Source: Oscillospiraceae bacterium
GTDB lineage: Bacteria; Bacillota; Clostridia; Lachnospirales; Lachnospiraceae
NCBI GenBank assembly: GCA_021771715.1
Contig: JAETOO010000002.1
Coordinates: 62,001 to 126,000 of the forward strand
DNA: 64,000 nt
Reading direction: 5' to 3'
In this document: positions 1 to 64,000 of the stretch, in pieces
Layout: each line of letters opens with the position of its first letter
How positions within the stretch are numbered: the stretch's first letter is position 1
Notes under the pieces: generated by a model
What the model saw: the letters and a program-made list of their open reading frames with translations, nothing else
Told to the model about the DNA's origin: nothing
Databases searched by the model: none
Made by a program: the position numbers and the translations under genes

Positions 1-1707
1 GCCGTCGTGAAGTTGAACAATGACCTGCGCGAGCTCGAGCTGCGCGAGGAGAAGGAGATCGAGATCGTGCTGGCCACCCTGAGCAGCCAGGTTGCCGACC
101 ACAGCGACGCGATCAACGACAACATCCTGCTCCTGACCGAGCTCGACTTTATCTTCGCCCGCGCACGGCTCTCGCTCTCCTACAAGGGCTCCGAGCCGGA
201 CTTCAACGAGGACGGGCGCATCCGGATCAAGAAGGGCCGCCACCCGCTGCTCGACGCGAAAAAGGTCGTCCCGGTCGACATCCGGATCGGCGACGATTTC
301 ACGATGCTCGTCATCTCCGGGCCAAACACAGGCGGAAAGACGGTCTCCCTGAAGACCGTCGGCCTCTTCACGCTGCTCGGCCAGGCCGGGCTGCACATCC
401 CTGCCTCCGACCACTCGGAGCTCTCCGTCTTTGACGAGGTCTACGCGGACATCGGCGACGAGCAGAGCATTGAGCAGAGCCTGAGCACCTTCTCCTCGCA
501 CATGACGAACATCGTCTCGTTCTGGGAGCAGGCCGACGAGCGCTCCCTGGTGCTCTTCGACGAGCTCGGCGCGGGCACGGATCCCACGGAGGGCGCGGCG
601 CTCGCAATCGCGATTCTCTCGAACCTGCACCGCCGGGAGGTCCGCACCATCGCCACGACGCACTACAGCGAGCTGAAGGTCTTCGCCCTCTCGACGCCGG
701 GCGTCGAGAACGGCTGCTGCGAGTTCAGCGTCGAGACGCTGCGCCCGACCTACCGCCTGCTGATCGGCGTGCCCGGCAAGAGCAACGCCTTCGCCATCTC
801 GGAGAAGCTCGGCCTGCCCGACTACGTCATCGCGGAGGCAAAGGAGCATCTGTCCCAGGAGGCCGAGAGCTTTGAGGACGTCATCTCCGACCTCGAGTCC
901 ACCCGGATTCTCGTCGAGCGCGAGCGCGAGGACGCCAACCGCTACCGGCTCGAGATGGAGGAGCTGAAAAAGCGCCTCGAGCGCAAGGAGGACCGGCTCG
1001 AATCCAGCCGCGACGAGATCCTGCGCAAGGCCCGCGAGGAGGCACAATCGATCCTGCGCGACGCGAAGGAGTACGCCGACGAGGCAATCCGCAAGTACAA
1101 CCGGCTGGGCAATGCCTCCGGATCCCAGAAGGAGATGGAGCGCGAGCGCGCGAAGCTGCGCGAGAAGGTCTCCGGCCTGCAGAACGACAACAGTCTCAAG
1201 ACCGCAAAGAGAGCAAAGAAGGAGCTGACCGCCAAGGACCTGCGCGTCGGCGACAGCGTGAAGGTGCTGAGCATGAACCTGCGCGGCACCGTCAGCACAC
1301 TGCCGGACGCAAAGGGCAATCTCTTCGTGCAGATGGGCATCCTCCGCTCTCAGGTTCACATAAAGGATCTCGAAAAGCTCGAAGACGAGCTCCCGGCATA
1401 CGCAAAGGGGCCGTCCTCAAAGGTGTCGGGCAGCGGCAAGATCAAAATGTCCAAATCCGCGACCATCAGCGCCGAGATCAACCTGCTCGGCATGACGACG
1501 GACGAGGCGATCGTCGAGCTCGACAAGTACCTCGACGATGCCTACCTCGCCCACCTCTCCCCGGTGCGCGTCGTCCACGGCAAGGGCACCGGCGCACTGC
1601 GCAAAGCCGTGCACCAGTACCTCCGCCGCCAAAAACACGTCGCCTCCTACCGCCTCGGCGAGTACGGCGAAGGGGACGCAGGGGTCACGATTGTAGAGTT
1701 TAAGTAA
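1..1707 (+). CDS. mutS2: Endonuclease MutS2, 3' part (5' end outside window)
   Basis: The reading frame is open from base 1, so this is the C-terminal roughly 568 codons of a protein normally near 790 residues; the GTG at 7 is internal (the residues around it match the AVV-LNN-LRELEL stretch of the family), not a start. Visible parts are the end of the clamp/lever helices, the ATPase with Walker A GPNTGGKT (nt 319-342), Walker B and signature (VLFDELGAGTDPTEGAAL), a long charged coiled coil (about nt 840-1230), and the C-terminal Smr nuclease domain from about nt 1470 with INLLGMTTDEA and VVHGKGTGALR. MutS2 proteins bind branched DNA or collided ribosomes; the Smr domain supplies nicking or ribosome-splitting activity. 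It has no mismatch-recognition domain. No terminator was seen directly after it; a hairpin-rich repeat block follows. Confidence 0.95.
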   Translation, partial: AVVKLNNDLRELELREEKEIEIVLATLSSQVADHSDAINDNILLLTELDFIFARARLSLSYKGSEPDFNEDGRIRIKKGRHPLLDAKKVVPVDIRIGDDFTMLVISGPNTGGKTVSLKTVGLFTLLGQAGLHIPASDHSELSVFDEVYADIGDEQSIEQSLSTFSSHMTNIVSFWEQADERSLVLFDELGAGTDPTEGAALAIAILSNLHRREVRTIATTHYSELKVFALSTPGVENGCCEFSVETLRPTYRLLIGVPGKSNAFAISEKLGLPDYVIAEAKEHLSQEAESFEDVISDLESTRILVEREREDANRYRLEMEELKKRLERKEDRLESSRDEILRKAREEAQSILRDAKEYADEAIRKYNRLGNASGSQKEMERERAKLREKVSGLQNDNSLKTAKRAKKELTAKDLRVGDSVKVLSMNLRGTVSTLPDAKGNLFVQMGILRSQVHIKDLEKLEDELPAYAKGPSSKVSGSGKIKMSKSATISAEINLLGMTTDEAIVELDKYLDDAYLAHLSPVRVVHGKGTGALRKAVHQYLRRQKHVASYRLGEYGEGDAGVTIVEFK

Positions 1708-1739
1708 CCAGTTCAGCACACACCAAAATGCCAAGGCAG

Positions 1740-1910
1740 ACCGGAACGAGCTTGCTCGTGTAGGGCTGTATTTGCATTGTGAAATGGGCGGGACGCCCAT
1801 TAGCCACAGACAGGAGCTGCGAAGCAGCGAATAGCTTGCGTTAGCAAGCGGCGCTGTGTGCCAGTGGCACACGTTTAGCGCCGACCGAAGCGGAGCGTAG
1901 ACCTGTGGCC
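1740..1910. repeat. Hairpin-rich intergenic repeat block
   Basis: Five short perfect inverted repeats follow each other: ACGAGC/GCTCGT (1746-1759), AATGGGCG/CGCCCATT (1783-1801), GCTGC/GCAGC (1816-1828), GCTTGC/GCAAGC (1834-1849) and GTGTGCCA/TGGCACAC (1856-1872). The last is nested in an outer GCGCT/AGCGC pair (1851-1881). The last hairpin plus its tail recurs in diverged form on the opposite strand at about 55940-55991, so it is a dispersed element and not simply a mutS2 terminator. No coding capacity is convincing here. Confidence 0.75.
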
Positions 1911-1972
1911 TGTGTGATGAACGTCCGGATTACCACATACAGCAAAATGCAAAGAGGAAGGGGATGTCAATC

Positions 1973-2674
1973 ATGGTAGCCAGACAGAAAATCCTGATCG
2001 TCGACGACGACGAAAATATCTCAGAGCTGATCTCCCTCTATCTGACGAAGGAGTTTTATGACACAAAGATCGTGTATGACGGCGAGGAGGCGCTGCGCCA
2101 GTTCCGGCTGTTCTCGCCGAACCTGATTTTGCTTGACCTGATGCTGCCGGGCATCGACGGCTATCAGGTCTGCCGCGAGATCCGGCAGCAGTCCAATGTG
2201 CCGATCATCATGCTCTCCGCAAAGGGAGAGGTGTTTGACAAGGTGCTCGGCCTCGAGCTGGGCGCGGACGACTACATCATCAAGCCCTTTGACTCGAAGG
2301 AGCTCGTCGCGCGCGTCAAGGCGGTGCTGCGGCGCTACCAGCAGGCCCCGGCTGCCCAGCCGAAGCCTGCCGGAAAGTACGTTGAGTACCCGGATCTCAT
2401 CATCAACCTGACCAACTATTCCGTGATCTACAAGGGACGGACCGTGGAGATGCCGCCCAAGGAGCTGGAGCTGCTGTACTTTCTCGCCTCCTCCCCCAAC
2501 CAGGTCTTCACGCGCGAACAGCTCCTCGACCACATCTGGGGCTATGAGTACATCGGCGACACCCGGACGGTCGACGTCCACATCAAGCGGCTGCGCGAGA
2601 AGATCAAGGATCACGCGAGCTGGTCGATCGCCACGGTCTGGGGAATCGGCTACAAGTTCGAGGTGAAGCCATGA
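1973..2674 (+). CDS. OmpR-family response regulator
   Basis: A two-domain transcription factor. The receiver has the acidic pocket (IVDDD), the phospho-acceptor Asp in LILLDLMLPG and the conserved Lys in DDYIIKPFD. The C-terminal winged helix matches OmpR/PhoB (MPPKELELLYFLA, then TRTVDVHIKRLREK). An in-frame ATG at 1964 sits inside the AGAGGAAGGGG ribosome binding site, so ATG 1973, about nine bases downstream of it, is the better start. The stop overlaps the start of the histidine kinase by four bases (ATGA), so the two are translationally coupled. The target genes and the signal cannot be told from sequence. Confidence 0.93.
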   Translation: MVARQKILIVDDDENISELISLYLTKEFYDTKIVYDGEEALRQFRLFSPNLILLDLMLPGIDGYQVCREIRQQSNVPIIMLSAKGEVFDKVLGLELGADDYIIKPFDSKELVARVKAVLRRYQQAPAAQPKPAGKYVEYPDLIINLTNYSVIYKGRTVEMPPKELELLYFLASSPNQVFTREQLLDHIWGYEYIGDTRTVDVHIKRLREKIKDHASWSIATVWGIGYKFEVKP

Positions 2675-3789
2675 AGAAGCACAGGCTGATGCTCTCGATG
2701 ATCGGAGCCTACCTCACCTTTCTGGGCACCAGTCTTCTGATTGTCACGGTCCTCGTGCCGCAGCTTCTGAAGCGCTCCCTGCTCGAGATCTCGGAGGATG
2801 CGAACTACCGCGGCTACCTGAGAAGTCAGGCGGGCGCGATCCAGAACACCTGCTATCTGATGATCTCCATCGTGTTCGTCCTCTCACTCTTTCCGGTCAT
2901 GTTCTGGCAGATCAAGGTCTACCGGCCCCTGAACCGGATCTGCGAGGCGGCGGCCCGGTACCTTGACGGAGACGCCTACTCACAGCTGCTCTACGACAAG
3001 GACGACGAGCTCGGCCGCCTCACCACGGTGCTCAACTACCTGCTCGAGTCCGCGGACAACCTGGAGACTTATCAGCGAAAGTTTATCTCAAACATCTCCC
3101 ACGACTTCCGCTCGCCCCTGACGTCGATCAAGGGCTATGTGGAGGCGATGCTCGACGGCACAATCCCGCCGCAGATGCAGGAGCGCTACCTGCGGATCGT
3201 CCTGAGTGAGACGGAGCGGCTGAACAAGCTGACCGAGGGGCTGCTGCTTTTGAACAGCTTTGACGACAAGGGTGTGTACCTCGAGCTCACGGATTTCGAC
3301 CTGATCGAAGTCATCCGCCACACGGTCGACGCCTTTGAGGTGCTCTGCCAGAAGAAGGATCTGACCATCCGCACGGATTTCCCGTCCCATCCGGTCTTTG
3401 TGCACGCGGACATGGGACGCATCCAGCAGGTGCTCTACAACCTGGTCGACAACGCGATCAAGTTCAGCTATCCCGGCAGGGACATCCTGCTCAGCATCCA
3501 CGAGCGCAAGAAGCTCGTCTTTGTCTCCGTCAAGGATTTCGGCGAGGGGATTTCGAAGGAGAACCTCTCCAAGATCTGGGAACGCTTCTTCAAGACGGAC
3601 GCCTCCCGCGGGCGGGACAAGAAGGGGACGGGGCTGGGGCTCTCGATCGTGAAGGAGATTATTCGTGCGCACAATCAGAATATTAATGTGGTCAGCACGG
3701 AGGGAATTGGGACGGAGTTTGTGTTTACGTTGGCCGCGGCGGGGAAGGACGCCGGGATGAAAAGGGAAACGGAAGAAAAGATGGAGTGA
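2671..3789 (+). CDS. Membrane sensor histidine kinase
   Basis: Partner of the preceding regulator (four-base overlap). The 372-residue protein has a first membrane helix at about residues 8-30, a short extracytoplasmic loop, and a second helix near 58-80. A HAMP linker follows, then the dimerisation/phosphotransfer helix with H-box NISHDFRSPLTSIKGY, and a HATPase_c domain with N-box LYNLVDNAIKFS, G1 DFGEGIS and G2 GTGLGLSIV. The extracytoplasmic loop is only about 25-30 residues, so it lacks a folded sensor domain; sensing through the membrane or a partner protein is likely (inference). The last 15 or so residues are charged and unstructured. Confidence 0.93.
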   Translation: MKKHRLMLSMIGAYLTFLGTSLLIVTVLVPQLLKRSLLEISEDANYRGYLRSQAGAIQNTCYLMISIVFVLSLFPVMFWQIKVYRPLNRICEAAARYLDGDAYSQLLYDKDDELGRLTTVLNYLLESADNLETYQRKFISNISHDFRSPLTSIKGYVEAMLDGTIPPQMQERYLRIVLSETERLNKLTEGLLLLNSFDDKGVYLELTDFDLIEVIRHTVDAFEVLCQKKDLTIRTDFPSHPVFVHADMGRIQQVLYNLVDNAIKFSYPGRDILLSIHERKKLVFVSVKDFGEGISKENLSKIWERFFKTDASRGRDKKGTGLGLSIVKEIIRAHNQNINVVSTEGIGTEFVFTLAAAGKDAGMKRETEEKME

Positions 3790-3875
3790 AGATTATAAAA
3801 AAATGTAGGGGAGATTGGAGGCGAACCGGACGAGAAGATCCCAGGGCCGCCGAGATCTTCTCTGACAACAAAAAC

Positions 3876-3930
3876 AGCCGAAGAAATCTCTGACTAAAAA
3901 TGAGATTTCTCCGGCTGCTTTATTTTTCTG
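3876..3930. terminator. Bidirectional rho-independent terminator
   Basis: A 15-base arm at 3876-3890 pairs with 3902-3916 (one mismatch; core GAAATCTC/GAGATTTC). It is followed by a T-rich tract on the plus strand (TTTATTTTTCTGTTTTTT) and, read on the minus strand, by GTTTTTGTT. It lies between the convergent histidine kinase and transketolase operons and can serve both. Confidence 0.85.
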
Positions 3931-4036
3931 TTTTTTACTCTAAAGAATAGCTAAACTGACAGAGCTGTGCTCGCTGGAAGGCAGCATGTTGATCTGTCTC
4001 CATTTTTACAGCTTGCTCTGCCGAGGCCGCTGGCGC

Positions 4037-4975
4037 TTACAGCCAAGCCTTGATCTGCTCGTATACGCCTTCGCCGTCGAGTTTGTACTTCTTGAGGAGG
4101 GCTGCTGCCGGGCCGGACTCACCGAAGACGTCCTGGACGCCGATGCGAAGTACCGGGGTCGGTGCTTTCTCGGAGAGTGCCTCGCAGACTGCTCCGCCGA
4201 GGCCGCCGATTACGGAGTGCTCCTCTACGGTGACAACCTTGCCGGTCGCCTTTGCTGCCTCTACTACGAGGTCTACGTCCAGCGGCTTGATCGTGTGGAT
4301 GTTGATCACCTTCGCGGACACGCCGTCCTTCGCGAGCATCTCAGCTGCCTCGAGTGCGCTGTTTACGCACAGGCCGGTCGCGATCACGGTCACGTCGGTG
4401 CCTTCTCTCAGAGTCACGCCCTTGCCGATCTCAAACTTGTAGTCCGGGTTGTCGTTGATTACCGGGACAGCCAGACGGCCGAAGCGCAGGTATACCGGGC
4501 CTACGTACTCATACGCAGCCTTCACCGCCGCTCTCGCCTCGACATCGTCGGACGGATTGATGACTACCATGCCCGGGATCGTGCGCATCAGAGCGAGGTC
4601 CTCATTACACTGATGGGACGCGCCGTCCTCACCTACGGAGATGCCGGCATGCGTCGCACCGATCTTTACATTCATGTGCGGATATCCGATGGAGTTGCGC
4701 ACCTGCTCGAACGCTCTGCCCGATGCGAACATTGCGAATGTGCTGGCAAACGGCACCTTGCCGGTCGTGGAAAGACCTGCCGCGATACCCATCATATTGC
4801 ACTCTGCGATACCGCAGTCAATGTGGCGCTCCGGGAACGCTTTCTTGAAAATACCCGTCTTGGTAGCGCCTGCGAGGTCAGCGTCAAGAACTACGATATC
4901 ATCATGCTCCGCGCCGAGCTCAGCAAGTGCTTTTCCGTAGCTCTCTCTCGTTGCGATCTTCTTTACTTCTGACAT
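4037..4975 (-). CDS. Transketolase, C-terminal subunit
   Basis: One half of a split transketolase: the pyrimidine-binding domain followed by the C-terminal domain. Together with the N-terminal subunit upstream it moves two-carbon ketol units between sugar phosphates in the non-oxidative pentose phosphate pathway. Family marks include ATRESYGKAL near the N-terminus, the cofactor-interacting segment DCGIAECNMMGIAAGL (with the catalytic-type Glu) and EDGASHQCNEDLALMR. The start ATG 4975 overlaps the end of the N-terminal subunit gene by 13 bases and has a GGGGGA site upstream. Split transketolases are common in Clostridia. Position behind araD suggests a role in pentose catabolism. DXS is unlikely because the family order and lengths fit the split transketolase. 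Confidence 0.95.
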   Translation of the reverse strand: MSEVKKIATRESYGKALAELGAEHDDIVVLDADLAGATKTGIFKKAFPERHIDCGIAECNMMGIAAGLSTTGKVPFASTFAMFASGRAFEQVRNSIGYPHMNVKIGATHAGISVGEDGASHQCNEDLALMRTIPGMVVINPSDDVEARAAVKAAYEYVGPVYLRFGRLAVPVINDNPDYKFEIGKGVTLREGTDVTVIATGLCVNSALEAAEMLAKDGVSAKVINIHTIKPLDVDLVVEAAKATGKVVTVEEHSVIGGLGGAVCEALSEKAPTPVLRIGVQDVFGESGPAAALLKKYKLDGEGVYEQIKAWL

Positions 4976-5802
4976 AATGCTTCCCCCACTTTCTCTAAGT
5001 CTGCCATAGCTACCGCGTACTGCTCATCGTTCGGAGCGACCCCATGCCAGGATGCCTGGTTCTCCATGAAGGATACGCCCTTGCCCTTTACGGTCTTCAT
5101 CACGATCGCCGTCGGCATGCCCTTCGTCTCTCTCGCTTCCTTGAAGGCTGCAGCAAGCTGATCCATATCATTGCCGTCCGCCACGTTGATTACGTGGAAA
5201 TTAAATGCCTCAAACTTCTTGTCGATCGGATACGGGGAGCACACGTCCTCGATCTTTCCGTCGATCTGGAGGCCGTTGTTGTCAACGATCACCACGAGGT
5301 TGTCCAGCTTGCGGTGGCCTGCGAACATCGCTGCCTCCCACACCTGTCCCTCCTCGATCTCGCCGTCACCCAGCAGCGTGTACACGCGGTAGGACTTGTT
5401 GTCCATCTTGCCTGCGAGCGCCATGCCCACTGCCGCGGAGATGCCCTGTCCCAGAGAACCTGAGGACATGTCGATGCCCGGGATGTGCTGCATGCACGGA
5501 TGTCCCTGCAGATGAGAGCCTACGTGGCGCAGTGTCGGCAGGTCCTCCACCGGGAAGAAGCCTCTGTGTGCCATTGCCGAGTAGTAGCCCGGAGCCGTGT
5601 GGCCCTTCGAGAGCACGAAGCGGTCTCTGTCGGGATCCTTCGGATTCTTCGGGTCAATGTTCATCTCCTCAAAGTACAGATACGTGAAAACATCTGCCGC
5701 GGAGAGCGATCCGCCCGGATGTCCGGCCTTCGCGCCATGCACCGCCGTCACGATACCCTTGCGAACCTCGTTCGCCATTTTCTGTAATTCCAGTGTCGTC
5801 AT
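4963..5802 (-). CDS. Transketolase, N-terminal (TPP-binding) subunit
   Basis: The thiamine-diphosphate pyrophosphate-binding half of split transketolase. It contains the KAGHPGGSLS segment near the N-terminus, the Mg/TPP motif GDGEIEEGQVWEAA ending in VIVDNNGLQ, and the conserved SLGQGISAAVGMAL. Start chosen at ATG 5802 (protein begins MTTLELQKM): an AAGGA site precedes it, whereas the upstream in-frame start at 5850 would overlap the epimerase gene by 29 bases and lies outside the family's N-terminus. It is the middle gene of an araD-tktN-tktC operon, 19 bases after araD. Confidence 0.95.
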   Translation of the reverse strand: MTTLELQKMANEVRKGIVTAVHGAKAGHPGGSLSAADVFTYLYFEEMNIDPKNPKDPDRDRFVLSKGHTAPGYYSAMAHRGFFPVEDLPTLRHVGSHLQGHPCMQHIPGIDMSSGSLGQGISAAVGMALAGKMDNKSYRVYTLLGDGEIEEGQVWEAAMFAGHRKLDNLVVIVDNNGLQIDGKIEDVCSPYPIDKKFEAFNFHVINVADGNDMDQLAAAFKEARETKGMPTAIVMKTVKGKGVSFMENQASWHGVAPNDEQYAVAMADLEKVGEALCQK

Positions 5803-5821
5803 AATCCTTTTCCTTTCTGCT

Positions 5822-6514
5822 CTACTGTCCGTAATACGCGTTTGCGCCATGCTTTCTCATGAAATGCTTCTCCTTGATGGAATCCGGCGCCGGTGTCACA
5901 CGCGGGTTGATCAGCTCGGTGCGGCAAGCCATCTTCGCCACTTCCTCGAGCACCACCGCATTGTGGACAGCCTCGGACGCATCCTTGCCCCAGGTGAACG
6001 GTCCGTGATTCGTGCAGAGCACTGCCGGCACGTAAACCGGATTGATGCCGCGGGCGCGGAACGTCTCAATAATCACAAGCCCTGTGTTTTTCTCATACTC
6101 GCCGTTGATCTCCTCCGGCGTCAGACTGCGCGCGCACGGAATCGGGCCGTACATATAGTCCGCATGCGTCGTGCCGTAGCACGGGATGTCTCTGCCTGCC
6201 TGCGCCCACGAGGTCGCCCACGGAGAATGTGTGTGCACGACTCCGCCGAGCTCCGGAAATGCCTTGTACAGCTCCAGGTGTGTCGCCGTGTCGGAGGACG
6301 GCTTGTACTTGCCCTCCACACGATTGCCCTCCATATCAATTACCACCATATCATCCGGGCAGAGCTTCTCATAATCCACTCCGCTCGGCTTGATCACGAA
6401 CAGACCTGCTTCCCGATCAATGCCGCTGACATTTCCCCAGGTATACGTCACAAGACCTCGCTTCGGGAGTTCCATATTGGCTTCATACACCTGTTTTTTC
6501 AGTTCTTCTAACAT
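5822..6514 (-). CDS. araD: L-ribulose-5-phosphate 4-epimerase
   Basis: Class II aldolase-family enzyme that converts L-ribulose 5-phosphate to D-xylulose 5-phosphate, feeding the transketolase encoded directly downstream. Metal-ligand histidines are visible in [11 protein letters not shown] and a third in [24 protein letters not shown] and [11 protein letters not shown] are typical of AraD. ATG 6514 is preceded by a perfect AAGGAGG site; an in-frame start 45 bases upstream has no such site. The 230-residue length is the usual size. First gene of the operon. L-fuculose aldolase and UlaF-type epimerases belong to the same superfamily, but similarity and context favour AraD. Confidence 0.93.
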
Positions 6515-6554
6515 GAAAGCTTCCTCCTTATTATTGCAACAATCTGCTTTTTTT

Positions 6555-6583
6555 ATCATACACTTTTTTGCGTTGTTCGTCCA
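6555..6583 (-). promoter_or_regulatory. Probable promoter of the araD-transketolase operon
   Basis: On the minus strand, TGGACG (6578-6583) is separated by exactly 17 bases from TATGAT (6555-6560), 41 bases upstream of the araD start. The -35 box is weak (four of six), the -10 good. Confidence 0.5.
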
Positions 6584-6669
6584 GTCATTTCTCCTATTAT
6601 TTACTGATTATTTGTTCTAATGCGCACAACTTTATGAACACTTTACCACTTGTACACCTTTTCTTTCAT

Positions 6670-9600
6670 TTACTCAACACTCTTCAAAGACTCGACCATA
6701 TCAATCCGCTTCAGCTTGTAGTACATCACGAAGTTCACGATGATCGAGAACCCGAACGTGAAGAGCGTGCCGATGACATAGCTCCACGGCTTGATCGTGC
6801 GGCCGAACATGCACATATCGACCTCGACCGTCTGTATGATAAACAGATGCAGATACTTTCCTATGAAAATGCCGAGCATGGCCCCGATGACCGTCAGCAG
6901 GACATTTTCGCGGTACACGTAGGAGGCGACCTCCCCGTCAAAGAAGCCCAGCACCTTCAGGGTCGCCAGCTCGCGCTTCCGCTCATTGATGTTGATGTTG
7001 TTCAGGTTGTAGAGCACGACAAACGCGAGCATTCCGGCGGAGATGATCAGGACCACCATCACGATATCCAGCGCACCGAGCATGTTGTCCAGCTGGTCCT
7101 TCAGCGATTTCGTGTAGGTCACGTTCAGCACCACATCCTTTTTCAGCTGCTCCCTGCCGATCTCCTGCGCGTGCCCCTCGCCGCCGTCCGTCCGGTAAAA
7201 CACGCTGTTAAATTCCGGCGCTTCCCCGTAGGCTTTCTCGTACAGCGCGGGCGTCACGTAAATATAGTGATTCAGATAATTCTCGCACACCGCGGTGACC
7301 GGGAACTCCACCGTCTCCTCGTCCGTCTTAAGCGTCAGCACATCGCCCGCCTTCACGCCGAACTCCTTCGCAATCTTCTCCGTGACGATGACGCCCTCAT
7401 CCGTCAGCTCATACTGCTCCAGCGTGCTGCGGTCGCGAAAGCAGAAAAATGCGTCCAGATCTTCCAGATTCTCCGGCACATACAGGTAGACCGTCCACTC
7501 CTTGCGCTCGTTCGCCGCGTCCTTGACCTCCTCCTTCTGCATGCAGAACCGCTTCTGCGCCGCGACCCGGCTGTCCCCGGCGAGGCTCTCCGCGACCTCA
7601 TCGCTCTCCCGCTTCGGCAAATCCGTGTCGCACACCACCATCGCATCGTAGAGCTGCAGCTCCTCAAACTGGAGCACCGCGACATCCATAATCGAATCGC
7701 GCAGACCGTAACCCACCAGCAGCAGGCCCATACAGCCGCCGATGCCGATGACCGTCATCAAAAACCGCTTCTTGTAGCGCATCAGGTTCCGGACCGTCGA
7801 CTTCCAGGTAAAGCTCATCCGCCTCCAGAGAAACGGCACGTACTCCAGTAGCACGCGCTTGCCCTCTTTGGGTGTCGGCGGCCGCATCAGCTGCGCTGGC
7901 ACAGCGCCGAGCTCCCGGAAGCACGCCGAGAGTGTCGCCGCCATTGTGCAGAACAGGGCTGCCCCTGTCGCAATCGCGCCGTAGCCCCAGTCATACGGGA
8001 TCACAATCTTCGGAAGGTACTGGTAGAGGATCCCGTACGCGTTCACAATCACCCACGGCAGGATTTTTTCGCCGACCAGCACGCCGAATACGCTGCCGCC
8101 CATCGTCGCGTAAAACGCATACTTGAGGTATTTGAACGCGATATCCTTCTTGCTGTAGCCGAGCGCCTTCATCGTGCCGATCTGTGTCCGCTCTTCCTCC
8201 ACCATGCGCGTCATCGTCGTCAGACTGATCAGCGCCGCGACCAGGAAAAAGATCACCGGGAAGACCTTCGCGATGTTCGTCAGCCGGTCCGCATTGTCGC
8301 CGAAGCCTGCGTTGTCCGGCAGCTCGTTCCGGTCGTACACGTACCACTTCGGGTATTTCAGATCCGCGAGCTCCTTCTCGGCATCTGCAATCTTCTGCTC
8401 GGCGTCGGCGAGCTCCTCCTCGGCGTCCCGGATCTTCTGCTCGCCCTCGGCGATCTCATCCTCGGCCTCCTGCCTGCCCTTCTCGTAGTCGGCCCAGCCG
8501 TCCGCCAGCTTCTGCTCGTTCTCGGCGATCTCCTTCTGGGCGTCGGCAATCTGCTGCCGGCCGTCCGCCAGCTTCCTGCGCGCATCCGCAAGCTCAGTCC
8601 GCCCGTCGGCCAGCTGGCTCTCCCCGTCCGTGAGCTGGGAACGGGACGCATTCAGCTCCGCCCAGCCCGTATCCAGCTTTCTGCGCGCTGCCGCGAGCTG
8701 TCCTTTGGCGTCCTTCAACTCCTTCCTTCCCTGATCGACCTGCTCCTGCGACGCGGTCAGCTTCGCCTCGTTTTCCTCGAGCTCCCTGGCTGCCGCGGCA
8801 AGCTGCTCCCTGCCGGACGCAGTCTGCGCCTTTCCGGCATTCAGCTCCGCCCAGCCGCTCTCAAGCTGTGCCTTCGCCTCTGCAAGCGCCGCGCTGTTCG
8901 CGTCGAGCTCCGACTTCGCCGCCGCAAGCTGCGCTTCTGTACCGTCAAGCTGCGCCTTCGCCGCCGCGAGTGCCGCCTCTCCGTCCGCCAGCTGCGCGCC
9001 GGTCTCGGCGAGAACCTTCTCCTGCCGGCTCAGCTCCGCCTCCGTCCCGGCGAGAACCTCTGTCTGCGCATCCAGCTGCGCCTTGCTCCCGGCAAGCGTC
9101 GCGGCCTGCGCGTCCAGCTGCGCCCGGCTCTGCGCCAGCTCCCCCCTCTTCGCGTCAATCACGGCCTGATCGCCCGGCAGCTCCTGCGTCTTCTTCTCCG
9201 CGTCGGATGATGCCCTGGCGGCGCGGTCCTTCGCAGCCTGGATCTTCCCCGGCAGCGCATCACGCTCCGCCTCCAGTGCTGCGACCGCGGCAGCCGCGGT
9301 GCGTGCGTCAGAAGCCGCGCGATCCGCCTCCTTCTGCGCTGCGTCCGCAGCTGCCTGCGCGCCCGCCACAGCCGCCTGCTCGTTGTTCACCGACGTCTGC
9401 GCCGTATTTACATTCTCCTGTGCCGCGTTTCTCGCCGCCTGTGCGCTCGCCACGGCGGCCGCGGCCTGGTTCCTCTGCTCCTCCGTCGCCGCAGGGTCGT
9501 TATTGATCTCTGCAAGCGCCGCATTTGCACTGTCCAACGCCGCCTGCGCGCTTGCCAGAGCACTCTGCGCATTGGTCAGCCCTGTCTGCGCCGTCGCCAG

Positions 9601-11394
9601 CCGCCCCTGCGCCGCTGTCACCTCTGCCTGTGCCGCACCCAGCCGCCCCTGCGCTGCCCCGAGCGCGTTTTCTGCAGCCTCCTGCTCGGCCTTCTTCTGG
9701 CTGATCTCCGCGGGGATCGCAGCCGCCCTCTGCTCACAGGCCGCCTCCTCCGCCGCCGCGTCCCGGCTCTCCTGCTCCAGCGCGGCGATCTCCTGCACCT
9801 TCGCCCCGTACGCCCGCTCGAGCCCTGCTACGGCCTGCTCCGCCTGCTGATACTGGACCTCTGCCGCGCGGTACTGTTCCATTCCGCTCTCATAGTCCGC
9901 CCAGGCTCCCGCCAGCTGTGCCGCGCCGGCCTCATACTGCTTCCGGCCCGCCGCAAGCTGCGCCTTCCCGGCCTCGTACTGCTGCCGGCCTGCCGCAAGC
10001 TGCGCCGCCTGCTCCTCATACTGCTGCCATCCCGCCGCAAGCTGCGCCGCCCCGTTCTCATACTGCCGCTGCCCTGCCGCAAGCTGCACCGCGCCCGCGT
10101 CGTACTCCTTCTGAGACGCGTTCAGCACAGCCTCGGCCTGGTCAAGCTGCTGCTCGCTCGCCTCCAGAAGCGCCAGCTGCTCCTCATACTGCTTCCGGCC
10201 GTCCGCGAGCTGCGTCTTCCCCGCGTCGAGCTGCGCCTGCGCGTCGTCCAGCTGCTTTTTCGCAGACTTCTCCTGCTCCCTGTATTCGGAGAGGCCGGAC
10301 CGGTACTCCTTCTCCCCCTGCTCCAGCTGTGAGACAGCATCCGCGATCTGCACGCGCGCATCCGCAAGCTTATCCTCGTTCTCGGCGAGCTCAGCCTCCC
10401 CGTCCGCGAGCTCCTGCTCTCCGTCCTCCAGCTCTTTTTTCGAATCCTCAAGCTGCTCCTTGCCCTCCGCGAGCTCGGACTCTCCCTCAGTCAGCTCAGA
10501 CTCGGCCTCAGCGAGCTCCGACTCGGCCTCCTTTTTCCCGTCGGCGAGCTCCTGCTTCGCGTCGGCCACCTCCTGCTTGCCGTCCGCTACCTCCTGCTTC
10601 GCATCGTCGATCTTCTCCTGCGCCTCCGCCATGACCTCGTCATACCGGATCTCGCAGCGCGCATCCCCGATGTCCTCGATCCGCGCAAAGACTGCATCCA
10701 CCAGATCCCAGTAGCCGTCCGTGTACGCGACCTCCTCCCGCGCGCCCGCCGCCTGCACATACGCGACGTGGTATACCTCCGAGTCAAACTCCTCCGGCAG
10801 CACGTAGACGAAGCCCTCGACGGAGCCGCTGCCCAGCGTCGTGCTCCCGCGCTCATACGCAACATAGCACGGGCTGTTCCCGATCCCGCTGACCCGGAAC
10901 TCCGTCCTGTGAAGCACGGTGTCCTCCTCGGAGGACACTTCAATCCGCAGCGTGTCGCCCACCCGGTAGCCGTGCTCCTGCGCATACACCGCATCCAGCA
11001 GACACTCTCCCGGCTGCGCGGGCACTTCCCCCTCCTCGCAGGAGAGCTCGTTGATCCCCTCGGTCATCGCCTCCACGTGCAGTACCTCCTGGATCTCACC
11101 CTCGCCGCAGTAGACATCCTCCATATAGCTGCCCACCGCCCTCTGCACGCCCTCGATCGCAGAGATCGCGTCGAGGTCGCTCTGCGTGATGCCGAGTGTG
11201 CCGAGCACCTTGATGTCCATCAACTGGTTCTCGTCAAAGTAATAGTCCCCCGTCGCGCGCATATCCGGCGCGGACGACTGGATCCCGGAAAAAAAGGCCA
11301 CTCCCATCGCCACAATAAAAAAGATCGAGAGAAACCGGTTCAGGCTCTTTTTTACTTCCATATGAAATTCTTTTCTCAGCGCCTTCTTTTTCAA
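6670..11394 (-). CDS. FtsX-family ABC permease with giant coiled-coil domain
   Basis: A 1574-residue membrane protein of the MacB/FtsX permease superfamily. One membrane helix lies near residues 19-38 (SIFFIVAMGVAFFSGI). An extracytoplasmic alpha/beta region reaches about residue 250, followed by an uninterrupted Ala/Glu/Gln/Lys-rich coiled coil (about 255-1012). The first FtsX domain then begins (DRLTNIAKVFPVIFFL), with a MacB-like loop and a second FtsX domain at the C-terminus (VMVVLIISAGMLAFVVLYNL). The coil shows heptads and, around nt 9900-10130, a 14-residue repeat (AAQLAAGRQQYEAG type). The start is TTG 11394 with an AGGG site; the KKKALRKEF N-terminus matches relatives better than the internal ATG. 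It is followed by the araD operon promoter and preceded by its ATPase gene. The substrate is unknown; lipid, peptide or envelope remodelling roles are all possible. Confidence 0.92.
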   Translation of the reverse strand: MKKKALRKEFHMEVKKSLNRFLSIFFIVAMGVAFFSGIQSSAPDMRATGDYYFDENQLMDIKVLGTLGITQSDLDAISAIEGVQRAVGSYMEDVYCGEGEIQEVLHVEAMTEGINELSCEEGEVPAQPGECLLDAVYAQEHGYRVGDTLRIEVSSEEDTVLHRTEFRVSGIGNSPCYVAYERGSTTLGSGSVEGFVYVLPEEFDSEVYHVAYVQAAGAREEVAYTDGYWDLVDAVFARIEDIGDARCEIRYDEVMAEAQEKIDDAKQEVADGKQEVADAKQELADGKKEAESELAEAESELTEGESELAEGKEQLEDSKKELEDGEQELADGEAELAENEDKLADARVQIADAVSQLEQGEKEYRSGLSEYREQEKSAKKQLDDAQAQLDAGKTQLADGRKQYEEQLALLEASEQQLDQAEAVLNASQKEYDAGAVQLAAGQRQYENGAAQLAAGWQQYEEQAAQLAAGRQQYEAGKAQLAAGRKQYEAGAAQLAGAWADYESGMEQYRAAEVQYQQAEQAVAGLERAYGAKVQEIAALEQESRDAAAEEAACEQRAAAIPAEISQKKAEQEAAENALGAAQGRLGAAQAEVTAAQGRLATAQTGLTNAQSALASAQAALDSANAALAEINNDPAATEEQRNQAAAAVASAQAARNAAQENVNTAQTSVNNEQAAVAGAQAAADAAQKEADRAASDARTAAAAVAALEAERDALPGKIQAAKDRAARASSDAEKKTQELPGDQAVIDAKRGELAQSRAQLDAQAATLAGSKAQLDAQTEVLAGTEAELSRQEKVLAETGAQLADGEAALAAAKAQLDGTEAQLAAAKSELDANSAALAEAKAQLESGWAELNAGKAQTASGREQLAAAARELEENEAKLTASQEQVDQGRKELKDAKGQLAAARRKLDTGWAELNASRSQLTDGESQLADGRTELADARRKLADGRQQIADAQKEIAENEQKLADGWADYEKGRQEAEDEIAEGEQKIRDAEEELADAEQKIADAEKELADLKYPKWYVYDRNELPDNAGFGDNADRLTNIAKVFPVIFFLVAALISLTTMTRMVEEERTQIGTMKALGYSKKDIAFKYLKYAFYATMGGSVFGVLVGEKILPWVIVNAYGILYQYLPKIVIPYDWGYGAIATGAALFCTMAATLSACFRELGAVPAQLMRPPTPKEGKRVLLEYVPFLWRRMSFTWKSTVRNLMRYKKRFLMTVIGIGGCMGLLLVGYGLRDSIMDVAVLQFEELQLYDAMVVCDTDLPKRESDEVAESLAGDSRVAAQKRFCMQKEEVKDAANERKEWTVYLYVPENLEDLDAFFCFRDRSTLEQYELTDEGVIVTEKIAKEFGVKAGDVLTLKTDEETVEFPVTAVCENYLNHYIYVTPALYEKAYGEAPEFNSVFYRTDGGEGHAQEIGREQLKKDVVLNVTYTKSLKDQLDNMLGALDIVMVVLIISAGMLAFVVLYNLNNININERKRELATLKVLGFFDGEVASYVYRENVLLTVIGAMLGIFIGKYLHLFIIQTVEVDMCMFGRTIKPWSYVIGTLFTFGFSIIVNFVMYYKLKRIDMVESLKSVE

Positions 11395-11430
11395 GCTATG
11401 TATCCCTGCCTCTCTGCCGTATGCTCTCCT

Positions 11431-12138
11431 CTACCACTCAATTTCTTCCACCGGTGTCGGATGCGGATTCAGACTCATGCTCGATACACGGCCGTTCTTG
11501 ATCTTTATTACGCGGTCCGCCATCGGCGTGATCGCCGTGTTGTGCGTGATCACGATGACCGTCATCCCCTTCTGCCGGCACATATCCTGCAGCAGCTTCA
11601 GGATCGATTTTCCCGTCTGGTAGTCGAGCGCGCCCGTCGGCTCGTCGCACAGCAGCAGTTTCGGGTTCTTCGCGAGCGCCCGCGCGATCGAGACGCGCTG
11701 CTGCTCCCCGCCGGAGAGCTGCGCCGGGAAGTTCCTCATGCGCTCTCCCAGGCCGACCTCCCGCAGAACCGTCGCCGCATTCAGCGGATTCTTGCAGATC
11801 TGCAGCGCCAGCTCCACATTCTCCAGCGCGGTCAGATTCGGGATCAGATTGTAAAACTGAAAGACAAAGCCGATATCGTCCCTCCGGTACCCGGTCAGCT
11901 TCCGCTGGCTGTACTTCGCGATATCCTTCCCGTCGACCAGCACCGTCCCGGAGCTCGCGGAGTCCATGCCGCCTAAAATGTTCAGCACCGTCGTCTTCCC
12001 CGCGCCGCTCGGCCCCACGATCACGACAAACTCGCCCTTCTGCACCTCAAAATCAATCCCGTCCACCGCATGGATCTCCACCTCGCCCATCCGGTAGATC
12101 TTCGTCACACGCTCCAGCTTCACATATGCGTCCTGCAT
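11431..12138 (-). CDS. ABC transporter ATP-binding protein (MacB/LolD type)
   Basis: A 235-residue cytoplasmic ATPase that would power the coiled-coil permease encoded 36 bases downstream. Walker [14 protein letters not shown]-loop [22 protein letters not shown], signature [15 protein letters not shown], Walker [13 protein letters not shown] and the switch His in VIVITHN are all intact. FQFYNLIP and the LDYQTG D-loop are typical of the LolD/MacB/FtsE branch used with FtsX-fold permeases. ATG 12138 has an AAGGAG site. No extracytoplasmic adaptor protein is encoded nearby; the permease's own coiled coil may do that job (inference). Confidence 0.95.
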
Positions 12139-12220
12139 CCGAATTCTCCTTATGTATCAAAGCAGCGGTTCCCACGACCTGCCGTCCCGCTGCGCCGTTT
12201 GCTATGGTGTCATAATTCTT

Positions 12221-12249
12221 ATTTTACCGTCCCGCCACCGGTACTGCAA
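12221..12249 (-). promoter_or_regulatory. Probable promoter of the ABC transporter pair
   Basis: Minus strand TTGCAG (12244-12249), 17-base spacer, TAAAAT (12221-12226), about 83 bases before the ATPase start. It lies in the 306-base divergent intergenic region 12139-12444. The rest of that region shows only a possible -10 (TATAGT near 12340) for the rightward AAA ATPase gene and no open frame of interest. Confidence 0.6.
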
Positions 12250-12444
12250 TCATTTTATAAAAATTTAATTTAACCTCAGAGATAAAACCGGGGTTCCTCG
12301 TCAAAACAGACTAGAGCCGCTACCAAAAGTATGCTATAGTAGACGTATGACAAAATGCAAAGCGGAAGCCGATCTGGCCGCAAAAGGCAGCGCGATTTCG
12401 GAAGCCGATTCCATGCGGGTACCGGAACGTAGGTGGGAGGGCGA

Positions 12445-14049
12445 ATGGCAAAAGAATTTAACGTGACAGGCATATGCCTGCCTAAGCTTCACTATATGGT
12501 GCCACTGGAGGGCAGACTTGAGCAGATCAGCCGTCTGGTAAAGAAAGGGGACTATTTTGTGATTAACCGCGGAAGACAGTACGGAAAAACGACACTTCTT
12601 CGCGGGTTGAAGGATTATCTCAAAAAAGAGTACCTTGTGATCAGCATGGACTTTCAGGCCTTCGAGGAGGCAAAGTTCGAAAACAGCGTGGTCTTTTCGA
12701 AAGCATTTTCCCAATACTTTATTCAGCTCGCGGGCAGTATGCGTCCGAATCCGGACAACCGGCTGCAACGGCTGTTCCTGGACTGGAAGGGTGCGATGCA
12801 GGACGAGAAGGGCTCCTTCTCACTTTTTGAACTGTTTTTTTATCTGCGTGAGTTCTGTGCACTGGCCCCCAGGCCGGTTGTATTAATGATTGACGAAGTG
12901 GATTCTGCGTCAAATAATCAGGTGTTTTTAGATTTTCTTGCGCAGATGCGCAGACAGTACCTGGAACGAGACGAGACGGTCACGTTTCAGTCTGTAATTC
13001 TGGCCGGCGTGTACGACATCCGCAACCTGAAGCAAAAAATTCGCTCCGAGAATCACCACAAGACAAACAGCCCCTGGAACATTGCGGCTCCCTTCGAGGT
13101 GGATCTGAATTTTTCAGCAGAGGATATCTCAAAAATGCTGGCCGAGTACGAGGGCGATTACCGTACCGGAATGGACCTGTCGGATGTATCCCGGGAAATT
13201 TTTGACTATACGTCCGGCTATCCTTATCTCGTCTCGGAGCTCTGCAGGCTGATAGACGAAAAAGTTGCCGGCACACCGGAATACCACGACAGAACGGCTG
13301 CGTGGACCAGGCAGGGCATTCTCGCCGCACTGCGAATGCTGCTTCTGGAAAAAAATATGCTCTTTGATTCCCTGGCACACAAGCTGGAGGATTACCCGGA
13401 GCTGCAGGACATGATCTTCTCGCTCCTGTTCACCGGAAAAACCATCGCGTACAGCCAGATGAATCCCGCGATCGACCTTGCCATGATGTTCGGATTTGTA
13501 AAGCGGGACAATGCCAGGGTAGTCATCGCAAACCGCATTTTTGAAACGGTGCTCTACAACATGTATTTATCCAATGAGGAATTAAAGGGCAGCGCGCTCT
13601 ACCGCTCCTCGCTGCAGGATAAAAATCAGTTTCTCGTCGGCGGACATCTGAATATGCGCCTAGTATTGGAAAAATTTGTCGAACATTTCACAGAGCTCTA
13701 TTCGGACTGTGAGGACAGATTTATCGAGGACACCGGACGGCGCTACTTTTTGCTGTATCTGAGACCGATTATCAACGGAACCGGGAACTACTATATCGAG
13801 GCCCGAACCAGGGATCTTCGCAGGACAGATGTGATTGTGGATTACAACGGAGAGCAGTTCGTCGTGGAATTGAAGATCTGGCATGGAGAAGAGTATCATC
13901 AGCGCGGCGAGGCGCAGCTGCTTGGCTATCTGGAGGATTATCATCTGAAAAAAGGATACATGATCAGCTTCAATTTTAATAAGAAAAAACAGACCGGCGT
14001 ATTTGAGCGGTGGATCAACGGGCGGCTGCTTCTGGAAGCGGTCGTATAG
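12445..14049 (+). CDS. AAA ATPase with C-terminal PD-(D/E)XK-type domain
   Basis: A 534-residue cytoplasmic protein. The N-terminal STAND/AAA-like ATPase carries the variant P-loop NRGRQYGKTTLLR (about residues 40-52) and a Walker B-like VVLMIDEVDS. The C-terminal domain contains RTDVIVDYNGEQFVVELKIW, the D...ExK arrangement of PD-(D/E)XK nuclease-like folds found on this family. Such proteins are abundant in Bacteroidetes and Clostridia, often in many copies per genome; their function is not established, and mobile-element or defence links are speculative. Start ATG 12445 is chosen over GTG 12433 because GGGAGGG lies between them. It is a single gene, ending in a strong terminator. Confidence 0.85.
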   Translation: MAKEFNVTGICLPKLHYMVPLEGRLEQISRLVKKGDYFVINRGRQYGKTTLLRGLKDYLKKEYLVISMDFQAFEEAKFENSVVFSKAFSQYFIQLAGSMRPNPDNRLQRLFLDWKGAMQDEKGSFSLFELFFYLREFCALAPRPVVLMIDEVDSASNNQVFLDFLAQMRRQYLERDETVTFQSVILAGVYDIRNLKQKIRSENHHKTNSPWNIAAPFEVDLNFSAEDISKMLAEYEGDYRTGMDLSDVSREIFDYTSGYPYLVSELCRLIDEKVAGTPEYHDRTAAWTRQGILAALRMLLLEKNMLFDSLAHKLEDYPELQDMIFSLLFTGKTIAYSQMNPAIDLAMMFGFVKRDNARVVIANRIFETVLYNMYLSNEELKGSALYRSSLQDKNQFLVGGHLNMRLVLEKFVEHFTELYSDCEDRFIEDTGRRYFLLYLRPIINGTGNYYIEARTRDLRRTDVIVDYNGEQFVVELKIWHGEEYHQRGEAQLLGYLEDYHLKKGYMISFNFNKKKQTGVFERWINGRLLLEAVV

Positions 14050-14078
14050 CGAGATTACACCCAAAGCGCCTCTGCTCA

Positions 14079-14120
14079 AAAAGGAGGGCACTGCAAACGC
14101 GATGCAGATGCCCTCCTTTT
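14079..14120. terminator. Bidirectional terminator
   Basis: AAGGAGGGCA plus CTGCA pairs with TGCAG plus TGCCCTCCTT (about 14081-14120, one bulge), with a T run after it on the plus strand and TTTTT on the minus strand. It separates the convergent AAA ATPase and citrate synthase genes. Confidence 0.9.
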
Positions 14121-14126
14121 TTCTCT

Positions 14127-15497
14127 TTATTCCCGCTCCTCGAGCGGCACGTACATTCTGTGGTGTCCTACGTACTTGTACGCCGGGCGGATCAGTTTGC
14201 CCTCGTTTACGAGCTCCTCGATCCGGTGCGCGGACCAGCCGGCGATACGCGACATCGCGAAGATCGGTGTGAACATCTGTCTCGGGATGCCCAGCATCGA
14301 GTACACGAAGCCGCTGTAGAAATCGACATTGCAGCAGATCGGCTTGTGCAGGTTCTTGTGGTGGGTCAACAGATCCGACGCGAGGTTCTCGACGCGCTCA
14401 TACAGGGAGAACTCCTTTGTCAGCCCCTTCTCCTCGGAGAGGCTTCTCGCGTACTCCTTCAGGATCACGGCACGCGGGTCGGACAGCGTGTAGACCGCGT
14501 GGCCCATGCCGTAGATCAGACCGCTGCCGTCGAAAGCCTCCTTGCTCACGATCTTTCTCAGGTACGCATAGATCTCCCGGTCGTCCTCCCAGTCGCTCAC
14601 ATGCGCCTTGATATCCTCAAACATATTCTCGACCTTCAGGTTCGCGCCGCCGTGCCGCGGTCCCTTCAGGGAGCCAAGCGAGGCTGCCACGGCTGAGTAC
14701 GTATCCGTACCGGTCGAGGAGACCACGTGGGTCGTGAAGGTGGAGTTGTTACCGCCGCCGTGCTCCGCGTGGATCACAAGCGCGATGTCGAGCACGCGCG
14801 CCTCCAGCTCTGTGTACTGCCCGTCGCTTCTCAGGATCCGCAGAATATTCTCCGCCGTCGAGAGCTCCGGATCCGGGTAGCGGATCACAAGGCTCCGGTC
14901 GTTGTGGTAGTGCTGGTACGCGTGGTATGCGTACACCGAGATCAGCGGCATCGTCGCGATCAGCGTCAGCGCCTGCCGCAGCACATTCGGAATCGAGATG
15001 TCGTCCGGGTTGTCGTCGTACGAGTAGAGCGTCAGCACACTCCGCTGCAGCGCGTTCATGATATCCATGCTCGGCGCCTTCATAATAACGTCGCGGACAA
15101 ATTTGCTCGGGAGCTCGCGGTACTGATTCAGGATCTCGATAAACTCCTTCAGCTGCCTCTGGTTCGGCAGCGCGCCGAACAGCAGCAGGTACGTGATCTC
15201 CTCAAAATTGAACTTCCGCGTGTTGAAGCCTTCCTTCAGGTCCATGACGTTGTAGCCCTGGAAATACAGTTCCCCTTCACACGGTGTCTTCTTTCCCTGG
15301 ACATTCTTGAAGCCCATGACATCCGAAATCTCCGTCAGTCCCGTCAGCACACCTTTACCGTCGGACTCACGCAGGCCGCGCTTGACATCGTACTCCTCAT
15401 ACAGATTCAGGTCGAGCGCGCCGGAAATCATACAGTATTTCACGAGCTGATTGAGCCGCTCGTCCCTTGTCTTCCTGTCAATATCACTGTGCACCAT
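14127..15497 (-). CDS. gltA: Citrate synthase
   Basis: Condenses oxaloacetate and acetyl-CoA to citrate. The active-site elements are visible: HAEHGGGNNSTFTTHVV with the catalytic His, GPRHGGAN with the second His, and an Asp/Arg-containing C-terminal segment (CNVDFYSGFVYSMLGIP). At about 456 residues it matches the clostridial/Firmicutes form. ATG 15497 (MVHSDIDRK) lies nine bases after GGAGG; the ATG at 15503 is only about three bases from it and less likely. It appears monocistronic. No aconitase or isocitrate dehydrogenase gene lies in the window, so it probably serves glutamate synthesis (inference). Confidence 0.95.
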   Translation of the reverse strand: MVHSDIDRKTRDERLNQLVKYCMISGALDLNLYEEYDVKRGLRESDGKGVLTGLTEISDVMGFKNVQGKKTPCEGELYFQGYNVMDLKEGFNTRKFNFEEITYLLLFGALPNQRQLKEFIEILNQYRELPSKFVRDVIMKAPSMDIMNALQRSVLTLYSYDDNPDDISIPNVLRQALTLIATMPLISVYAYHAYQHYHNDRSLVIRYPDPELSTAENILRILRSDGQYTELEARVLDIALVIHAEHGGGNNSTFTTHVVSSTGTDTYSAVAASLGSLKGPRHGGANLKVENMFEDIKAHVSDWEDDREIYAYLRKIVSKEAFDGSGLIYGMGHAVYTLSDPRAVILKEYARSLSEEKGLTKEFSLYERVENLASDLLTHHKNLHKPICCNVDFYSGFVYSMLGIPRQMFTPIFAMSRIAGWSAHRIEELVNEGKLIRPAYKYVGHHRMYVPLEERE

Positions 15498-15590
15498 ATG
15501 CATATTCCTCCCTCTGATTTCTGCCCGCCAGACCTGCCCCGCTCAAGACGCGCAAGCTGGATTTTCTGGCACCCTCTGGTTACACTCTCT

Positions 15591-17300
15591 TTACTCCTGT
15601 GCCTCCATCTTCTTCAGCAAGAACTGAATGTTCTGGCTCTCCACAGCGCTGAACACACTGTCGTCGAAATGATCCGCATCCACGGTTCCCTGATACCAGG
15701 ACTTGCCCTCAAAATAGCTCTGGATGCTCTCCGTTGCAAATTTCCTGCCGTGCCTTGCGTAGATCTCATTGATCGCCATCTGCAGATCATCGTAGGACAT
15801 GTCTGTCACATCGCCGTCGGTCAGGGCTCTCGTCGAGCTCTCCGCCAGGATGTAGTCGTTTCCGGCCATCTGCTGTCCTGCCGCCTCTGTCTGGGCCGGC
15901 TGCTCCGTCATGATATGGATTGCCTCCGTCTCCTTTGGCCCCTCCCCTGTCACCAGAATCCGGATGTTTGCGCGAATCTGCTCCAGGTCTCCACTCATCT
16001 GCACGTACTCGTTTTTCACCGCCTCATTCTCGGGCGGAAACTGCACATCCGTCGGAAGCACGAAAATGTACGCCGCACCGCCGCCCGCGCCGAGCTCCTG
16101 ATAGTTCGGGAGGTTGCGATAGGAGGTGTCTGTGTATTTGCCGATCGTAAACAAGGTACCGTTATAATTCTGCGTCCTCGAAGCCTGCTGGTAGAACACG
16201 TAATTGCTGCCGCTCTGCGTGATCCCGTACTTTCCTTTCCAGCTCGCCGGGAGCGTCACGGTGAACTCCTTGTAGTCCAGCGTGATATCCTGCTGCGGCT
16301 CTGTCTGCACCGTCTGTGCCGGCGCTGCGGTCTGCGGCTCCTGCTTCTGCGTGGCCGCGGTCTGCGTCTCACCGCCGCCGTCCAGGATCGAGATCACATT
16401 ATTCTGTTTGTTCTGCCCGGCGTCCGTCTGGAGTCCGGAGGTCTGCATCGCCACACGGTTCTCGCTGCTGTGGTCCTTCGTCCGCCCGATCAGCCAGAAA
16501 ATGCCGAAGGTCAGAAGCGCGATGATCAATACCGCGATCAAACCGAGCAGCACGTACTGAACCGGCGTGAACGTATGCCCCTCGTCCTCGGCCTCCCTCT
16601 GCTCCCGCTCCCACGACTGCTCCCAGTCGCTGCCGACATTTTCCTGCCGGTAGCGGGCGCGCTGCTGCTGCTCCTGCCGAATCTTCTCATACTCCGCCGC
16701 CCGGTCGTAGTCCCTGCGCGGCGCATCGCCCTGACGCGGGCGGCGATCCGGGTTCTGCGGCACATTGCCCTGATAATCGCGCCGGTCGCCAGCCTCCGGG
16801 GACATTTCATCCTGCCGAACGCGGCGGTCCGGGTTCTGTGGCATTTCGCCCTGGCGGCCACGACGATTCAGATTCTGCGGTATCTCACCTTGGTGGCCGT
16901 AACGATCCGGGTTCTGTCGTATCTCACCCTGTTGAACGCCGCGATCCGAATCCTGCGATGCTTCGCCCTGCCGCACACGCCTTTCCTGATTCGGCGGTAC
17001 CTCACCCCGGCGCACGCGCCGCTCCGGATTCTGCGGCGTCCTGCCCTGGTGGGCGCGTTCCTCCCGGCTCTGCAGCGGCTGGCTCTGGCGGGCACGTTCC
17101 TCCCGGCTCTGCGGCGGCTCACCCTGGCGGGCGCGTACCGTCTCCTGCGACACTCTCGCATGCTCCCTGCGCGGAGTAAATACCTGCCCGGGCTCCTCGC
17201 CCGGAGTCCCGCTCTCTACAGGCGCTCCGCAGTTCTCGCAAAACCGGCTGTCCGGCGTAAGCTCATACCCGCATCTTTTGCATCGTAATCCTTCCCTCAT
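15591..17300 (-). CDS. Zinc-ribbon, Arg/Gln-repeat, single-pass membrane protein with YARHG domain
   Basis: The 569-residue protein has a modular layout. An N-terminal zinc ribbon has two Cys-x2-Cys pairs (CKRCGYEL and FCENCG). A long polar region (about residues 45-210) consists of roughly ten 13-residue repeats of the type NPDRRVRQGEMPQ. One membrane helix follows (about 240-265, VLLGLIAVLIIALLTFGIFW), then a Ser/Thr/Gln-rich stalk, an extracytoplasmic globular domain, and a C-terminal YARHG domain (NEIYARHGRKF...YFEGKSWY). YARHG domains are extracellular and of unknown binding specificity. The cytosolic repeat tail in front of the membrane helix is unusual. A good GGAG site precedes ATG 17300. 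Function unknown; cell-envelope sensing is a guess. Confidence 0.85.
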   Translation of the reverse strand: MREGLRCKRCGYELTPDSRFCENCGAPVESGTPGEEPGQVFTPRREHARVSQETVRARQGEPPQSREERARQSQPLQSREERAHQGRTPQNPERRVRRGEVPPNQERRVRQGEASQDSDRGVQQGEIRQNPDRYGHQGEIPQNLNRRGRQGEMPQNPDRRVRQDEMSPEAGDRRDYQGNVPQNPDRRPRQGDAPRRDYDRAAEYEKIRQEQQQRARYRQENVGSDWEQSWEREQREAEDEGHTFTPVQYVLLGLIAVLIIALLTFGIFWLIGRTKDHSSENRVAMQTSGLQTDAGQNKQNNVISILDGGGETQTAATQKQEPQTAAPAQTVQTEPQQDITLDYKEFTVTLPASWKGKYGITQSGSNYVFYQQASRTQNYNGTLFTIGKYTDTSYRNLPNYQELGAGGGAAYIFVLPTDVQFPPENEAVKNEYVQMSGDLEQIRANIRILVTGEGPKETEAIHIMTEQPAQTEAAGQQMAGNDYILAESSTRALTDGDVTDMSYDDLQMAINEIYARHGRKFATESIQSYFEGKSWYQGTVDADHFDDSVFSAVESQNIQFLLKKMEAQE

Positions 17301-17346
17301 AGCTCCACTCCGTTATCCTGTGTTTCCTATTATTTCCTGTTATTCC

Positions 17347-17862
17347 CTATGATTCCCTGTGCGCTGTCCCTTTCCCGTACCGCCTCAGATAACCGGCTGC
17401 CTGCTCCATCCTCTCTGCGGCGACCGAGTAGTAGGACCACCGTCCGTGTCTGCGGCAGCTCACAATCCCCGCCTCGCACAGCACCTTCATGTGGTGAGAC
17501 AGCGTCGACTGCACAATGCTCAGACTTTTCAAAAGCTCCGCCGCGCAGAGCTCCCGCTCCTCGAGAAGGCCCAGAATCCTGAGCCGCACCGGATCCCCCA
17601 GTGCCCGGAAGAGTAAGGATGCCTGCTCCTCCTGCAGCTCTCCTTCTCCGTCCAAAAGCACTTGCCTTGACCCATCTGGCTCTGACGCCCACATGCGCTC
17701 TCCAAAACCACGCTTCTCGTCGGAAGGTTTCTGCTCTGTAAAAACACTCTGCTCCGCCTTCTCTTTTTTCTTCTTCTTTTTACCCTTTTTCTGCTTCTCT
17801 TCTTCCCGTCGCTTCTCCTGTTTTTCCTGCTTCTCCTGCTTCTTCTTTTTCTTTTCCTTCAT
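17347..17862 (-). CDS. ArsR-family HTH regulator with Lys/Glu-rich N-terminus
   Basis: The C-terminal 110 residues form a typical ArsR winged helix (LFRALGDPVRLRILGLLEE, then LSHHMKVLCEAGIVSCRRHGRWSYYSV). The metal-binding ELCVCDL-type cysteine box is replaced by ELCAAELL, so it is probably a non-metal sensor. From ATG 17862 the protein would begin with about 56 residues that are mostly Lys, Glu and Gln. An internal ATG at 17694 (MWASEPDG) has a better ribosome binding site (GGAG, five bases) and would give a normal 115-residue ArsR protein. Both are possible; the extension may be untranslated. It ends 47 bases before the YARHG gene. Confidence 0.78.
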   Translation of the reverse strand: MKEKKKKKQEKQEKQEKRREEEKQKKGKKKKKKEKAEQSVFTEQKPSDEKRGFGERMWASEPDGSRQVLLDGEGELQEEQASLLFRALGDPVRLRILGLLEERELCAAELLKSLSIVQSTLSHHMKVLCEAGIVSCRRHGRWSYYSVAAERMEQAAGYLRRYGKGTAHRES

Positions 17863-17985
17863 GGCTTCACCCGCTTCCGCCTGCTGCCTCTTCCGCAGCG
17901 CTCCAAACCACTTGGCACAACCGCGGGCCTGCCCCTTTTAAGCTTACAGAACCCGAGCAGGCAAACATACCCTGTGCCTGTTCTA

Positions 17986-18143
17986 TGCCGCCGCATGCGG
18001 CACCCCATCATTGTAGTTAAATACCCCGCTGCAAGCAACGGGGTATTTGACCCTCGCAGCAGTCGCCAAATATCCATGCAAGCATGGCTACTTGGCTCGT
18101 TGCTCGCGGGAATAAACGGAGCAGACATAAGCCGTGCTGCTCC
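17986..18143. repeat. Hairpin-rich intergenic block
   Basis: The 458-base gap 17863-18320 has no credible gene. It contains serial inverted repeats: GCCGCATGCGGC (17990-18001), AATACCCCG/CGGGGTATT (18020-18047), CCATGC/GCATGG (18074-18087) within GCCAA/TTGGC, and GGAGCAG/CTGCTCC (18118-18143). The style resembles the block after mutS2, but the sequence differs. The AATACCCCG hairpin has no T tract, so it is not an obvious terminator. Confidence 0.65.
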
Positions 18144-18320
18144 GCTGCATCTCCTGATTAAAAAAGAATTATACAATATGAACCCCACAAACTCAAGACC
18201 GAAACTGTATTTTTATGGGTACACAATCCGCTGGACGTTACGGTTCAGCCAAGGCTGAACCGTACAGAATCTCCCCATTTAAAACCACTTGCGCCCATTC
18301 TTTGACTCTTCACAAACAAT

Positions 18321-20060
18321 TTACTCATACACCACCACCGGCGTCCCGACAGAGACCGCATTATAGATCGTCTGGGCGGCATCGTACGGCGTGTTGACGC
18401 AGCCGTGCGAGCCGTTCGTCAGGTAAATCGTGCTTCCGAAGTACGCGCGTGTCTGCATATCGTGAATCCCGACATCCCCGTTAAACGGCATCCAGTAATC
18501 CACCGGCGACTGATACCCCTCGCCGACCAGGATCGCATTGCGCTTCTTCGCGTCGATCGCCCAGACGCCGCCGGACGGTGTCGCATTGTCCTTGTTGGGA
18601 TTGCCGGTCACGACCGGCGTGTCCACAATACAGACACCGTTCTCGTAGCACCACATCCTCTGCTGTGAAATGCAGACCTCCACGTACGTGTAGCCGATGT
18701 CGTTCGTGTCACGGCACATCCCCGTATAGACGTACTCCGGCTCCATCGTCCCCTGATATCCCTCGGCGAGCGCGTTCAGCAGCGCAACGATCGTCGCGTC
18801 CTGGTCGATGCACCAGCCGTAATCTCCGCCTGTCAGTGTCTCCGTCGTCCCGAGCGACGTGTAAAACTCTCTGGTCAGGCCGAAGGTGTCATATTTGGCG
18901 GCCAGCGCTTCCACGTAATCCGTCACGCAGACATCGTCAATCACAAAGCTCCCGTCCGCGCGCGTCACAATCCAGTCCGCGATCAGAGGCGCATTGACGA
19001 CCTCCTTGCGGTCCCCGAAGTCATACGTAATGTATGCCTTCGCGAGCGCGCTTTTCTCCGCGGCCACGCGCTGCAGCTCCTCGTCGTCCTCATAGAGCTC
19101 CGGGTCCACGTAGCATCCCTGCTCGTCGAGCGACACGGAGGTCTCTCCCGCATCAATCGCCGCAAACACGGCCTCCTGCGTCCTCGCCGGATCGAGCGTC
19201 GTCCCCATCACCTCCGGTTCGACCACAAATCCCGTGTCCGTCGTCTTTACATACGCGTCCTTTGGCGCAACCTCCAGGGCAGGATTCAGGCAGTCCAGCA
19301 TTCCAAGCGCCGAAGCCGCCGCCTTCTCGTCAAAGGAGAATGCGACCGAGTCCATCGTCCCGCGCCCCAGCAGCATCGTCACCGGCCAGACGTACGAATG
19401 CTGACCCCGCAGCATCCGGTCAATGCTGCTGTTGTCCACAAAGGTCAGGCCGATCGCGTCAGCGCCAAGATATTCGCTCTTCCCGCCCCGCTCCTGAATC
19501 TCCAGACGATAGTCCCCCAGGCGCTCGGCAACCTCCCGCTTTACCTCCTCCACGGTCTTCTGGCTGCAGTCGATCCCGTAGATCTGCGTTCCCTCATAAA
19601 AATGGAAGCCAAAATACACTGCGGTCGCGCTGTACGCCGCCAGCGCCGCGATCCCGAACGTCAGCAGTACCCGGCGGATTCTCCGCACCTTCCGCGCGCG
19701 CAGCTTCTGCTCCAGGGTCATCTCCGGCTTTTCACCCTTCGTGCCGGACGTTCTCCGATCCGCTGCTACCGACTCAGAATTTCCTCGCTCCGAGCCGCGC
19801 CTTGTCCTCTCCGCGGCAGCTATTCTCGTTCCTTCCTCTTCCGCTCCGGCCGCCGCTGCTTCCGCGCGCATATTGCCACGGGCCTTCCGGGCCGGCTCTG
19901 CCTCTCCCGCGCGGCGCGCCCTGCCATCCCGGCCGGCGGTGCGCTCCTGCCGTCTTCTGTCTTTGCTCCCTGCCTTTGCATCCCAGTCCTCACGCATCTC
20001 GGATTCTACCAGCCGCATCCTCCGGCCATTCTGTCCCATTCTCTCCTGTGTCTCATCCAT
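18321..20060 (-). CDS. L,D-transpeptidase (YkuD) with peptidoglycan-binding-type domain
   Basis: Membrane-anchored enzyme expected to form 3-3 cross-links in peptidoglycan. An unusually long Arg/Ala/Glu-rich cytoplasmic tail (residues 1-130) precedes one membrane helix (about 131-153). Next comes an extracytoplasmic region with a VanW/PG_binding_4-like fold (residues about 200-420), and the YkuD catalytic domain closes the protein. The catalytic motif is complete: the His in VGIHDM and SHGCVN with Cys near residue 554. It ends with VGTPVVVYE, the usual end of the domain. Start ATG 20060 is tentative; ATG 20039 also follows an AGGAG. Monocistronic, preceded by a 230-base divergent region shared with the ThrE pair. 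Confidence 0.92.
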   Translation of the reverse strand: MDETQERMGQNGRRMRLVESEMREDWDAKAGSKDRRRQERTAGRDGRARRAGEAEPARKARGNMRAEAAAAGAEEEGTRIAAAERTRRGSERGNSESVAADRRTSGTKGEKPEMTLEQKLRARKVRRIRRVLLTFGIAALAAYSATAVYFGFHFYEGTQIYGIDCSQKTVEEVKREVAERLGDYRLEIQERGGKSEYLGADAIGLTFVDNSSIDRMLRGQHSYVWPVTMLLGRGTMDSVAFSFDEKAAASALGMLDCLNPALEVAPKDAYVKTTDTGFVVEPEVMGTTLDPARTQEAVFAAIDAGETSVSLDEQGCYVDPELYEDDEELQRVAAEKSALAKAYITYDFGDRKEVVNAPLIADWIVTRADGSFVIDDVCVTDYVEALAAKYDTFGLTREFYTSLGTTETLTGGDYGWCIDQDATIVALLNALAEGYQGTMEPEYVYTGMCRDTNDIGYTYVEVCISQQRMWCYENGVCIVDTPVVTGNPNKDNATPSGGVWAIDAKKRNAILVGEGYQSPVDYWMPFNGDVGIHDMQTRAYFGSTIYLTNGSHGCVNTPYDAAQTIYNAVSVGTPVVVYE

Positions 20061-20290
20061 CTGTACGCTGTCCCTATGCCCTGCAGCTTGGCATGCAGGT
20101 TTCCTTTCTCCTCATCCAAAGAATGTGCGCTCCGCACTTGCGCGGCGCAGTCTTCCATTCTTCTCTTCTCTGTGAATCAGCATACCACGAAACGGACAAA
20201 TTCACAAGATTCTATCATAATCGGGGTATGGAATTTCCTCATGCCCTGTGATACAATCACCTTATCTTTTGCGGATGGGGGATAGCAGCT

Positions 20291-21070
20291 GTGACGGATC
20301 ATACAAGAGAAGCGCTGGATGCCGCGGCACTGGCCGGGGACATCCTGCTGGCAAGTGGGGCGGAAATTTTTCGAGTGGAGGAGACGATCGACCGGATCGC
20401 ACACGCTTACGGGGTGCAGTCGAGCGACGCGTTCGTCCTGAGCAGCGGTATTTTTCTGACCGCCGGAAGTGAGCATGAGCGGGAATTTGCCCGCGTGCGG
20501 CACATCCCTCTGAGCGCGGCACGCCTCGACCGCGTCACGGCAGTCAACCAGCTCTCCCGGGAAATTGAGCACGGAACGTACACGCCGGACGAGGCAAAGC
20601 AGCGGCTGCTCGAAATCCAGCAGATGCCGCCGAAGCCCAGCATCCATCAGGTGCTCGCCTCCGGGGTGGGAAGCGGCTGCTTTTGTTTCCTGTTCGGCGG
20701 CGACCTTGCCGACTGCGCGGTCGCATTCGTCGCGGGCCTGATTCTCTACGTGTACCTGCTCTATCTGGTAAAGGGACGGCTCTCCAAGATCGCCACCAAC
20801 ATCTCCGGCGGCATGCTTGTGACGCTCATCGCCGTGCTCCTCTTCCGGCTCGGGTTCGGACATCACCTGGGCGAGATCATTATCGGATCCATCATCCCGC
20901 TCGTGCCCGGCGTGCCGTTCACAAACGCAATCCGGGACATCGCCGACCAGGACTACATCGCAGGCGCCGTGCGGCTGCTCGACGCGCTGCTGATCACCTT
21001 CAGCATCGCACTCGGCGTCGGCCTCGTCATGATCGCCTACCACCACTACATCGGTGGGGCGGTTCTGTAA
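20291..21070 (+). CDS. Threonine/serine exporter, ThrE N-domain subunit
   Basis: 259 residues of the ThrE/PF06738 family: an amphipathic N-terminal domain (ALDAAALAGDILLASGAEIFRVEETIDRIA is the family start) and about five membrane helices, with the conserved PLVPGVPFTNAIRD. In actinobacteria the exporter is one polypeptide; in Firmicutes it is split, as here, with the small C-domain subunit downstream. GTG 20291 follows a GGGGGA site. It probably exports threonine, serine or small peptides. Confidence 0.9.
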   Translation: MTDHTREALDAAALAGDILLASGAEIFRVEETIDRIAHAYGVQSSDAFVLSSGIFLTAGSEHEREFARVRHIPLSAARLDRVTAVNQLSREIEHGTYTPDEAKQRLLEIQQMPPKPSIHQVLASGVGSGCFCFLFGGDLADCAVAFVAGLILYVYLLYLVKGRLSKIATNISGGMLVTLIAVLLFRLGFGHHLGEIIIGSIIPLVPGVPFTNAIRDIADQDYIAGAVRLLDALLITFSIALGVGLVMIAYHHYIGGAVL

Positions 21071-21196
21071 CGAATGCCGGATGTCGGGCTGCGCTGCGCA
21101 TTTTTGATACCGGTCTTTTAAGGCAGCTTTTCCGATGCTTCGATTGTTCTGCCAAATGGCCTCATGCCATCTGCATTTTTATTTATGGAGGAAACT

Positions 21197-21640
21197 ATGT
21201 CGCCACGCTTGTTCTTCGAATTTTTTGCCGCTTTCTTTGGCACCATCGCGTTCGCCCTGCTCTTTCAGGTGCCGGGGATGTACTACAAATACTGCGGGCT
21301 GATCGGCGCGCTTGGCTGGATGTGCTATGAGCTGCTTCTGCCCTCTGCCACCGCGGCGATCTCGACCTTCTTCGCGACCGTTCTCGTGATTCTCCTCTCC
21401 CGGTTTTTCGCGGTTCGCGAGCGCTGTCCCGTCACCGTCTTTTTGGTCGCCGGGATCTTCCCGCTCGTGCCGGGCGCAGGAATCTACTGGACCGCCTACT
21501 ACATCGTAACCGACGAACTCGCCAAGGCAGGGGAGCGCGGATTTGCGACGTTCAAAATCGCAGTCGCGATCGTGCTCGGCATCCTGCTCGTCTTCGAATT
21601 TCCGCAGAAGTGGTTTCGCATTGGGAGCAAGGCAGCCTGA
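21197..21640 (+). CDS. Threonine/serine exporter, ThrE C-domain subunit
   Basis: A 147-residue hydrophobic protein with four or five membrane helices and the PLVPGAGIYW motif of PF12821. Start ATG 21197 lies five bases after a perfect GGAGG; an in-frame ATG at 21164 has no site. It follows the partner gene by 126 bases. Its 3' end abuts a 36-bp tandem repeat array shared with the converging Dus gene. Confidence 0.9.
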   Translation: MSPRLFFEFFAAFFGTIAFALLFQVPGMYYKYCGLIGALGWMCYELLLPSATAAISTFFATVLVILLSRFFAVRERCPVTVFLVAGIFPLVPGAGIYWTAYYIVTDELAKAGERGFATFKIAVAIVLGILLVFEFPQKWFRIGSKAA

Positions 21641-21657
21641 TACGCAGGACGGATATC

Positions 21658-21794
21658 TCATCGGCAAGTCCACGATCTATCCGGAGCATTATTTCATCGG
21701 CAATGCCACGATCTACCCGGAATGTCATTTCACCGACATTGCCAGAACCTATCCGAAGCGTCACTTCATCGGCAACGTCCAGACCTCCGGCCCG
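21658..21794. repeat. 36-bp tandem repeat across the 3' end of the Dus gene
   Basis: Units begin at 21658, 21694, 21730 and 21766 (exact 36-base period; the third and fourth are progressively diverged, the fourth partial), each starting TCATCGGCAATGCCACG or similar. The stop codon of the Dus gene (21761-21763) lies inside the third unit. No unique spacers, so not CRISPR. Confidence 0.9.
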
Positions 21795-22906
21795 TCCGGC
21801 AGCAGTTCGCACTCCCGGAACAGTCCGTCCACCGCACACAGATATTCGTTCAGGCTGCCCGCTTTGCGCAGCCTTTTTCCGTGCTTCTGTGCATCCGCAA
21901 AGGAGTGGAGCAAATACGTCCACAGCTCCTTCATATGAAAGATTGCGTTCTTCTCCTCCCTGAATATCTCCCGATACTGTTCAAAGAGCTCATCGTGAAA
22001 CGCCCGCAGCTCGGCCTTTCCTGTCTTCCGAACCGTCTGCGCGTATTCCATATCATTCAACCTTGCCTGCACCCGGCGCGCTGTATCCGCACGCTCCCCT
22101 TGCTGTTGTGCCACATGAGCATGCTCCCTGTCCTCCAAATCTGGCTGCATCCTGCTTACTGCTTCCACACTCTCCGACCGCGGCTTCGCCGTCTGAGCAT
22201 GCTCACCGTCACACAGTTCCCGGATCAGCCCCGGGTTGGCGATCACGCCGCGGCCGAGCATCACGCGGTCCACGGTCGGAAACTGCTCACAGAACGCCGC
22301 ATAGTCGCGCGCGGTCAGCAGATTGCCGTTGTAGCAGACCGGCATCCGGCACAGCGGCAGCAGCTTGGCGAACACCTCCCGGTGCGGCTGCCCGCGGTAA
22401 TACTCCTCCCGCGTGCGCGGATGGATGATCAGCTCCGAGAGCGGATACTGATTGTAGATATGGATCAGCCGGTACGCCTCGTCCGGCGACGTCATCCCGA
22501 TCCGCGTCTTGATGGAGATGCGCACCTCATTTTCCGAAAAAATGCGGTCCAGAAACCGGTCCAGCTCGTCCGGTACTCCGAGCAGGCCGGCGCCCCGCCT
22601 GCGCGAGACGACCGTGCCGGAGGGGCAGCCCAGGTTCAGGTTGACCTCCTCATAGCCGTACTCCCCAAGCGCCTGCACCGCCTCGCGGAACCGGTCGCCA
22701 TCATTCGTCAGGATCTGCGGAACCAGCGTCCCGACGCGATTATTCTCCGGCAAGACATCGCGCAGCTCCTTCGAGCGCAGCGTCCGCTTCTGATCCGGCA
22801 CAATAAACGGCGTAAAGTACCGGTCCGTGCCAGGAAAGTACTTTTCCAGCGCGTTTCGATAAATATAACCTGTCACGCCCTCGAGCGGGGCAAGATAAAA
22901 TTTCAT
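21761..22906 (-). CDS. dus: tRNA-dihydrouridine synthase
   Basis: FMN-dependent TIM-barrel enzyme that reduces uridine in the D-loop of tRNA. It starts MKFYLAPLEGVTGYIYRNAL, carries the catalytic Cys motif NLNLGCPSGTVVSRRRGAGLL, KTRIG, HPRTREEYYRG, CYNGNL and VMLGRGVIANPGLI, and ends with the helical tRNA-binding domain. ATG 22906 is preceded by GGAGGAG. About 65 residues between the barrel and the helical domain are an unusual insertion made of a 26-residue repeat. The last codons lie in a separate 36-bp repeat array. Monocistronic, after an FGGY kinase gene. Confidence 0.92.
   Translation of the reverse strand: MKFYLAPLEGVTGYIYRNALEKYFPGTDRYFTPFIVPDQKRTLRSKELRDVLPENNRVGTLVPQILTNDGDRFREAVQALGEYGYEEVNLNLGCPSGTVVSRRRGAGLLGVPDELDRFLDRIFSENEVRISIKTRIGMTSPDEAYRLIHIYNQYPLSELIIHPRTREEYYRGQPHREVFAKLLPLCRMPVCYNGNLLTARDYAAFCEQFPTVDRVMLGRGVIANPGLIRELCDGEHAQTAKPRSESVEAVSRMQPDLEDREHAHVAQQQGERADTARRVQARLNDMEYAQTVRKTGKAELRAFHDELFEQYREIFREEKNAIFHMKELWTYLLHSFADAQKHGKRLRKAGSLNEYLCAVDGLFRECELLPDGPEVWTLPMK
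22015..22204 (-). repeat. 78-bp in-frame tandem repeat inside dus
   Basis: On the minus strand, units start at 22204, 22126 and 22048 (exactly 78 bases apart), encoding EHAQTA..., EHAHVA... and EYAQTV...; the third is partial. The 26-residue unit is polar and helix-prone. It interrupts the domain junction of the Dus enzyme. Confidence 0.85.
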
Positions 22907-22935
22907 ATGTGCGTTTCTCCTCCTGCAAACCGGAA

Positions 22936-23033
22936 GAGGGTGCCGCAAAATGTGGCAAATCCACAATGACTGGTATCCGTGCGATTAATCGTACACCAGT
23001 AGTGGCAGTTGTCAGCAATTTTGCAACACCCTC
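22936..23033. repeat. 98-bp imperfect palindrome between kinase and dus genes
   Basis: Outer arms GAGGGTGccGCAAAAT (from 22936) and ATTTTGCaaCACCCTC (to 23033) enclose inner arms ACTGGT/ACCAGT and a central perfect GATTAATC (22983-22990). It fills the whole gap between the FGGY kinase stop and the dus ribosome binding site. There is no T tract on the minus strand, so a classical terminator is unlikely. Confidence 0.75.
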
Positions 23034-23040
23034 CGCAAAT

Positions 23041-24648
23041 TCAGCTCAGACTCTCCACCGCTGCCCGCTCGATCGGCAGGCCGTTCTTGTAGCGCTCGAT
23101 GAACGAGTCAAACCCTGCGACGTCCTCCGCCTTCGGCAGCATCTCGATGCCGATGCTTCCGCCGAACACCTTGTCCGCGAGGAACTTGTCGAGGCTCTCG
23201 CCCTCCGACTTGTTGACCATGTAGGAAGCCAGCAGCGCGATGCCCCATGCGCCGCCCTCACCTGCCGTCTCCATGACGGAAACCGGGGAATTGAGCGCTG
23301 CCGCCAGGATTCCCTGTCCGACGCCCTTCGTCTTGAACAGTCCGCCGTGCCCGTAGATCTTGTCGATCTTCACATCCTCGTTCTTCAGCAGGATGTCGAA
23401 GCCCACCTTCAGAGCGCCGAGCGAGGTGAACAGATTCACGCGCATGAAATTCGCCAGGTTGAACTTGCTGTCCGGCTTTCTCGCGAAGAGCGGACGGCCC
23501 TCATTGAAGCCCGTGATGTGCTCACCCGAGAAATAGTTGTACGCAAGCAGTCCGCCGCAGTCCGCGTCGCCCTCGAGCGCCTTATTGTACAGCGTGCCGA
23601 AGAGCTTGTTCATATCGACCTCGATGCCGAATGCCTCCGAAAATTCCTTAAAGATCCCTACCCACGCGTTCAGATCCGAGGTACAGTTGTTGCAGTGCAC
23701 CATCGCCACCTGGTCGCCGGACGGAGTCGTCACGATGTCAATCGCGTCGTACGGCTTCGACAGATCCTTCTCCAGCACGATCATGCCGAACACGGACGTG
23801 CCCGCCGACACATTTCCGGTGCGCACTGCCACGCTGTTCGTCGCCGCCATGCCGGTGCCAGCATCACCCTCCGGCGGGCATACCGGAATCCCGGCCTCCA
23901 GCTTGCCGGACACGTCCAGCAGCTTCGCGCCCTTCTCCGTCAGCACTCCCGCGCTGTCGCCTGCCACAAGCACCTTCGGGAACACCTCTCTCAACTTCCA
24001 GCCGAAGCCCTTGGGCGCTACCAGCTCGTCAAACTTCTCCACCATCTGCGCATTGTAATCCTTCGTCGCCGTGTCAATCGGGAACATACCGGACGCCTCG
24101 CCGACACCTGCGACCTTCTCGCCGGTCAGCTGCCAGTGAATGTACTCCGCCAGCGTCGACACAAACACGATATCCTTCACATGCTCCTCGCCGTTCAGGA
24201 TCGCCTGATACAGATGTGCGATCGTCCATCTCTGCGGAATGTGGAAATTGAACAGCGCGGAGAGCTTCTCGGACGCCTCCTCGGTGATCGTGTTTCTCCA
24301 GGTGCGGAACGGCACCAGCAGCTCCCCGTCCTTGTCAAACGGCATATAGCCGTGCATCATTGCACTGAAACCGATCGCGGCGAGCTTCGTCAGCTCCACG
24401 CCGTACTGCGTTTTTACATCCTCCGCCAGCTTCGTGTAGCTGTCCTGCAGCCCTGCCCAGATTGCATCCAGGCTGTAGGTCCAGATCCCGTCCACCAGCT
24501 GGTTCTCCCAGTCATGCGCGCCCGAAGCGATCGGCGCATTCGTCTCGTCCACGAGCACCGCCTTGATTCTCGTCGAACCGAACTCAATCCCGAGCACGGC
24601 CCTGCCGCTCTCAATCGTATTTCTGATCTTGCTCACATCTAAGCCCAT
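23041..24648 (-). CDS. FGGY-family carbohydrate kinase
   Basis: Cytoplasmic sugar kinase of 535 residues in the glycerokinase/xylulokinase/ribulokinase superfamily. The N-terminal phosphate-binding segment reads [16 protein letters not shown], with [15 protein letters not shown] and TWRNT following and [20 protein letters not shown]-like and [13 protein letters not shown] segments in the second half. Start ATG 24648 has an AGGAG site; a longer frame to 24690 lacks one. Substrate is not settled by sequence: L-ribulose or D-xylulose would fit the AraD/transketolase operon and the xylan locus in this window. It stands alone, without a sugar isomerase beside it. A 38-bp tandem repeat lies in its upstream region. 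Confidence 0.88.
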
Positions 24649-24701
24649 TTCACGTCTCCTCCTGTTATCCTTGTCTTCCCGGCGCCGCACATTCTAAGCG
24701 G

Positions 24702-24850
24702 CATCTCACGCCTTTGCAGCGCCTCACATGCACTTGCTGCATCGCACGCCTTCGCAATGCCTCACATGCGCTTACTGCATCGCGCGCCTTCGCAATGTCT
24801 CACATGCACTTGCTGCATCGCACGCCTTCGCAGTCCGCCTCACGCATCTT
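24702..24850. repeat. 38-bp intergenic tandem repeat
   Basis: Three full units start at 24721, 24759 and 24797 (GCCTCACATGC...CTGCATCGC...CCTTCGCAAT), with partial units on both sides. It lies just upstream of the kinase start in the 436-base divergent gap 24649-25084. The rest of that gap is AT-richer leader of the GH120 gene, in which I see no clear promoter or terminator. Confidence 0.9.
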
Positions 24851-25084
24851 CGCGGCCCGCCGGCCATCCGGCAAATCCGCTCCCATATCCGGCGACTGCC
24901 GTGGACTCATTATAGCATCATTTGCCGGCAGATGCTACCTTTTTGTGAAAAATATACGAAGCGGGATTGCGAAATCTTGCGATATTGTACGAATGCCGCA
25001 ATTATTTGCTAGACAAATAGAGGCCCTATCGGCAAAATAAAAGTACCAATTTACTTCAAAACCGAGAAAGGAAGGTAGTTCAGC

Positions 25085-27088
25085 ATGATTCTCTATGTCA
25101 ATCAGAATGCTGCCAAAGAGGGAAACGGCAGCAAGGAAACTCCGTTTCGTCACATCAATGACGCGGCAAAGGTCGCGATGCCAGGCGATACCGTCCTTGT
25201 CGCACCGGGCATTTACCGCGAGTACGTGGATCCGGTAAACGCCGGACTTCCCGATGCCCGCATTACCTATAAGAGCGAGGTGCCGCTGGGTGCCGTGATC
25301 ACCGGCGCAGAGGAGGCCAAGGGCTGGACACTGTACCAGGACAATGTCTGGGTGTACCGGGTCGACAACGGCGTGTTCGGCAGCTACAACCCCTACACCA
25401 CCTGGGTCGGCGGCGACTGGTATTTCGCTCCTGTCATCCGCCACACAGGCGCAGTCTATCTGAATGACCGCCAGCTCTACGAGGCGGAGACGCTCGAGGA
25501 GTGTATCAAGGGCGAGGTCTACCCCTGCTCCTGGGAGCCGGAGTGGTCCGTCTACAAATGGTACACCGAGCAGGACGGCAACGAGACCGTCATCTACGCG
25601 AATTTCCAGGGCAAAAATCCGAACGAGGAGCACGTCGACATCAACGTCAGACGGAACTGCTTCATGCCGTCGAAGACCGGCGTCGGCTACATCACCTTCT
25701 CCGGCTTCAATGTCAACAAGGCCGCAACCACCTGGGCTCCGCCTGCCGCTTACCAGGACGGCATGATCGGGCCGCACTGGTCAAAGGGCTGGATCATCGA
25801 GGACTGCGAGATCAGCAACAGTAAGTGCTGCGGCATCTCCCTGGGCAAGTATTACGACGAGGAGAACGACCACTATTTCACGAGAAAGCATGTGAAGAGC
25901 CCGACGCAGATGGAGCGCGACGCCGTCTGCCGCGGACAGTACCACGGCTGGGTGAAGGAGAAGGTCGGCAGCCACATCGTGAGACGCTGCCACATCCATC
26001 ACTGCGAGCAGACCGGTATCGTGGGCCGCATGGGCTGCGTGTTCAGCGTGATCGAGGACAACCACATCCACCACATCAACAACATGCAGCAGCTCGGCGG
26101 CGCTGAGATCTCCGGCATCAAGCTGCACGCTGCGATCGACGTCGTGATGCGCCGCAACCACATCCACCACTCCACGATGGGAATCTGGTGCGACTGGCAG
26201 GCACAGGGCACGCGGATCACGCAGAACCTCCTGCACGACAATTACGCTCCGGACGGAGCCATCATGGCAGAGGGCGCGATGAGGAGCCAGGATATCTTCA
26301 TCGAGGTAGGCCACGGCCCGACACTGATCGACAACAACATCATGCTCTCCAAGGCAGGTGTCCGCATCGCGACCGAGGGCGTTGCCTGCGTGCACAACCT
26401 GATTCTCGGCTCCTTCACCGCGGTCGGCGTTGGCACGGACAATGTCGTGAACGGCATCAACCAGCCGCGCTACACGCCGTACCACATCCGCCACCGCACG
26501 GAGGTCGCAGGCTTCATGACGATCCTGCACGGTGACGACCGCTTCTACAACAACATCTTCGTCCAGAACTGGCCGGTCGAAACGGTCGAGGCGAAGGAGG
26601 ACATGGGCTTTAAGATGATCGACAACCAGGTCGTCGGCACGGACGTCTTCGACGAGTACCCGACCTACGACGAGTGGATCCAGTGGTTCGAGATGGACAA
26701 CCCGTACGCGAGCATGCGCAAGCTGCAGCAGTACCATTTCTCACACCTCCCAGTGTGGGTAAACGGCAACGCGTACTTCAACGGCGCAAAGGCTTGCAAG
26801 AATGAGAAATCCAACCTCATCGACAACGAGCATCCGGTATACGTCAAGCTCGTCGAGAAGGACGGCAAGTACTACCTCGACACCAACGTCTACGAGCTGC
26901 TCGGCGAGTTCGAGGACGGCATCATCAACAGCGACATCCTCGGCTGCGCGTTCGAGCCGGAGCAGCGCTTCGAGAACCCGGACGGCACGACCATCGTCTT
27001 CAACGAGGACTACCTCGGCGAGCACCGCGGACTCTCCACGATCCCTGGACCGTTCGCATCCGCAGACGCGGCGAAAAAAGCGCTGTAA
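25085..27088 (+). CDS. GH120-type beta-xylosidase (right-handed beta-helix)
   Basis: 667 residues without a signal peptide, so cytoplasmic. The N-terminus (VNQNAAKEGNGSKETPFRHI, then PGDTVLVAPGIYREYVDP) and the central HIHHC/NHIHH repeats mark a parallel beta-helix. The overall pattern matches glycoside hydrolase family 120, founded on the Thermoanaerobacterium beta-xylosidase. By analogy the nucleophile would be Asp 370 in GIWCDWQAQGTR and the acid/base Glu 407 in DIFIEVGHGP; this assignment is inferred, not tested. It would release xylose from imported xylo-oligosaccharides. An AAGGAAGG site precedes ATG 25085. It is transcribed away from the kinase and towards the serine hydrolase gene, and ends in a strong terminator. 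Confidence 0.87.
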   Translation: MILYVNQNAAKEGNGSKETPFRHINDAAKVAMPGDTVLVAPGIYREYVDPVNAGLPDARITYKSEVPLGAVITGAEEAKGWTLYQDNVWVYRVDNGVFGSYNPYTTWVGGDWYFAPVIRHTGAVYLNDRQLYEAETLEECIKGEVYPCSWEPEWSVYKWYTEQDGNETVIYANFQGKNPNEEHVDINVRRNCFMPSKTGVGYITFSGFNVNKAATTWAPPAAYQDGMIGPHWSKGWIIEDCEISNSKCCGISLGKYYDEENDHYFTRKHVKSPTQMERDAVCRGQYHGWVKEKVGSHIVRRCHIHHCEQTGIVGRMGCVFSVIEDNHIHHINNMQQLGGAEISGIKLHAAIDVVMRRNHIHHSTMGIWCDWQAQGTRITQNLLHDNYAPDGAIMAEGAMRSQDIFIEVGHGPTLIDNNIMLSKAGVRIATEGVACVHNLILGSFTAVGVGTDNVVNGINQPRYTPYHIRHRTEVAGFMTILHGDDRFYNNIFVQNWPVETVEAKEDMGFKMIDNQVVGTDVFDEYPTYDEWIQWFEMDNPYASMRKLQQYHFSHLPVWVNGNAYFNGAKACKNEKSNLIDNEHPVYVKLVEKDGKYYLDTNVYELLGEFEDGIINSDILGCAFEPEQRFENPDGTTIVFNEDYLGEHRGLSTIPGPFASADAAKKAL

Positions 27089-27125
27089 ATACATTTGTCA
27101 TCGGTTATCCTTTCATTTGAACTCA

Positions 27126-27172
27126 AGGGGAGGGCGCTGCCAGATTGCCGGCAACGCCCTCCCCTATTCTTT
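27126..27172 (+). terminator. Terminator after the GH120 gene
   Basis: AGGGGAGGGCG (27126-27136) pairs perfectly with CGCCCTCCCCT (27155-27165); an inner TGCC/GGCA extends the stem, and ATTCTTTCTATTT follows. The leftward serine hydrolase gene ends right beside it. Confidence 0.8.
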
Positions 27173-28333
27173 CTATTTCACCATCCCAAATGCAATATCG
27201 CGCACCCGGTGATGGATGTACTGTTCCCTGTTCGGGACGCTGTTGTGCATGTAGACGACGCTCAGCCGCTCCGACGGGTCGATCGCCACGTACGTCCCCA
27301 TGTAGCCGGTCCAGCCGAACTCGCCGACGGACGTGTTGCCGGTCGCCCTCCGGTCCTCGATCCGCGTGCGGACGCCCAGGCCATAGCCGTAGCCTTCCAG
27401 GTACGGGTTTTGGAAGTCCCGCAGCTGCTGATCGGAGAGCTGGTTCGTCCGCATCAGGTCGATCGTCTTCCGCCCGATGATCTGTTCTCCGTCCCACACC
27501 CCGCCGCACGCAAGCATCTGCGAAAACCGCAGGTAATCCGGCACCGTGGAGAACAGTCCTGCGCCGCCGCCCTCGTACCGTGCGGTCTCCTCGAAGCGGC
27601 TGTCCGCTGCCACCTGCCTGATCGGAGTCCGCTCCGGCCCGTCGATCTGATACGCGGTCACCAGCCGCTCCCGGATGTCCCCGAAGTAATGATACCCGGT
27701 ACTCTTCATCCCGAGCGGATCAAAAAGCTCCTCCTGCAGGAACTCGCTGACCTTCTTCCCGGAGGTCACCTCGATCATGCCCGCCACAAGCTCATGTCCA
27801 AAGCCGTACAGCCAGCGCTCTCCCGGGTCAAACAATACCGGCACGGACGCCATCGCCCGGATATCGTCGAGCAGCGTGTAATCCCCGACGGAGGCCGCCA
27901 GGTTCGCCCTGCTCTTTTCCATCTGCTGATGCGTGTACTCCGGGCCGCCGTACCCGATGCCCATCGCCATCGAAAAGCAGTCCCGCACCTCGATCGGCCG
28001 CCTCGCCTCCCGGAGCAGGATCGTTCCGTCCTCCTGCTGCTCCGCCACCATCGTGTGACGCCACTCCGGAAAATACTCGTAGATCGGATCGTTTAAGAGA
28101 AAACGCCCCCGCTCGTAGAGCATCATCGCCGCCGTGCAGACGATCACCTTGGTCATCGAGTACTGGCGGTATACGCTGTCCGCGGTGATCCGCTTTCCGC
28201 TCTCGAGGTCCGCGTACCCGAAATAATTCTCGTACAGAATCTCCCCGTCCCGCGCCACCGCGCAGCCGCAGCCCGCAGGCCCGCTCTCGACCAGCTTCTC
28301 CAGAAATGCATCCATATACCTGTTCTTTGTCAT
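27173..28333 (-). CDS. Beta-lactamase-fold serine hydrolase (esterase-like), copy 1
   Basis: 386 residues, no signal peptide, so cytoplasmic and not a classical antibiotic-degrading enzyme. The class C/EstB-type SxxK motif is SMTK (Ser 59, Lys 62); GFGHELVAGMIE and the C-terminal GEFGWTGYMGTYVAIDP fit the family (PF00144). It is a close paralogue of the gene at 35695-36858, differing at roughly one residue in eight by eye. It sits at the downstream end of the xylan-type locus with its own AAGGAGG site and is separated from the LacI gene by a gene remnant. Likely a deacylating esterase acting on substituted sugars (inference). Confidence 0.87.
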   Translation of the reverse strand: MTKNRYMDAFLEKLVESGPAGCGCAVARDGEILYENYFGYADLESGKRITADSVYRQYSMTKVIVCTAAMMLYERGRFLLNDPIYEYFPEWRHTMVAEQQEDGTILLREARRPIEVRDCFSMAMGIGYGGPEYTHQQMEKSRANLAASVGDYTLLDDIRAMASVPVLFDPGERWLYGFGHELVAGMIEVTSGKKVSEFLQEELFDPLGMKSTGYHYFGDIRERLVTAYQIDGPERTPIRQVAADSRFEETARYEGGGAGLFSTVPDYLRFSQMLACGGVWDGEQIIGRKTIDLMRTNQLSDQQLRDFQNPYLEGYGYGLGVRTRIEDRRATGNTSVGEFGWTGYMGTYVAIDPSERLSVVYMHNSVPNREQYIHHRVRDIAFGMVK

Positions 28334-28408
28334 CTTACCTGCCTCCTTTTGCTCACCGCACCCTCTCAGAATCCCTAAGCCTGATTCCTGATTCCGAAAG
28401 TCTGCTGA

Positions 28409-28656
28409 TCACGCATCGAAATATCGGCTGGCCTCCTCCGTTTCGATGGAAAACTCCCTCATCACCCGGAGAAGTATCTCCTGCTCCGGCAGTCTCTGCT
28501 CCCGGAGCAGCCTGACCATCATCTCGATCGCGCCTTGCTTTCTCCCTTCTGCTTTTCCCTCTTTAAGTCCGACAGCACATCCTCAATCGTATTCACCTCG
28601 AGCAGTTCCGCATCCGAATATGCAGAATCATTCCTTGCCTTGTACAGGCCAAGCGG
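28409..28656 (-). pseudogene. Frameshifted remnant of a small helical C-terminal domain
   Basis: One minus-strand frame reads LYKARNDSAYSDAELLEVN, continues TIEDVLSDLKREKQKGESK and then stops; the adjacent frame carries on as KQGAIEMMVRLLREQRLPEQ and a further charged helix to a stop at 28409-28411. The two pieces join naturally if one base is restored near 28545. The style (charged helix, KQGAIE, short C-terminal helix pair) recalls the C-termini of Rpn/PD-(D/E)XK transposase-like proteins, but this is tentative. Its upstream part overlaps the last codons of the LacI gene, so the LacI tail may itself be altered. Confidence 0.5.
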
Positions 28657-29704
28657 TTTCCTCTCCCCCGTCCGGCCGGAAGCTGTCTCCGCACTCACAT
28701 TTAAATGGCAGCAGCTTGCTGATCGGCATCTTGATGTTGTTTTTGATGACGGTCATCAGGATGTCGATCGCCGTCTCCCCGGTATCCGCCATCGAGACAC
28801 CGATCATGGTGACCGACGGGGTCATATGCTTCAGAATCGGAGTCAGGCCGAACGACACGAGGGCCAGATCCTCCGGGATCCTCACCTTGGAGCCCTTGAA
28901 GTACATCATCGCTCCGAGCGTCAGAGATTCCTGCATAATGAACACACCGGCGGGCCGCTCCTCCATAGCGCAAAATCTCGACGCGTACTCATAGCCGGTC
29001 TGCATGTCCGTATTCTCTCCCCGCATCACCCACTCCTCGCGCACGTCAATGCCGAGGCTCCTGCACCCGTTCAGAAATCCGAGCTCACGCAGCCCCATCC
29101 CGACCGTGGGCAGCTGCGCGCTCATCATCCCGGCCGTGCGGAAGCCTTTTTTCGAAAACATCCGTGCGCACTCCGCGCCGACCTCATACGCATCCATATA
29201 CACGCTCGTATACTTGTCGCTCGGGCGGTTGACCACAATCGGGATGTCCAGATCCTCCTGCGCCAGATAATCCAGATCCGTCTGCGAGGCGCCGACAATC
29301 AGAATCCCGTTGTACTTCAGCAGCGTCATACTGTCCCGCAGCTCCGAGAGCCTGCCGGTCTTAAACAGCTTCACCATAAACTCAACGCCATAGCCATTCT
29401 TCTCCACCGCCCGCGAAAGCCCTTTGAAGTATTGTATCATGGCATCCTCCGCAGACGTCTCATTCCAGAACACGCAGACAATCTGCCCGGCCTGCTTCTC
29501 CGCCCCCGCCCTGCGCAGGCGGCGCGCATAGATGTTGGGCTGGTAATTCATCTCCTTGGCCGCCTCCCGGATCCTTCTCTGGGACTCCTTCGAGATGCGC
29601 ATCTCATCCCCGCGCCCGTTCAGGACAATCGAAACCGTGCTCTGCGACAGTCCCACCCTCTCCGCGATCTGCCGGATCTGTATCCTTGCCGTCGTCTTTG
29701 CCAT
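28628..29704 (-). CDS. LacI-family transcriptional repressor
   Basis: A complete LacI protein of 358 residues. The N-terminal helix-turn-helix and hinge helix read IRQIAERVGLSQSTVSIVLN and YQPNIYARRLR; the periplasmic-binding-protein-like sensor domain follows (FSKKGFRTAGMMSAQLPTVG, LVSFGLTPILKHMTPSVTMI). ATG 29704 follows GGGAGGA. It lies directly downstream of the binding-protein gene of the sugar importer, separated by a hairpin. It is the only complete LacI protein in the locus and so the best candidate to bind the three GCTAAAACGAAA operators at 31.2, 40.06 and 43.93 kb. The C-terminal tail after about residue 335 runs into a gene remnant. Confidence 0.93.
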   Translation of the reverse strand: MAKTTARIQIRQIAERVGLSQSTVSIVLNGRGDEMRISKESQRRIREAAKEMNYQPNIYARRLRRAGAEKQAGQIVCVFWNETSAEDAMIQYFKGLSRAVEKNGYGVEFMVKLFKTGRLSELRDSMTLLKYNGILIVGASQTDLDYLAQEDLDIPIVVNRPSDKYTSVYMDAYEVGAECARMFSKKGFRTAGMMSAQLPTVGMGLRELGFLNGCRSLGIDVREEWVMRGENTDMQTGYEYASRFCAMEERPAGVFIMQESLTLGAMMYFKGSKVRIPEDLALVSFGLTPILKHMTPSVTMIGVSMADTGETAIDILMTVIKNNIKMPISKLLPFKCECGDSFRPDGGEETAWPVQGKE

Positions 29705-29778
29705 TCCGGTTCCTCCCTTGCTTCCATAGTTTAGCAACATCTTAGCACATCCCTGCCCGAATTTCAATCTCGCAAACA

Positions 29779-29847
29779 GCCGCCGCAGCCTCCCGCCCGG
29801 TCAGGCACCTTCTCTTACCTGACAGGAGCGTGCGAGGCTGCGGCGGC
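29779..29847 (-). terminator. Strong hairpin after the binding-protein gene
   Basis: GCCGCCGCAGCCTC (29779-29792) pairs perfectly over 14 bases with GAGGCTGCGGCGGC (29834-29847). It lies between the stop of the sugar-binding protein gene and the LacI gene. On the minus strand only a weak T tract follows (TGTTTG), so it may attenuate or protect RNA rather than terminate fully. Confidence 0.6.
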
Positions 29848-29877
29848 CGCCTAAGCTACGGAATCCTATGTGCGCTC

Positions 29878-31167
29878 TTAATAACCGTACTCGTTCCGGA
29901 TAATCTCCTCCGCCTGCTTCTGGCAATCCTCCAGAACAGAAGAGGTGTCCTCCTCAAAGGTCATCTTGTTGAAGAACTCGATCAGCGGACCGGTCAGAAC
30001 CGGCGCCCAGCAGCGGAAGCTGCCCGGAGACACGGAATCCATGCAGTACTCCGGATCCGTCACCGTGATCGCCAGCATTCTCTCGTTGTTCTTGTAGCCG
30101 TCGCTCTCTGCAACCGGAATATAGTACGTCGGATATCCGATCTTGTCTGACCAGTTGTAGACGGCTGTCTCCTCCACCGGATCTCCGTCGTTCCCCGTAT
30201 GCCACCAGGAGATGAAACGCTCCGCAGCGAGCGCCTCCTCCTCAGACGCAGAGGTCGTAATCATGAAGCACTGCGTATTCGACGGCGCCTGCTTGCCGCC
30301 CTCCGGCGTCTCGATCAGAGTCGTCACACCGTAATTGATGCCGTAATTGTTCAGGTCGGCCATCAGCCACGCGCCCGTGATGTACAGGCCAAGCTGGTTT
30401 GCCACAAACATCGTGTCCAGATCGGACTCTGTCGGGTTGGAGCCGTTGTCGAACTGCTCTCTGAACCAGCTCACGAAATCAATGTAGCCCTGGTTGCCCG
30501 CGAAATTCGCCTGCCACTTGCCCTCCTCATTCTCTGTAATCTGCAGCCCGCCGAACATCTGCATCACGCAGGCATTCTGTCCTGCATTGCTGTAGCTCAG
30601 GCCGGAGCCGTACACGTGGCTGTCCGCATCCGTGAGCTTCTGCGCCATCTCCGTCCACTCCTCATACGTGGCAGGCGGCGTCTCCGGATCAAGCCCGGCC
30701 TTCTCGAACAGATCCTTGTTCCAGTACATCAGATAGGAGCTGATCTGGAACGGGATCCCGTACAGTCCGTCCTCTGTCGAGAGCGAATCCAGATAAGAGG
30801 ATATGAAATCGCTCTCGTTCATATCGGTATTCTCCCAGATGTCGTCCAGACATCTCACCTTGCCCTCGTAGTCATACTTTCCGGAAGCTCCGGTCAGAAT
30901 CAGCGCCGGCGCCGCATCCGCTGCCATCGCCGTCTTGATCTTGTCGCCGAACTCGGACGACATGTCCATATTCACGGTGATATTCCACTTGTTCGTCTCG
31001 TTAAACTTGTCCACATACTCCATGAGGACCTGTCCGTCAGAGCCCGTCCACCCATTCCAGAAATTAATCGTGATCGGCTCGTACGATTCCTCGGCAGCCA
31101 CACCCGCATATCCTGCCATTGAGCACAGCATAGCTCCTGCCAACACCCCTGCCAACATTCTTTTCAT
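29878..31167 (-). CDS. Sugar ABC transporter substrate-binding protein
   Basis: Family 1 (MalE-like) extracellular binding protein of 429 residues. The signal peptide is MKRMLAGVLAGAMLCSMAGY with an AGVAAEES-type cleavage region; a Cys is present but lacks a canonical lipobox, so anchoring is uncertain. The mature part has the family pattern INFWNGWTGSDGQ, YGIPFQISSYLMYWNKDLFEKAG and GAWLMADL. ATG 31167 has GGGAGG upstream; the frame extends 78 bases further without a site. It is expressed from its own regulated promoter, apart from the permease genes, as is common for binding proteins needed in excess. Ligand probably a xylan- or arabinoxylan-derived oligosaccharide (inference). Confidence 0.93.
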   Translation of the reverse strand: MKRMLAGVLAGAMLCSMAGYAGVAAEESYEPITINFWNGWTGSDGQVLMEYVDKFNETNKWNITVNMDMSSEFGDKIKTAMAADAAPALILTGASGKYDYEGKVRCLDDIWENTDMNESDFISSYLDSLSTEDGLYGIPFQISSYLMYWNKDLFEKAGLDPETPPATYEEWTEMAQKLTDADSHVYGSGLSYSNAGQNACVMQMFGGLQITENEEGKWQANFAGNQGYIDFVSWFREQFDNGSNPTESDLDTMFVANQLGLYITGAWLMADLNNYGINYGVTTLIETPEGGKQAPSNTQCFMITTSASEEEALAAERFISWWHTGNDGDPVEETAVYNWSDKIGYPTYYIPVAESDGYKNNERMLAITVTDPEYCMDSVSPGSFRCWAPVLTGPLIEFFNKMTFEEDTSSVLEDCQKQAEEIIRNEYGY

Positions 31168-31196
31168 TGTGTAAACCTCCCAACCTTTTTGTGATT

Positions 31197-31263
31197 TATT
31201 TCGTTTTAGCAACTCAATATTACCATATGTACGCATTTCTGTCAATCTCGTTTTTAGCTAAAT
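31197..31263 (-). promoter_or_regulatory. Promoter of the binding-protein gene with two flanking operators
   Basis: Minus strand: TTGACA (31240-31245), a spacer of exactly 17 bases, TAATAT (31217-31222). A GCTAAAACGAAA site lies just downstream of the -10 box (about 31197-31210) and a second, GCTAAAAACGAG, just upstream of the -35 box (about 31247-31261). The sites share a central CG as in LacI-family operators. Confidence 0.85.
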
Positions 31264-31292
31264 TGTAGCATATTTTCATACTGAATTTAGCA

Positions 31293-32120
31293 TCATCCCT
31301 TCAATCCGCTGGTCGCGACGCCCTCCACAAAATACCGCTGTCCGAACAGGTACAGAACCAGCATCGGCACAATCGAGATAAACGCCCCGGCAAACGCAGT
31401 TCCGTACTGCAGGCTGGAGTCGATGAACATGGCGAGTCCGTTTGTCAGCGTCCGCATGCTCGTATCGCTCGTCACCAGCAGCGGCCACATCAGGTCGTTC
31501 CAGGAGCCGTTGATCCCCAGCACCAGGACCGTGACGACCGTCGGCTTGACCAGCGGGACCATGATTCTCCAGAAGATGCCGAACTCGCTGAGTCCGTCCA
31601 GCCGCGCCGCCTCCTCGAGCTCCTTCGGAATCCCGGCGAACGATGCCCTCGTCATGAACACCGTCATGGCCGCTCCCAGGTTCGGGATGATCAGCCCGGC
31701 AAAGTTGTCGTACATGCCCAGCTTGTAGACCTCCAGGAACAGCGGCACCATGATCACCTGGAACGGAATCATCATCGTGGCGAGACACAGAATAAACAGC
31801 ACATTTTTTCCCTTAAACTGCAGCCTCGCGAACGCGTAGCCGGCGAGTGAATTCAGGAACACCGACGGCAGATTCAGCGCCAGACAATAGATGACTGAAT
31901 TTTTCACATAGCCCCAGATCCTGATCCGCTTTGTGATATCCTGGAAATTCCGCAGCGTCAGCTGATCCGCAAAAAATTTGGGCGGATACTGCATCAGCTC
32001 TGTCTGCGGGCGAAACGCGCAGATCCCGATCCACACGGTCGGCACCAGCACGAGCAGCGCGATCACGATCAGCAGCAGCGTAATCAGAAAATAGACGGAA
32101 CCTGACTTGATTTTCCGCAT
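31293..32120 (-). CDS. Sugar ABC transporter permease (MalG type)
   Basis: Six-helix inner-membrane permease, 275 residues, with the EAA loop EEAARLDGLSEFGIFWRIMVP that contacts the ATPase and the C-terminal RYFVEGVATSGLKG of the MalG/UgpE branch. It follows the MalF-type gene by 13 bases; ATG 32120 has GAGGAGGG. No ATPase gene is present in the cluster, so a shared MsmK/MsmX-type ATPase from elsewhere must drive import. Confidence 0.95.
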   Translation of the reverse strand: MRKIKSGSVYFLITLLLIVIALLVLVPTVWIGICAFRPQTELMQYPPKFFADQLTLRNFQDITKRIRIWGYVKNSVIYCLALNLPSVFLNSLAGYAFARLQFKGKNVLFILCLATMMIPFQVIMVPLFLEVYKLGMYDNFAGLIIPNLGAAMTVFMTRASFAGIPKELEEAARLDGLSEFGIFWRIMVPLVKPTVVTVLVLGINGSWNDLMWPLLVTSDTSMRTLTNGLAMFIDSSLQYGTAFAGAFISIVPMLVLYLFGQRYFVEGVATSGLKG

Positions 32121-32133
32121 GTCTTCTCCCTCC

Positions 32134-33018
32134 TCACTTTTCCTCTCTGTACAATCTGGCGTAGAACAGAATCGTAATCACTAGAATAATCGCAAACAGG
32201 AACATGGACACTGCCGACCCGTAGCCCATCCGGTTATTCGAAAATGCCTTCACATAGGTATAGTACACCAGACTCTCCGTCGTGTAGTTCGGCCCGCCCT
32301 CTGTCGTCGTAAACACCAGGTCGAACACCTGCAGCGACCCGATAAACCGGGTGATCAGGACGAACGAGAGCGTCTCCTTGATCATCGGGATCGTGATCAC
32401 AAAAAACTGCTTCAGCTTGCCGCACCCGTCCAGATCCGCCGACTCGTACAGCTCCGCCGGTACGTTCTGCATCGCGGACACAAAGATCACCGTGCTGATT
32501 CCAAACGACCGCCACACCGACATGAAGATAATGACATAGATCGTGATCGAAGGATCATTCAGGAAGTTCACTCCCCTGATCCCGATCCGCTCCAGCCAGT
32601 ACGTCATGATCCCCACATTCGAGTGCAGAAACATCCGCCACATAATGCTGACCGCAGTCGCCGAGCACACGATCGGCAGGAAATAGACCGCCCGGAACAG
32701 CTTGTTCCGCTTCGTGTTCTTCGTCAGCAGCCCTGCGAGCGCCAGCCCGACAATGAGCTGCGCCGGCACCTCGATCAGCGTAAACTTTATCGTCACCAGC
32801 AGGCTGTTCCACAGCCGCTTATCCGCAAACGCCTCCCGGTAATTGTCGAGCCCCACAAAGCCCTTCCCCACCAGAAACATGTCCATGTCAAAAAAGCTGC
32901 AGACAAGTGCCGCCGCCATCGGAATCAGCCGAAACACCAGCAGCAGCAGAATTACCGGCATCACAAACAGATATGCCATGTGGGAAGGCTTTTCCCAGTA
33001 TGCCCTGATTTTATCCAT
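32134..33018 (-). CDS. Sugar ABC transporter permease (MalF/UgpA type)
   Basis: Six-helix permease of 294 residues. The first helix is near residues 13-35 (YLFVMPVILLLLVFRLIPM) and the EAA loop reads ELYESADLDGCGKLKQFFVI. It pairs with the MalG-type permease immediately downstream. The gene starts 16 bases after the esterase gene stop, within the long leftward operon that begins near 40 kb. Confidence 0.95.
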   Translation of the reverse strand: MDKIRAYWEKPSHMAYLFVMPVILLLLVFRLIPMAAALVCSFFDMDMFLVGKGFVGLDNYREAFADKRLWNSLLVTIKFTLIEVPAQLIVGLALAGLLTKNTKRNKLFRAVYFLPIVCSATAVSIMWRMFLHSNVGIMTYWLERIGIRGVNFLNDPSITIYVIIFMSVWRSFGISTVIFVSAMQNVPAELYESADLDGCGKLKQFFVITIPMIKETLSFVLITRFIGSLQVFDLVFTTTEGGPNYTTESLVYYTYVKAFSNNRMGYGSAVSMFLFAIILVITILFYARLYREEK

Positions 33019-33034
33019 GCCACTCTTCCCCCTC

Positions 33035-34717
33035 TCACACTCTGCCGACCGTTCCGTCCTCGTTGCGCCGGTACTGCTTCAGATACTCCCATGCCAGCCA
33101 GGCATCTCCTGTCGCGACTTCATGCCCCTTGTGATGCATCAGCGCGAAATTGTAGAGATTCTGCGGCACCGGATCGTCGCTGAAAAAGCGCTGGACGGTG
33201 TAGTACTGCGCCGGATACCGCTCATCCGGCCTGAGCACCTCGCTCACATCTCCGTCTACCCCGTGCTCCGGCAGAGCGGGATCCTGCCTCGCGGGCGTCT
33301 CCTTCACCGGAATGTGGTTGTACAATTTCCAGAAATCGTACTGGTGCTGCTGCGTACAGCCGCGGTAGACCGGCGACGAGACCTCCCGCGTCCCGTAGGT
33401 ATACCAGACGGGCATCCGGTAGTCGAACGTTTTCTTCTTTTCCAGCGCGATGCGCATCGGCTCCACCTTCTGATAGTCCACCTCGCTGAAGCCGCTCCTC
33501 GTCCCGGGCCAGTTCGAATCAATATGGCCCAGCGCCGCCACGAGCTCCGGGTAGACCATCGCCACCGTCTGCGCCATCCCCGCACCGTTGGAGAACCCGG
33601 ACAGATACACCCGGGAGGGATCTGCCGGGTAATGTTCGATCATGTACAGGATCAGCGCCCTGCAGAACGCCAGGTCATCCTCCTGTTCCGGCTCCAGCTC
33701 CATATTCCAGGATGCGCGGTTGGTCCCCCACGGATACACCGTGATAAAGCCCTCGCGCTCCCCCACCTCGTGGAAACGGCTCATCTCGGCTGCCTCGGCC
33801 GGATTGTCCGACCCGCCGTGGTAGAAGAACACGATCGGCACCCGCTTTGCGCCGTCGCTCTGCACGCTCGACGGCACATGCACCAGCCATGTGTGCGGCC
33901 TGCCGTCAATCCGGTCATCGTCCACGAACCACGTAAAGCCGGGGTCCTGCAGGTCTGTCCGGTCGCAGCAGTCCCCGCACTGGCACGTATTCATCCTGCG
34001 CGTAATGCAGAACAGCTCCTCCCACACCCGCTCCCAGGGCACATGCGCTGCCTCGCCCTGCCCGGCCTCAAGGATCACTCTCTGGCTCGGATTTCTCTTA
34101 TTCACACGGACGGCCCCGCACGCGGAACCGTCGATCTCGTTCGCACACAGGAAGTACGCTTCCACCTCTGCGCTGCAACCGTCCAGCCACGCCGGAACCG
34201 CCGCCCCCATCGCCTGCCGCCTCACACACTCCGTGAGCTCTGCCCCCTGCAGGTACACGGCGGGAACGTACCAAGGCCTCTGCGCCGCCAGCACGGCCGC
34301 CATAGAGCCGCCCGCGCCGATCCCGACCACATACTTTGTGTCGTTCATCGGGTGCCAGGTGCTCATCATCGCCTCGTACGTCGGGATCCCCTTCGCGTTC
34401 AGCTCCATCGGCTGATCGTCCACATAGGCCAGCTCATCCTGAAACGTGCAGAGCGCCTCGAGGTCCGCCGCCGTCCCTGCTCCGCCCTGCCAGCGCCAGC
34501 CGCCCTCCTCCGGGTTCGGGAAGCACAGAATCAGTTTTTTCTCGCAGGCCAGCCGCTCCAGACCGCCGGCCAGCAACCGCTCCACAGACTCCCGCGAGCG
34601 CTCCTCCCTCACCACCGTGACGGATGCGACCTTGTACGCGGTCCGGTTCGGTATATCCGGATAATAGACGTACGCACTTCTGCCTATCCTACGTATCTCT
34701 TTCCAACGTAACGCCAT
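33035..34717 (-). CDS. Two-domain alpha/beta-hydrolase, PHB depolymerase/feruloyl esterase-like
   Basis: 560 residues without a signal peptide. The C-terminal half (from about residue 255) is an active-looking esterase: HGGSDN oxyanion region and nucleophile elbow GFSNGAG with Ser 376, as in PHB-depolymerase/CE1 enzymes. The N-terminal half resembles a second, degenerate hydrolase domain: GIGAGGSMAAVLAA sits where an elbow would be, but the nucleophile Ser is not in place. The start is ATG 34717 with AAGGAG; TTG 34738 is possible. It overlaps the end of the LacI-like gene by 29 bases. It probably deacylates imported oligosaccharides; the leading half may bind substrate (inference). Confidence 0.82.
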   Translation of the reverse strand: MALRWKEIRRIGRSAYVYYPDIPNRTAYKVASVTVVREERSRESVERLLAGGLERLACEKKLILCFPNPEEGGWRWQGGAGTAADLEALCTFQDELAYVDDQPMELNAKGIPTYEAMMSTWHPMNDTKYVVGIGAGGSMAAVLAAQRPWYVPAVYLQGAELTECVRRQAMGAAVPAWLDGCSAEVEAYFLCANEIDGSACGAVRVNKRNPSQRVILEAGQGEAAHVPWERVWEELFCITRRMNTCQCGDCCDRTDLQDPGFTWFVDDDRIDGRPHTWLVHVPSSVQSDGAKRVPIVFFYHGGSDNPAEAAEMSRFHEVGEREGFITVYPWGTNRASWNMELEPEQEDDLAFCRALILYMIEHYPADPSRVYLSGFSNGAGMAQTVAMVYPELVAALGHIDSNWPGTRSGFSEVDYQKVEPMRIALEKKKTFDYRMPVWYTYGTREVSSPVYRGCTQQHQYDFWKLYNHIPVKETPARQDPALPEHGVDGDVSEVLRPDERYPAQYYTVQRFFSDDPVPQNLYNFALMHHKGHEVATGDAWLAWEYLKQYRRNEDGTVGRV

Positions 34718-35624
34718 CTTTTCCACTCTCCTTTCCAACTGCCGCCGGCGCCGTACAGCTGTCCCCGTACCGGATCTCCATCGGAAAAATCCTGGATATC
34801 TGCTCCGACTTCCCGCTTGTCAGTATCATATGCAGCAGTGAGATACACGCTGCGCTCATCTCCTCCACGGGCTGGAAGACGCAGGACAGAGACGGGACCG
34901 CCACCTTGTTGAGCGCGCCTCCTCCAAAGGCAAGCACCTCCATCTGCCCGGGAATCCGTATTCCCCTCGCCCACAGCTCCTTCAGCACGCCCAGCGCCAT
35001 GCCGTCCGTCGTCACAAAAACCGCCTCCGGCCGCTCCTCAAAGCCCAGGATCCGGTGGATCGCCTCCTGCCCGCCGGCCTCGCTCAGACCGCAGACCGCG
35101 ATGTGCTCCGGCCGCAGCAGAAGCCCTGTCTGCCTGCAGCCCTCCTCAAACCCGAGCACCCGAAGTGCGCTCGCCTTATTCGGGCACTCTGAGCTCACGA
35201 GCCCGACCCGCTTCAATCCTTTCCGGGCAAACAGCTGCGCGGCCATCCGCCCTCCCGCATAGTTGTCCACATACACAGACGGATATCTCCCGCTGACACA
35301 GTTGTACACCACCACCGGTATCTCAAACTCCTGTTGCTCCAGCTCCTCCATATCCGACTCCGACTGCCCGAATATGACGGCGCCGCAGCAGTATTTGCCG
35401 GAAAAGAGCGAGTACTTCTCCTTCAGGGCATTGTAGTAGTAGGGGCACACGATCAGCTCATACGGATATCCCTGCCTCTCGATTTCCTGCATCGCCCCGG
35501 CCATCACCATGCCGTGCGGCATCGGCGAGCCCTCCGTCATCGCCATAAACAGATAGACCGTCCGCTCTGCCCTTCTGTATCTCCCGGATCCCCGCTCCCG
35601 CCGCATTCCTGCCGTCTCTGTCAT
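34689..35624 (-). CDS. LacI-like sensor protein lacking the HTH domain
   Basis: 311 residues that align with the ligand-binding domain of LacI/GalR proteins from about residue 20 on (YCCGAVIFGQSESDMEELEQ, VYVDNYAGGRMAAQLFARKG, LKRVGLVSSECPNKASALRV, VFVTTDGMALGVLKELW). There is no helix-turn-helix or hinge helix: the protein begins MTETAGMRRERG, and only 70 bases separate it from the upstream gene, too few to encode one. A near-perfect GGAGGTG site shows that this start is used on purpose. It lies inside the sugar operon. It could be a cytosolic sugar sensor, a partner or antagonist of the full-length LacI protein, or a decaying regulator. Confidence 0.85.
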   Translation of the reverse strand: MTETAGMRRERGSGRYRRAERTVYLFMAMTEGSPMPHGMVMAGAMQEIERQGYPYELIVCPYYYNALKEKYSLFSGKYCCGAVIFGQSESDMEELEQQEFEIPVVVYNCVSGRYPSVYVDNYAGGRMAAQLFARKGLKRVGLVSSECPNKASALRVLGFEEGCRQTGLLLRPEHIAVCGLSEAGGQEAIHRILGFEERPEAVFVTTDGMALGVLKELWARGIRIPGQMEVLAFGGGALNKVAVPSLSCVFQPVEEMSAACISLLHMILTSGKSEQISRIFPMEIRYGDSCTAPAAVGKESGKDGVTLERDT

Positions 35625-35694
35625 TCCCGGTCACCTCCCTCCCGGTTTCACCTGCCTCCTCTGTCTGCGCCTTTCCCTGGCTTCCTGCCTCTGT

Positions 35695-36858
35695 CTACCG
35701 GATCATCCCAAACGCGATGTCCCGCACGCGGTGATGCACGTACCGCTCCATGTTCGGGACGCTGTTGTGCATGTAGACGACGCTCATCCGCTCCGACGGG
35801 TCGATCGCCACGTACGTTCCCATGTAGCCTGTCCAGCCGAACTCCCCGACAGACGTATTCCCGGTCGCTCTCGGATCCTCGATCCTCGTGCGCACGCCGA
35901 GTCCGTAGCCGTAGCCGTCCAGATACGGATCACGGCGGAAATCCTTCATCTGCTGCCCGTTCAGCTGATTCGTCCGCATCACGTCGATGGTCTTTCTGCC
36001 GATGATCTGCTCACCCTTCCACATGCCGCCGCAGGCAAGCATCTGCGAGAACTTCAGGTAGTCCGGCACCGTGGAGAACAGCCCCGCGCCGCCGGCCTCA
36101 TACTTCGCGTTCTCCTCAAAGCGGTCGTCAAACATCGCGCCCACAATCGGCACGCGCGTTTCCCCGTCGATCTGGTACGGCGTGACGAGGCGCTCCCGGA
36201 CGTCCCCGAAATAGTGATACCCGGTACTCTTCATCCCGAGCGGGTCAAAAATCTCCTCCTGCAGGAACTCGCTGACCCTCTTCCCGGACGTCACCTCGAT
36301 CATCCCCGCCACAAGCTCATGCCCGAAGCCGTACAGCCAGTGCTCGCCCGGATCGAACAGCACCGGCACAGACGCCATCGCGCGGATATCGTCTCTCAGG
36401 GTGTAGTCCCCGACCGAGGCAGCCAGGTTCGCCCTGCTCTTCTCCATCAGCTGATGCGTATACTCCGGGCCGCCGTACCCGATTCCCATCGCCATCGAAA
36501 AGCAGTCCCGCACCTCAATCGGCCGCTTCGCCTCCCGGATCTGCAGGCTCCCGTCCTCCTCCTTGTGTGCCACCATCGTGTGGCGCCACTCCGGAAAATA
36601 CTCGTAGATCGGGTCGTTCAGGAGAAATTTTCCTCTCTCATACAGCATCATCGCCGCCGTGCAGATGACGACCTTCGTCGCGGAGTACTGGCGGTACACG
36701 CTGTCCGCGGTGATTTTTTTCCCGCTCTCAAGGTCCGCATAGCCAAAATAGTTTTCATACAGGAGCTCCCCGTCGCGCGCCACCGCGCACCCGCAGCCCG
36801 CAGGCCCGCGCTCGACCAGCTTCTCCAGAAACGCATCCATATACTTGCCTTTCTTCAT
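35695..36858 (-). CDS. Beta-lactamase-fold serine hydrolase (esterase-like), copy 2
   Basis: 387 residues, cytoplasmic, paralogue of the 27173-28333 gene with SxxK as SATK (Ser 59, Lys 62). Differences cluster at VAHKEEDGSLQIRE and at VPIVGAMFDDRFEENAKYE, which may tune substrate choice. The start overlaps the preceding esterase stop by four bases (ATGA), indicating translational coupling, and an AGGAG lies upstream. It probably acts on ester-substituted sugars in concert with the neighbouring esterases (inference from context). Confidence 0.87.
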   Translation of the reverse strand: MKKGKYMDAFLEKLVERGPAGCGCAVARDGELLYENYFGYADLESGKKITADSVYRQYSATKVVICTAAMMLYERGKFLLNDPIYEYFPEWRHTMVAHKEEDGSLQIREAKRPIEVRDCFSMAMGIGYGGPEYTHQLMEKSRANLAASVGDYTLRDDIRAMASVPVLFDPGEHWLYGFGHELVAGMIEVTSGKRVSEFLQEEIFDPLGMKSTGYHYFGDVRERLVTPYQIDGETRVPIVGAMFDDRFEENAKYEAGGAGLFSTVPDYLKFSQMLACGGMWKGEQIIGRKTIDVMRTNQLNGQQMKDFRRDPYLDGYGYGLGVRTRIEDPRATGNTSVGEFGWTGYMGTYVAIDPSERMSVVYMHNSVPNMERYVHHRVRDIAFGMIR

Positions 36859-37694
36859 CCTTCCTGCTCCTTTCCGCCTTGCAGCAGCTCTGTCTGCTCC
36901 CTGATAAACGCGAACACCATCGGGAGGTACAGGTTCCAGCTGTTCCAGTCATGCGCTCCGGGCGCCTCCACCCATCTGATCGGGCACCCCTTCCCGGTCG
37001 CGTACTCATAAAACTCCTTGTTGCCCTGATACGTAAAATCCTCCGTGCCCTGCGCCATCATCAGCGCCGGCAGCTGCCGTCCTTCCTGCATCGCCCTCTC
37101 GAGCAGGAAATAGCAGTCCTCCTCGCTCCCGAGCAACTCCTCCGGGTGCTCATAGTGGCCGAATATCTTCTCAAACTCCCGCCCGAACCACGGCCTCTCA
37201 TCCGTGGTATGGTGGACATACTGGTCGACCAGCTGAACCGCGGACGCGATCGGACACGCAGCCAGGAACCGCTCCGGGTAGCGCAGCGCGATCTTCAGCG
37301 TGCCGAAGCCGCCCATCGACATCCCCGCGATAAAATTCTTCCCGCGCTCCCTCGAAACCGGGAACCGTCTGTAGATAAACTCCGGCAACTCCTCTGTCAT
37401 ATAATCGAACCAGTCCGGGCCGAAGGCCATATTCGAGTAGCTGCTGTTCTGCGCATCCGGCATGACGACCGCGATCTGATACTCGTCTGCCAGCAGCTGA
37501 ACCGTCGTGCAGCCGTGCCAGTCCGTATAGTTGTCGGAGCCTCCGTGCAGCAGCCACAGCACCGGCAGCCGCTCCTTGTCCTCATAAAAGGCTCTGCTGT
37601 CAAACTCCTTGCCCCATCCCGTCGGGACAATCACGCGGACCGCCGTCGCAAACCCAAGCACCCGCGAGGGAAATCTCATCTGAATTACAGCCAT
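36855..37694 (-). CDS. Esterase D/CE1-like alpha/beta-hydrolase
   Basis: A compact single-domain hydrolase of 279 residues without a signal peptide. Oxyanion region LLHGGSDNYTDW, nucleophile elbow GMSMGG with Ser 126, and the C-terminal His in APGAHDWNSWN, the usual CE1/esterase D triad layout. ATG 37694 is seven bases after GGAGG and overlaps the upstream stop by one base (TGATG). Close context with the next esterase suggests they remove different acyl groups (acetyl, feruloyl) from imported xylo-oligosaccharides; the specificity is not visible. Confidence 0.88.
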   Translation of the reverse strand: MAVIQMRFPSRVLGFATAVRVIVPTGWGKEFDSRAFYEDKERLPVLWLLHGGSDNYTDWHGCTTVQLLADEYQIAVVMPDAQNSSYSNMAFGPDWFDYMTEELPEFIYRRFPVSRERGKNFIAGMSMGGFGTLKIALRYPERFLAACPIASAVQLVDQYVHHTTDERPWFGREFEKIFGHYEHPEELLGSEEDCYFLLERAMQEGRQLPALMMAQGTEDFTYQGNKEFYEYATGKGCPIRWVEAPGAHDWNSWNLYLPMVFAFIREQTELLQGGKEQEG

Positions 37695-38473
37695 CACCGC
37701 ACCTCCTTCTCCAGCCCGAGCCAGTCAAAAAACGGCTCGATCTGCCGGTCCCAGTACGCAAAGTCATGCGCGCCGTCCGCCTCCTGCCATTCCACAGAGA
37801 GGCCCTCCTCCCGCAGCATTTTTACCGCGTTTTTACAGAGCTCATAGCCGAAATCCTCTCTTCCGCAGACACACCAGAACCGCGGCAGCGCTTCGCCCTT
37901 ATCCTGCCTGTCCCGCGCCAGCCAGAACAGGTCGTCGCCTGTCCCCTCCACCGCCTCCGGCGACCCGAAGGAGTTGGCCAGGTAGTGGTGGTTGTCCACC
38001 TTCCCCTCCCCGATGTGCTTGTGTAGCACCGACACAATGTCCAGCGAGCCGGAGAAGCTTCCCGCACCGCCAAACCGTTCCGGGTTCGTCAGCGCCCACT
38101 TGTACGCAATGTAGCCGCCCATCGAGTTGCCCGCCACGAAATTTTTCTCCCGCTTCCTCGAGAGGCATGGCAGCAGCCAGCGCAGCTCATACCACAGCTC
38201 CTCTGTCACCATCGTAAAATAGTCCGCCCCGTACTTCATATCCATGCCGTAGCTGTGCAGCATCGACGGCATCACGACCGCCAGCCCGCGCTCATTCGCG
38301 TACCGCTCGATCGAGGAGCAGCGCACCCACTCCGAGCAGTCCTGGTGCGCCCCGTGGAACAGCCACAGCACCTCATACCCGTCTTCCGGCACCTCCCGGT
38401 CCGGGAGGATGACCCACACCTCTTCATGATTGTTCAGTGCCCCTGAACGAAGATCCAGTTCCAATAACGCCAT
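37694..38473 (-). CDS. Esterase D/CE1-like alpha/beta-hydrolase
   Basis: 259 residues, cytoplasmic. It is related to, but clearly diverged from, the gene directly downstream: LFHGAHQDCSEW for the oxyanion region, GNSMGG with Ser 117 as nucleophile, and the His in ADGAHDFAYWD near the C-terminus. ATG 38473 has AGGAGG in good position; the frame extends 51 bases upstream into the preceding gene's stop region without a site. Third gene of the operon that starts at the 40.1-kb promoter, counting from the serine hydrolase as first. Confidence 0.88.
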   Translation of the reverse strand: MALLELDLRSGALNNHEEVWVILPDREVPEDGYEVLWLFHGAHQDCSEWVRCSSIERYANERGLAVVMPSMLHSYGMDMKYGADYFTMVTEELWYELRWLLPCLSRKREKNFVAGNSMGGYIAYKWALTNPERFGGAGSFSGSLDIVSVLHKHIGEGKVDNHHYLANSFGSPEAVEGTGDDLFWLARDRQDKGEALPRFWCVCGREDFGYELCKNAVKMLREEGLSVEWQEADGAHDFAYWDRQIEPFFDWLGLEKEVR

Positions 38474-38502
38474 ACGTTTTCCTCCTGTTCTGCCCGGCAG
38501 CG

Positions 38503-40002
38503 CTACACGCGCTCCGCCTCGCAATGCGTGACACGGTATCTGTCCGCCCCCTCGTGCAGCCGGTCCTTATAAAAGGTCATCGAGAGTGTTCCCCCGCTCC
38601 GCCTCATCACAATACGGTCGTCAAACCACCCGTTCAGCCATTTTGTCGTGAGTTCCAGTGTGTCTTCATCCAGATATCTGGCGTACGAGCAATTCCACCC
38701 GAGCTCCGGAATCACATTGTCGGTGTAGACCGGATGGTGCTTCCCGTCGAGGTACGCCTCAAATACCGCGTAGCCATCCGCCGTAAACCGGATGAACTCC
38801 TCTTCGACCTCCAGTTCGAAATCAGTAAACGCCTCCTTCTTCTCCGGATGGTAGAAGCACCGGAAAAAATTGTAGCCTCCCGGCGAGACGCTGATCCACG
38901 GATCCCCGTCGCCCGAAACGACGCGGTATTTTCCCGCGAACCGCTCCTTCGGCACCTCCAGACGGTTCGGCTCTTTCTCCGCGATCCGCAATCTCTTCTC
39001 CAGCGCAAGCAGCCGCTCATGCGCCCCGGCGTTCCCGGGCAGCGGCTCATCCGCCAGCTTACACAGGAGATACTTGTACAGGACATCCAGCGTGATCTGC
39101 GCGCCGTCCGGGAACATGCCTCCCTCGTGAACCGCCACCGCGAGCTCCTTCTCCGGCCAGATCAGCCCGTACTGCCCCTGCCCGCCATCAAACCGGTACA
39201 GCCCCGGGATCCGGCTGTTCCAGAGCTGGTAGCCGTAGCCGTGGCGGTAATCCTCCGTCCCGTCCCCGGTCTGGATCCGGCACGACATCGCCTGCTCCAT
39301 CCACTCCCGGTCTATGATCTGCTCCCCGTCCCAGCAGCCCTTCTGCATGTACAGAAGCGCGAGACGCAGATTGTCCTCCGTCCTCGACGCCGTGCCGGGC
39401 TCGGCATCGTACCCGTCCGGGAACTGCAGGATCTGAAACGTTTCCCCATCGATTCCGATCTTCCCGAACAGCTCCTCCTGCAGAAATTCCCGCAGGCCCT
39501 TCCCGGTCTTCTTCTTCACGATCGCCCCCAGCAGGCAGGAGCCCGACGAATTGTACATAAATTCCGTGCCCGGTCTGACCACGACAGGCTCGGACAGATA
39601 GTTCTTCAGCCAGTCCTGATCCATGACCGGATGGCGCGCCATGCCGTTCGACATCGTCAGGACGTGATAAACGGTCAGCTCTTCCATATAAGCGCTCGGC
39701 CGGATCCCGTACTCCGAAAGCTCCCGGGCGAACAGGTCTGTGACCTTCTCCTCCATCGAAAGGCGGCCCTGCGTGTACAGAATCCCGATCGCGGTCGCCG
39801 TGTAGCTCTTTCCGAGCGAGTGATTGCAGTGGATCAGCCCGGGGCCATACGGCTCCCACCAGGCCTCCGCAAACACCTTTCCTCCCCGCGCGGCCATAAA
39901 CCCGTGCATCTCCGTCTGGTCGTGCATCAGAGCGCGGATGCAGTCCGCCACCTGATCACTGGATATTCCTGCCTCCTCCGGCGTAATTCTCATCAGCTCC
40001 AT
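38503..40002 (-). CDS. Beta-lactamase-fold serine hydrolase with C-terminal extension
   Basis: 499 residues, no signal peptide. The N-terminal about 350 residues are a PF00144 domain with SxxK as SLGK (Ser 62, Lys 65), YNSSGSCLLG (the YxN-type motif) and HEGG near its end. The remaining about 130 residues are a beta-rich C-terminal domain (FTDFELEVEEEFIRF, DDRIVMRRSGGTLSMTFYKD), as in other serine hydrolases with a lipocalin-like tail. It is clearly distant from copies 1 and 2. First gene after a strong regulated promoter; GGGGAGGA site upstream of ATG 40002. Confidence 0.87.
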   Translation of the reverse strand: MELMRITPEEAGISSDQVADCIRALMHDQTEMHGFMAARGGKVFAEAWWEPYGPGLIHCNHSLGKSYTATAIGILYTQGRLSMEEKVTDLFARELSEYGIRPSAYMEELTVYHVLTMSNGMARHPVMDQDWLKNYLSEPVVVRPGTEFMYNSSGSCLLGAIVKKKTGKGLREFLQEELFGKIGIDGETFQILQFPDGYDAEPGTASRTEDNLRLALLYMQKGCWDGEQIIDREWMEQAMSCRIQTGDGTEDYRHGYGYQLWNSRIPGLYRFDGGQGQYGLIWPEKELAVAVHEGGMFPDGAQITLDVLYKYLLCKLADEPLPGNAGAHERLLALEKRLRIAEKEPNRLEVPKERFAGKYRVVSGDGDPWISVSPGGYNFFRCFYHPEKKEAFTDFELEVEEEFIRFTADGYAVFEAYLDGKHHPVYTDNVIPELGWNCSYARYLDEDTLELTTKWLNGWFDDRIVMRRSGGTLSMTFYKDRLHEGADRYRVTHCEAERV

Positions 40003-40056
40003 GCGTTCCTATCCTCCCCTTCTCTGCTTTGTTTTTGCTCCTCTCTTCTTTTATGC

Positions 40057-40107
40057 TGTTTCGTTTTAGCTTTCTTTCAGTATAGTCGATGTATCGTGAT
40101 TTGTCAA
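40057..40107 (-). promoter_or_regulatory. Promoter of the main esterase/importer operon with operator
   Basis: Minus strand: TTGACA (40102-40107), a 17-base spacer, TATACT (40079-40084), followed after about six bases by GCTAAAACGAAACAGC (about 40056-40071). It drives the serine hydrolase gene at 40002 and probably everything down to the MalG permease at 31293. Confidence 0.88.
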
Positions 40108-40129
40108 CGTTTGTCTCGTCCTGTTTACG

Positions 40130-40162
40130 AAAAAAGTGAGCAAGCGCTTTGGCTCACTCACT
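40130..40162 (-). terminator. Terminator after the two-module esterase gene
   Basis: Minus strand stem AGTGAGTGAGC/GCTTGCTCACT (11 pairs with two G-T) with a short loop, followed by TTTTTT. It ends the MATE-esterase transcript just before the next promoter. Confidence 0.85.
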
Positions 40163-40196
40163 TCTGCTAAATTCGAGTTGATTCTGCTAAAATTCG
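40162..40196. repeat. Paired direct repeat before the terminator
   Basis: TTCTGCTAAATTCG (40162-40175) and TTCTGCTAAAATTCG (40182-40196) are spaced two helical turns apart between the esterase stop and the terminator. They share GCTAAA with the locus operators but lack the CGAAA half. Confidence 0.5.
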
Positions 40197-40210
40197 GATA
40201 CTGTTCTCCG

Positions 40211-42535
40211 TCACCGGAACAACAGCGGCAGGAACCTGCACACACAGTGACGCCAGAACGTCCAGTCGTGATAGCCCGGCTCCTCAAAATACGCCAGCTC
40301 GATCCCGGCCTCCCGCACCAGATCGACGTTCTTTCTCGTATCCGGATACAGCCCGTCCTGCTCGCCGCAGCCCACAAACAGCAGCCGGAACCGCTCGCCG
40401 AATGCGATCGGATCCAACAGAATGCTGCGGTAATCCACCTCCGCGTCCTGCAGCACGAGGCCGCCCGAAAAGATCCCGGCCCAGGCGAACAGCTCCGGGT
40501 GCGCGAGCACAATCCTCTGCGTCTGCATTCCGCCCATCGACAGCCCGGAAAGCGCCCGGCTCCCGCGGTCCGCCACCGTGCGGTAGGTACGGTCAATGAA
40601 CGGCACGCAGTCCTTGGGCAGCTCATCGAGGAACCCGCTCATGGAGTGGTGTACCTCCCCCTCCTCCGGGAATCCGTACCCTGTCGTCATGACAATCAGC
40701 ATCTCCTCCATCCGTCCGGATGCGATCAGTTGATCTGCGATATTTGCGATCTTTCCGTGCCAGATCCAGCCGGTCTCCGTCTCGCCGCCACCGTGCTGCA
40801 GGTACAGGACCGGGTACCGCCTCCCGCGGTCCTTCTCGTAGGAAGCCGGTGTGTACACGTAACAGATTTTGCTGCGGCCCGTGACTGTGGACTTGTAGTA
40901 GTTCAGATGGATCGCTCCGTGCGGCACCTGGCGCAGCCGATATTCCTCGAACTTCTCTTCCAGAATCTCCACGAAGTTGACCGCCTGGAAGCCGCCGTAG
41001 CCCATGCGTCCGTTCGGGTCCACGACCGCCGTCCCGTTCACCAGGTAGTGATAGTAGTGGAAGCCAGGCGCGAGGCCCTCCACCTTCACCGACCAGAGGC
41101 CCTGCTCCTCATTTGGCACCGGTGCAAGCGCATAGTCTCCGACTCCCCAGATCTGCACCCGGACCTCCCTCGCATGCTCCGCTCTCAGATAGAACCGCAC
41201 ACTTCCGTCCCCGCCGCACTCTGCTCCCGCGTGGATATCGTAATACCGCCCGGCGGGCTGGCCCTTCTCATCCACCTCGCGGATCAGCCCCTTGTGGATC
41301 GGATCGAAAAACAGCAGATCGGCCGCGCATGTCTGGCGGTCCAGCTGTTCCTGCGAGAGCGCTGTCTCCTGATAGCACAGGGGTCGTCCTGCCTGCCCGT
41401 TCTCCGCCCCGCGAAACAGCAGCTGTGCGAAATCGCGCAGGCTCTCCCGCCAGACATGCCACTCGTGGAAGCCCGGATAGCTTCGCTGGCCGCAGCGGAT
41501 GCCCTTTTCCTCGAACCTGCGGCAGTACTCCTCCTGTCTCTGCGGAAGTCCCTGCTCTCCCTCTCCGGCGGCAAAGAAGACCGTCTCCGGCGGGTACGCG
41601 GCACTGTTCTCCAGGATCTGCTCCAGCGCGTCCTCCCGCACGCCGGAGAACACGCCAAGATACGCGAACAGCTCCGGATGCTTCGCCGCCGTCAGCGTCG
41701 CCTGCGCGGAGCCCAGCGAGAGCCCGGCCACCGCGCGGCTCTTGCGGTCCGTCCTCACCGAAAAACTGCTCTCAATGTACGGAATACAGTCCTCGGTCAG
41801 CTCGCGGTCAAAGTCCCCCGGGTAGAACACCGGATCCTCGCCCGGGCAAAACGCATAGCCGCTGCACATCACGACAAGCAGCTCCTCGCAGTTCCCCTCG
41901 GCGATCAGATTGTCCAGGATCCAGTTGAGCTTTCCGTTCCAGATCCAGCCCGTCTCGCTCTCGCCCACGCCGTGCTGCAGGTAGAGGACCGGGTACGTCC
42001 TCCCCTCCTCCTTCCCGTACGACGGCGGCGTGTAGACGTAGCAGCTCTTGATGTGGCCGTTCACGCGCGACGTGTAGCTGCGGATCTGCACGTCCCCGTG
42101 CGGCACCTCCCTCAGCTCCCAGAACGAGGCGCGCGCGTCCGGAAGCTCAAAGAAGTTCCCGCTGCCAAAGCAGCCGTAACAGATCGGCGCCTTGGGATTG
42201 ACGACCTGCACCCCGTCGACAAACCACGCATGATAGTGGAAGCCCGGCCGTATCCCCGATACCGTACCGCAGAAATATCCGTCCTCCGTCTTCTCCAGCG
42301 CCACGCGCTCCCTGCTCATGCTGCCGCTGATGCCGGCCACCTCCACGCTCTGCGCGCAGGGCGCGTACATCGAAAAGGTCACGTCTCCGTTCTCCTCCAC
42401 CGCCACGGCCGGACGCTCCTCGACATAGTAAATCCACTTTGATCCGTCCTCCAGATCCTCCGCCACGGCCCTCCTGCCGATCGGATCAAAGAAGACCGGC
42501 TCCATTGTCACCGCCTGATTCCACTTACTTCCCAT
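40211..42535 (-). CDS. Tandem two-module CE1-like esterase
   Basis: 774 residues made of two homologous halves. Each half has an N-terminal beta-sandwich (E-set/CBM48-like; SMYAPCAQSVEVAGI and FYLRAEHAREVRVQIWG) followed by a CE1/feruloyl-esterase-type hydrolase. The nucleophile elbows are GLSLGS (Ser 273) and GLSMGG (Ser 666); both halves keep YPVLYLQHG, ETGWIW and a late His (PGFHEWHVW, PGYHDWTFW). Both active sites therefore look intact. There is no signal peptide. It overlaps the MATE gene end by 11 bases, and its own end precedes a terminator. Related single-module enzymes release ferulic or acetyl groups from arabinoxylan; a double enzyme may handle two positions or two substituents. 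Confidence 0.9.
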   Translation of the reverse strand: MGSKWNQAVTMEPVFFDPIGRRAVAEDLEDGSKWIYYVEERPAVAVEENGDVTFSMYAPCAQSVEVAGISGSMSRERVALEKTEDGYFCGTVSGIRPGFHYHAWFVDGVQVVNPKAPICYGCFGSGNFFELPDARASFWELREVPHGDVQIRSYTSRVNGHIKSCYVYTPPSYGKEEGRTYPVLYLQHGVGESETGWIWNGKLNWILDNLIAEGNCEELLVVMCSGYAFCPGEDPVFYPGDFDRELTEDCIPYIESSFSVRTDRKSRAVAGLSLGSAQATLTAAKHPELFAYLGVFSGVREDALEQILENSAAYPPETVFFAAGEGEQGLPQRQEEYCRRFEEKGIRCGQRSYPGFHEWHVWRESLRDFAQLLFRGAENGQAGRPLCYQETALSQEQLDRQTCAADLLFFDPIHKGLIREVDEKGQPAGRYYDIHAGAECGGDGSVRFYLRAEHAREVRVQIWGVGDYALAPVPNEEQGLWSVKVEGLAPGFHYYHYLVNGTAVVDPNGRMGYGGFQAVNFVEILEEKFEEYRLRQVPHGAIHLNYYKSTVTGRSKICYVYTPASYEKDRGRRYPVLYLQHGGGETETGWIWHGKIANIADQLIASGRMEEMLIVMTTGYGFPEEGEVHHSMSGFLDELPKDCVPFIDRTYRTVADRGSRALSGLSMGGMQTQRIVLAHPELFAWAGIFSGGLVLQDAEVDYRSILLDPIAFGERFRLLFVGCGEQDGLYPDTRKNVDLVREAGIELAYFEEPGYHDWTFWRHCVCRFLPLLFR

Positions 42536-43901
42536 AGCTCTCCTCCTTTGACTCTATGATTTTGATCCACTTTCCGCTCCTCAGCCTGAAAACGCACCAG
42601 AACGCCTTGATAATCTGGTCGATCTTCAGAAATATGTAGATCCAGAAAGAATCCAGATGATAGTACAGCCCTGCCAGCGCCCCCAGCGGAATGGAAACCA
42701 CCCACAAAAACAGGATGTCCGCCACCATCAAAAACCGGGTATCTCCGCCTCCCCGCAGCACGCCCTTCGTCATGATGCTGTTCACCGACTGGAACACGAC
42801 AATCAGCGCAATCGCGTCCATCAGCTGCGCGGCGATCGCTTCCGTCTCCGGCGTCAGCTGATAAAAATGAATGACCGGACCGCTGATCGCCTTGATGATC
42901 CCTGCCCCCGCAATTCCGAGGACAGCGCCAAGCACCAGAAAGGTCCACGCCTGCCGCTGGGCCCTCTCCGTGTCCCGCTCCCCGAGCGTATGGCCCGTAA
43001 TGATGCAGCCGGAATGGCTGATCCCCTGGATCACCACGGTGCTCAGCTGCTGGGTCACCACCGTGATCGAATTTGCCGCGACAAACCCGGAGCCGATTCT
43101 CCCCATCACCATAGCCACGGCGGAATTGCCGAGCGCCAGCAGAGAGTCCGAGATCAGCACCGGGATGCTGACGCGGAAATAGTCGCCCATCAGGGACCGG
43201 CATTTCATGCCCAGATTCCGGAGCCGGTAGCCGATCTTCTGATCGCCGAAGAAAAAGTACCCGCAGATAAAGAGAAACTCAAAAATTCTGGCCAGCAGCG
43301 TCCCGAGCGCCGCCCCGCGGATCTCCATCCTGGGCGCGCCCAGTTTCCCGAAAATAAAAATGTAGTTAAAAAACACGTTGACAAAAAAAGCGCCCGCCGA
43401 GCTCAGCAGCGGAATCCGCATCTCCCCGACACTGCGCAGCACGATCGTGCACGTCAGCGCCATCCCCTGCAGCAGATAGCACGGGACCATATACCGGTAA
43501 TACAGAATCCCCTGTGCCACCACCGCCTCATCCTGCGTGTAGATCCGCATCAGCATCCCAGGAGCCAGGATCGTCGGCACTGTGAACACGAGCAGAGCGA
43601 GGCCGATGCAGAACCGCAGCATGATCGTCACACTCTTCCTCAGGGAGATCAGATCCTTCATCCCCCAGAACCGCGCCGTCAGCACGCTGGCCCCCATCCC
43701 GATCCCCATACAGCAGATCTGATACAGATTGATAAACTGATTTGCCAGAGCCGTCGCCGAGAGCACCGTCTCCCCCAGTCTCCCGACCATGATCGTATCC
43801 ATCATATTCACCCCGATGGTGATCATGCTCTGCAGCGAGATTGGAACCGCAATCTCAGCAACCTTCCTATAAAACGATGATTCCCTAACCAGAAGCTGCA
43901 T
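42525..43901 (-). CDS. MATE-family multidrug/solute exporter
   Basis: 458 residues with about twelve membrane helices in two repeats and the family patterns (VNMMDTIMVGRLGETVLSA, GAALGTLLARIFEF, KGVLRGGGDTRF). Members export organic cations or aromatic compounds using Na+ or H+. ATG 43901 is five bases after GGGGAG; GTG 43907 has none. It is the first gene of a two-gene operon with the double esterase and is under the shared sugar operator, so it may expel hydroxycinnamates (ferulate, coumarate) released in the cytoplasm (inference). Confidence 0.92.
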   Translation of the reverse strand: MQLLVRESSFYRKVAEIAVPISLQSMITIGVNMMDTIMVGRLGETVLSATALANQFINLYQICCMGIGMGASVLTARFWGMKDLISLRKSVTIMLRFCIGLALLVFTVPTILAPGMLMRIYTQDEAVVAQGILYYRYMVPCYLLQGMALTCTIVLRSVGEMRIPLLSSAGAFFVNVFFNYIFIFGKLGAPRMEIRGAALGTLLARIFEFLFICGYFFFGDQKIGYRLRNLGMKCRSLMGDYFRVSIPVLISDSLLALGNSAVAMVMGRIGSGFVAANSITVVTQQLSTVVIQGISHSGCIITGHTLGERDTERAQRQAWTFLVLGAVLGIAGAGIIKAISGPVIHFYQLTPETEAIAAQLMDAIALIVVFQSVNSIMTKGVLRGGGDTRFLMVADILFLWVVSIPLGALAGLYYHLDSFWIYIFLKIDQIIKAFWCVFRLRSGKWIKIIESKEESYGK

Positions 43902-43926
43902 CCGCACTCCCCTTCCCTGTGTTTGC

Positions 43927-43979
43927 TATTTCGTTTTAGCTATCAGTCCTATTTTACCATCAACCGAAACCTTTGGCAA
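43927..43979 (-). promoter_or_regulatory. Promoter of the MATE-esterase operon with operator
   Basis: Minus strand: TTGCCA (43974-43979), a 17-base spacer, TAAAAT (43951-43956), then GCTAAAACGAAATAGC (about 43927-43942). This is the most symmetrical of the four sites (GCTA ... C|G ... TAGC). Confidence 0.85.
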
Positions 43980-44001
43980 GAACTATTTTCCGCAAATGAA
44001 A

Positions 44002-44031
44002 GAGGGCGCCGAAACAAACTCAGCGCCCCTC
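44002..44031 (-). terminator. Terminator overlapping the end of the hybrid kinase gene
   Basis: Minus strand GAGGGGCGC/GCGCCCTC (one bulge) with a 13-base loop, followed by TTTCATTT. The left arm includes the last codons of the kinase. Confidence 0.6.
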
Positions 44032-46767
44032 GCTCCTTGCGAGTACTCCGTCCAGCACATGGAACATCTCGTCCACGTCGATCGGCTTTGCGATGTGGCC
44101 GTTCATCCCGCAGCGCAGGGCGGCCTTTTTGTCCTCCTCGAGGGCATTCGCGGTCATGGCCAGGATCGGGATGGCGGCCAACTCGCGGTCCTCGAGACGG
44201 CGGATCGCCCGCGTCGCCTCGTACCCGTCCATCACCGGCATCTGGATATCCATGAGGATCAGCTCGTAGTAACCATGCCCCGCCCCCTTCAGCATCTCCA
44301 CCGCGACCTGCCCGTTCTGGGCGGTCTCTATCTCAAATCCCGCATCCTCGAGGATCGCCTGCGCGATCTCGCGGTTCATCTCATTGTCCTCCGTCAGCAG
44401 GATCCGCCCCGAGCGGTGCACCCAGCGCTTTGCCGCCGCATCCTCGGCCGGCTCCGGCTCCTGCCGGCTCTCCGTGTCCAGCCGGAAAGTGAAGAACATC
44501 CGCACCCGCGTGCCGCGGCCCTTCTCGCTCTCCACCTGGATCTCTCCCTCCATCATCTCCACAAGACTCTTCGTCAGGGCCATCCCCAGCCCGGTCCCCT
44601 GGATTCCGCTGGTGGTCGTATTCTCCTCGCGCTCAAACGGCACAAAGATGTGCTTCAGGAACTCCTGGCTCATGCCGATCCCGGTATCCTCGATGCAGAT
44701 CTCATAATTCGCAAAGCCCACCGGTGCGCCCTGCTTCTCCCTGACGCTCAGGTCAATCTCCCCGCCCGGCTTCGTGTACTTCACGGAATTGCCCACCACG
44801 TTCTGGATGATCTGGCTCAGCCGGACCCGGTCGCAGAAGACTCTCCGCTCCGCCTCTTCCTCAACATGCACCCTGAGCTGGAGCAGCTTCTCGCTGGCCT
44901 CCGCCTGCATCATCGTGCTCTGTTCCTGCAGAATCTCCCGCAGACTGCACGACACCTCCTCCAGCCGGATCCTGCCGCTCTCGATCCGTCCCATATCCAG
45001 GACGTCGTTGATCAGGTTCACCAGATGCTTGCCCGACATCCGGATCTTCTCCAGGCAGTCCTCGACCCGCGCCCCGTCATCCTGGTGCGCCAGCGCAAGG
45101 TTCGTAAAGCCCACGATGGCGTTCATCGGGGTACGGATATCGTGGGACATGTTGGAGAGGAACAGGCTCTTCGCGCGGTTCGCCAGGTTCGCCTGCTCAA
45201 GCGCATCCTCCAGCAGCCGCTTCTTCTCCATCTCCCTGCGCGTCTCCTCATCCACGCTCCGGATGCCCAGAACGACCTCCCGGCCCTCGCTCCAGTTCCC
45301 GGAGCGCACGACCTTCATCTCGTAATAGCTCAGTCCGTCCCCGTCCTTCACCCGGTAATTGACATAGAACAGCTTCCGCTCCGAGAGCTCTTTCGCGATC
45401 TTTGCCCGATCCACCGTCCGGCGCAGCATCTCGCGGTCCTCCTCGGCCACAAACTGCTCCAGATACGATTCCATGCAGTCGTCGAACTGCAGCTCCGCCG
45501 GGAATACCGTCTCGTAGGCCTGGCGGTTCTCCTCCGCCACGCGCAGCCTCGTGCCCGCTCCCGTGTCAAGGTCAAAGAAGCAGACGAGGTTGTAATCCAC
45601 ACTCAGCGCGTGCACCAGCTCCATCTGCCGCTGCCTGCTCTTCTTCTCCTCGAGCTTCTGGCGCGTGCAGTCCAGAAGGAAGCGCTGGTAGTACAGCTCA
45701 TCATTTTCCCGGAGCAGCTTGATATTTCCCATGACGTGGATCAGCTCGCCGTCCCGGTGTCTGACCTGGTACTCAATGTTGACGCTGTCTCCCACCTGCT
45801 TCAGCTGCCGCATGCACTCCCGCATTCTCGGCTTATCCTCGTCCACCACAGACTGCGCCACCATCTGGAAGCCTTCTTTTTCCATCTCCTCCCTGGACTC
45901 ATAGCCCAGGATCCGCAGCGCCGCCTGGTTCACCTGGAGCACACGGCTCCCGTCCAGGGAATGGCAGAGCACGCCGCAGTCAATCGAGGTGAAAATCGTC
46001 TCCAGCGCGCGGTTTTTCCGCATGATCTCCTGCTCGTACACCCGCTCCTGGGTGATGTCAATCCCCGCGCCCACGGTTCCCATGACGCTGCCGTCCAGAT
46101 CGTACAGCGGTCCCTTGTACGTCGTGAACACCTTGATCGTGTCCCCGGTCTTCACCAGCTCCTCGGCAATGCAGACCTGTTTCTTCTCGAATACCTCCCG
46201 CTCCGACTCCGCGCAGTCCTGCCCGGAATTGTCCGGGTCGTTCGGATCCACATCCCAGATGTAGTAGTGATCGCGCCCCTCCACCTGCTGCTTCGTCTTG
46301 TTGACCGTCCGGCAGAAGCTGTCGTTCACTTTTTTGTGAATCCCGTCCCGGTCCTTGAACCAGATCATATTCGGCAGAACATTGATGGCTGCCTCCAGAT
46401 ACTGGGCTGTCTGCCAGTCATCCCGCTCCTTCTTGCAGCTGCTCTGCCAGCTCAGAATCCGGTAGCGCAGCTCCTCCTCCTCCATCGGCAGAATCCACAG
46501 ATCGCAGATAAACGGAAGATACGCGAGAATCTCTCCCCTCTGCCGCTGCTCCGCCAGCAGAATCAGCTTCGTCCTCTCCGAACGCTTTGCCGTGAGTGCC
46601 TGCACCATCTCCTGCGCGTTGGCCCCCTGAAGGTTCGCGAACACGACGTCCGGAACACCTTCCCCAAACACATGGGTGAAATGCTCCAGCGGCGGCAGCT
46701 CCCGGATGAGCTCAAACGCCCTGCAGGGCTGACCCGCAAACGATACATGCAAATGGCAGTGATACAT
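44020..46767 (-). CDS. Soluble hybrid sensor histidine kinase with PAS domains and receiver
   Basis: 915 residues, no membrane helix. In order: an N-terminal receiver-like/unknown domain of about 115 residues, a PAS domain (LEAAINVLPNMIWFKDRDG), a second PAS domain (IFTSIDCGVLCHSLDG) with PAC, and a third PAS-like segment. A dimerisation helix with H-box SNMSHDIRTPMNAIVGF, HATPase_c (VVGNSVKYT, GTGLGMALTKSLV) and a C-terminal receiver with ILLTEDNEMNR, acceptor Asp in ELILMDIQMPVMDG and Lys in GHIAKPID follow. It sits 15 bases after a decayed receiver fragment and downstream of an OmpR regulator, although hybrid kinases usually signal through phosphotransfer rather than OmpR directly. AGGAGG site upstream of ATG 46767. 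Confidence 0.92.
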   Translation of the reverse strand: MYHCHLHVSFAGQPCRAFELIRELPPLEHFTHVFGEGVPDVVFANLQGANAQEMVQALTAKRSERTKLILLAEQRQRGEILAYLPFICDLWILPMEEEELRYRILSWQSSCKKERDDWQTAQYLEAAINVLPNMIWFKDRDGIHKKVNDSFCRTVNKTKQQVEGRDHYYIWDVDPNDPDNSGQDCAESEREVFEKKQVCIAEELVKTGDTIKVFTTYKGPLYDLDGSVMGTVGAGIDITQERVYEQEIMRKNRALETIFTSIDCGVLCHSLDGSRVLQVNQAALRILGYESREEMEKEGFQMVAQSVVDEDKPRMRECMRQLKQVGDSVNIEYQVRHRDGELIHVMGNIKLLRENDELYYQRFLLDCTRQKLEEKKSRQRQMELVHALSVDYNLVCFFDLDTGAGTRLRVAEENRQAYETVFPAELQFDDCMESYLEQFVAEEDREMLRRTVDRAKIAKELSERKLFYVNYRVKDGDGLSYYEMKVVRSGNWSEGREVVLGIRSVDEETRREMEKKRLLEDALEQANLANRAKSLFLSNMSHDIRTPMNAIVGFTNLALAHQDDGARVEDCLEKIRMSGKHLVNLINDVLDMGRIESGRIRLEEVSCSLREILQEQSTMMQAEASEKLLQLRVHVEEEAERRVFCDRVRLSQIIQNVVGNSVKYTKPGGEIDLSVREKQGAPVGFANYEICIEDTGIGMSQEFLKHIFVPFEREENTTTSGIQGTGLGMALTKSLVEMMEGEIQVESEKGRGTRVRMFFTFRLDTESRQEPEPAEDAAAKRWVHRSGRILLTEDNEMNREIAQAILEDAGFEIETAQNGQVAVEMLKGAGHGYYELILMDIQMPVMDGYEATRAIRRLEDRELAAIPILAMTANALEEDKKAALRCGMNGHIAKPIDVDEMFHVLDGVLARSEGR

Positions 46768-46782
46768 GATGTCTTCCTCCTG

Positions 46783-46970
46783 TTATTTCCCTTCTCTTGA
46801 TCCCTGCAGAATGCACGCGATGACATTCAGAAGCTCCTCCACGCCAACCGGCCCGGCGACGTGTGCGTCCATGCCTGCCTCCGGCGCCGCCCTCCGGGCC
46901 TCCTCGAAGGCGGTCGCCGTCATCGCTGTGATCGGAACAGCTGCAAGAGCACGCCGTTCTGATCGTATTA
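46783..46970 (-). pseudogene. Remnant of a response-receiver domain
   Basis: The frame ending in TAA at 46783-46785 reads ERRALAAVPITAMTATAFEE, then AGMDAHVAGPVGVEELLNVI and ILQGSREGK. This is the last third of a receiver domain, closely like the end of the adjacent hybrid kinase (DRELAAIPILAMTANALEED, GMNGHIAKPIDVDEM). The conserved Lys-Pro is changed to Gly-Pro, the phospho-acceptor half is missing, and upstream the frame is unrelated sequence with no start. It is likely the stub of a deleted second hybrid kinase. Confidence 0.75.
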
Positions 46971-47013
46971 GATCTATTATCGCACATATTATCAGAAAAA
47001 GAAAGAGGATTTC

Positions 47014-47700
47014 TCACGCCTCGGGCCCGAACAGATACCCGCCTCCCGGGTGTGTCCGAAGCAGTTTCGGCCTTGCAGGCGCCTCCTCAATCTTTTTGCG
47101 GAGATTGCTGATATGGACAAACAGGGAGCGGTAATCGCCGAGGCTCGGTTTTTTCCAGACCCCCTCGTACAGCTCCTGGTACGACACGAACCGCCCCGCA
47201 GAGCGCGCAAGATACCAGAGCAGATCGTACTCCGTCGGAGAAAGACTCAGCTCCCGCCCGCCCTTTTTCACCAGCCGGCGTTTCCCGTCGAGCTCCAGCT
47301 CCCCAAACGCGAGGAGCTCCGTCGTCTCCTGTCTCCCACACCGCCGCAGCGTCGCCTCGATGTGCGCCAGAAGCACCGGGCCGTGGAACGGCTTCACAAG
47401 ATAGTCGTCCCCGCCCATCGAGAGCGCCCTCACAATCGTCTCATCGTCGTCCAGACAGCTGATGAAAATAATCGGACAGAAGATCAGCTTCCGGACCTCC
47501 CTGCAAAATTCGATCCCGTCCATCCCCGGCAGCATGATGTCGCACAGGATGATATCGTAGCGCCCGCCGTTCCGGATCAGCACAATACCCTCCTCCGAGC
47601 TGTGCACAATGCTCACCGTATAGTTCCCGCTCTTTCGCAGGTAGTACGTGAGCACCTCACAGATATTCAGATCATCCTCGATCACTAAAACGGTTCTCAT
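47014..47700 (-). CDS. OmpR-family response regulator
   Basis: 229 residues. Receiver with LVIEDDLNICEVL, acceptor Asp in IILCDIMLPGMDG and Lys in DDYLVKPFHG; C-terminal winged helix with LSLSPTEYDLLWYLA and a short wing (FVHISNLRKKIEE, GGGYLFGPEA). Start ATG 47700 (MRTVLVIED); GTG 47712 is in frame, and neither has a strong ribosome binding site. It is divergent from a histidine kinase gene 139 bases away, which is its most likely partner; the downstream hybrid kinase is the alternative. Confidence 0.9.
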   Translation of the reverse strand: MRTVLVIEDDLNICEVLTYYLRKSGNYTVSIVHSSEEGIVLIRNGGRYDIILCDIMLPGMDGIEFCREVRKLIFCPIIFISCLDDDETIVRALSMGGDDYLVKPFHGPVLLAHIEATLRRCGRQETTELLAFGELELDGKRRLVKKGGRELSLSPTEYDLLWYLARSAGRFVSYQELYEGVWKKPSLGDYRSLFVHISNLRKKIEEAPARPKLLRTHPGGGYLFGPEA

Positions 47701-47738
47701 AAACTCACACACTTAGGACTTGTCACGCCCGCCCTTTC

Positions 47739-47744
47739 TATAAT
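47739..47744 (+). promoter_or_regulatory. Consensus -10 box in the divergent regulator/kinase region
   Basis: TATAAT 96 bases upstream of the histidine kinase start. No matching -35 box at 17 bases; the near-palindromic TCTATAATAGA could also serve leftward transcription of the regulator gene. Confidence 0.4.
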
Positions 47745-47839
47745 AGAATAGTGACATAAAACGATGCCACAGTCTCCGCCGCGAAGCACCTGCGGCGGAG
47801 CAGTACTGCTGTTATTCAGTATAGACCAGAGGGGTTGTC

Positions 47840-49777
47840 ATGTCAAAATCTTATCACAGGAATCTGCTTATTTTTTTCACGGGAATCTGCGCGTTTTGCT
47901 GGATGCTTCTGCTGATACGCTTCACCAACCACGCGTCCTGCCCCGTCTACGAGCCCGGCTCGCCCGCGCTGTCCGCAGGCGGGTACTCCCTGTGCAGCCT
48001 GAAGCTGACCGGCCCCTCCTTCACCTTTCATCTCGAGCCGTCCGCCGACCCGGCCTCCCTCTCCTTGTACGTCCCGAACGACCGCGGCTGTGTGCTCACC
48101 GTCAACGGAACCACCTTTGCCTGCGCGCCGGATCAGGAATATCTCATCTGCCCGCTCTCCGACTTTGTGTCCGGCACTGCCGCCGCTGATTTTCACGTCA
48201 CGGTCACGTACCCGCACGGGGAGGATCCCTATTTCGGCACAAAGCTGCTCTACCTCGGCTCCCACGGCCGCATCCTGCGCCTGGTTGAGAGCGGCAGCTT
48301 CCAGCGGTTTTTCGTCATCGGAATTTCCTTCACCATTCTTCTGTACTCTCTGAGCCTTTACGCCGGAAAGCCCTCGGAGAAGTACCTGCTGTTCCTCGCG
48401 CTGCTCGCGTACACGACCAGTGCGCGCACGCTCTGGAACGCACTCCCGGCCCTCAAGCACAACCCCGCGACGAACCTTGCTCTCCTTGGCACGGTCGATT
48501 TCCCCGGGCTTGTGTACGCGCTGGACTATCACCTGTCTTTCCTCGTGCTCAAATTTCTGATCGCGTGGCTGCGCTGCCGCCTGCTCCGGGAATTTGTGCC
48601 GGTGGAGATCGGGCGCCGCCCCTACATCCGCTTCTGCGCGGCCGCGCTGCCCGCCGTGCTCCTGGCGTGCTTCCTGGGCCACGGGTACTACGCCATCCAG
48701 CTCTGGATGCTCGCCGTCCACCTCCTGGAGTTTTACGTGCTGATCCGCGGCGGACACCTCCCGACGAGCCTTGTGCTCTCCGCGGCCTGCGGCCTGACCG
48801 TCGCGCTCCGCCTCTACGATGTCGCCTGCACGCTCGACCTGGTCTCCCACGGCTATCTCGAGGCAGGGCTGAAGCCGCAGGGCATCATGGAGACCTTCTA
48901 CATCGTTGCCTTCGTCGCCGTGATCAACCTCAAATTTGCCCGGAAATACTATGAGGCAGACCTGCTCTCCCTCTCCCTGGAGGAGACGAACCGGAGCCTC
49001 GAGGCCAAGGTCGCCGACCGGACGAGGGAGCTCTCCGACACGATCGGCAAGCTGCATGAGGTACAGCAGCAGAAGCTCGAGTTCATGACGGGGATCCTGC
49101 ACAACCTGAAGACGCCCCTCTTCTCCCTCTACGGCTACACCGACATGGCGATCGACGAGCTGACCGACGATCCCTCACTTGCCCGGAAACACATGCAGGA
49201 GGTCAACCGGAACGCCGACTACGTCCGCCAGATGATCGACAATCTGTTCCTCTGCATCCGGCTCGAGGACGGAAAGGTGCAGTACCGTCCGGCTCCCTTC
49301 CCCGTCTCCGTCCTCCTCGAACAGCTCGAGAGCACCTCTCTGCCGAAGGCGGCCGCAGAGGAACTCACACTCGAGATCTGTCCGAATGCGCCAAAGGTCA
49401 CGCTGAACGCCGATCTTCTGTACATCCGCCAGGCGATCCAGAACATCATCGACAATGCCATCCGGCACAGTCCCCCGCAGTCCGTCATCCGCATTCTCGC
49501 CGACACGCGCGAGAAGGAGGGGGACTGCTACGTCTGCCTCTGCGTGCGCGACCACGGGGACGGGATCTCTGCGCAGGAGCTCCCTCTGATCTTCAGCCGG
49601 TACTATTCCGGCGGGAAGAAGGGGGCGTCCTCCTCCGGGCTGGGGCTGACCATCGCGCGGAGCATCGTCGTGCAGCACGGCGGATGGATCGAGGTCGACA
49701 GTGAGCCGGGGCGCGGCACGGAATTCCGCGTGGTGCTGCCTGCGGAGAAAGAGGAGAGAGATCCGGAGACGGTATGA
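47840..49777 (+). CDS. 7TM-type membrane sensor histidine kinase
   Basis: 645 residues. The first membrane helix (about 8-26) is followed by a beta-rich extracytoplasmic domain (about 30-150), then about seven membrane helices (roughly 155-370), as in 7TM-DISM sensors. A coiled coil (LEETNRSLEAKVADRTRELSD) leads into the phosphotransfer helix with H-box GILHNLKTPLFSLYGY (the usual Ser/Glu residues around His are altered: HNLKTP). The HATPase_c domain has IQNIIDNAIRHS, DHGDGIS and SGLGLTIARSIV. AGAGGGG precedes ATG 47840. Likely senses an extracellular ligand and phosphorylates the divergently encoded OmpR regulator. Confidence 0.9.
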   Translation: MSKSYHRNLLIFFTGICAFCWMLLLIRFTNHASCPVYEPGSPALSAGGYSLCSLKLTGPSFTFHLEPSADPASLSLYVPNDRGCVLTVNGTTFACAPDQEYLICPLSDFVSGTAAADFHVTVTYPHGEDPYFGTKLLYLGSHGRILRLVESGSFQRFFVIGISFTILLYSLSLYAGKPSEKYLLFLALLAYTTSARTLWNALPALKHNPATNLALLGTVDFPGLVYALDYHLSFLVLKFLIAWLRCRLLREFVPVEIGRRPYIRFCAAALPAVLLACFLGHGYYAIQLWMLAVHLLEFYVLIRGGHLPTSLVLSAACGLTVALRLYDVACTLDLVSHGYLEAGLKPQGIMETFYIVAFVAVINLKFARKYYEADLLSLSLEETNRSLEAKVADRTRELSDTIGKLHEVQQQKLEFMTGILHNLKTPLFSLYGYTDMAIDELTDDPSLARKHMQEVNRNADYVRQMIDNLFLCIRLEDGKVQYRPAPFPVSVLLEQLESTSLPKAAAEELTLEICPNAPKVTLNADLLYIRQAIQNIIDNAIRHSPPQSVIRILADTREKEGDCYVCLCVRDHGDGISAQELPLIFSRYYSGGKKGASSSGLGLTIARSIVVQHGGWIEVDSEPGRGTEFRVVLPAEKEERDPETV

Positions 49778-49801
49778 GTGGTATCCGGACGAGAAGCTTG
49801 C

Positions 49802-49843
49802 AAAAAACTGCCGCAGGCAGCTTGTGCCCGGGCAGTTTTTGTT
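49802..49843. terminator. Bidirectional terminator
   Basis: AAAAACTGCC (49803-49812) pairs perfectly with GGCAGTTTTT (49831-49840), so U tracts form on both strands. It lies between the converging histidine kinase and flavoprotein genes. Confidence 0.88.
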
Positions 49844-49922
49844 ATACATATAAAACGTTATGAGGTCAGGATCTTCGCCGCAGCTCCTGGCTGCCGCACG
49901 GTGCCTGCGCCCGGTGGTCTCT

Positions 49923-51848
49923 TTACAGGGATGCCACGTAGATACCTGTGGTGCGCCCGAATGTGAAGCAGCGGCCGAGCGACATTCCCTTTGAGTGCAT
50001 CGGGTAATCGGTGCCGCCGTAGAACTGGCCGGAGCAGTTTCCTGCTGCGAACAAGCCCGGGATCACATTTCCGTCGGCGTCGAGGCACTGGCCGTTCACA
50101 TCGGTCAGCAGGCCGGCGCAGATCGCGGAGACGCGGAAGTGCTTGTGGATTCCGTAGAACGGCGCCGTGTCGACAGGCTTCAGGTACTTTGCCTTCTTGC
50201 CGAAGTCCTCGTCAAGGCCGGCTGCGCACAGCTCGTTGTAGCGCTTCACGCTCGCCACCAGCGCATCCGCCGGTATTCCGAGCATTTCCGCCAGCTCCTC
50301 GAGCGTATCTGCCTTGTGTGTGTCGATCAGATTCGTGTAGACGCCCTTGGGATCTTCCACAGCTCCCGGGATGTACTTCGTCAGCGTCTCCTCGTCAGCC
50401 GGGTTTCCGCCCCACTCTGTCGCCTGCTCAAAATAGTTGCTGTCAAAGATCGTCGAGAACCAGCCCGGCTTCGGCTGATTCCGCAGCACGTCGTTTTTGT
50501 TCTCGAACAGCACCTGCTCATTCATGAAGCGCTCGCCGTTCTCATTTACCGCGAAGAACGGCTCCATGTGCATTGGGCCGGAATCGGAATCGTGCACCAT
50601 CTTTGTGTGCCCCACCGGCTCCATCACAGCGCCCGCGCAGATGCCCATGAGCTGTCCGTCGCCTGTCTTCTGCACCTGCTTCTTGTCGAACTTTGTGAGG
50701 TCCGGGCAGTACTTTGCAACCATCGCATCGTTGTTCTGATAGTCGCCCGTCGTCAGGATTACGCCCTTCTTCGCGAGGAAGCGAATATACTCGCCCTTCT
50801 CATTCTTTCCGATCACACCTGTCACGCGGTCTCCCTCTTTCACGAGCTGCACCGCCGGTGTATTGTAAAAGAATTCCACGCCCTTGGACGCCGCAAGCTC
50901 TGCGACGGCCATCATCGCGTCCCCGGTGTTCTTCGGCTTCGGTCCGAACTGCAGAATCTTCGTCGTACACGTCTGTCCGTCCTCGTAGGTAAACACAGAT
51001 TCCGCTATGATCGGCTCAACACCGGCCTCCTTCGCGCGCTCCTCCAGCCAGTTGACTGCCTCGTAGGAATTTGCCGCGTACGCGCGCAGCTGCTTCCAGT
51101 CGGCGCGCTGCTCGAGGCGCTCGTTGGTGTCATGCAGAAATGCCGCGATTCCTGCCGCGTCGCTCTTGTCGAGATTGATTCCCGAGCCCATATTTCCCTG
51201 TGAGAAGGCAGTCGGCTGCTTCTGCAGAACCGCCACGCTCGCCCCCGCCTCAAATGCGGAGAGCGCACACGGCACGCCTGCCGCACCTGCTCCGACGACC
51301 ACGACGTCGTACTCCTTCGTCTCTGCGATCTTGCTCTCGTCGACCGGAACGTACTCCGCCGCTGACTGCTCAAACTCCTTCACAGACAGAGACTCCGGCA
51401 GCTTGTCCGCCGCCTCCGCCGCTGCAGCCGCCTCTGTCTCCGCGTCGGCCGCTGTCTCCGGCGTCTCTGCGCCCTGCGCCTGCGCGATACAGTTCGTCGC
51501 CGCCTCGCGGACTGCCTGGGACGTGATCGACGCACCGCTCACGCCGTCAATCTGAGCCCCCTGTGTGTCCAGAAGCTGCTTCGCCAGCTCCTCCCCGTGA
51601 AGCGCGCCGATATCCGGCGTTTCCTTCGACACGTCTACCACAACGTCTGTGATCGCGCTCTCGCTGAACGTCATCGTCACAGTCACCTGGTCCATTCCTT
51701 TTGCCGTCGCCGTGTATGTGCCCGGTATGTAGGATGCTGTCTCTGCTGCCCCGGCGCTGACTCCAAACAGGCCCATCGCCGCCACGCCGAGCGCGCCCGC
51801 GGCCGTCCCCTTCAGAAACTCACGCCTTGAAATGTCTGTTCGTTTCAT
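49923..51848 (-). CDS. Tat-exported FAD/FMN fumarate reductase-like flavoprotein
   Basis: 641 residues. It begins with a twin-arginine signal (ISRREFLKGTAAG, hydrophobic stretch, AGAAE). An FMN_bind domain (about 45-125) has the covalent-flavin motif region DGVSGASITS; an Ala/Glu-rich linker follows, then an FAD_binding_2 domain from about residue 185 (YDVVVVGAGAAGVPCALSAFEAG) to the C-terminal GMSLGRCFTFGRTTGIYVA. This layout is that of extracellular or membrane-associated reductases that use fumarate, urocanate, cinnamates or similar alkenes as electron acceptors. ATG 51848 has AAGGAGG. There is no heme domain, so electrons probably arrive through flavin-based extracellular electron transfer (inference). 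Substrate unknown. Confidence 0.92.
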   Translation of the reverse strand: MKRTDISRREFLKGTAAGALGVAAMGLFGVSAGAAETASYIPGTYTATAKGMDQVTVTMTFSESAITDVVVDVSKETPDIGALHGEELAKQLLDTQGAQIDGVSGASITSQAVREAATNCIAQAQGAETPETAADAETEAAAAAEAADKLPESLSVKEFEQSAAEYVPVDESKIAETKEYDVVVVGAGAAGVPCALSAFEAGASVAVLQKQPTAFSQGNMGSGINLDKSDAAGIAAFLHDTNERLEQRADWKQLRAYAANSYEAVNWLEERAKEAGVEPIIAESVFTYEDGQTCTTKILQFGPKPKNTGDAMMAVAELAASKGVEFFYNTPAVQLVKEGDRVTGVIGKNEKGEYIRFLAKKGVILTTGDYQNNDAMVAKYCPDLTKFDKKQVQKTGDGQLMGICAGAVMEPVGHTKMVHDSDSGPMHMEPFFAVNENGERFMNEQVLFENKNDVLRNQPKPGWFSTIFDSNYFEQATEWGGNPADEETLTKYIPGAVEDPKGVYTNLIDTHKADTLEELAEMLGIPADALVASVKRYNELCAAGLDEDFGKKAKYLKPVDTAPFYGIHKHFRVSAICAGLLTDVNGQCLDADGNVIPGLFAAGNCSGQFYGGTDYPMHSKGMSLGRCFTFGRTTGIYVASL

Positions 51849-51902
51849 CCCGTCTCCTCCTTCTCCCGCCCAGTTACACACCTGGACCGGTCGTTTTTTT
51901 AA

Positions 51903-51929
51903 ATTATAACACAGCAAATGTTCGCTGTG
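51903..51929 (-). promoter_or_regulatory. Palindromic site next to the flavoprotein -10 box
   Basis: CACAGC-N8-GCTGTG (51910-51929) abuts TATAAT (51903-51908, minus strand), 55-60 bases upstream of the start. No good -35 box is present at 17 bases, so a regulator bound at the palindrome may control this promoter. Confidence 0.5.
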
Positions 51930-51961
51930 CTAAATGTGCAGTTAAATCCGATAAAGATTGG

Positions 51962-54424
51962 TTAAAGACGGATTGGCGGTACAAGGTCTTGCACACTCCG
52001 TCTTGTATTATTAGGAAATTGTACGGACAGTTTCCCGTTCTGATATTGAACCTCTATCGTTCCCCGAATACTGTCAAATCGGCATGCGAAGCGGTCAATC
52101 AAATTCATGCAGGATGGAGTTACCGTTATGCTCTTAAATCCGTCACTGCTTTTTATTCCTGCGACCTCTGTAAAAAACCACTCCATAATGTGCCCCATCA
52201 TATCATGATTCCGACTTCGCGCATCGTCGCGCCAAAACTCAGGCAAGGTGGTTTCTCCCTTCTCTATAAACCGAAGATAAGACGGGTGCGTGTCTTTTAC
52301 GATCATATCGTAAATGAGATCGTTTCTGTTCGCTGCCGCAAGTGCGCGCAGTATATACACGAGTCCGATTTCGCCACATTCCAGGTGTTTCTTGTTACAT
52401 AACTCTATCAAAGTAGCTTCAACCGCCTGATGATATTCCTCCGGCACAAGTCCGAAGCAAAGTGGAATTGCCTGATTTGCCTGTGTGATCTCGCCGCTGT
52501 CATAAGCGCGGTAGTATACGCTGTCGTCAGAGATTACAAGCAGGCTGTCATTATAAGTTTGTTTTACCGCTTCCGCCTGTTCTGTAAAGATCTTTTTCCC
52601 GCTCTTATTGAGAATCTGTGTGATTTCCGCCATCACGATAAGGTCATAGTAATAAAAAGCGGTCTCAATATTTTCTCGATTTCTGCCTTTGTTCTGCTCA
52701 AAGCCCCAGTCGCCAAGTCCCGAACAAATAAAGCGTTCCTGACCCTTCTTGCCGTACAAACGGTCATAATCGTTGTACTGCTCTGTTAGATACTCTATAT
52801 ACCGTTTCGCGCTGTCATAGTTATCCTCTAAAATCTGCCTGTTGCCGTAAAAACAATACTGCTCGTAGGCCGCAAGAATCATCGAGCTGCCCCAGGCGAT
52901 AATATCCCAAAAACTGCCTTCCTCACAGTCTGTTATAAACTTAGCATATCTCGGAGCGATTGAGGGGATCAGTCCGCCTTTATACTCGTGGGGAAAGGCG
53001 CCGTTGTCAATGTCAAATTCCGTCTCGGCATACTGCGCATCGCGCATATCCATCGCAATTTTAGACCACAGCAGATCAACGTTCTTGTTATACATAACAG
53101 ACCGCGCCATCAAATGATTCAGTTCCAGCCAACCCAGTTTTTCGATCGTCGGGCAATCGGTGTGGGAATGATTGAGGTTGCTCTCAATCGCTTTTAAGAT
53201 CAAGTGATAAATCTTATTAAGCCGCTCGTCCGAACAGTGAAAAGATCCACAGTCCTCTGCCGACGAGGTCGTAAAATACGACTTAAATTCTATGATTTGC
53301 TCGTACTCTGCGTTTTCTATCTTATACCACCGCGCGCCATTTACTGAAAATCTTTGTTCAAATATGTCCTCATTCCCGCTCAGCGTCAGGATCGAATATG
53401 TATCCACTGTCTGTTCTATATCGCCGCTCGCAGACAGCTTCTCAGCGGGGATCAGTTTCACTTGCTGCCCGCGTCTGCCCTTGATTCTCAGATAAAACTG
53501 TGAGGACATATTTTGTCCGAAGTCAAAGATCAGACGCGTTTTATCCACACGTTGCGGTTCATAACAATATTTCCGTATTGCAGGCGGATAGTCGCAGGGA
53601 ATCATTTCACCGAGCGGAGGATCGACCTGCTGCGCCGCAGACCACTCATATTCTATTGAATTGTCAATATCCTCGCTGCCGTAAATATCGGCAAGTGTGG
53701 TTTTCGAACGGCTTATCTGCCAGTCATTGTCTGTAACGATATATTCCGTTCCGACTTTAAGCTGCGCAATTACTGCAAGACATTCACCAAATGGCTGATA
53801 TCCCTTATCCATCGTGTAAAAATACCGGCTGCCATGATTATCATCACCGATATACCAACCATTTGCGGCTTCAATCGTAATCTCATTTTCGCCTTGCCTG
53901 ATAAAATCTGTAACATTATAAGTAGAATAGTGAATATGCTTGTTAAAATCTGTCTGACTGCCCTCATACGCATATGGGCTGATTTTCCTATTGTTGATTT
54001 TCGCCTCAAATTGCCCCGGAACGCATAGGGACAGTACCGCGTCACCTGTCGCATTCACCTGAAAGCGTTTTCTTGCGATAAACGGCTTTTTCGTACGGTT
54101 CCCGATCCACTCACCGCGCCAATTATGAACGCCTGTTATAAACGCTGCTTTCTCCGATCGTTCAGAAACATCGCGCTCGTCCCATACGGTAACGATAAAT
54201 CCATATTCCGTCTGCTCCGCCAGATCAAGATGCAGGAAAATATTGTTTTGCTCGTCGGACATAATTTTATCCGTGGAATATAGCAAAGTATCCTTATGGT
54301 ATATGTCAATTTTATACGCAGTCTGTGTATGATTGCCCGCCCCGTATTTCCACATAAACGCTATATCATTGCCGATGCCTGTCTGCGTATCGTAATTCTG
54401 AATCCTGCATTGTATCGCTTTCAT
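51962..54424 (-). CDS. GH78-family alpha-L-rhamnosidase
   Basis: 820 residues, no signal peptide. Beta-sandwich domains come first (RKRFQVNATGDAVLSLCVPG, YNVTDFIRQGENEITIEA, the family's rhamnosidase N domain), then an (alpha/alpha)6 barrel with the signature HTDCPTIEKLGWLELNHLMA and SGLGDWGFEQNKGRN, and a C-terminal beta domain. The signature belongs to the subgroup with WLE.NH in place of the WTGD of characterised enzymes, so activity should be tested. The gene is visibly AT-richer than its neighbours, with different codon choice, suggesting acquisition. AGGAGG before ATG 54424. It stands alone, without rhamnose metabolism genes beside it. Confidence 0.88.
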   Translation of the reverse strand: MKAIQCRIQNYDTQTGIGNDIAFMWKYGAGNHTQTAYKIDIYHKDTLLYSTDKIMSDEQNNIFLHLDLAEQTEYGFIVTVWDERDVSERSEKAAFITGVHNWRGEWIGNRTKKPFIARKRFQVNATGDAVLSLCVPGQFEAKINNRKISPYAYEGSQTDFNKHIHYSTYNVTDFIRQGENEITIEAANGWYIGDDNHGSRYFYTMDKGYQPFGECLAVIAQLKVGTEYIVTDNDWQISRSKTTLADIYGSEDIDNSIEYEWSAAQQVDPPLGEMIPCDYPPAIRKYCYEPQRVDKTRLIFDFGQNMSSQFYLRIKGRRGQQVKLIPAEKLSASGDIEQTVDTYSILTLSGNEDIFEQRFSVNGARWYKIENAEYEQIIEFKSYFTTSSAEDCGSFHCSDERLNKIYHLILKAIESNLNHSHTDCPTIEKLGWLELNHLMARSVMYNKNVDLLWSKIAMDMRDAQYAETEFDIDNGAFPHEYKGGLIPSIAPRYAKFITDCEEGSFWDIIAWGSSMILAAYEQYCFYGNRQILEDNYDSAKRYIEYLTEQYNDYDRLYGKKGQERFICSGLGDWGFEQNKGRNRENIETAFYYYDLIVMAEITQILNKSGKKIFTEQAEAVKQTYNDSLLVISDDSVYYRAYDSGEITQANQAIPLCFGLVPEEYHQAVEATLIELCNKKHLECGEIGLVYILRALAAANRNDLIYDMIVKDTHPSYLRFIEKGETTLPEFWRDDARSRNHDMMGHIMEWFFTEVAGIKSSDGFKSITVTPSCMNLIDRFACRFDSIRGTIEVQYQNGKLSVQFPNNTRRSVQDLVPPIRL

Positions 54425-54591
54425 AAAAGCAAATCCTCCTTATTTTTCTACCTTTTATTTGCTTTGCAGCATACCATACAATAACGGGGCTTATCCCGCA
54501 AATTTTCCCAAAGAAACAAATAGAACCGAATCAGCCAGACAGATTACTCTGCCTTAAAATACCAATCCAGTTCTTGGCTCATCATACATTT

Positions 54592-54900
54592 TTAATTTAC
54601 TATCCATGAAAACCTTGCATGGTGAAATTCCGTCCATTCAGCAATTCTTCGAAATAATTCTTCCATTAAATTTGTTGGTTCTTCCACTAACTCTAAGATA
54701 ATCCATGTATTTTCAGTTTCTGCTTCCGGATATTTTTTGATAAATTCTTCCGTTTTTATATAATCCAGACACATTTCAATTTTATCCATAAGATATTCCT
54801 GCGTCTTTATAGAATTATCCAGAGGCTTTTCTGATACAACATGTATCACAACGCCCCCATCTTCTCTTGCAGAAACCTTATCTAACCTTATGAAATCCAT
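54592..54900 (-). CDS. Small acidic protein, DUF6572-like (tentative)
   Basis: 103 residues beginning MDFIRLDKVSAREDGGVVIH, with a helical centre (YLMDKIEMCLDYIKTEEF) and a beta-rich end (ENTWIILELVEEP). The pattern resembles small DUF6572-type proteins, sometimes found beside polymorphic toxins; this is from memory and tentative. Start ATG 54900 follows AAGGAG. AT-rich. Last gene of a four-gene leftward run of small unknown genes. Confidence 0.65.
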   Translation of the reverse strand: MDFIRLDKVSAREDGGVVIHVVSEKPLDNSIKTQEYLMDKIEMCLDYIKTEEFIKKYPEAETENTWIILELVEEPTNLMEELFRRIAEWTEFHHARFSWIVN

Positions 54901-54986
54901 ATATCTCCTTTCGTCTCTCCCATATTTCAAACGCTACTGGGCACACTTCTCTTGCGTCCAAAACACTTCTTGTATAGACCAATGTA

Positions 54987-55268
54987 TCATACTTCCCCAT
55001 AAAATTCCTGATCACTGACTGCGGACCATTTCAGATACATTTCTTTATAATTATCTTTTATAAATTCCCGTATCAGTCTGATTTCTCTTTCAGAAAGTAT
55101 CCCCTTATTTTCAACCGTTGTTTCACCATTACTTTTCACAAAAAATTTTGCAGAACCCGCTTCTGTTAATTTCTGATCGCTTGCATGTACATGCATGGCC
55201 TCCACAATACAATGAGAGGTATAATACAGATAATAACCACATACTTTGTATTCATAATATTTCGGCCT
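54987..55268 (-). CDS. DUF4160-type small protein with apparently lost ATG start
   Basis: The frame encodes PKYYEYKVCGYYLYYTSHC, then EAMHVHASDQKLTEAGSAKF and ILSEREIRLIREFIKDNYKE. This matches the DUF4160 pattern (a His-rich strand, an AKF.. strand, two helices; function unknown, often in toxin-antitoxin-like pairs). A GGAGGGG site stands five bases before AGG at 55266-55268, exactly where ATG-Pro-Lys-Tyr would be expected. The first accepted start codon in frame is GTG 55205, which would remove the first third. Either the start has mutated from ATG, translation begins at a non-standard codon, or a shortened protein is made. Confidence 0.6.
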   Translation of the reverse strand, partial: RPKYYEYKVCGYYLYYTSHCIVEAMHVHASDQKLTEAGSAKFFVKSNGETTVENKGILSEREIRLIREFIKDNYKEMYLKWSAVSDQEFYGEV

Positions 55269-55270
55269 GT

Positions 55271-55492
55271 TTACCCCTCCATGTATTTCTCATTACGTCT
55301 GTAATAATCCAGAATAATATCCAATTCAATGTCATCCATGCTCGTCTCTAAAACCTCTCCATTTTTTCTGATAAGTGCTGCTCTGTCGGGCCTGTTCAAA
55401 TTCAAAACCTTTATATTTTTATCGTCTTTTGTAAATGCATATCCATTTACAATCATTTCTGCGGCATCAGCAATTTCACGAATATTAATCAT
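55271..55492 (-). CDS. Small protein of unknown function
   Basis: 73 residues, MINIREIADAAEMIVNGYAF at the N-terminus and DIELDIILDYYRRNEKYMEG at the end. Starts at ATG 55492 and overlaps the preceding gene by eight bases; TTG 55498 is an alternative. Not recognised. Tight packing with its neighbours (overlap before, two bases to the presumed DUF4160 start after) indicates one transcript and perhaps one complex, as in toxin-antitoxin or immunity modules (inference). Confidence 0.65.
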   Translation of the reverse strand: MINIREIADAAEMIVNGYAFTKDDKNIKVLNLNRPDRAALIRKNGEVLETSMDDIELDIILDYYRRNEKYMEG

Positions 55493-55754
55493 AAACAATC
55501 CCTACTTCCTTAATTGGCCTCAAAAATTCATCTGCATCAAAATACAAATTCTCCAGTATCGGTATTAAATCAATATATTCCTCTATTTCCTCCATCCCCT
55601 CATACTTCGCTATGACAACAAGATAGCCGTGCTCCCACTCCAAGACTCTTATATAACGTTCTAAGCGAGGGGAAGTTCGAAAACGTATCATATGGTGGTC
55701 ATACGTAAAAGATGTATAATTTCTGTCACTACTCAATATTGCTCTATCTGTCAT
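55485..55754 (-). CDS. Small protein of unknown function
   Basis: 89 residues, mostly beta-strand by appearance (YTSFTYDHHMIRFRTSPRLE, then EHGYLVVIAKYEGMEEIEEY). Starts at ATG 55754 with a weak GGTGAT site; first gene of the four-gene run. Not recognised. AT-rich composition as in the rest of this island. Confidence 0.65.
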   Translation of the reverse strand: MTDRAILSSDRNYTSFTYDHHMIRFRTSPRLERYIRVLEWEHGYLVVIAKYEGMEEIEEYIDLIPILENLYFDADEFLRPIKEVGIVYD

Positions 55755-55807
55755 TACATATCACCATCCATTCCATCAGTCTTTTATTCCGTCAGATTTT
55801 CTTTTTT

Positions 55808-56083
55808 ATAATTTTCATTTTATCACATATACCTTGTTATGAAAACCGTGATTTCCTTTATCCTGTCGTATTTTTTCATACATTTTGTCTATGCTCCCAC
55901 CCCGCCCTACACAGGCAGACTATCCCTCATACACAGCAGTCTACGCTCCCGCTCCGGTTGGCGCTAACAGTGCGCCACTGGCGCACAGCGCCCCATATCC
56001 CACCTGGTTATTCGGAAATCTCTCAAACCCCGGCAGCGGCCTTGCGCCTCTCCTCAGATATGCTTTCACCTTTTCCCCATATG
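55808..56083 (-). repeat. Duplicated 3' end and flank of the S8 protease gene (copy A)
   Basis: About 275 bases homologous to 57767-58015. On the minus strand it encodes YGEKVKAYLRRGARPLPGF, then PNNQVGYGALC, matching the last 35 or so residues of the S8 protease with substitutions. It then departs where a hairpin element (55940-55991, like the one at 1851-1907) has entered. The downstream flank (ATACCTTG ... TTTCATACATTT) is also shared. It has no start and is a gene fragment. It fills most of the 466-base gap 55755-56220. Confidence 0.88.
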
Positions 56084-56220
56084 GTGCTGTCAATTAAGGA
56101 CAAATAAAATTTTACATTTTTTTAATATTTCTTCGTTGCTAATAAATTTTTCATTTCATTTTTGACAAAACAGAACCTCATAATCTCACAAACTCATGAA
56201 ACTATGAGGCAAAATCATTT

Positions 56221-56500
56221 TTATATTTCTTTTAAAATATATTTTCCCTTCCCCTTTCCTTCTACAGGAACCACAATCTTTAATAGTTGCATGGCTTCTA
56301 TCGCTTTTCCTGCTTTATAATCACCATATCCCAACTCCTTTTTTATTTCCTTACGGCCAAAAATTTGGTTCAAATCAAACGTTTCCACAACTTTTTTCAC
56401 ATTTCCTGCAATAATTGGAGTCAAGGTTTTTTTATAAACTGCATCATCAATAGCTTGAAACAATGTTTTTTTAGGAGCAAGCAGTGTTTTTCCGGCCCTT
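56221..56500 (-). pseudogene. 5'-truncated fragment encoding a winged-helix-like C-terminus
   Basis: From TTG 56463 the frame gives FQAIDDAVYKKTLTPIIAGN, then IFGRKEIKKELGYGDYKAGK and VPVEGKGKGKYILKEI to a stop at 56221. It looks like the C-terminal winged helix of a larger AAA or Fic-type protein. The frame runs a little further upstream (AGKTLLAPKK) to an in-frame stop and contains no ATG. It is probably the leftover end of a lost gene between the nuclease gene and the S8 fragment. Confidence 0.55.
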
Positions 56501-56567
56501 ATCGTCCGACTACTTCAAGTTCTTTATACATATAATCAACACCTTCACAAGTTCATTGCAGATATAA

Positions 56568-57713
56568 CTATATCTCGACTTCTTGTTCTTTTTTCTGTAA
56601 ATAATAAAAGTGTTTCTGAATTTCAATTTCCTCACGCAACTGTTCCTCAGATGGAAGATAGGTTTTGTATTTTGAGGCAAATAACTGCTCGTGCCCATGC
56701 AAAACAGAATATTTCGCAATATCCTCATCTGTATCCGAACACAAAATGATTCCAAGCGTAGGATTATCGTCCTCGTTTTTCTTCATCTCGTCATACATAC
56801 GAATATACATATCCATCTGTCCAACATCCTGATGCGTGATTTTTGAAGTTTTCAGGTCAATCAGCACAAAACATTTCAAAATATAATTATAAAAAACGAG
56901 GTCGATATAATAATCCTCTTTTTCTGTACGAATATGCTGTTGGCGCGCCACAAACGCATAACCTTTGCCCATCTCCATAAGAAATTTCTGAATATGAGTG
57001 ATAATGCGCTGCTCCAGCTCAGTTTCTGTAAAATCAGTATTGAATGATAAACCAAGAAATTCTGCTATCACAGGATTCTTGATGAACTCTAACTTATCTG
57101 CTTGATAAGGAGCAACCACTTCTTTCATTTCCGATTCGACAGGCTCTGTGTTTTGAGACATCAACATTCGATAATAATACTGCGATGAAACATTGCGCTG
57201 CAAAGTACGAACAGACCATGCCTGTTCCTGTGCTTCTTTTTCATACCACGCACGCGCTTCCGAAGAAGTTTCCTGCAACAAGATCCTATAATGCGTCCAC
57301 GACAAAGGCCGACCGAATTTTGGCCTCAGTGAGTCCAAAATCTTCGGGAATGTCTGATAGAACTTCACATATTTGTACAAACTGCTAAAATCAAAACCTT
57401 TTCCATATTTTTCCTTCAGCCCGGAAGACAGTTTTTTTATGGTCTTTTTCCCATAATCCGCTTTTCCGTCTTCATCCAAGCAATCAAGAGCAATTCTCTT
57501 CCCCAGTAGCCAATTCCGTTGTACCAGAATTATATCAACCGCTGAATAGGCAATACTCTGAGCACTCTCTACAATTTCACAAGTGTCAACAAATAAGTCA
57601 CCTGTTTCCTGATAAGAAACCATTGTCAGGTTAGATTTTGGACTCAGCGAGTCCAAATTTTGCTTCCCAGATTTGGTACGCATGCGTTCCATTTTTTCTT
57701 TTTCAGATTTCAT
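56568..57713 (-). CDS. YhcG-family PD-(D/E)XK nuclease (DUF1016)
   Basis: 381 residues: an N-terminal DUF1016_N helical DNA-binding-like domain (NWLLGKRIALDCLDEDGKAD, GLKEKYGKGFDFSSLYKYVK, LSWTHYRILLQ) and the C-terminal YhcG nuclease domain with DYYIDLVFYNYILKCFVLID followed by LKT, the D...DxK version of the active site (Glu replaced by Asp). YhcG proteins are widespread accessory genes, often near restriction systems and phage-related islands, with a role in DNA repair or defence not firmly known. AT-rich. It lies between two copies of the S8 protease 3' end, consistent with cargo of an inserted or duplicated segment. Confidence 0.9.
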   Translation of the reverse strand: MKSEKEKMERMRTKSGKQNLDSLSPKSNLTMVSYQETGDLFVDTCEIVESAQSIAYSAVDIILVQRNWLLGKRIALDCLDEDGKADYGKKTIKKLSSGLKEKYGKGFDFSSLYKYVKFYQTFPKILDSLRPKFGRPLSWTHYRILLQETSSEARAWYEKEAQEQAWSVRTLQRNVSSQYYYRMLMSQNTEPVESEMKEVVAPYQADKLEFIKNPVIAEFLGLSFNTDFTETELEQRIITHIQKFLMEMGKGYAFVARQQHIRTEKEDYYIDLVFYNYILKCFVLIDLKTSKITHQDVGQMDMYIRMYDEMKKNEDDNPTLGIILCSDTDEDIAKYSVLHGHEQLFASKYKTYLPSEEQLREEIEIQKHFYYLQKKEQEVEI

Positions 57714-57766
57714 TGCGCATACACCTCCTAAACTACTCCCCTGGAATATCTTACAAACCTTTACCT

Positions 57767-58015
57767 ATAATTGTATCACGCATACCTTGTCGTGGAAACA
57801 GTAACTTTCTTCTGCCGTATTCTTTCATACATTTTTATATGCTTTCGCTCTATCCTACACAAAGTGGATCCCACACACAGCAGTCTGCACACTCTACGCA
57901 GGCAGCGAGTCCCTCACGCACAGCGCCCCATACCCCACCTGATTATTGGGATACTCTGTAAACCCCGGCAACGCCCTTGCGCCTCTCCTCAGATATGCTT
58001 TCACCTTTTCCCCAT
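57767..58015 (-). repeat. S8 protease 3' end and flank (copy B, in the intact gene)
   Basis: The parental counterpart of 55808-56083: the last 35-40 codons of the S8 gene plus about 125 bases downstream. The two copies are direct repeats flanking the YhcG nuclease gene, with their outer ends about 2.2 kb apart. Confidence 0.88.
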
Positions 58016-59948
58016 ACAGATACGGATCATTCCCCTGCACAATCCCCCACTGCATCAGCATCGCCGCCGCGCCGGTCGCGAAGGGCGTGGCGAAGGAGGT
58101 GCCTGTGACGCTAAGGTAGCCGCCGCGGACGGCTGTCGTCAGGATATCGACACCGGGAGCTACCAGATCCGGGCGAATGTCGTATGTCCCAACCGGCCAG
58201 CCGCGGCCTGAGAAGGGTGCATAGGCGTCCGTCCGCGAGTCATAGGCGCCGACGGCCAGCACGCGGCCGGCGGATGAGGGGATTGTCATCGTTGTATCCG
58301 GGGTCGGGCGCAGGAAACGCGTGTCCGGGTTCCGCGCGCGGGAATCCTGCAGCCACAGCGCATAGCTGCCGTCCACAATCCGCTGCGGCGTCAGGATGAT
58401 TCTCCAGACTCCTGCATCCAGATACTCACGCTCCGGGATAAAGTCAAAAAAGACCTCCTGCTGTACCTGGTACGGCGAAGGCTCTCCATAATAGACCAGC
58501 AATGACGTGCCGCCGAGGCGATAGCGCGATGCCCCGGTCTCCTGGCCGAACGGCCCGACGATTTGCCCGTCGGGATGCATCAGCGCAACGCGGAAGCTGT
58601 CTGCGTAATTTTTCCAGAGCTGCAGGTCCAGAGACGGCTCCGCCTCGCCAACTGCGAGCTCGATGACCGTCTCCTGTCCCGGTACCAGCACGCCGGATAC
58701 GTGGCCGCCGCTGCCCGCCTCATTCCCGGTGCCCACGACAAACACACTCTTCCAGCGGTCCGCCATCCGATCAAGATACGTCTCGAGCAGAGAGGTGCCC
58801 CGGTGCGACCCGTACGCATTCCCAAAACTCATATTGACTGCCACAGGCATGCGCAGCTCCTCTGCCACACGAATCACGTATTCCACTGCCTGCATCAGTT
58901 CCGTTGTGCGCGGAAAGCCGTCGGGCGACGGATTGCCAAGCTTCACGACAAGCAGATCGCTCAGAGGAGCTACACCGCGATATCTGCCCCCGGAGGAGCG
59001 TCCGTTCCCCGCTGCAATTCCCAACACCTCTGTCCCGTGCCCACTCAGATCCTGCTCCGGCACGATCTGGTAGCCCTGCTCTCTGCTGCCAGCTGCCAAA
59101 GCCGCGTTGATATCCTCTTGCGTATACTCGATCCCCTGCAAAAAGCCGGCAGGCGGACTGCCCGGAGCCACCCCCTCTGCGCGTACCGCTGACTGATCCC
59201 ACAGCGCAAGAATCCGCGTCGTACCGTCCGCATTGCGAAAATCCGGATGAAAATAGTCCACACCCGAGTCAATCACAGCAATGATAACTCCCTGCCCGAG
59301 CAGCGCTTCCTGACCGCCAACCGCTCGCTGCAGTGCCTCCCGACGCGACATTTCCTCCTCACCTGCCGCTGCTCGTTGCGGCAACTCTCGCTGCAGTGCC
59401 TCCCGCTGCGACATTTCCTCCTCACCTGCCGCTGCTCGTTGCGGCAACTCTCGCTGCAGTGCCTCCCGCTGCGACATTTCCTCCTCACCTGCCGCTGCTC
59501 GTTGCGACAACTCTCGCTGCAGCGTCTCCCGCTGCGACATTTCCTTCTCGCCTGTCATACGCTGCGGTGTCTCCCGCTGCAGGATTTCCTGCACGTCCGA
59601 CACGCGCTGCAGCGACGACATACAGGACGCACTGCGGCCCTGCTCCACGGAAAAGTACAACCGCTTCGGCTTCTCGATGTATTCGATCTCGGGCAGCGCT
59701 GCGAGCAGCTCTATATCTGCCTGCGGCAGTGTCACAATCGCATATCCCCCTGAGAGCGTCACAACCTCCCACGGTCCCGCAGCTCCGTCCGCGGTTATCG
59801 GTGCCAGCGCTCCGCTGTAGCGCACAATCACCTGCCAGGTACGGTCCCGCGAGTCGTAGCCTACCTCAAGGCTCTCGGAGCGCTCCCGCTCCTCCTGTGT
59901 CGCATCCAGCGCAAGATTCAGCAGGTTCTCTATTTTCTGATCATCCAT
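57894..59948 (-). CDS. S8-family subtilisin-like serine protease with repeat linker
   Basis: 684 residues, no signal peptide. The layout is that of clostridial Csp-like/bacillopeptidase proteases: a prodomain-like N-terminus (about 1-110), a Glu/Arg/Gln-rich linker (about 115-210) built of 21-residue repeats (MSQREALQRELPQRAAAGEE), and the subtilase domain with catalytic Asp 227 (IIAVIDSGVDYFHPDF), His 304 (LSGHGTEVLGIAAG) and Ser 618 (VTGTSFATPFATGAAA). A long beta-rich insert lies between His and Ser. ATG 59948 has AGGAG; the frame continues 51 bases upstream without a site. CspB-type proteases act in spore germination or maturation of cytosolic targets; the role here is not shown. Its 3' end is duplicated at 56 kb. 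Confidence 0.92.
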   Translation of the reverse strand: MDDQKIENLLNLALDATQEERERSESLEVGYDSRDRTWQVIVRYSGALAPITADGAAGPWEVVTLSGGYAIVTLPQADIELLAALPEIEYIEKPKRLYFSVEQGRSASCMSSLQRVSDVQEILQRETPQRMTGEKEMSQRETLQRELSQRAAAGEEEMSQREALQRELPQRAAAGEEEMSQREALQRELPQRAAAGEEEMSRREALQRAVGGQEALLGQGVIIAVIDSGVDYFHPDFRNADGTTRILALWDQSAVRAEGVAPGSPPAGFLQGIEYTQEDINAALAAGSREQGYQIVPEQDLSGHGTEVLGIAAGNGRSSGGRYRGVAPLSDLLVVKLGNPSPDGFPRTTELMQAVEYVIRVAEELRMPVAVNMSFGNAYGSHRGTSLLETYLDRMADRWKSVFVVGTGNEAGSGGHVSGVLVPGQETVIELAVGEAEPSLDLQLWKNYADSFRVALMHPDGQIVGPFGQETGASRYRLGGTSLLVYYGEPSPYQVQQEVFFDFIPEREYLDAGVWRIILTPQRIVDGSYALWLQDSRARNPDTRFLRPTPDTTMTIPSSAGRVLAVGAYDSRTDAYAPFSGRGWPVGTYDIRPDLVAPGVDILTTAVRGGYLSVTGTSFATPFATGAAAMLMQWGIVQGNDPYLYGEKVKAYLRRGARALPGFTEYPNNQVGYGALCVRDSLPA
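59345..59597 (-). repeat. 63-bp in-frame tandem repeat in the S8 protease gene
   Basis: Units marked by GCGACATTTCC at 59345, 59408, 59471 and 59534 (plus strand), exactly 63 bases apart; the middle ones are nearly identical, which suggests recent copy-number change. They encode the linker before the catalytic domain. Confidence 0.93.
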
Positions 59949-60219
59949 AGCGCACTCCTGACATCCGGGCAGAATGCCGCCTGGCCTCCGCCCGCGCATA
60001 TTCCTTCTATTTATATGACGTCAAGACCAAATAGATCTCTTTTATTTCGCTTCGCGCCGGTATACCGTTCGACATCTGCCGCCTCAGACGCACAGAGTAC
60101 TTTTTCAAGTACACAAGTCAAAAACACAGACATAGCGAATACCGTCCGCCCAGAAGTTCCTCCTGGCGCTGAGATTCAAAATACATTACATATACATCAT
60201 ATTAGTATCAAACAGTTAT

Positions 60220-60843
60220 TCACTCCTCGAGCATCGTATTGATCCTGCGGAAACCGACCCGGTCTTTCTCTTCCATGAGCTTCCAGACGCGCTCGGCGAG
60301 CTCGGCAAGCACGCCGTCATCAAAGACAATCTCACCGCCGTAGATGTCCATCCCCTCCGCAATCGCCTGCCGCGCCTCCTGGTACTCCTCGTAATGGTCA
60401 TCCCCCTCATAAAAATCCTGTCCGACATCAATCCCATAGCGCACCCGGAACAGCTCGGCCAGCTCCGCTCCGTTCGCTGCCTCCCGCTCGCCGAAGAAGA
60501 CAGGGCCAAGCACGTCGTACAGCAATTCCTTGCGCCGTTCCCGCTCTCTCGCATCGCACGCAATCAAATACGCACTGCCCGGAGCTCTCCTTCCGCTGCC
60601 TCTGACATTTCCGGAACCATTTCCTATACAGCGATACTTTATATTCTCTATATTCTCTACATGCTCTGCATCTTCTACATTCTCTATATTTTCTACATTT
60701 TCTGCATTTTCTACATTCTCTGTATTCTCCGCATTCTCTGCATTCCCGGCATTCCCGACATTCCCGGCATTCTGATCCGATTCTGTCTGCGCCTCTGCAT
60801 TCTCATTCAATGGCGCATGATCCTCCCATCTATGACTATTCAT
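60220..60843 (-). CDS. Hypothetical protein with Asn/Glu tripeptide-repeat N-terminus
   Basis: 207 residues. The N-terminal third is a run of about 15 tripeptides (GNA, ENA, ENV, ENI), made by a 9-base DNA repeat. The C-terminal part (about 90-207) is a compact acidic domain: AYLIACDARERERRKELLYD, FRVRYGIDVGQDFYEGDDHY and VLAELAERVWKLMEEKDR. Not recognised. ATG 60843, weak AGGT site. It stands alone between the TetM-like gene and the S8 protease gene; the 270-base gap after it (59949-60219) shows nothing I can support. Confidence 0.65.
   Translation of the reverse strand: MNSHRWEDHAPLNENAEAQTESDQNAGNVGNAGNAENAENTENVENAENVENIENVEDAEHVENIENIKYRCIGNGSGNVRGSGRRAPGSAYLIACDARERERRKELLYDVLGPVFFGEREAANGAELAELFRVRYGIDVGQDFYEGDDHYEEYQEARQAIAEGMDIYGGEIVFDDGVLAELAERVWKLMEEKDRVGFRRINTMLEE
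60640..60776 (-). repeat. 9-bp in-frame microsatellite-like repeat
   Basis: About 15 imperfect 9-base units (plus strand ATTCTCTAT, ATTTTCTAC, ATTCCCGGC and variants), encoding the Asn/Glu tripeptides of the protein at 60220-60843. Confidence 0.85.
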
Positions 60844-61053
60844 GCCCTTACCTGCTCTCCCCAGATATGTCCGACACTCAATCCGCCCCTTTTTCTTACC
60901 ATATCATAATCATCGCGTAATGTCAACATTTTATTTATTTCATAGCTTATGTGTCTTATTGGAATGTGATCTTCCTGCTCGCCCCTTGCATTCGATCATG
61001 CACCCTTACTCACACACCTGCCCTGCCAAATGCTACCACTCAACCGTCCACAG

Positions 61054-61097
61054 CAAAAAAAGCAGGACCTCCTGTACTCAAGATATCAAGGTCCTGC
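61054..61097 (-). terminator. Terminator of the TetM-like/NYN gene
   Basis: Minus strand GCAGGACCT (61089-61097) and AGGTCCTGC (61062-61070) form a perfect nine-base stem followed by seven T. It lies about 330 bases after the stop, beyond the 69-bp repeats. The 584-base gap 60844-61427 holds this terminator, the repeats and nothing else recognisable. Confidence 0.85.
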
Positions 61098-61203
61098 AGA
61101 ATCATGCCCAAATACTCTCTCATTTGAATGTGCTTCCTGATACTCCATGCCTCTCGCTTCTGCTATAGACACCTCATACAGACACAGAAATATCCATCCT
61201 TTT

Positions 61204-61428
61204 CCGAAACAGACTGCTCTTTACAGCTACTTCTTATTTGGCTTCACATTCCCCAGCGGCTGTTTACTTTTTCGGAAACCGCCTGTCCTTCACAGCTCCC
61301 TCCTCTTTGGCTTCACATTCCCCAGCGACTGTTTGCTTTTCCGGAAACCGCCTGCCCTTCACAGCCCCTTTCTCTTTATCTTCACGTTCTCTGATGGCTG
61401 TCTGTTTTTCCGGAAAGTGTCCGCCTTT
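61204..61428 (-). repeat. 69-bp tandem repeat across the stop codon of the TetM-like gene
   Basis: Units marked by CGGAAA (CCGAAA in the first) at 61204, 61273, 61342 and 61411, exactly 69 bases apart. The true stop codon (61428-61430) lies in the last unit, and the same GAGCTGTGA-like segment recurs in frame in each earlier unit, so the end of the gene has been copied outward into the 3' untranslated region. Confidence 0.92.
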
Positions 61429-64000
61429 CACAGTTCTTTCTTCCCCAGCCGCACATCCTCCATCAGCTGCCTTGTCTCCTCGTCGAGCTGACCGAACAAA
61501 TAATTGCGGTCGCTTGGCGGTGTGTTCAGGTAGTTCTCGCGCAGCTCCCGCTTCATGTGCGCGATGTCCTCCGCCAGATCCCTGGCCGACATCCGGCGGC
61601 CGCCCTGACCGATGATGATGACCTGCTCGAGCGCATCCGAGGTCGCCACGGTGACGCTGTATTTTTTCCCGATCGCGTGGACAGTCTTCTCAATGTACTG
61701 GTCGGCAGTCTCGGCCTCCTTCGTGTAGACCACATAGATATTGTGGTACTTGAAGACGCTGCCCTGCCCGCCCTCCACGCGGTAGGCGTCAAAGACCAGG
61801 ATCAGATTCACCTTCTTATAGCCCTGGTAGTTGCTCAGGATATCCATGAGCTTCGTGCGCGCGCCGCCGATATCCACCTTCGCCAGCTCAGAGAGCTCCT
61901 CCCAGGCAAAGATAATGTTGTACCCGTCGACGAGCAGGTATTCCTCCTGCGGCGTCCGCTTTGGGGGCGGGGCGGAGGAGGTCGTGCCGTAGTCCACCCT
62001 GCGGGTCTTCTTAAAGGCGCTCTTCTCCCGCTTGATCGGCCCGTAGGTGCGCGCAAAAATCTCCTCGAGCTCCTCATTTGTGATCGTCAGGTTCGAGCGG
62101 TCATACACGCTCGCCGGACCCGCGGGAACCGCCGTCCTGTGTTCTGTGCGCTCCTCAGCCGTCACAGAGCCGAATGTACCCGCCCCTGCCGTGTCGAGGT
62201 GTACATACTCCGGAACGAGATCCCAGCTGACGACGAAGCCCGCGCCGTGCGCGCAGAAGACGGAGCCCGTCGGGTTCTCGAGGTCGCTCTCCGAATCGTA
62301 ACCGCGCGCCGCGATGACCTCCTCGGCGTTGTGGCACGGCTCATAGCCCTTCAAGGTGCAGCTGATCCGCCCGCGCCCCTTCGTGTACGCGATCAGCTCC
62401 GTCTGATACCCTCGCATCGTGACGACCGGAGCGCTCCCCGTCAGCACTGCCGTCTCCCCGTCAAGCTCGAGCGGCGCAAAGCTGCCGTGCATCTTCTGGA
62501 TGTCCGTCATCGCCCGCCCCGCACACTCCGCGGGAACCTCGATCCGGTACTCGTAGACTGGCTCGAGCAGCACACTCTTCGCCTGTTTCAGCCCCTGGCG
62601 CACCGCCCGGTACGTGGCCTGGCGAAAATCCCCGCCCTCCGTGTGCTTCAAGTGCGACCGCCCCGCAATCAGCGTAATCTTCATATCCGTTATCTCAGAG
62701 CCGGTCAGCACTCCGATATGCTGCTTCTCCTCGAGATGGGTCAGAATCAGCCTCTGCCAGTTCCGGTCGAGCGCATCCTCGCTGCACGCCGTCGCAAACT
62801 GCATTCCGCTGCCCGGCTCGCCCGGCTCCATCAGCAAGTGCACCTCCGCATAGTGGCGCAGCGGCTCAAAATGCCCCATTCCGACCACCGGCTCCGCGAT
62901 CGTCTCCTTGTAGACAATGCTGCCCGCGCCGAACTCCACACCGATCCCGAACCGCTCGCGGATGATGCTCTTGAGGATCTCGATCTGCACCTCGCCCATC
63001 AGCTGCGCGTAGATCTCGTTCGAGTGCTCGTTCCACGCGATGTGCAGCTCCGGCTCCTCCTCCTCGAGCTGCAGCAGCTTCCGGTATGTCTGGTGGACGT
63101 CACACTCCGGCGGAAGGATAATCTGGTAAGAGAGCACCGGTTCGAGCACCGGAAGCCCCAGGGACGGCTCCGCGCCCAGCCCTTCCCCGGCGTGCGTCTG
63201 CGTCAGGCCCGTCACAGCGCAGACCATTCCGGCACATACCTCGTTCACCGCCGTAAAAGACGCCCCCGAGTAGATGCGGATCTGGTTGACCTTCTCCTCC
63301 CAGATCTCATCCTCCGCCTCGATCCTTCCCGCACGCTGCGCGCCGGATGTTCCGGCGGTCTTGCCTGAATCTGACAATCCGGAAGCCTTACCCGCGCCGA
63401 ATGTTCCGATGGACTTGCCTGCACCGGACACCCCGGCACTCCGCTCACCGTCCTGTTCTGGCAGCGCCTTCCGGTTGGACAACAGTGCTTTGACCTTCAA
63501 GGTACCTCCGGTAATCTTCATGTGCGTCAACCGGTTTCCCTGCGCGTCCCGCGAAATTTTGTAGACGCGCGCCGCGAACTCCGCCGGGTAGCTGCACGTT
63601 CCGGAAAGACCCCTCAGCCCTTCCAGCAGCTCTGTCACGCCCTGCAGCTTCAGCGCCGACCCGAAGAAGCACGGGAAAACCTTCCTGGACGCGATCAATT
63701 CCACGACTGCCTCCCGCTCCAGTCTGCCGTGCTCGAGATACTCCTCCAGGAGCGCCTCATCGCACAGCGCCAGATTCTCCGCCAACACCGGATCCTCCAG
63801 CAGATGCGCGATGCCGCCGGTTCCGCCTGTCTCGCCCAGCGGCACTCTCTGTCCTCCACCGCTTGATTGATCTGCCGCTGCGCTCTGCCCGCCGCTGCCT
63901 GATTTGCCCGCCGCCGAGAAATCCACGCACCGGCTGTCCAGTTTTCTCTGCAGCTCATCGAGCAGCTGTCCGCGGTCCGTCCCCGGCTGGTCCATCTTAT
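61428..64000 (-). CDS. TetM/EF-G-like translational GTPase fused to a C-terminal NYN (YacP/Rae1-like) domain; 5' end outside window
   Basis: The frame is open to the window edge and enters within the G4 motif NKMDQPG, so the first about 130 residues of the G domain are missing. Visible: the rest of the G domain, EF-G-like domains 2 to 5 (VFPCFFGSALKLQGVTELLE, FEPLRHYAEVHLLMEPGEPG, PVYEYRIEVPAECAGRAMTD, GRGRISCTLKGYEPC), a linker, and a C-terminal NYN nuclease-like domain (EEYLLVDGYNIIFAWEEL, VDIGGARTKLMDILSNYQGY, VYTKEAETADQYIEKT, TSDALEQVIIIGQGGRRMSA). Acidic residues typical of NYN active sites are kept. Two Gly/Ser-rich insertions interrupt the GTPase part, one after CVDFSA and one in domain 2. 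TetM-type proteins remove tetracycline from ribosomes; the fused form is probably a ribosome-associated factor, not a resistance gene (inference). Confidence 0.9.
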   Translation of the reverse strand, partial: KMDQPGTDRGQLLDELQRKLDSRCVDFSAAGKSGSGGQSAAADQSSGGGQRVPLGETGGTGGIAHLLEDPVLAENLALCDEALLEEYLEHGRLEREAVVELIASRKVFPCFFGSALKLQGVTELLEGLRGLSGTCSYPAEFAARVYKISRDAQGNRLTHMKITGGTLKVKALLSNRKALPEQDGERSAGVSGAGKSIGTFGAGKASGLSDSGKTAGTSGAQRAGRIEAEDEIWEEKVNQIRIYSGASFTAVNEVCAGMVCAVTGLTQTHAGEGLGAEPSLGLPVLEPVLSYQIILPPECDVHQTYRKLLQLEEEEPELHIAWNEHSNEIYAQLMGEVQIEILKSIIRERFGIGVEFGAGSIVYKETIAEPVVGMGHFEPLRHYAEVHLLMEPGEPGSGMQFATACSEDALDRNWQRLILTHLEEKQHIGVLTGSEITDMKITLIAGRSHLKHTEGGDFRQATYRAVRQGLKQAKSVLLEPVYEYRIEVPAECAGRAMTDIQKMHGSFAPLELDGETAVLTGSAPVVTMRGYQTELIAYTKGRGRISCTLKGYEPCHNAEEVIAARGYDSESDLENPTGSVFCAHGAGFVVSWDLVPEYVHLDTAGAGTFGSVTAEERTEHRTAVPAGPASVYDRSNLTITNEELEEIFARTYGPIKREKSAFKKTRRVDYGTTSSAPPPKRTPQEEYLLVDGYNIIFAWEELSELAKVDIGGARTKLMDILSNYQGYKKVNLILVFDAYRVEGGQGSVFKYHNIYVVYTKEAETADQYIEKTVHAIGKKYSVTVATSDALEQVIIIGQGGRRMSARDLAEDIAHMKRELRENYLNTPPSDRNYLFGQLDEETRQLMEDVRLGKKEL

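What the first reader, a model, noticed from the sequence alone, without database searches (positions are those of the whole stretch)
55808..58015. Duplicated protease 3' end brackets a nuclease-carrying segment
The last 35 or so codons plus downstream flank of the S8 protease gene occur twice in direct orientation (57767-58015 intact, 55808-56083 decayed), with a YhcG-type nuclease gene and a truncated fragment between them. Sequence composition is AT-richer inside. This arrangement fits either a cassette that inserted at the 3' end of the protease gene and duplicated or reconstituted it, or a tandem protease duplication mostly replaced by cargo. The far side carries another cargo of four small genes. 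A target based on the end of a protease gene would be an unusual integration site.
Basis: partly seen in the sequence, partly recalled or inferred. Interest (0 to 1): 0.75.

Follow-up and report, generated by a model that had tools for sequence, protein, structure and literature searches.

The report
Defence-gene cassettes landing in a protease gene
In gut bacteria of the family Lachnospiraceae the end of one protease gene is a landing site where mobile cassettes, many with antiviral-type genes, insert and supply a new gene end, and the doubled protease end in this window is most likely a divergent, partly decayed case of it.

Summary
The repeat is real: the S8 gene's last 41 codons plus about 130 bp of flank recur 1,935 bp downstream and open with a perfect 42-bp direct repeat. 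Relatives explain it. In Lachnospiraceae this Csp-like S8 gene is the target of elements with large serine recombinases and of small cassettes without one; behind each lies a conserved arm and then the displaced S8 end. A pattern free of S8 codons found 28 arms in 20 of 397 family genomes, reversed control 0; 26 of 28 run into an S8 C-terminus (random positions 138 of 5,364), one more into a decayed one, one into none. An empty site equals the occupied one minus its cassette at 434 of 450 bases. Cargo includes Cas genes, TIR, KilA-N and, in another genus, S8-YhcG-S8 end as here. Against: the window's own right junction has no significant arm (p=0.21), its breakpoint lies 28 codons upstream of the usual one, and orphan S8 ends sit on another contig without an S8 gene. 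I favour a divergent cassette (0.6); recombination between homologous ends stays open. It works like SCC at rlmH.

The parts
57894..59999 (-). S8 (Csp-like) protease gene, the target; complete
   Evidence: Pfam CspB_prodomain 2.1e-30, Peptidase_S8 1.2e-37; NCBIfam CspBA 2.1e-121 but below cut-off
57975..58016 (-). Left copy of the perfect 42-bp direct repeat, inside the S8 gene
57767..57974 (-). Rest of the S8 3' end supplied on this side, plus flank; by eye a promoter-like stretch near 57769-57801 in front of yhcG
   Evidence: repeat; promoter reading is by eye, no call
56568..57713 (-). YhcG/DUF1016 PDDEXK nuclease, cargo
   Evidence: Pfam; PADLOC PDC-S02 2e-127, a candidate phage-defence family
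56221..56463 (-). 80-aa ORF, probably the 3' piece of a larger gene
   Evidence: no Pfam/NCBIfam hit; 79% DNA identity over 133 bp to the tail of a cassette in G651
56082..56141 (-). Right junction of the segment, where an arm would be expected
   Evidence: best arm score 17, shuffle p=0.21: not significant
56040..56081 (-). Right copy of the perfect 42-bp direct repeat; start of the fragment at TATGGGG
55808..56081 (-). S8 3' end fragment plus flank, read as the displaced former end of the gene
   Evidence: 76% over 265 bases to the intact end; codon-position pattern like a functional S8 end
55934..55990 (-). Genus-wide palindromic short repeat lying inside the fragment
54592..55754 (-). DUF7724, DUF7723, DUF4160, DUF6572 genes: second cargo or old neighbours; no S8 end found behind them in the window
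   Evidence: tblastn

Best explanation
The 1,935 bp between the two 42-bp repeats is a small recombinase-less mobile cassette inserted in the 3' end of the S8 gene. It brought its own S8 3' end, which now completes the gene, with a flank and a YhcG nuclease; the former end was pushed to the far side and remains as the fragment 55808-56081. It belongs to a landing site used across Lachnospiraceae by elements with large serine recombinases and by cassettes that lack one. Shown in relatives: same gene, near-constant position, conserved right arm, displaced S8 ends, an empty site, arrays. Inferred: that recombinases act in trans on the cassettes, and that the window's copy arose the same way at a TATGGGG 28 codons upstream of the usual breakpoint.
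For: Empty site 434/450 in G061 vs G059. 28 arms in 20 of 397 family genomes, reversed control 0; 26 of 28 followed by an S8 C-terminus motif against 138 of 5,364 random positions. G745 has S8 - YhcG - 160-aa ORF - arm - displaced S8 end (YhcG 29% identical to the window's). Window: perfect 42-bp repeat (P=7.7e-4); the fragment is as close to 35 relatives as the intact end and has the same codon-position pattern (0.813/0.489 vs 0.814/0.486), so it was a working gene end until recently; two of the free copies start at the same TATGGGG. The AbiEi-like gene behind an orphan S8 end on C31 is 76.5% identical to one between arms in G624, and the 80-aa ORF matches the tail of a G651 cassette. G745 also has an arm plus S8 end 1.3 Mb from its S8 gene with no S8 hit in the 18.5 kb read, a parallel to the orphan copies on C31.
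Against: No significant arm at the window junction (p=0.21) nor at two other fragments (p=0.49, 0.90). Breakpoint 28 codons upstream of the usual one. The repeat runs about 130 bp past the stop, unlike L200. C31 copies have no S8 gene, and one seems to start about ten codons further upstream. No close relative of the S8-targeting recombinase in this genome. No empty-site relative of the window was found.
Confidence: 0.6

Rival explanations
1. Homologous recombination: DNA from a related strain, perhaps a circle, carrying an S8 3' end, flank and YhcG recombined with the resident S8 end by RecA and doubled it; recombination between such ends spread copies to C31. No site-specific recombinase was needed.
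For: Homology runs through coding end and flank; no arm; no close recombinase; ends of four copies are not all alike.
Against: Two fragments start at the same TATGGGG; the gene end is a proven insertion site in relatives; similar cargo in similar places.
Confidence: 0.27
2. Tandem duplication of the whole S8 gene, the second copy later replaced by cargo down to its last 41 codons.
For: The fragment keeps a functional codon pattern.
Against: One copy only in each of 40 of 47 genus genomes with the gene; further free 3' ends elsewhere, none with an S8 5' part.
Confidence: 0.05
3. The fragment is spread by the genus-wide palindromic short repeat that lies within it.
For: The palindrome is in the fragment, and matches to the fragment query, mostly to this stretch, occur in 40 of 47 genus genomes.
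Against: Of 23 palindrome copies printed, only the one in the fragment adjoins S8 sequence (by eye); the intact end and the C31 copy lack that hairpin.
Confidence: 0.08

Closest known systems
Staphylococcal cassette chromosome (SCC), composite and pseudo-SCC elements
   Same: Large serine recombinases insert near the end of a conserved gene (rlmH), gene ends mark the borders, tandem composites and variable cargo (passages of PMC10061031). The G017 recombinase's best NCBIfam match is CcrB.
   Different: Other target gene, other family of bacteria; recombinases far below the Ccr cut-offs (98 vs 900 bits).
IMEs with serine recombinases, and CIMEs in accretion
   Same: Mobilisation genes plus serine recombinases in G017; recombinase-less elements with kept ends stacked at one site, as described for CIMEs (passages of PMC5704250).
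   Different: Serine-recombinase IMEs are described as disrupting dispensable genes, and Tn4451 as having low specificity (passages); here small cassettes supply a new gene end. The window's copy has no detectable arm.
Integron gene cassettes
   Same: Arrays of small modules at one site (G651 four arms, G624 three).
   Different: No tyrosine integron integrase or attC was sought or shown; recombinases seen here are large serine recombinases.

Membership tests
SCC | Insertion at the 3' end of rlmH | tested here: not met
   Target is the S8 gene in all loci read with gene and arm
SCC | ccrA/B/C recombinase genes | tested here: not met
   CcrB match 4.8e-28, 98 bits against a cut-off of 900 (a G017 protein); no recombinase ORF between the window's repeats
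CIME in accretion | Flanked by attL and attR of a known element family, without integrase | tested here: inconclusive
   Met for relatives such as G059, G003, G745; in the window the 42-bp repeat is present but no significant arm
S8-end cassette family (defined in this report) | Own S8 C-terminus at the start and displaced S8 end behind it | tested here: met
S8-end cassette family (defined in this report) | Conserved right arm before the displaced end | tested here: not met
   p=0.21; so the window's segment is not filed as a full member
S8-end cassette family (defined in this report) | Mobilised in trans by a related recombinase | not testable with these tools
   needs an excision assay

The most novel reading that the evidence does not exclude
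The 3' end of a Csp-type protease gene is a family-wide cassette platform in Lachnospiraceae: small recombinase-less modules (nucleases, TIR and STAND-like systems, KilA-N and AbiEi-like genes, Cas genes, sugar operons) are swapped between genera and stacked in arrays by serine recombinases supplied in trans by resident mobilizable elements, an SCC-like or integron-like exchange system. Some elements rewrite the protease's last residues (EDVIIRLH instead of ALCVRDSIPV), so insertion and excision might also switch the protease.
Probability: 0.5. Interest if true: 0.78.

Novelty: new variant of a known kind. Interest (0 to 1): 0.68.

Why it matters
It gives one address, a single gene and a 28-base signature, at which defence systems and other accessory genes of an important gut family can be looked up and cross-genus exchange followed: one cassette is 96.4% identical over 696 bp (and 86% over 542) between G002 and G348, in different genera, whose S8 genes align only over 50 bp at DNA level. 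It also ties mobile elements to a protease of the germination-protease type whose C-terminus they supply or rewrite, and makes trans-mobilisation of recombinase-less defence cassettes directly testable.

Tried and rejected
Tandem gene duplication: disfavoured. Arm at the window junction: looked plausible by eye, not significant. S8-targeting recombinase in this genome: none at E<=1e-60; of the seven PF07508 matches only the end of the C23 group was read, with no arm or S8 end seen there. 141-bp identity of two contig ends (G018, G020): looks like an assembler overlap length, so it shows only that both run into the same sequence. The 42-bp tract matches G691, another genus, at 41/42 while the genes are 59% identical overall: suggestive, could be conservation; the direct comparison failed for want of an exact seed and its zero counts mean nothing. 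Fragment closer to relatives than the intact end: no, 15 closer, 14 farther, 6 ties of 35. Plasmid search with the recombinase: 10 records, all under 60% identity, TndX among them. Literature: seven searches over open-licence papers listed nothing that names a Csp/S8 gene as a landing site; four papers were read in passages only, the rest as listings.

Full report
The observation. The S8 gene at 57894-59999(-) carries a CspB prodomain and a subtilase domain. Its last 40 codons, stop and about 130 bp of flank recur at 55808-56081; the two copies are identical for the opening 42 bases, and all 12 differences among 99 aligned coding bases come later. Between them lie a YhcG nuclease and an 80-aa ORF in DNA of 37% GC, against 62% in the S8 gene. 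The repeat is far beyond chance (E 1.6e-42).

The same genome. Free S8 ends stand on contig C31 with no S8 gene in the 20 kb read: one in front of a GntR-type gene and a sugar operon (gene names by eye), one between that operon and an AbiEi-like gene, and a scrap beside an IS3-like pair. A 75-bp match to the flank alone precedes an AAA ATPase whose NCBIfam matches to defence ATPases are below cut-off. The window's fragment and C31_429a start at the same TATGGGG of the S8 gene; C31_440 appears to go about ten codons further up, the scrap starts a few bases inside. In the 46 other genus genomes no such free end was found apart from one at a contig start in G049 that is an element junction; 40 of 47 genomes, the window's own included, have this S8 C-terminus at E<=1e-40. 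In the narrower search with the intact end, 20 of 40 relatives had one match each.

Elements in the S8 gene of relatives. In G017 a 23.7-kb element with a relaxase-type gene and three serine recombinase ORFs interrupts the S8 gene after codons GYG, and the missing end ALCVRDSIPV* lies behind its far end. The junction G(Y/W)G then E(D/N)VIIR(L/S)H* occurs in five loci: G017, G049, L209, G315 and G377. The far end carries an arm, GTTTGTRRCAATRACTTGACATNCNCGGGG, directly before the displaced S8 end.

The arm defines a family. An order-wide scan of 392 genomes gave 7 arms in 6 genomes, none for the reversed pattern, all 7 followed by an S8 C-terminus. A family-wide scan of 397 genomes gave 28 arms in 20 genomes, reversed control 0. 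26 of the 28 run into the S8 end motif (at most two substitutions), G691 into a decayed one, G734 into none; at random positions of the same loci the motif occurs in 138 of 5,364. Five arms in genus loci and one in an IMG/VR contig also lead into S8 ends. Three arms (G348, two in G226) are in both scans, so 38 distinct arms were seen, 37 followed by an S8 end, two of these decayed (G691, second arm of G017). The family name rests on record titles; G344 is the contig of Hominisplanchenecus murintestinalis (L200).

Occupied and empty sites. Gene and arm were seen together in 11 loci: G017, G059, G003, G315, G377, G375, G348, G344, G745, G691, G522. In eight, all but G017, G315 and G377, no recombinase is among the ORFs of 90 aa or more between gene and arm: cassettes of 1.5 to 10 kb. 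G061 is an empty site for G059: without its 2.49-kb cassette G059 matches at 434 of 450 bases; displaced end with flank 317 of 330; the cassette's left end does not align.

Cargo. G691: Cas3 and Cas1 by Pfam, further cas genes by eye. G375: KilA-N, PDC-S22. G348: DUF3990, PDC-M13B. G059: HTH_26 and DUF6036. G003: AAA_14 and DUF4143. G226: methyltransferase and HATPase genes. G344: 1,979 aa with AAA and NB-ARC matches below cut-off. Arrays: G651, four arms, recombinase ORFs, a 1,339-aa protein with a sub-cut-off STAND match, TIR_2, UvrD; G624, three arms, a 21-kb sugar operon (by eye), an AbiEi-like gene; no S8 gene lay in the stretches read there. G745: S8, YhcG (2.7e-60), 160-aa ORF, arm, displaced S8 end, the window's arrangement; a second arm with S8 end lies 1.3 Mb away with no S8 hit in the 18.5 kb read. 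Left ends are shared between cassettes with different genes behind them (G344, two in G226, G059), and one cassette is shared between genera.

The window in that light. For: target, size, cargo type, 42-bp repeat, a fragment with working codon pattern, an AbiEi-like gene on C31 76.5% identical to G624's (its own Pfam match is below cut-off), a tail ORF shared with a G651 cassette. Against: no significant arm, a breakpoint 28 codons upstream, repeat into the flank, orphan copies, no close recombinase. A TATGGGG opens both breakpoints, so a shifted core is the simplest bridge, but that is inference. I give 0.6 to a site-specific cassette and 0.27 to recombination between homologous ends.

Known systems. 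It works like SCC at rlmH and like CIME accretion (passages). It is not SCC: other target, recombinase far below the Ccr cut-offs. Searches for this landing site in print: nothing listed that names it.

Noticed in passing
window 1850-1907 and 55934-55990; L097-L104 in the same genome; many congeners: Genus-wide palindromic short repeat (about 55 bp, GCGCTGTG hairpin then AGCGCC and GCGGAGCGTAGAC); matches to the fragment query, mostly to this stretch, in 40 of 47 genus genomes. In several copies of this genome it sits inside a longer unit with GTTACAGTTCAGCC-type ends (by eye).
   Followed up: partly
window 55934-55860 and L024:15321-15398: The fragment and the C31_440 copy each hold a second LCxRDSLPV-like end just after the first, as if an older insertion had already struck the usual site.
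   Followed up: no
L308 (G691), S8 3' end: 41 of 42 bases of the window's repeat tract are identical to the S8 gene of this other genus, 59% identical overall; best of 567 windows.
   Followed up: partly
L176 vs L175 (G059, G061): The two genomes are identical over long stretches; their differences cluster within about 150 bp around the insertion site.
   Followed up: no
window 59324-59604: Tandem 63-bp repeats (3 copies, D2) inside the S8 gene, between prodomain and catalytic domain.
   Followed up: no
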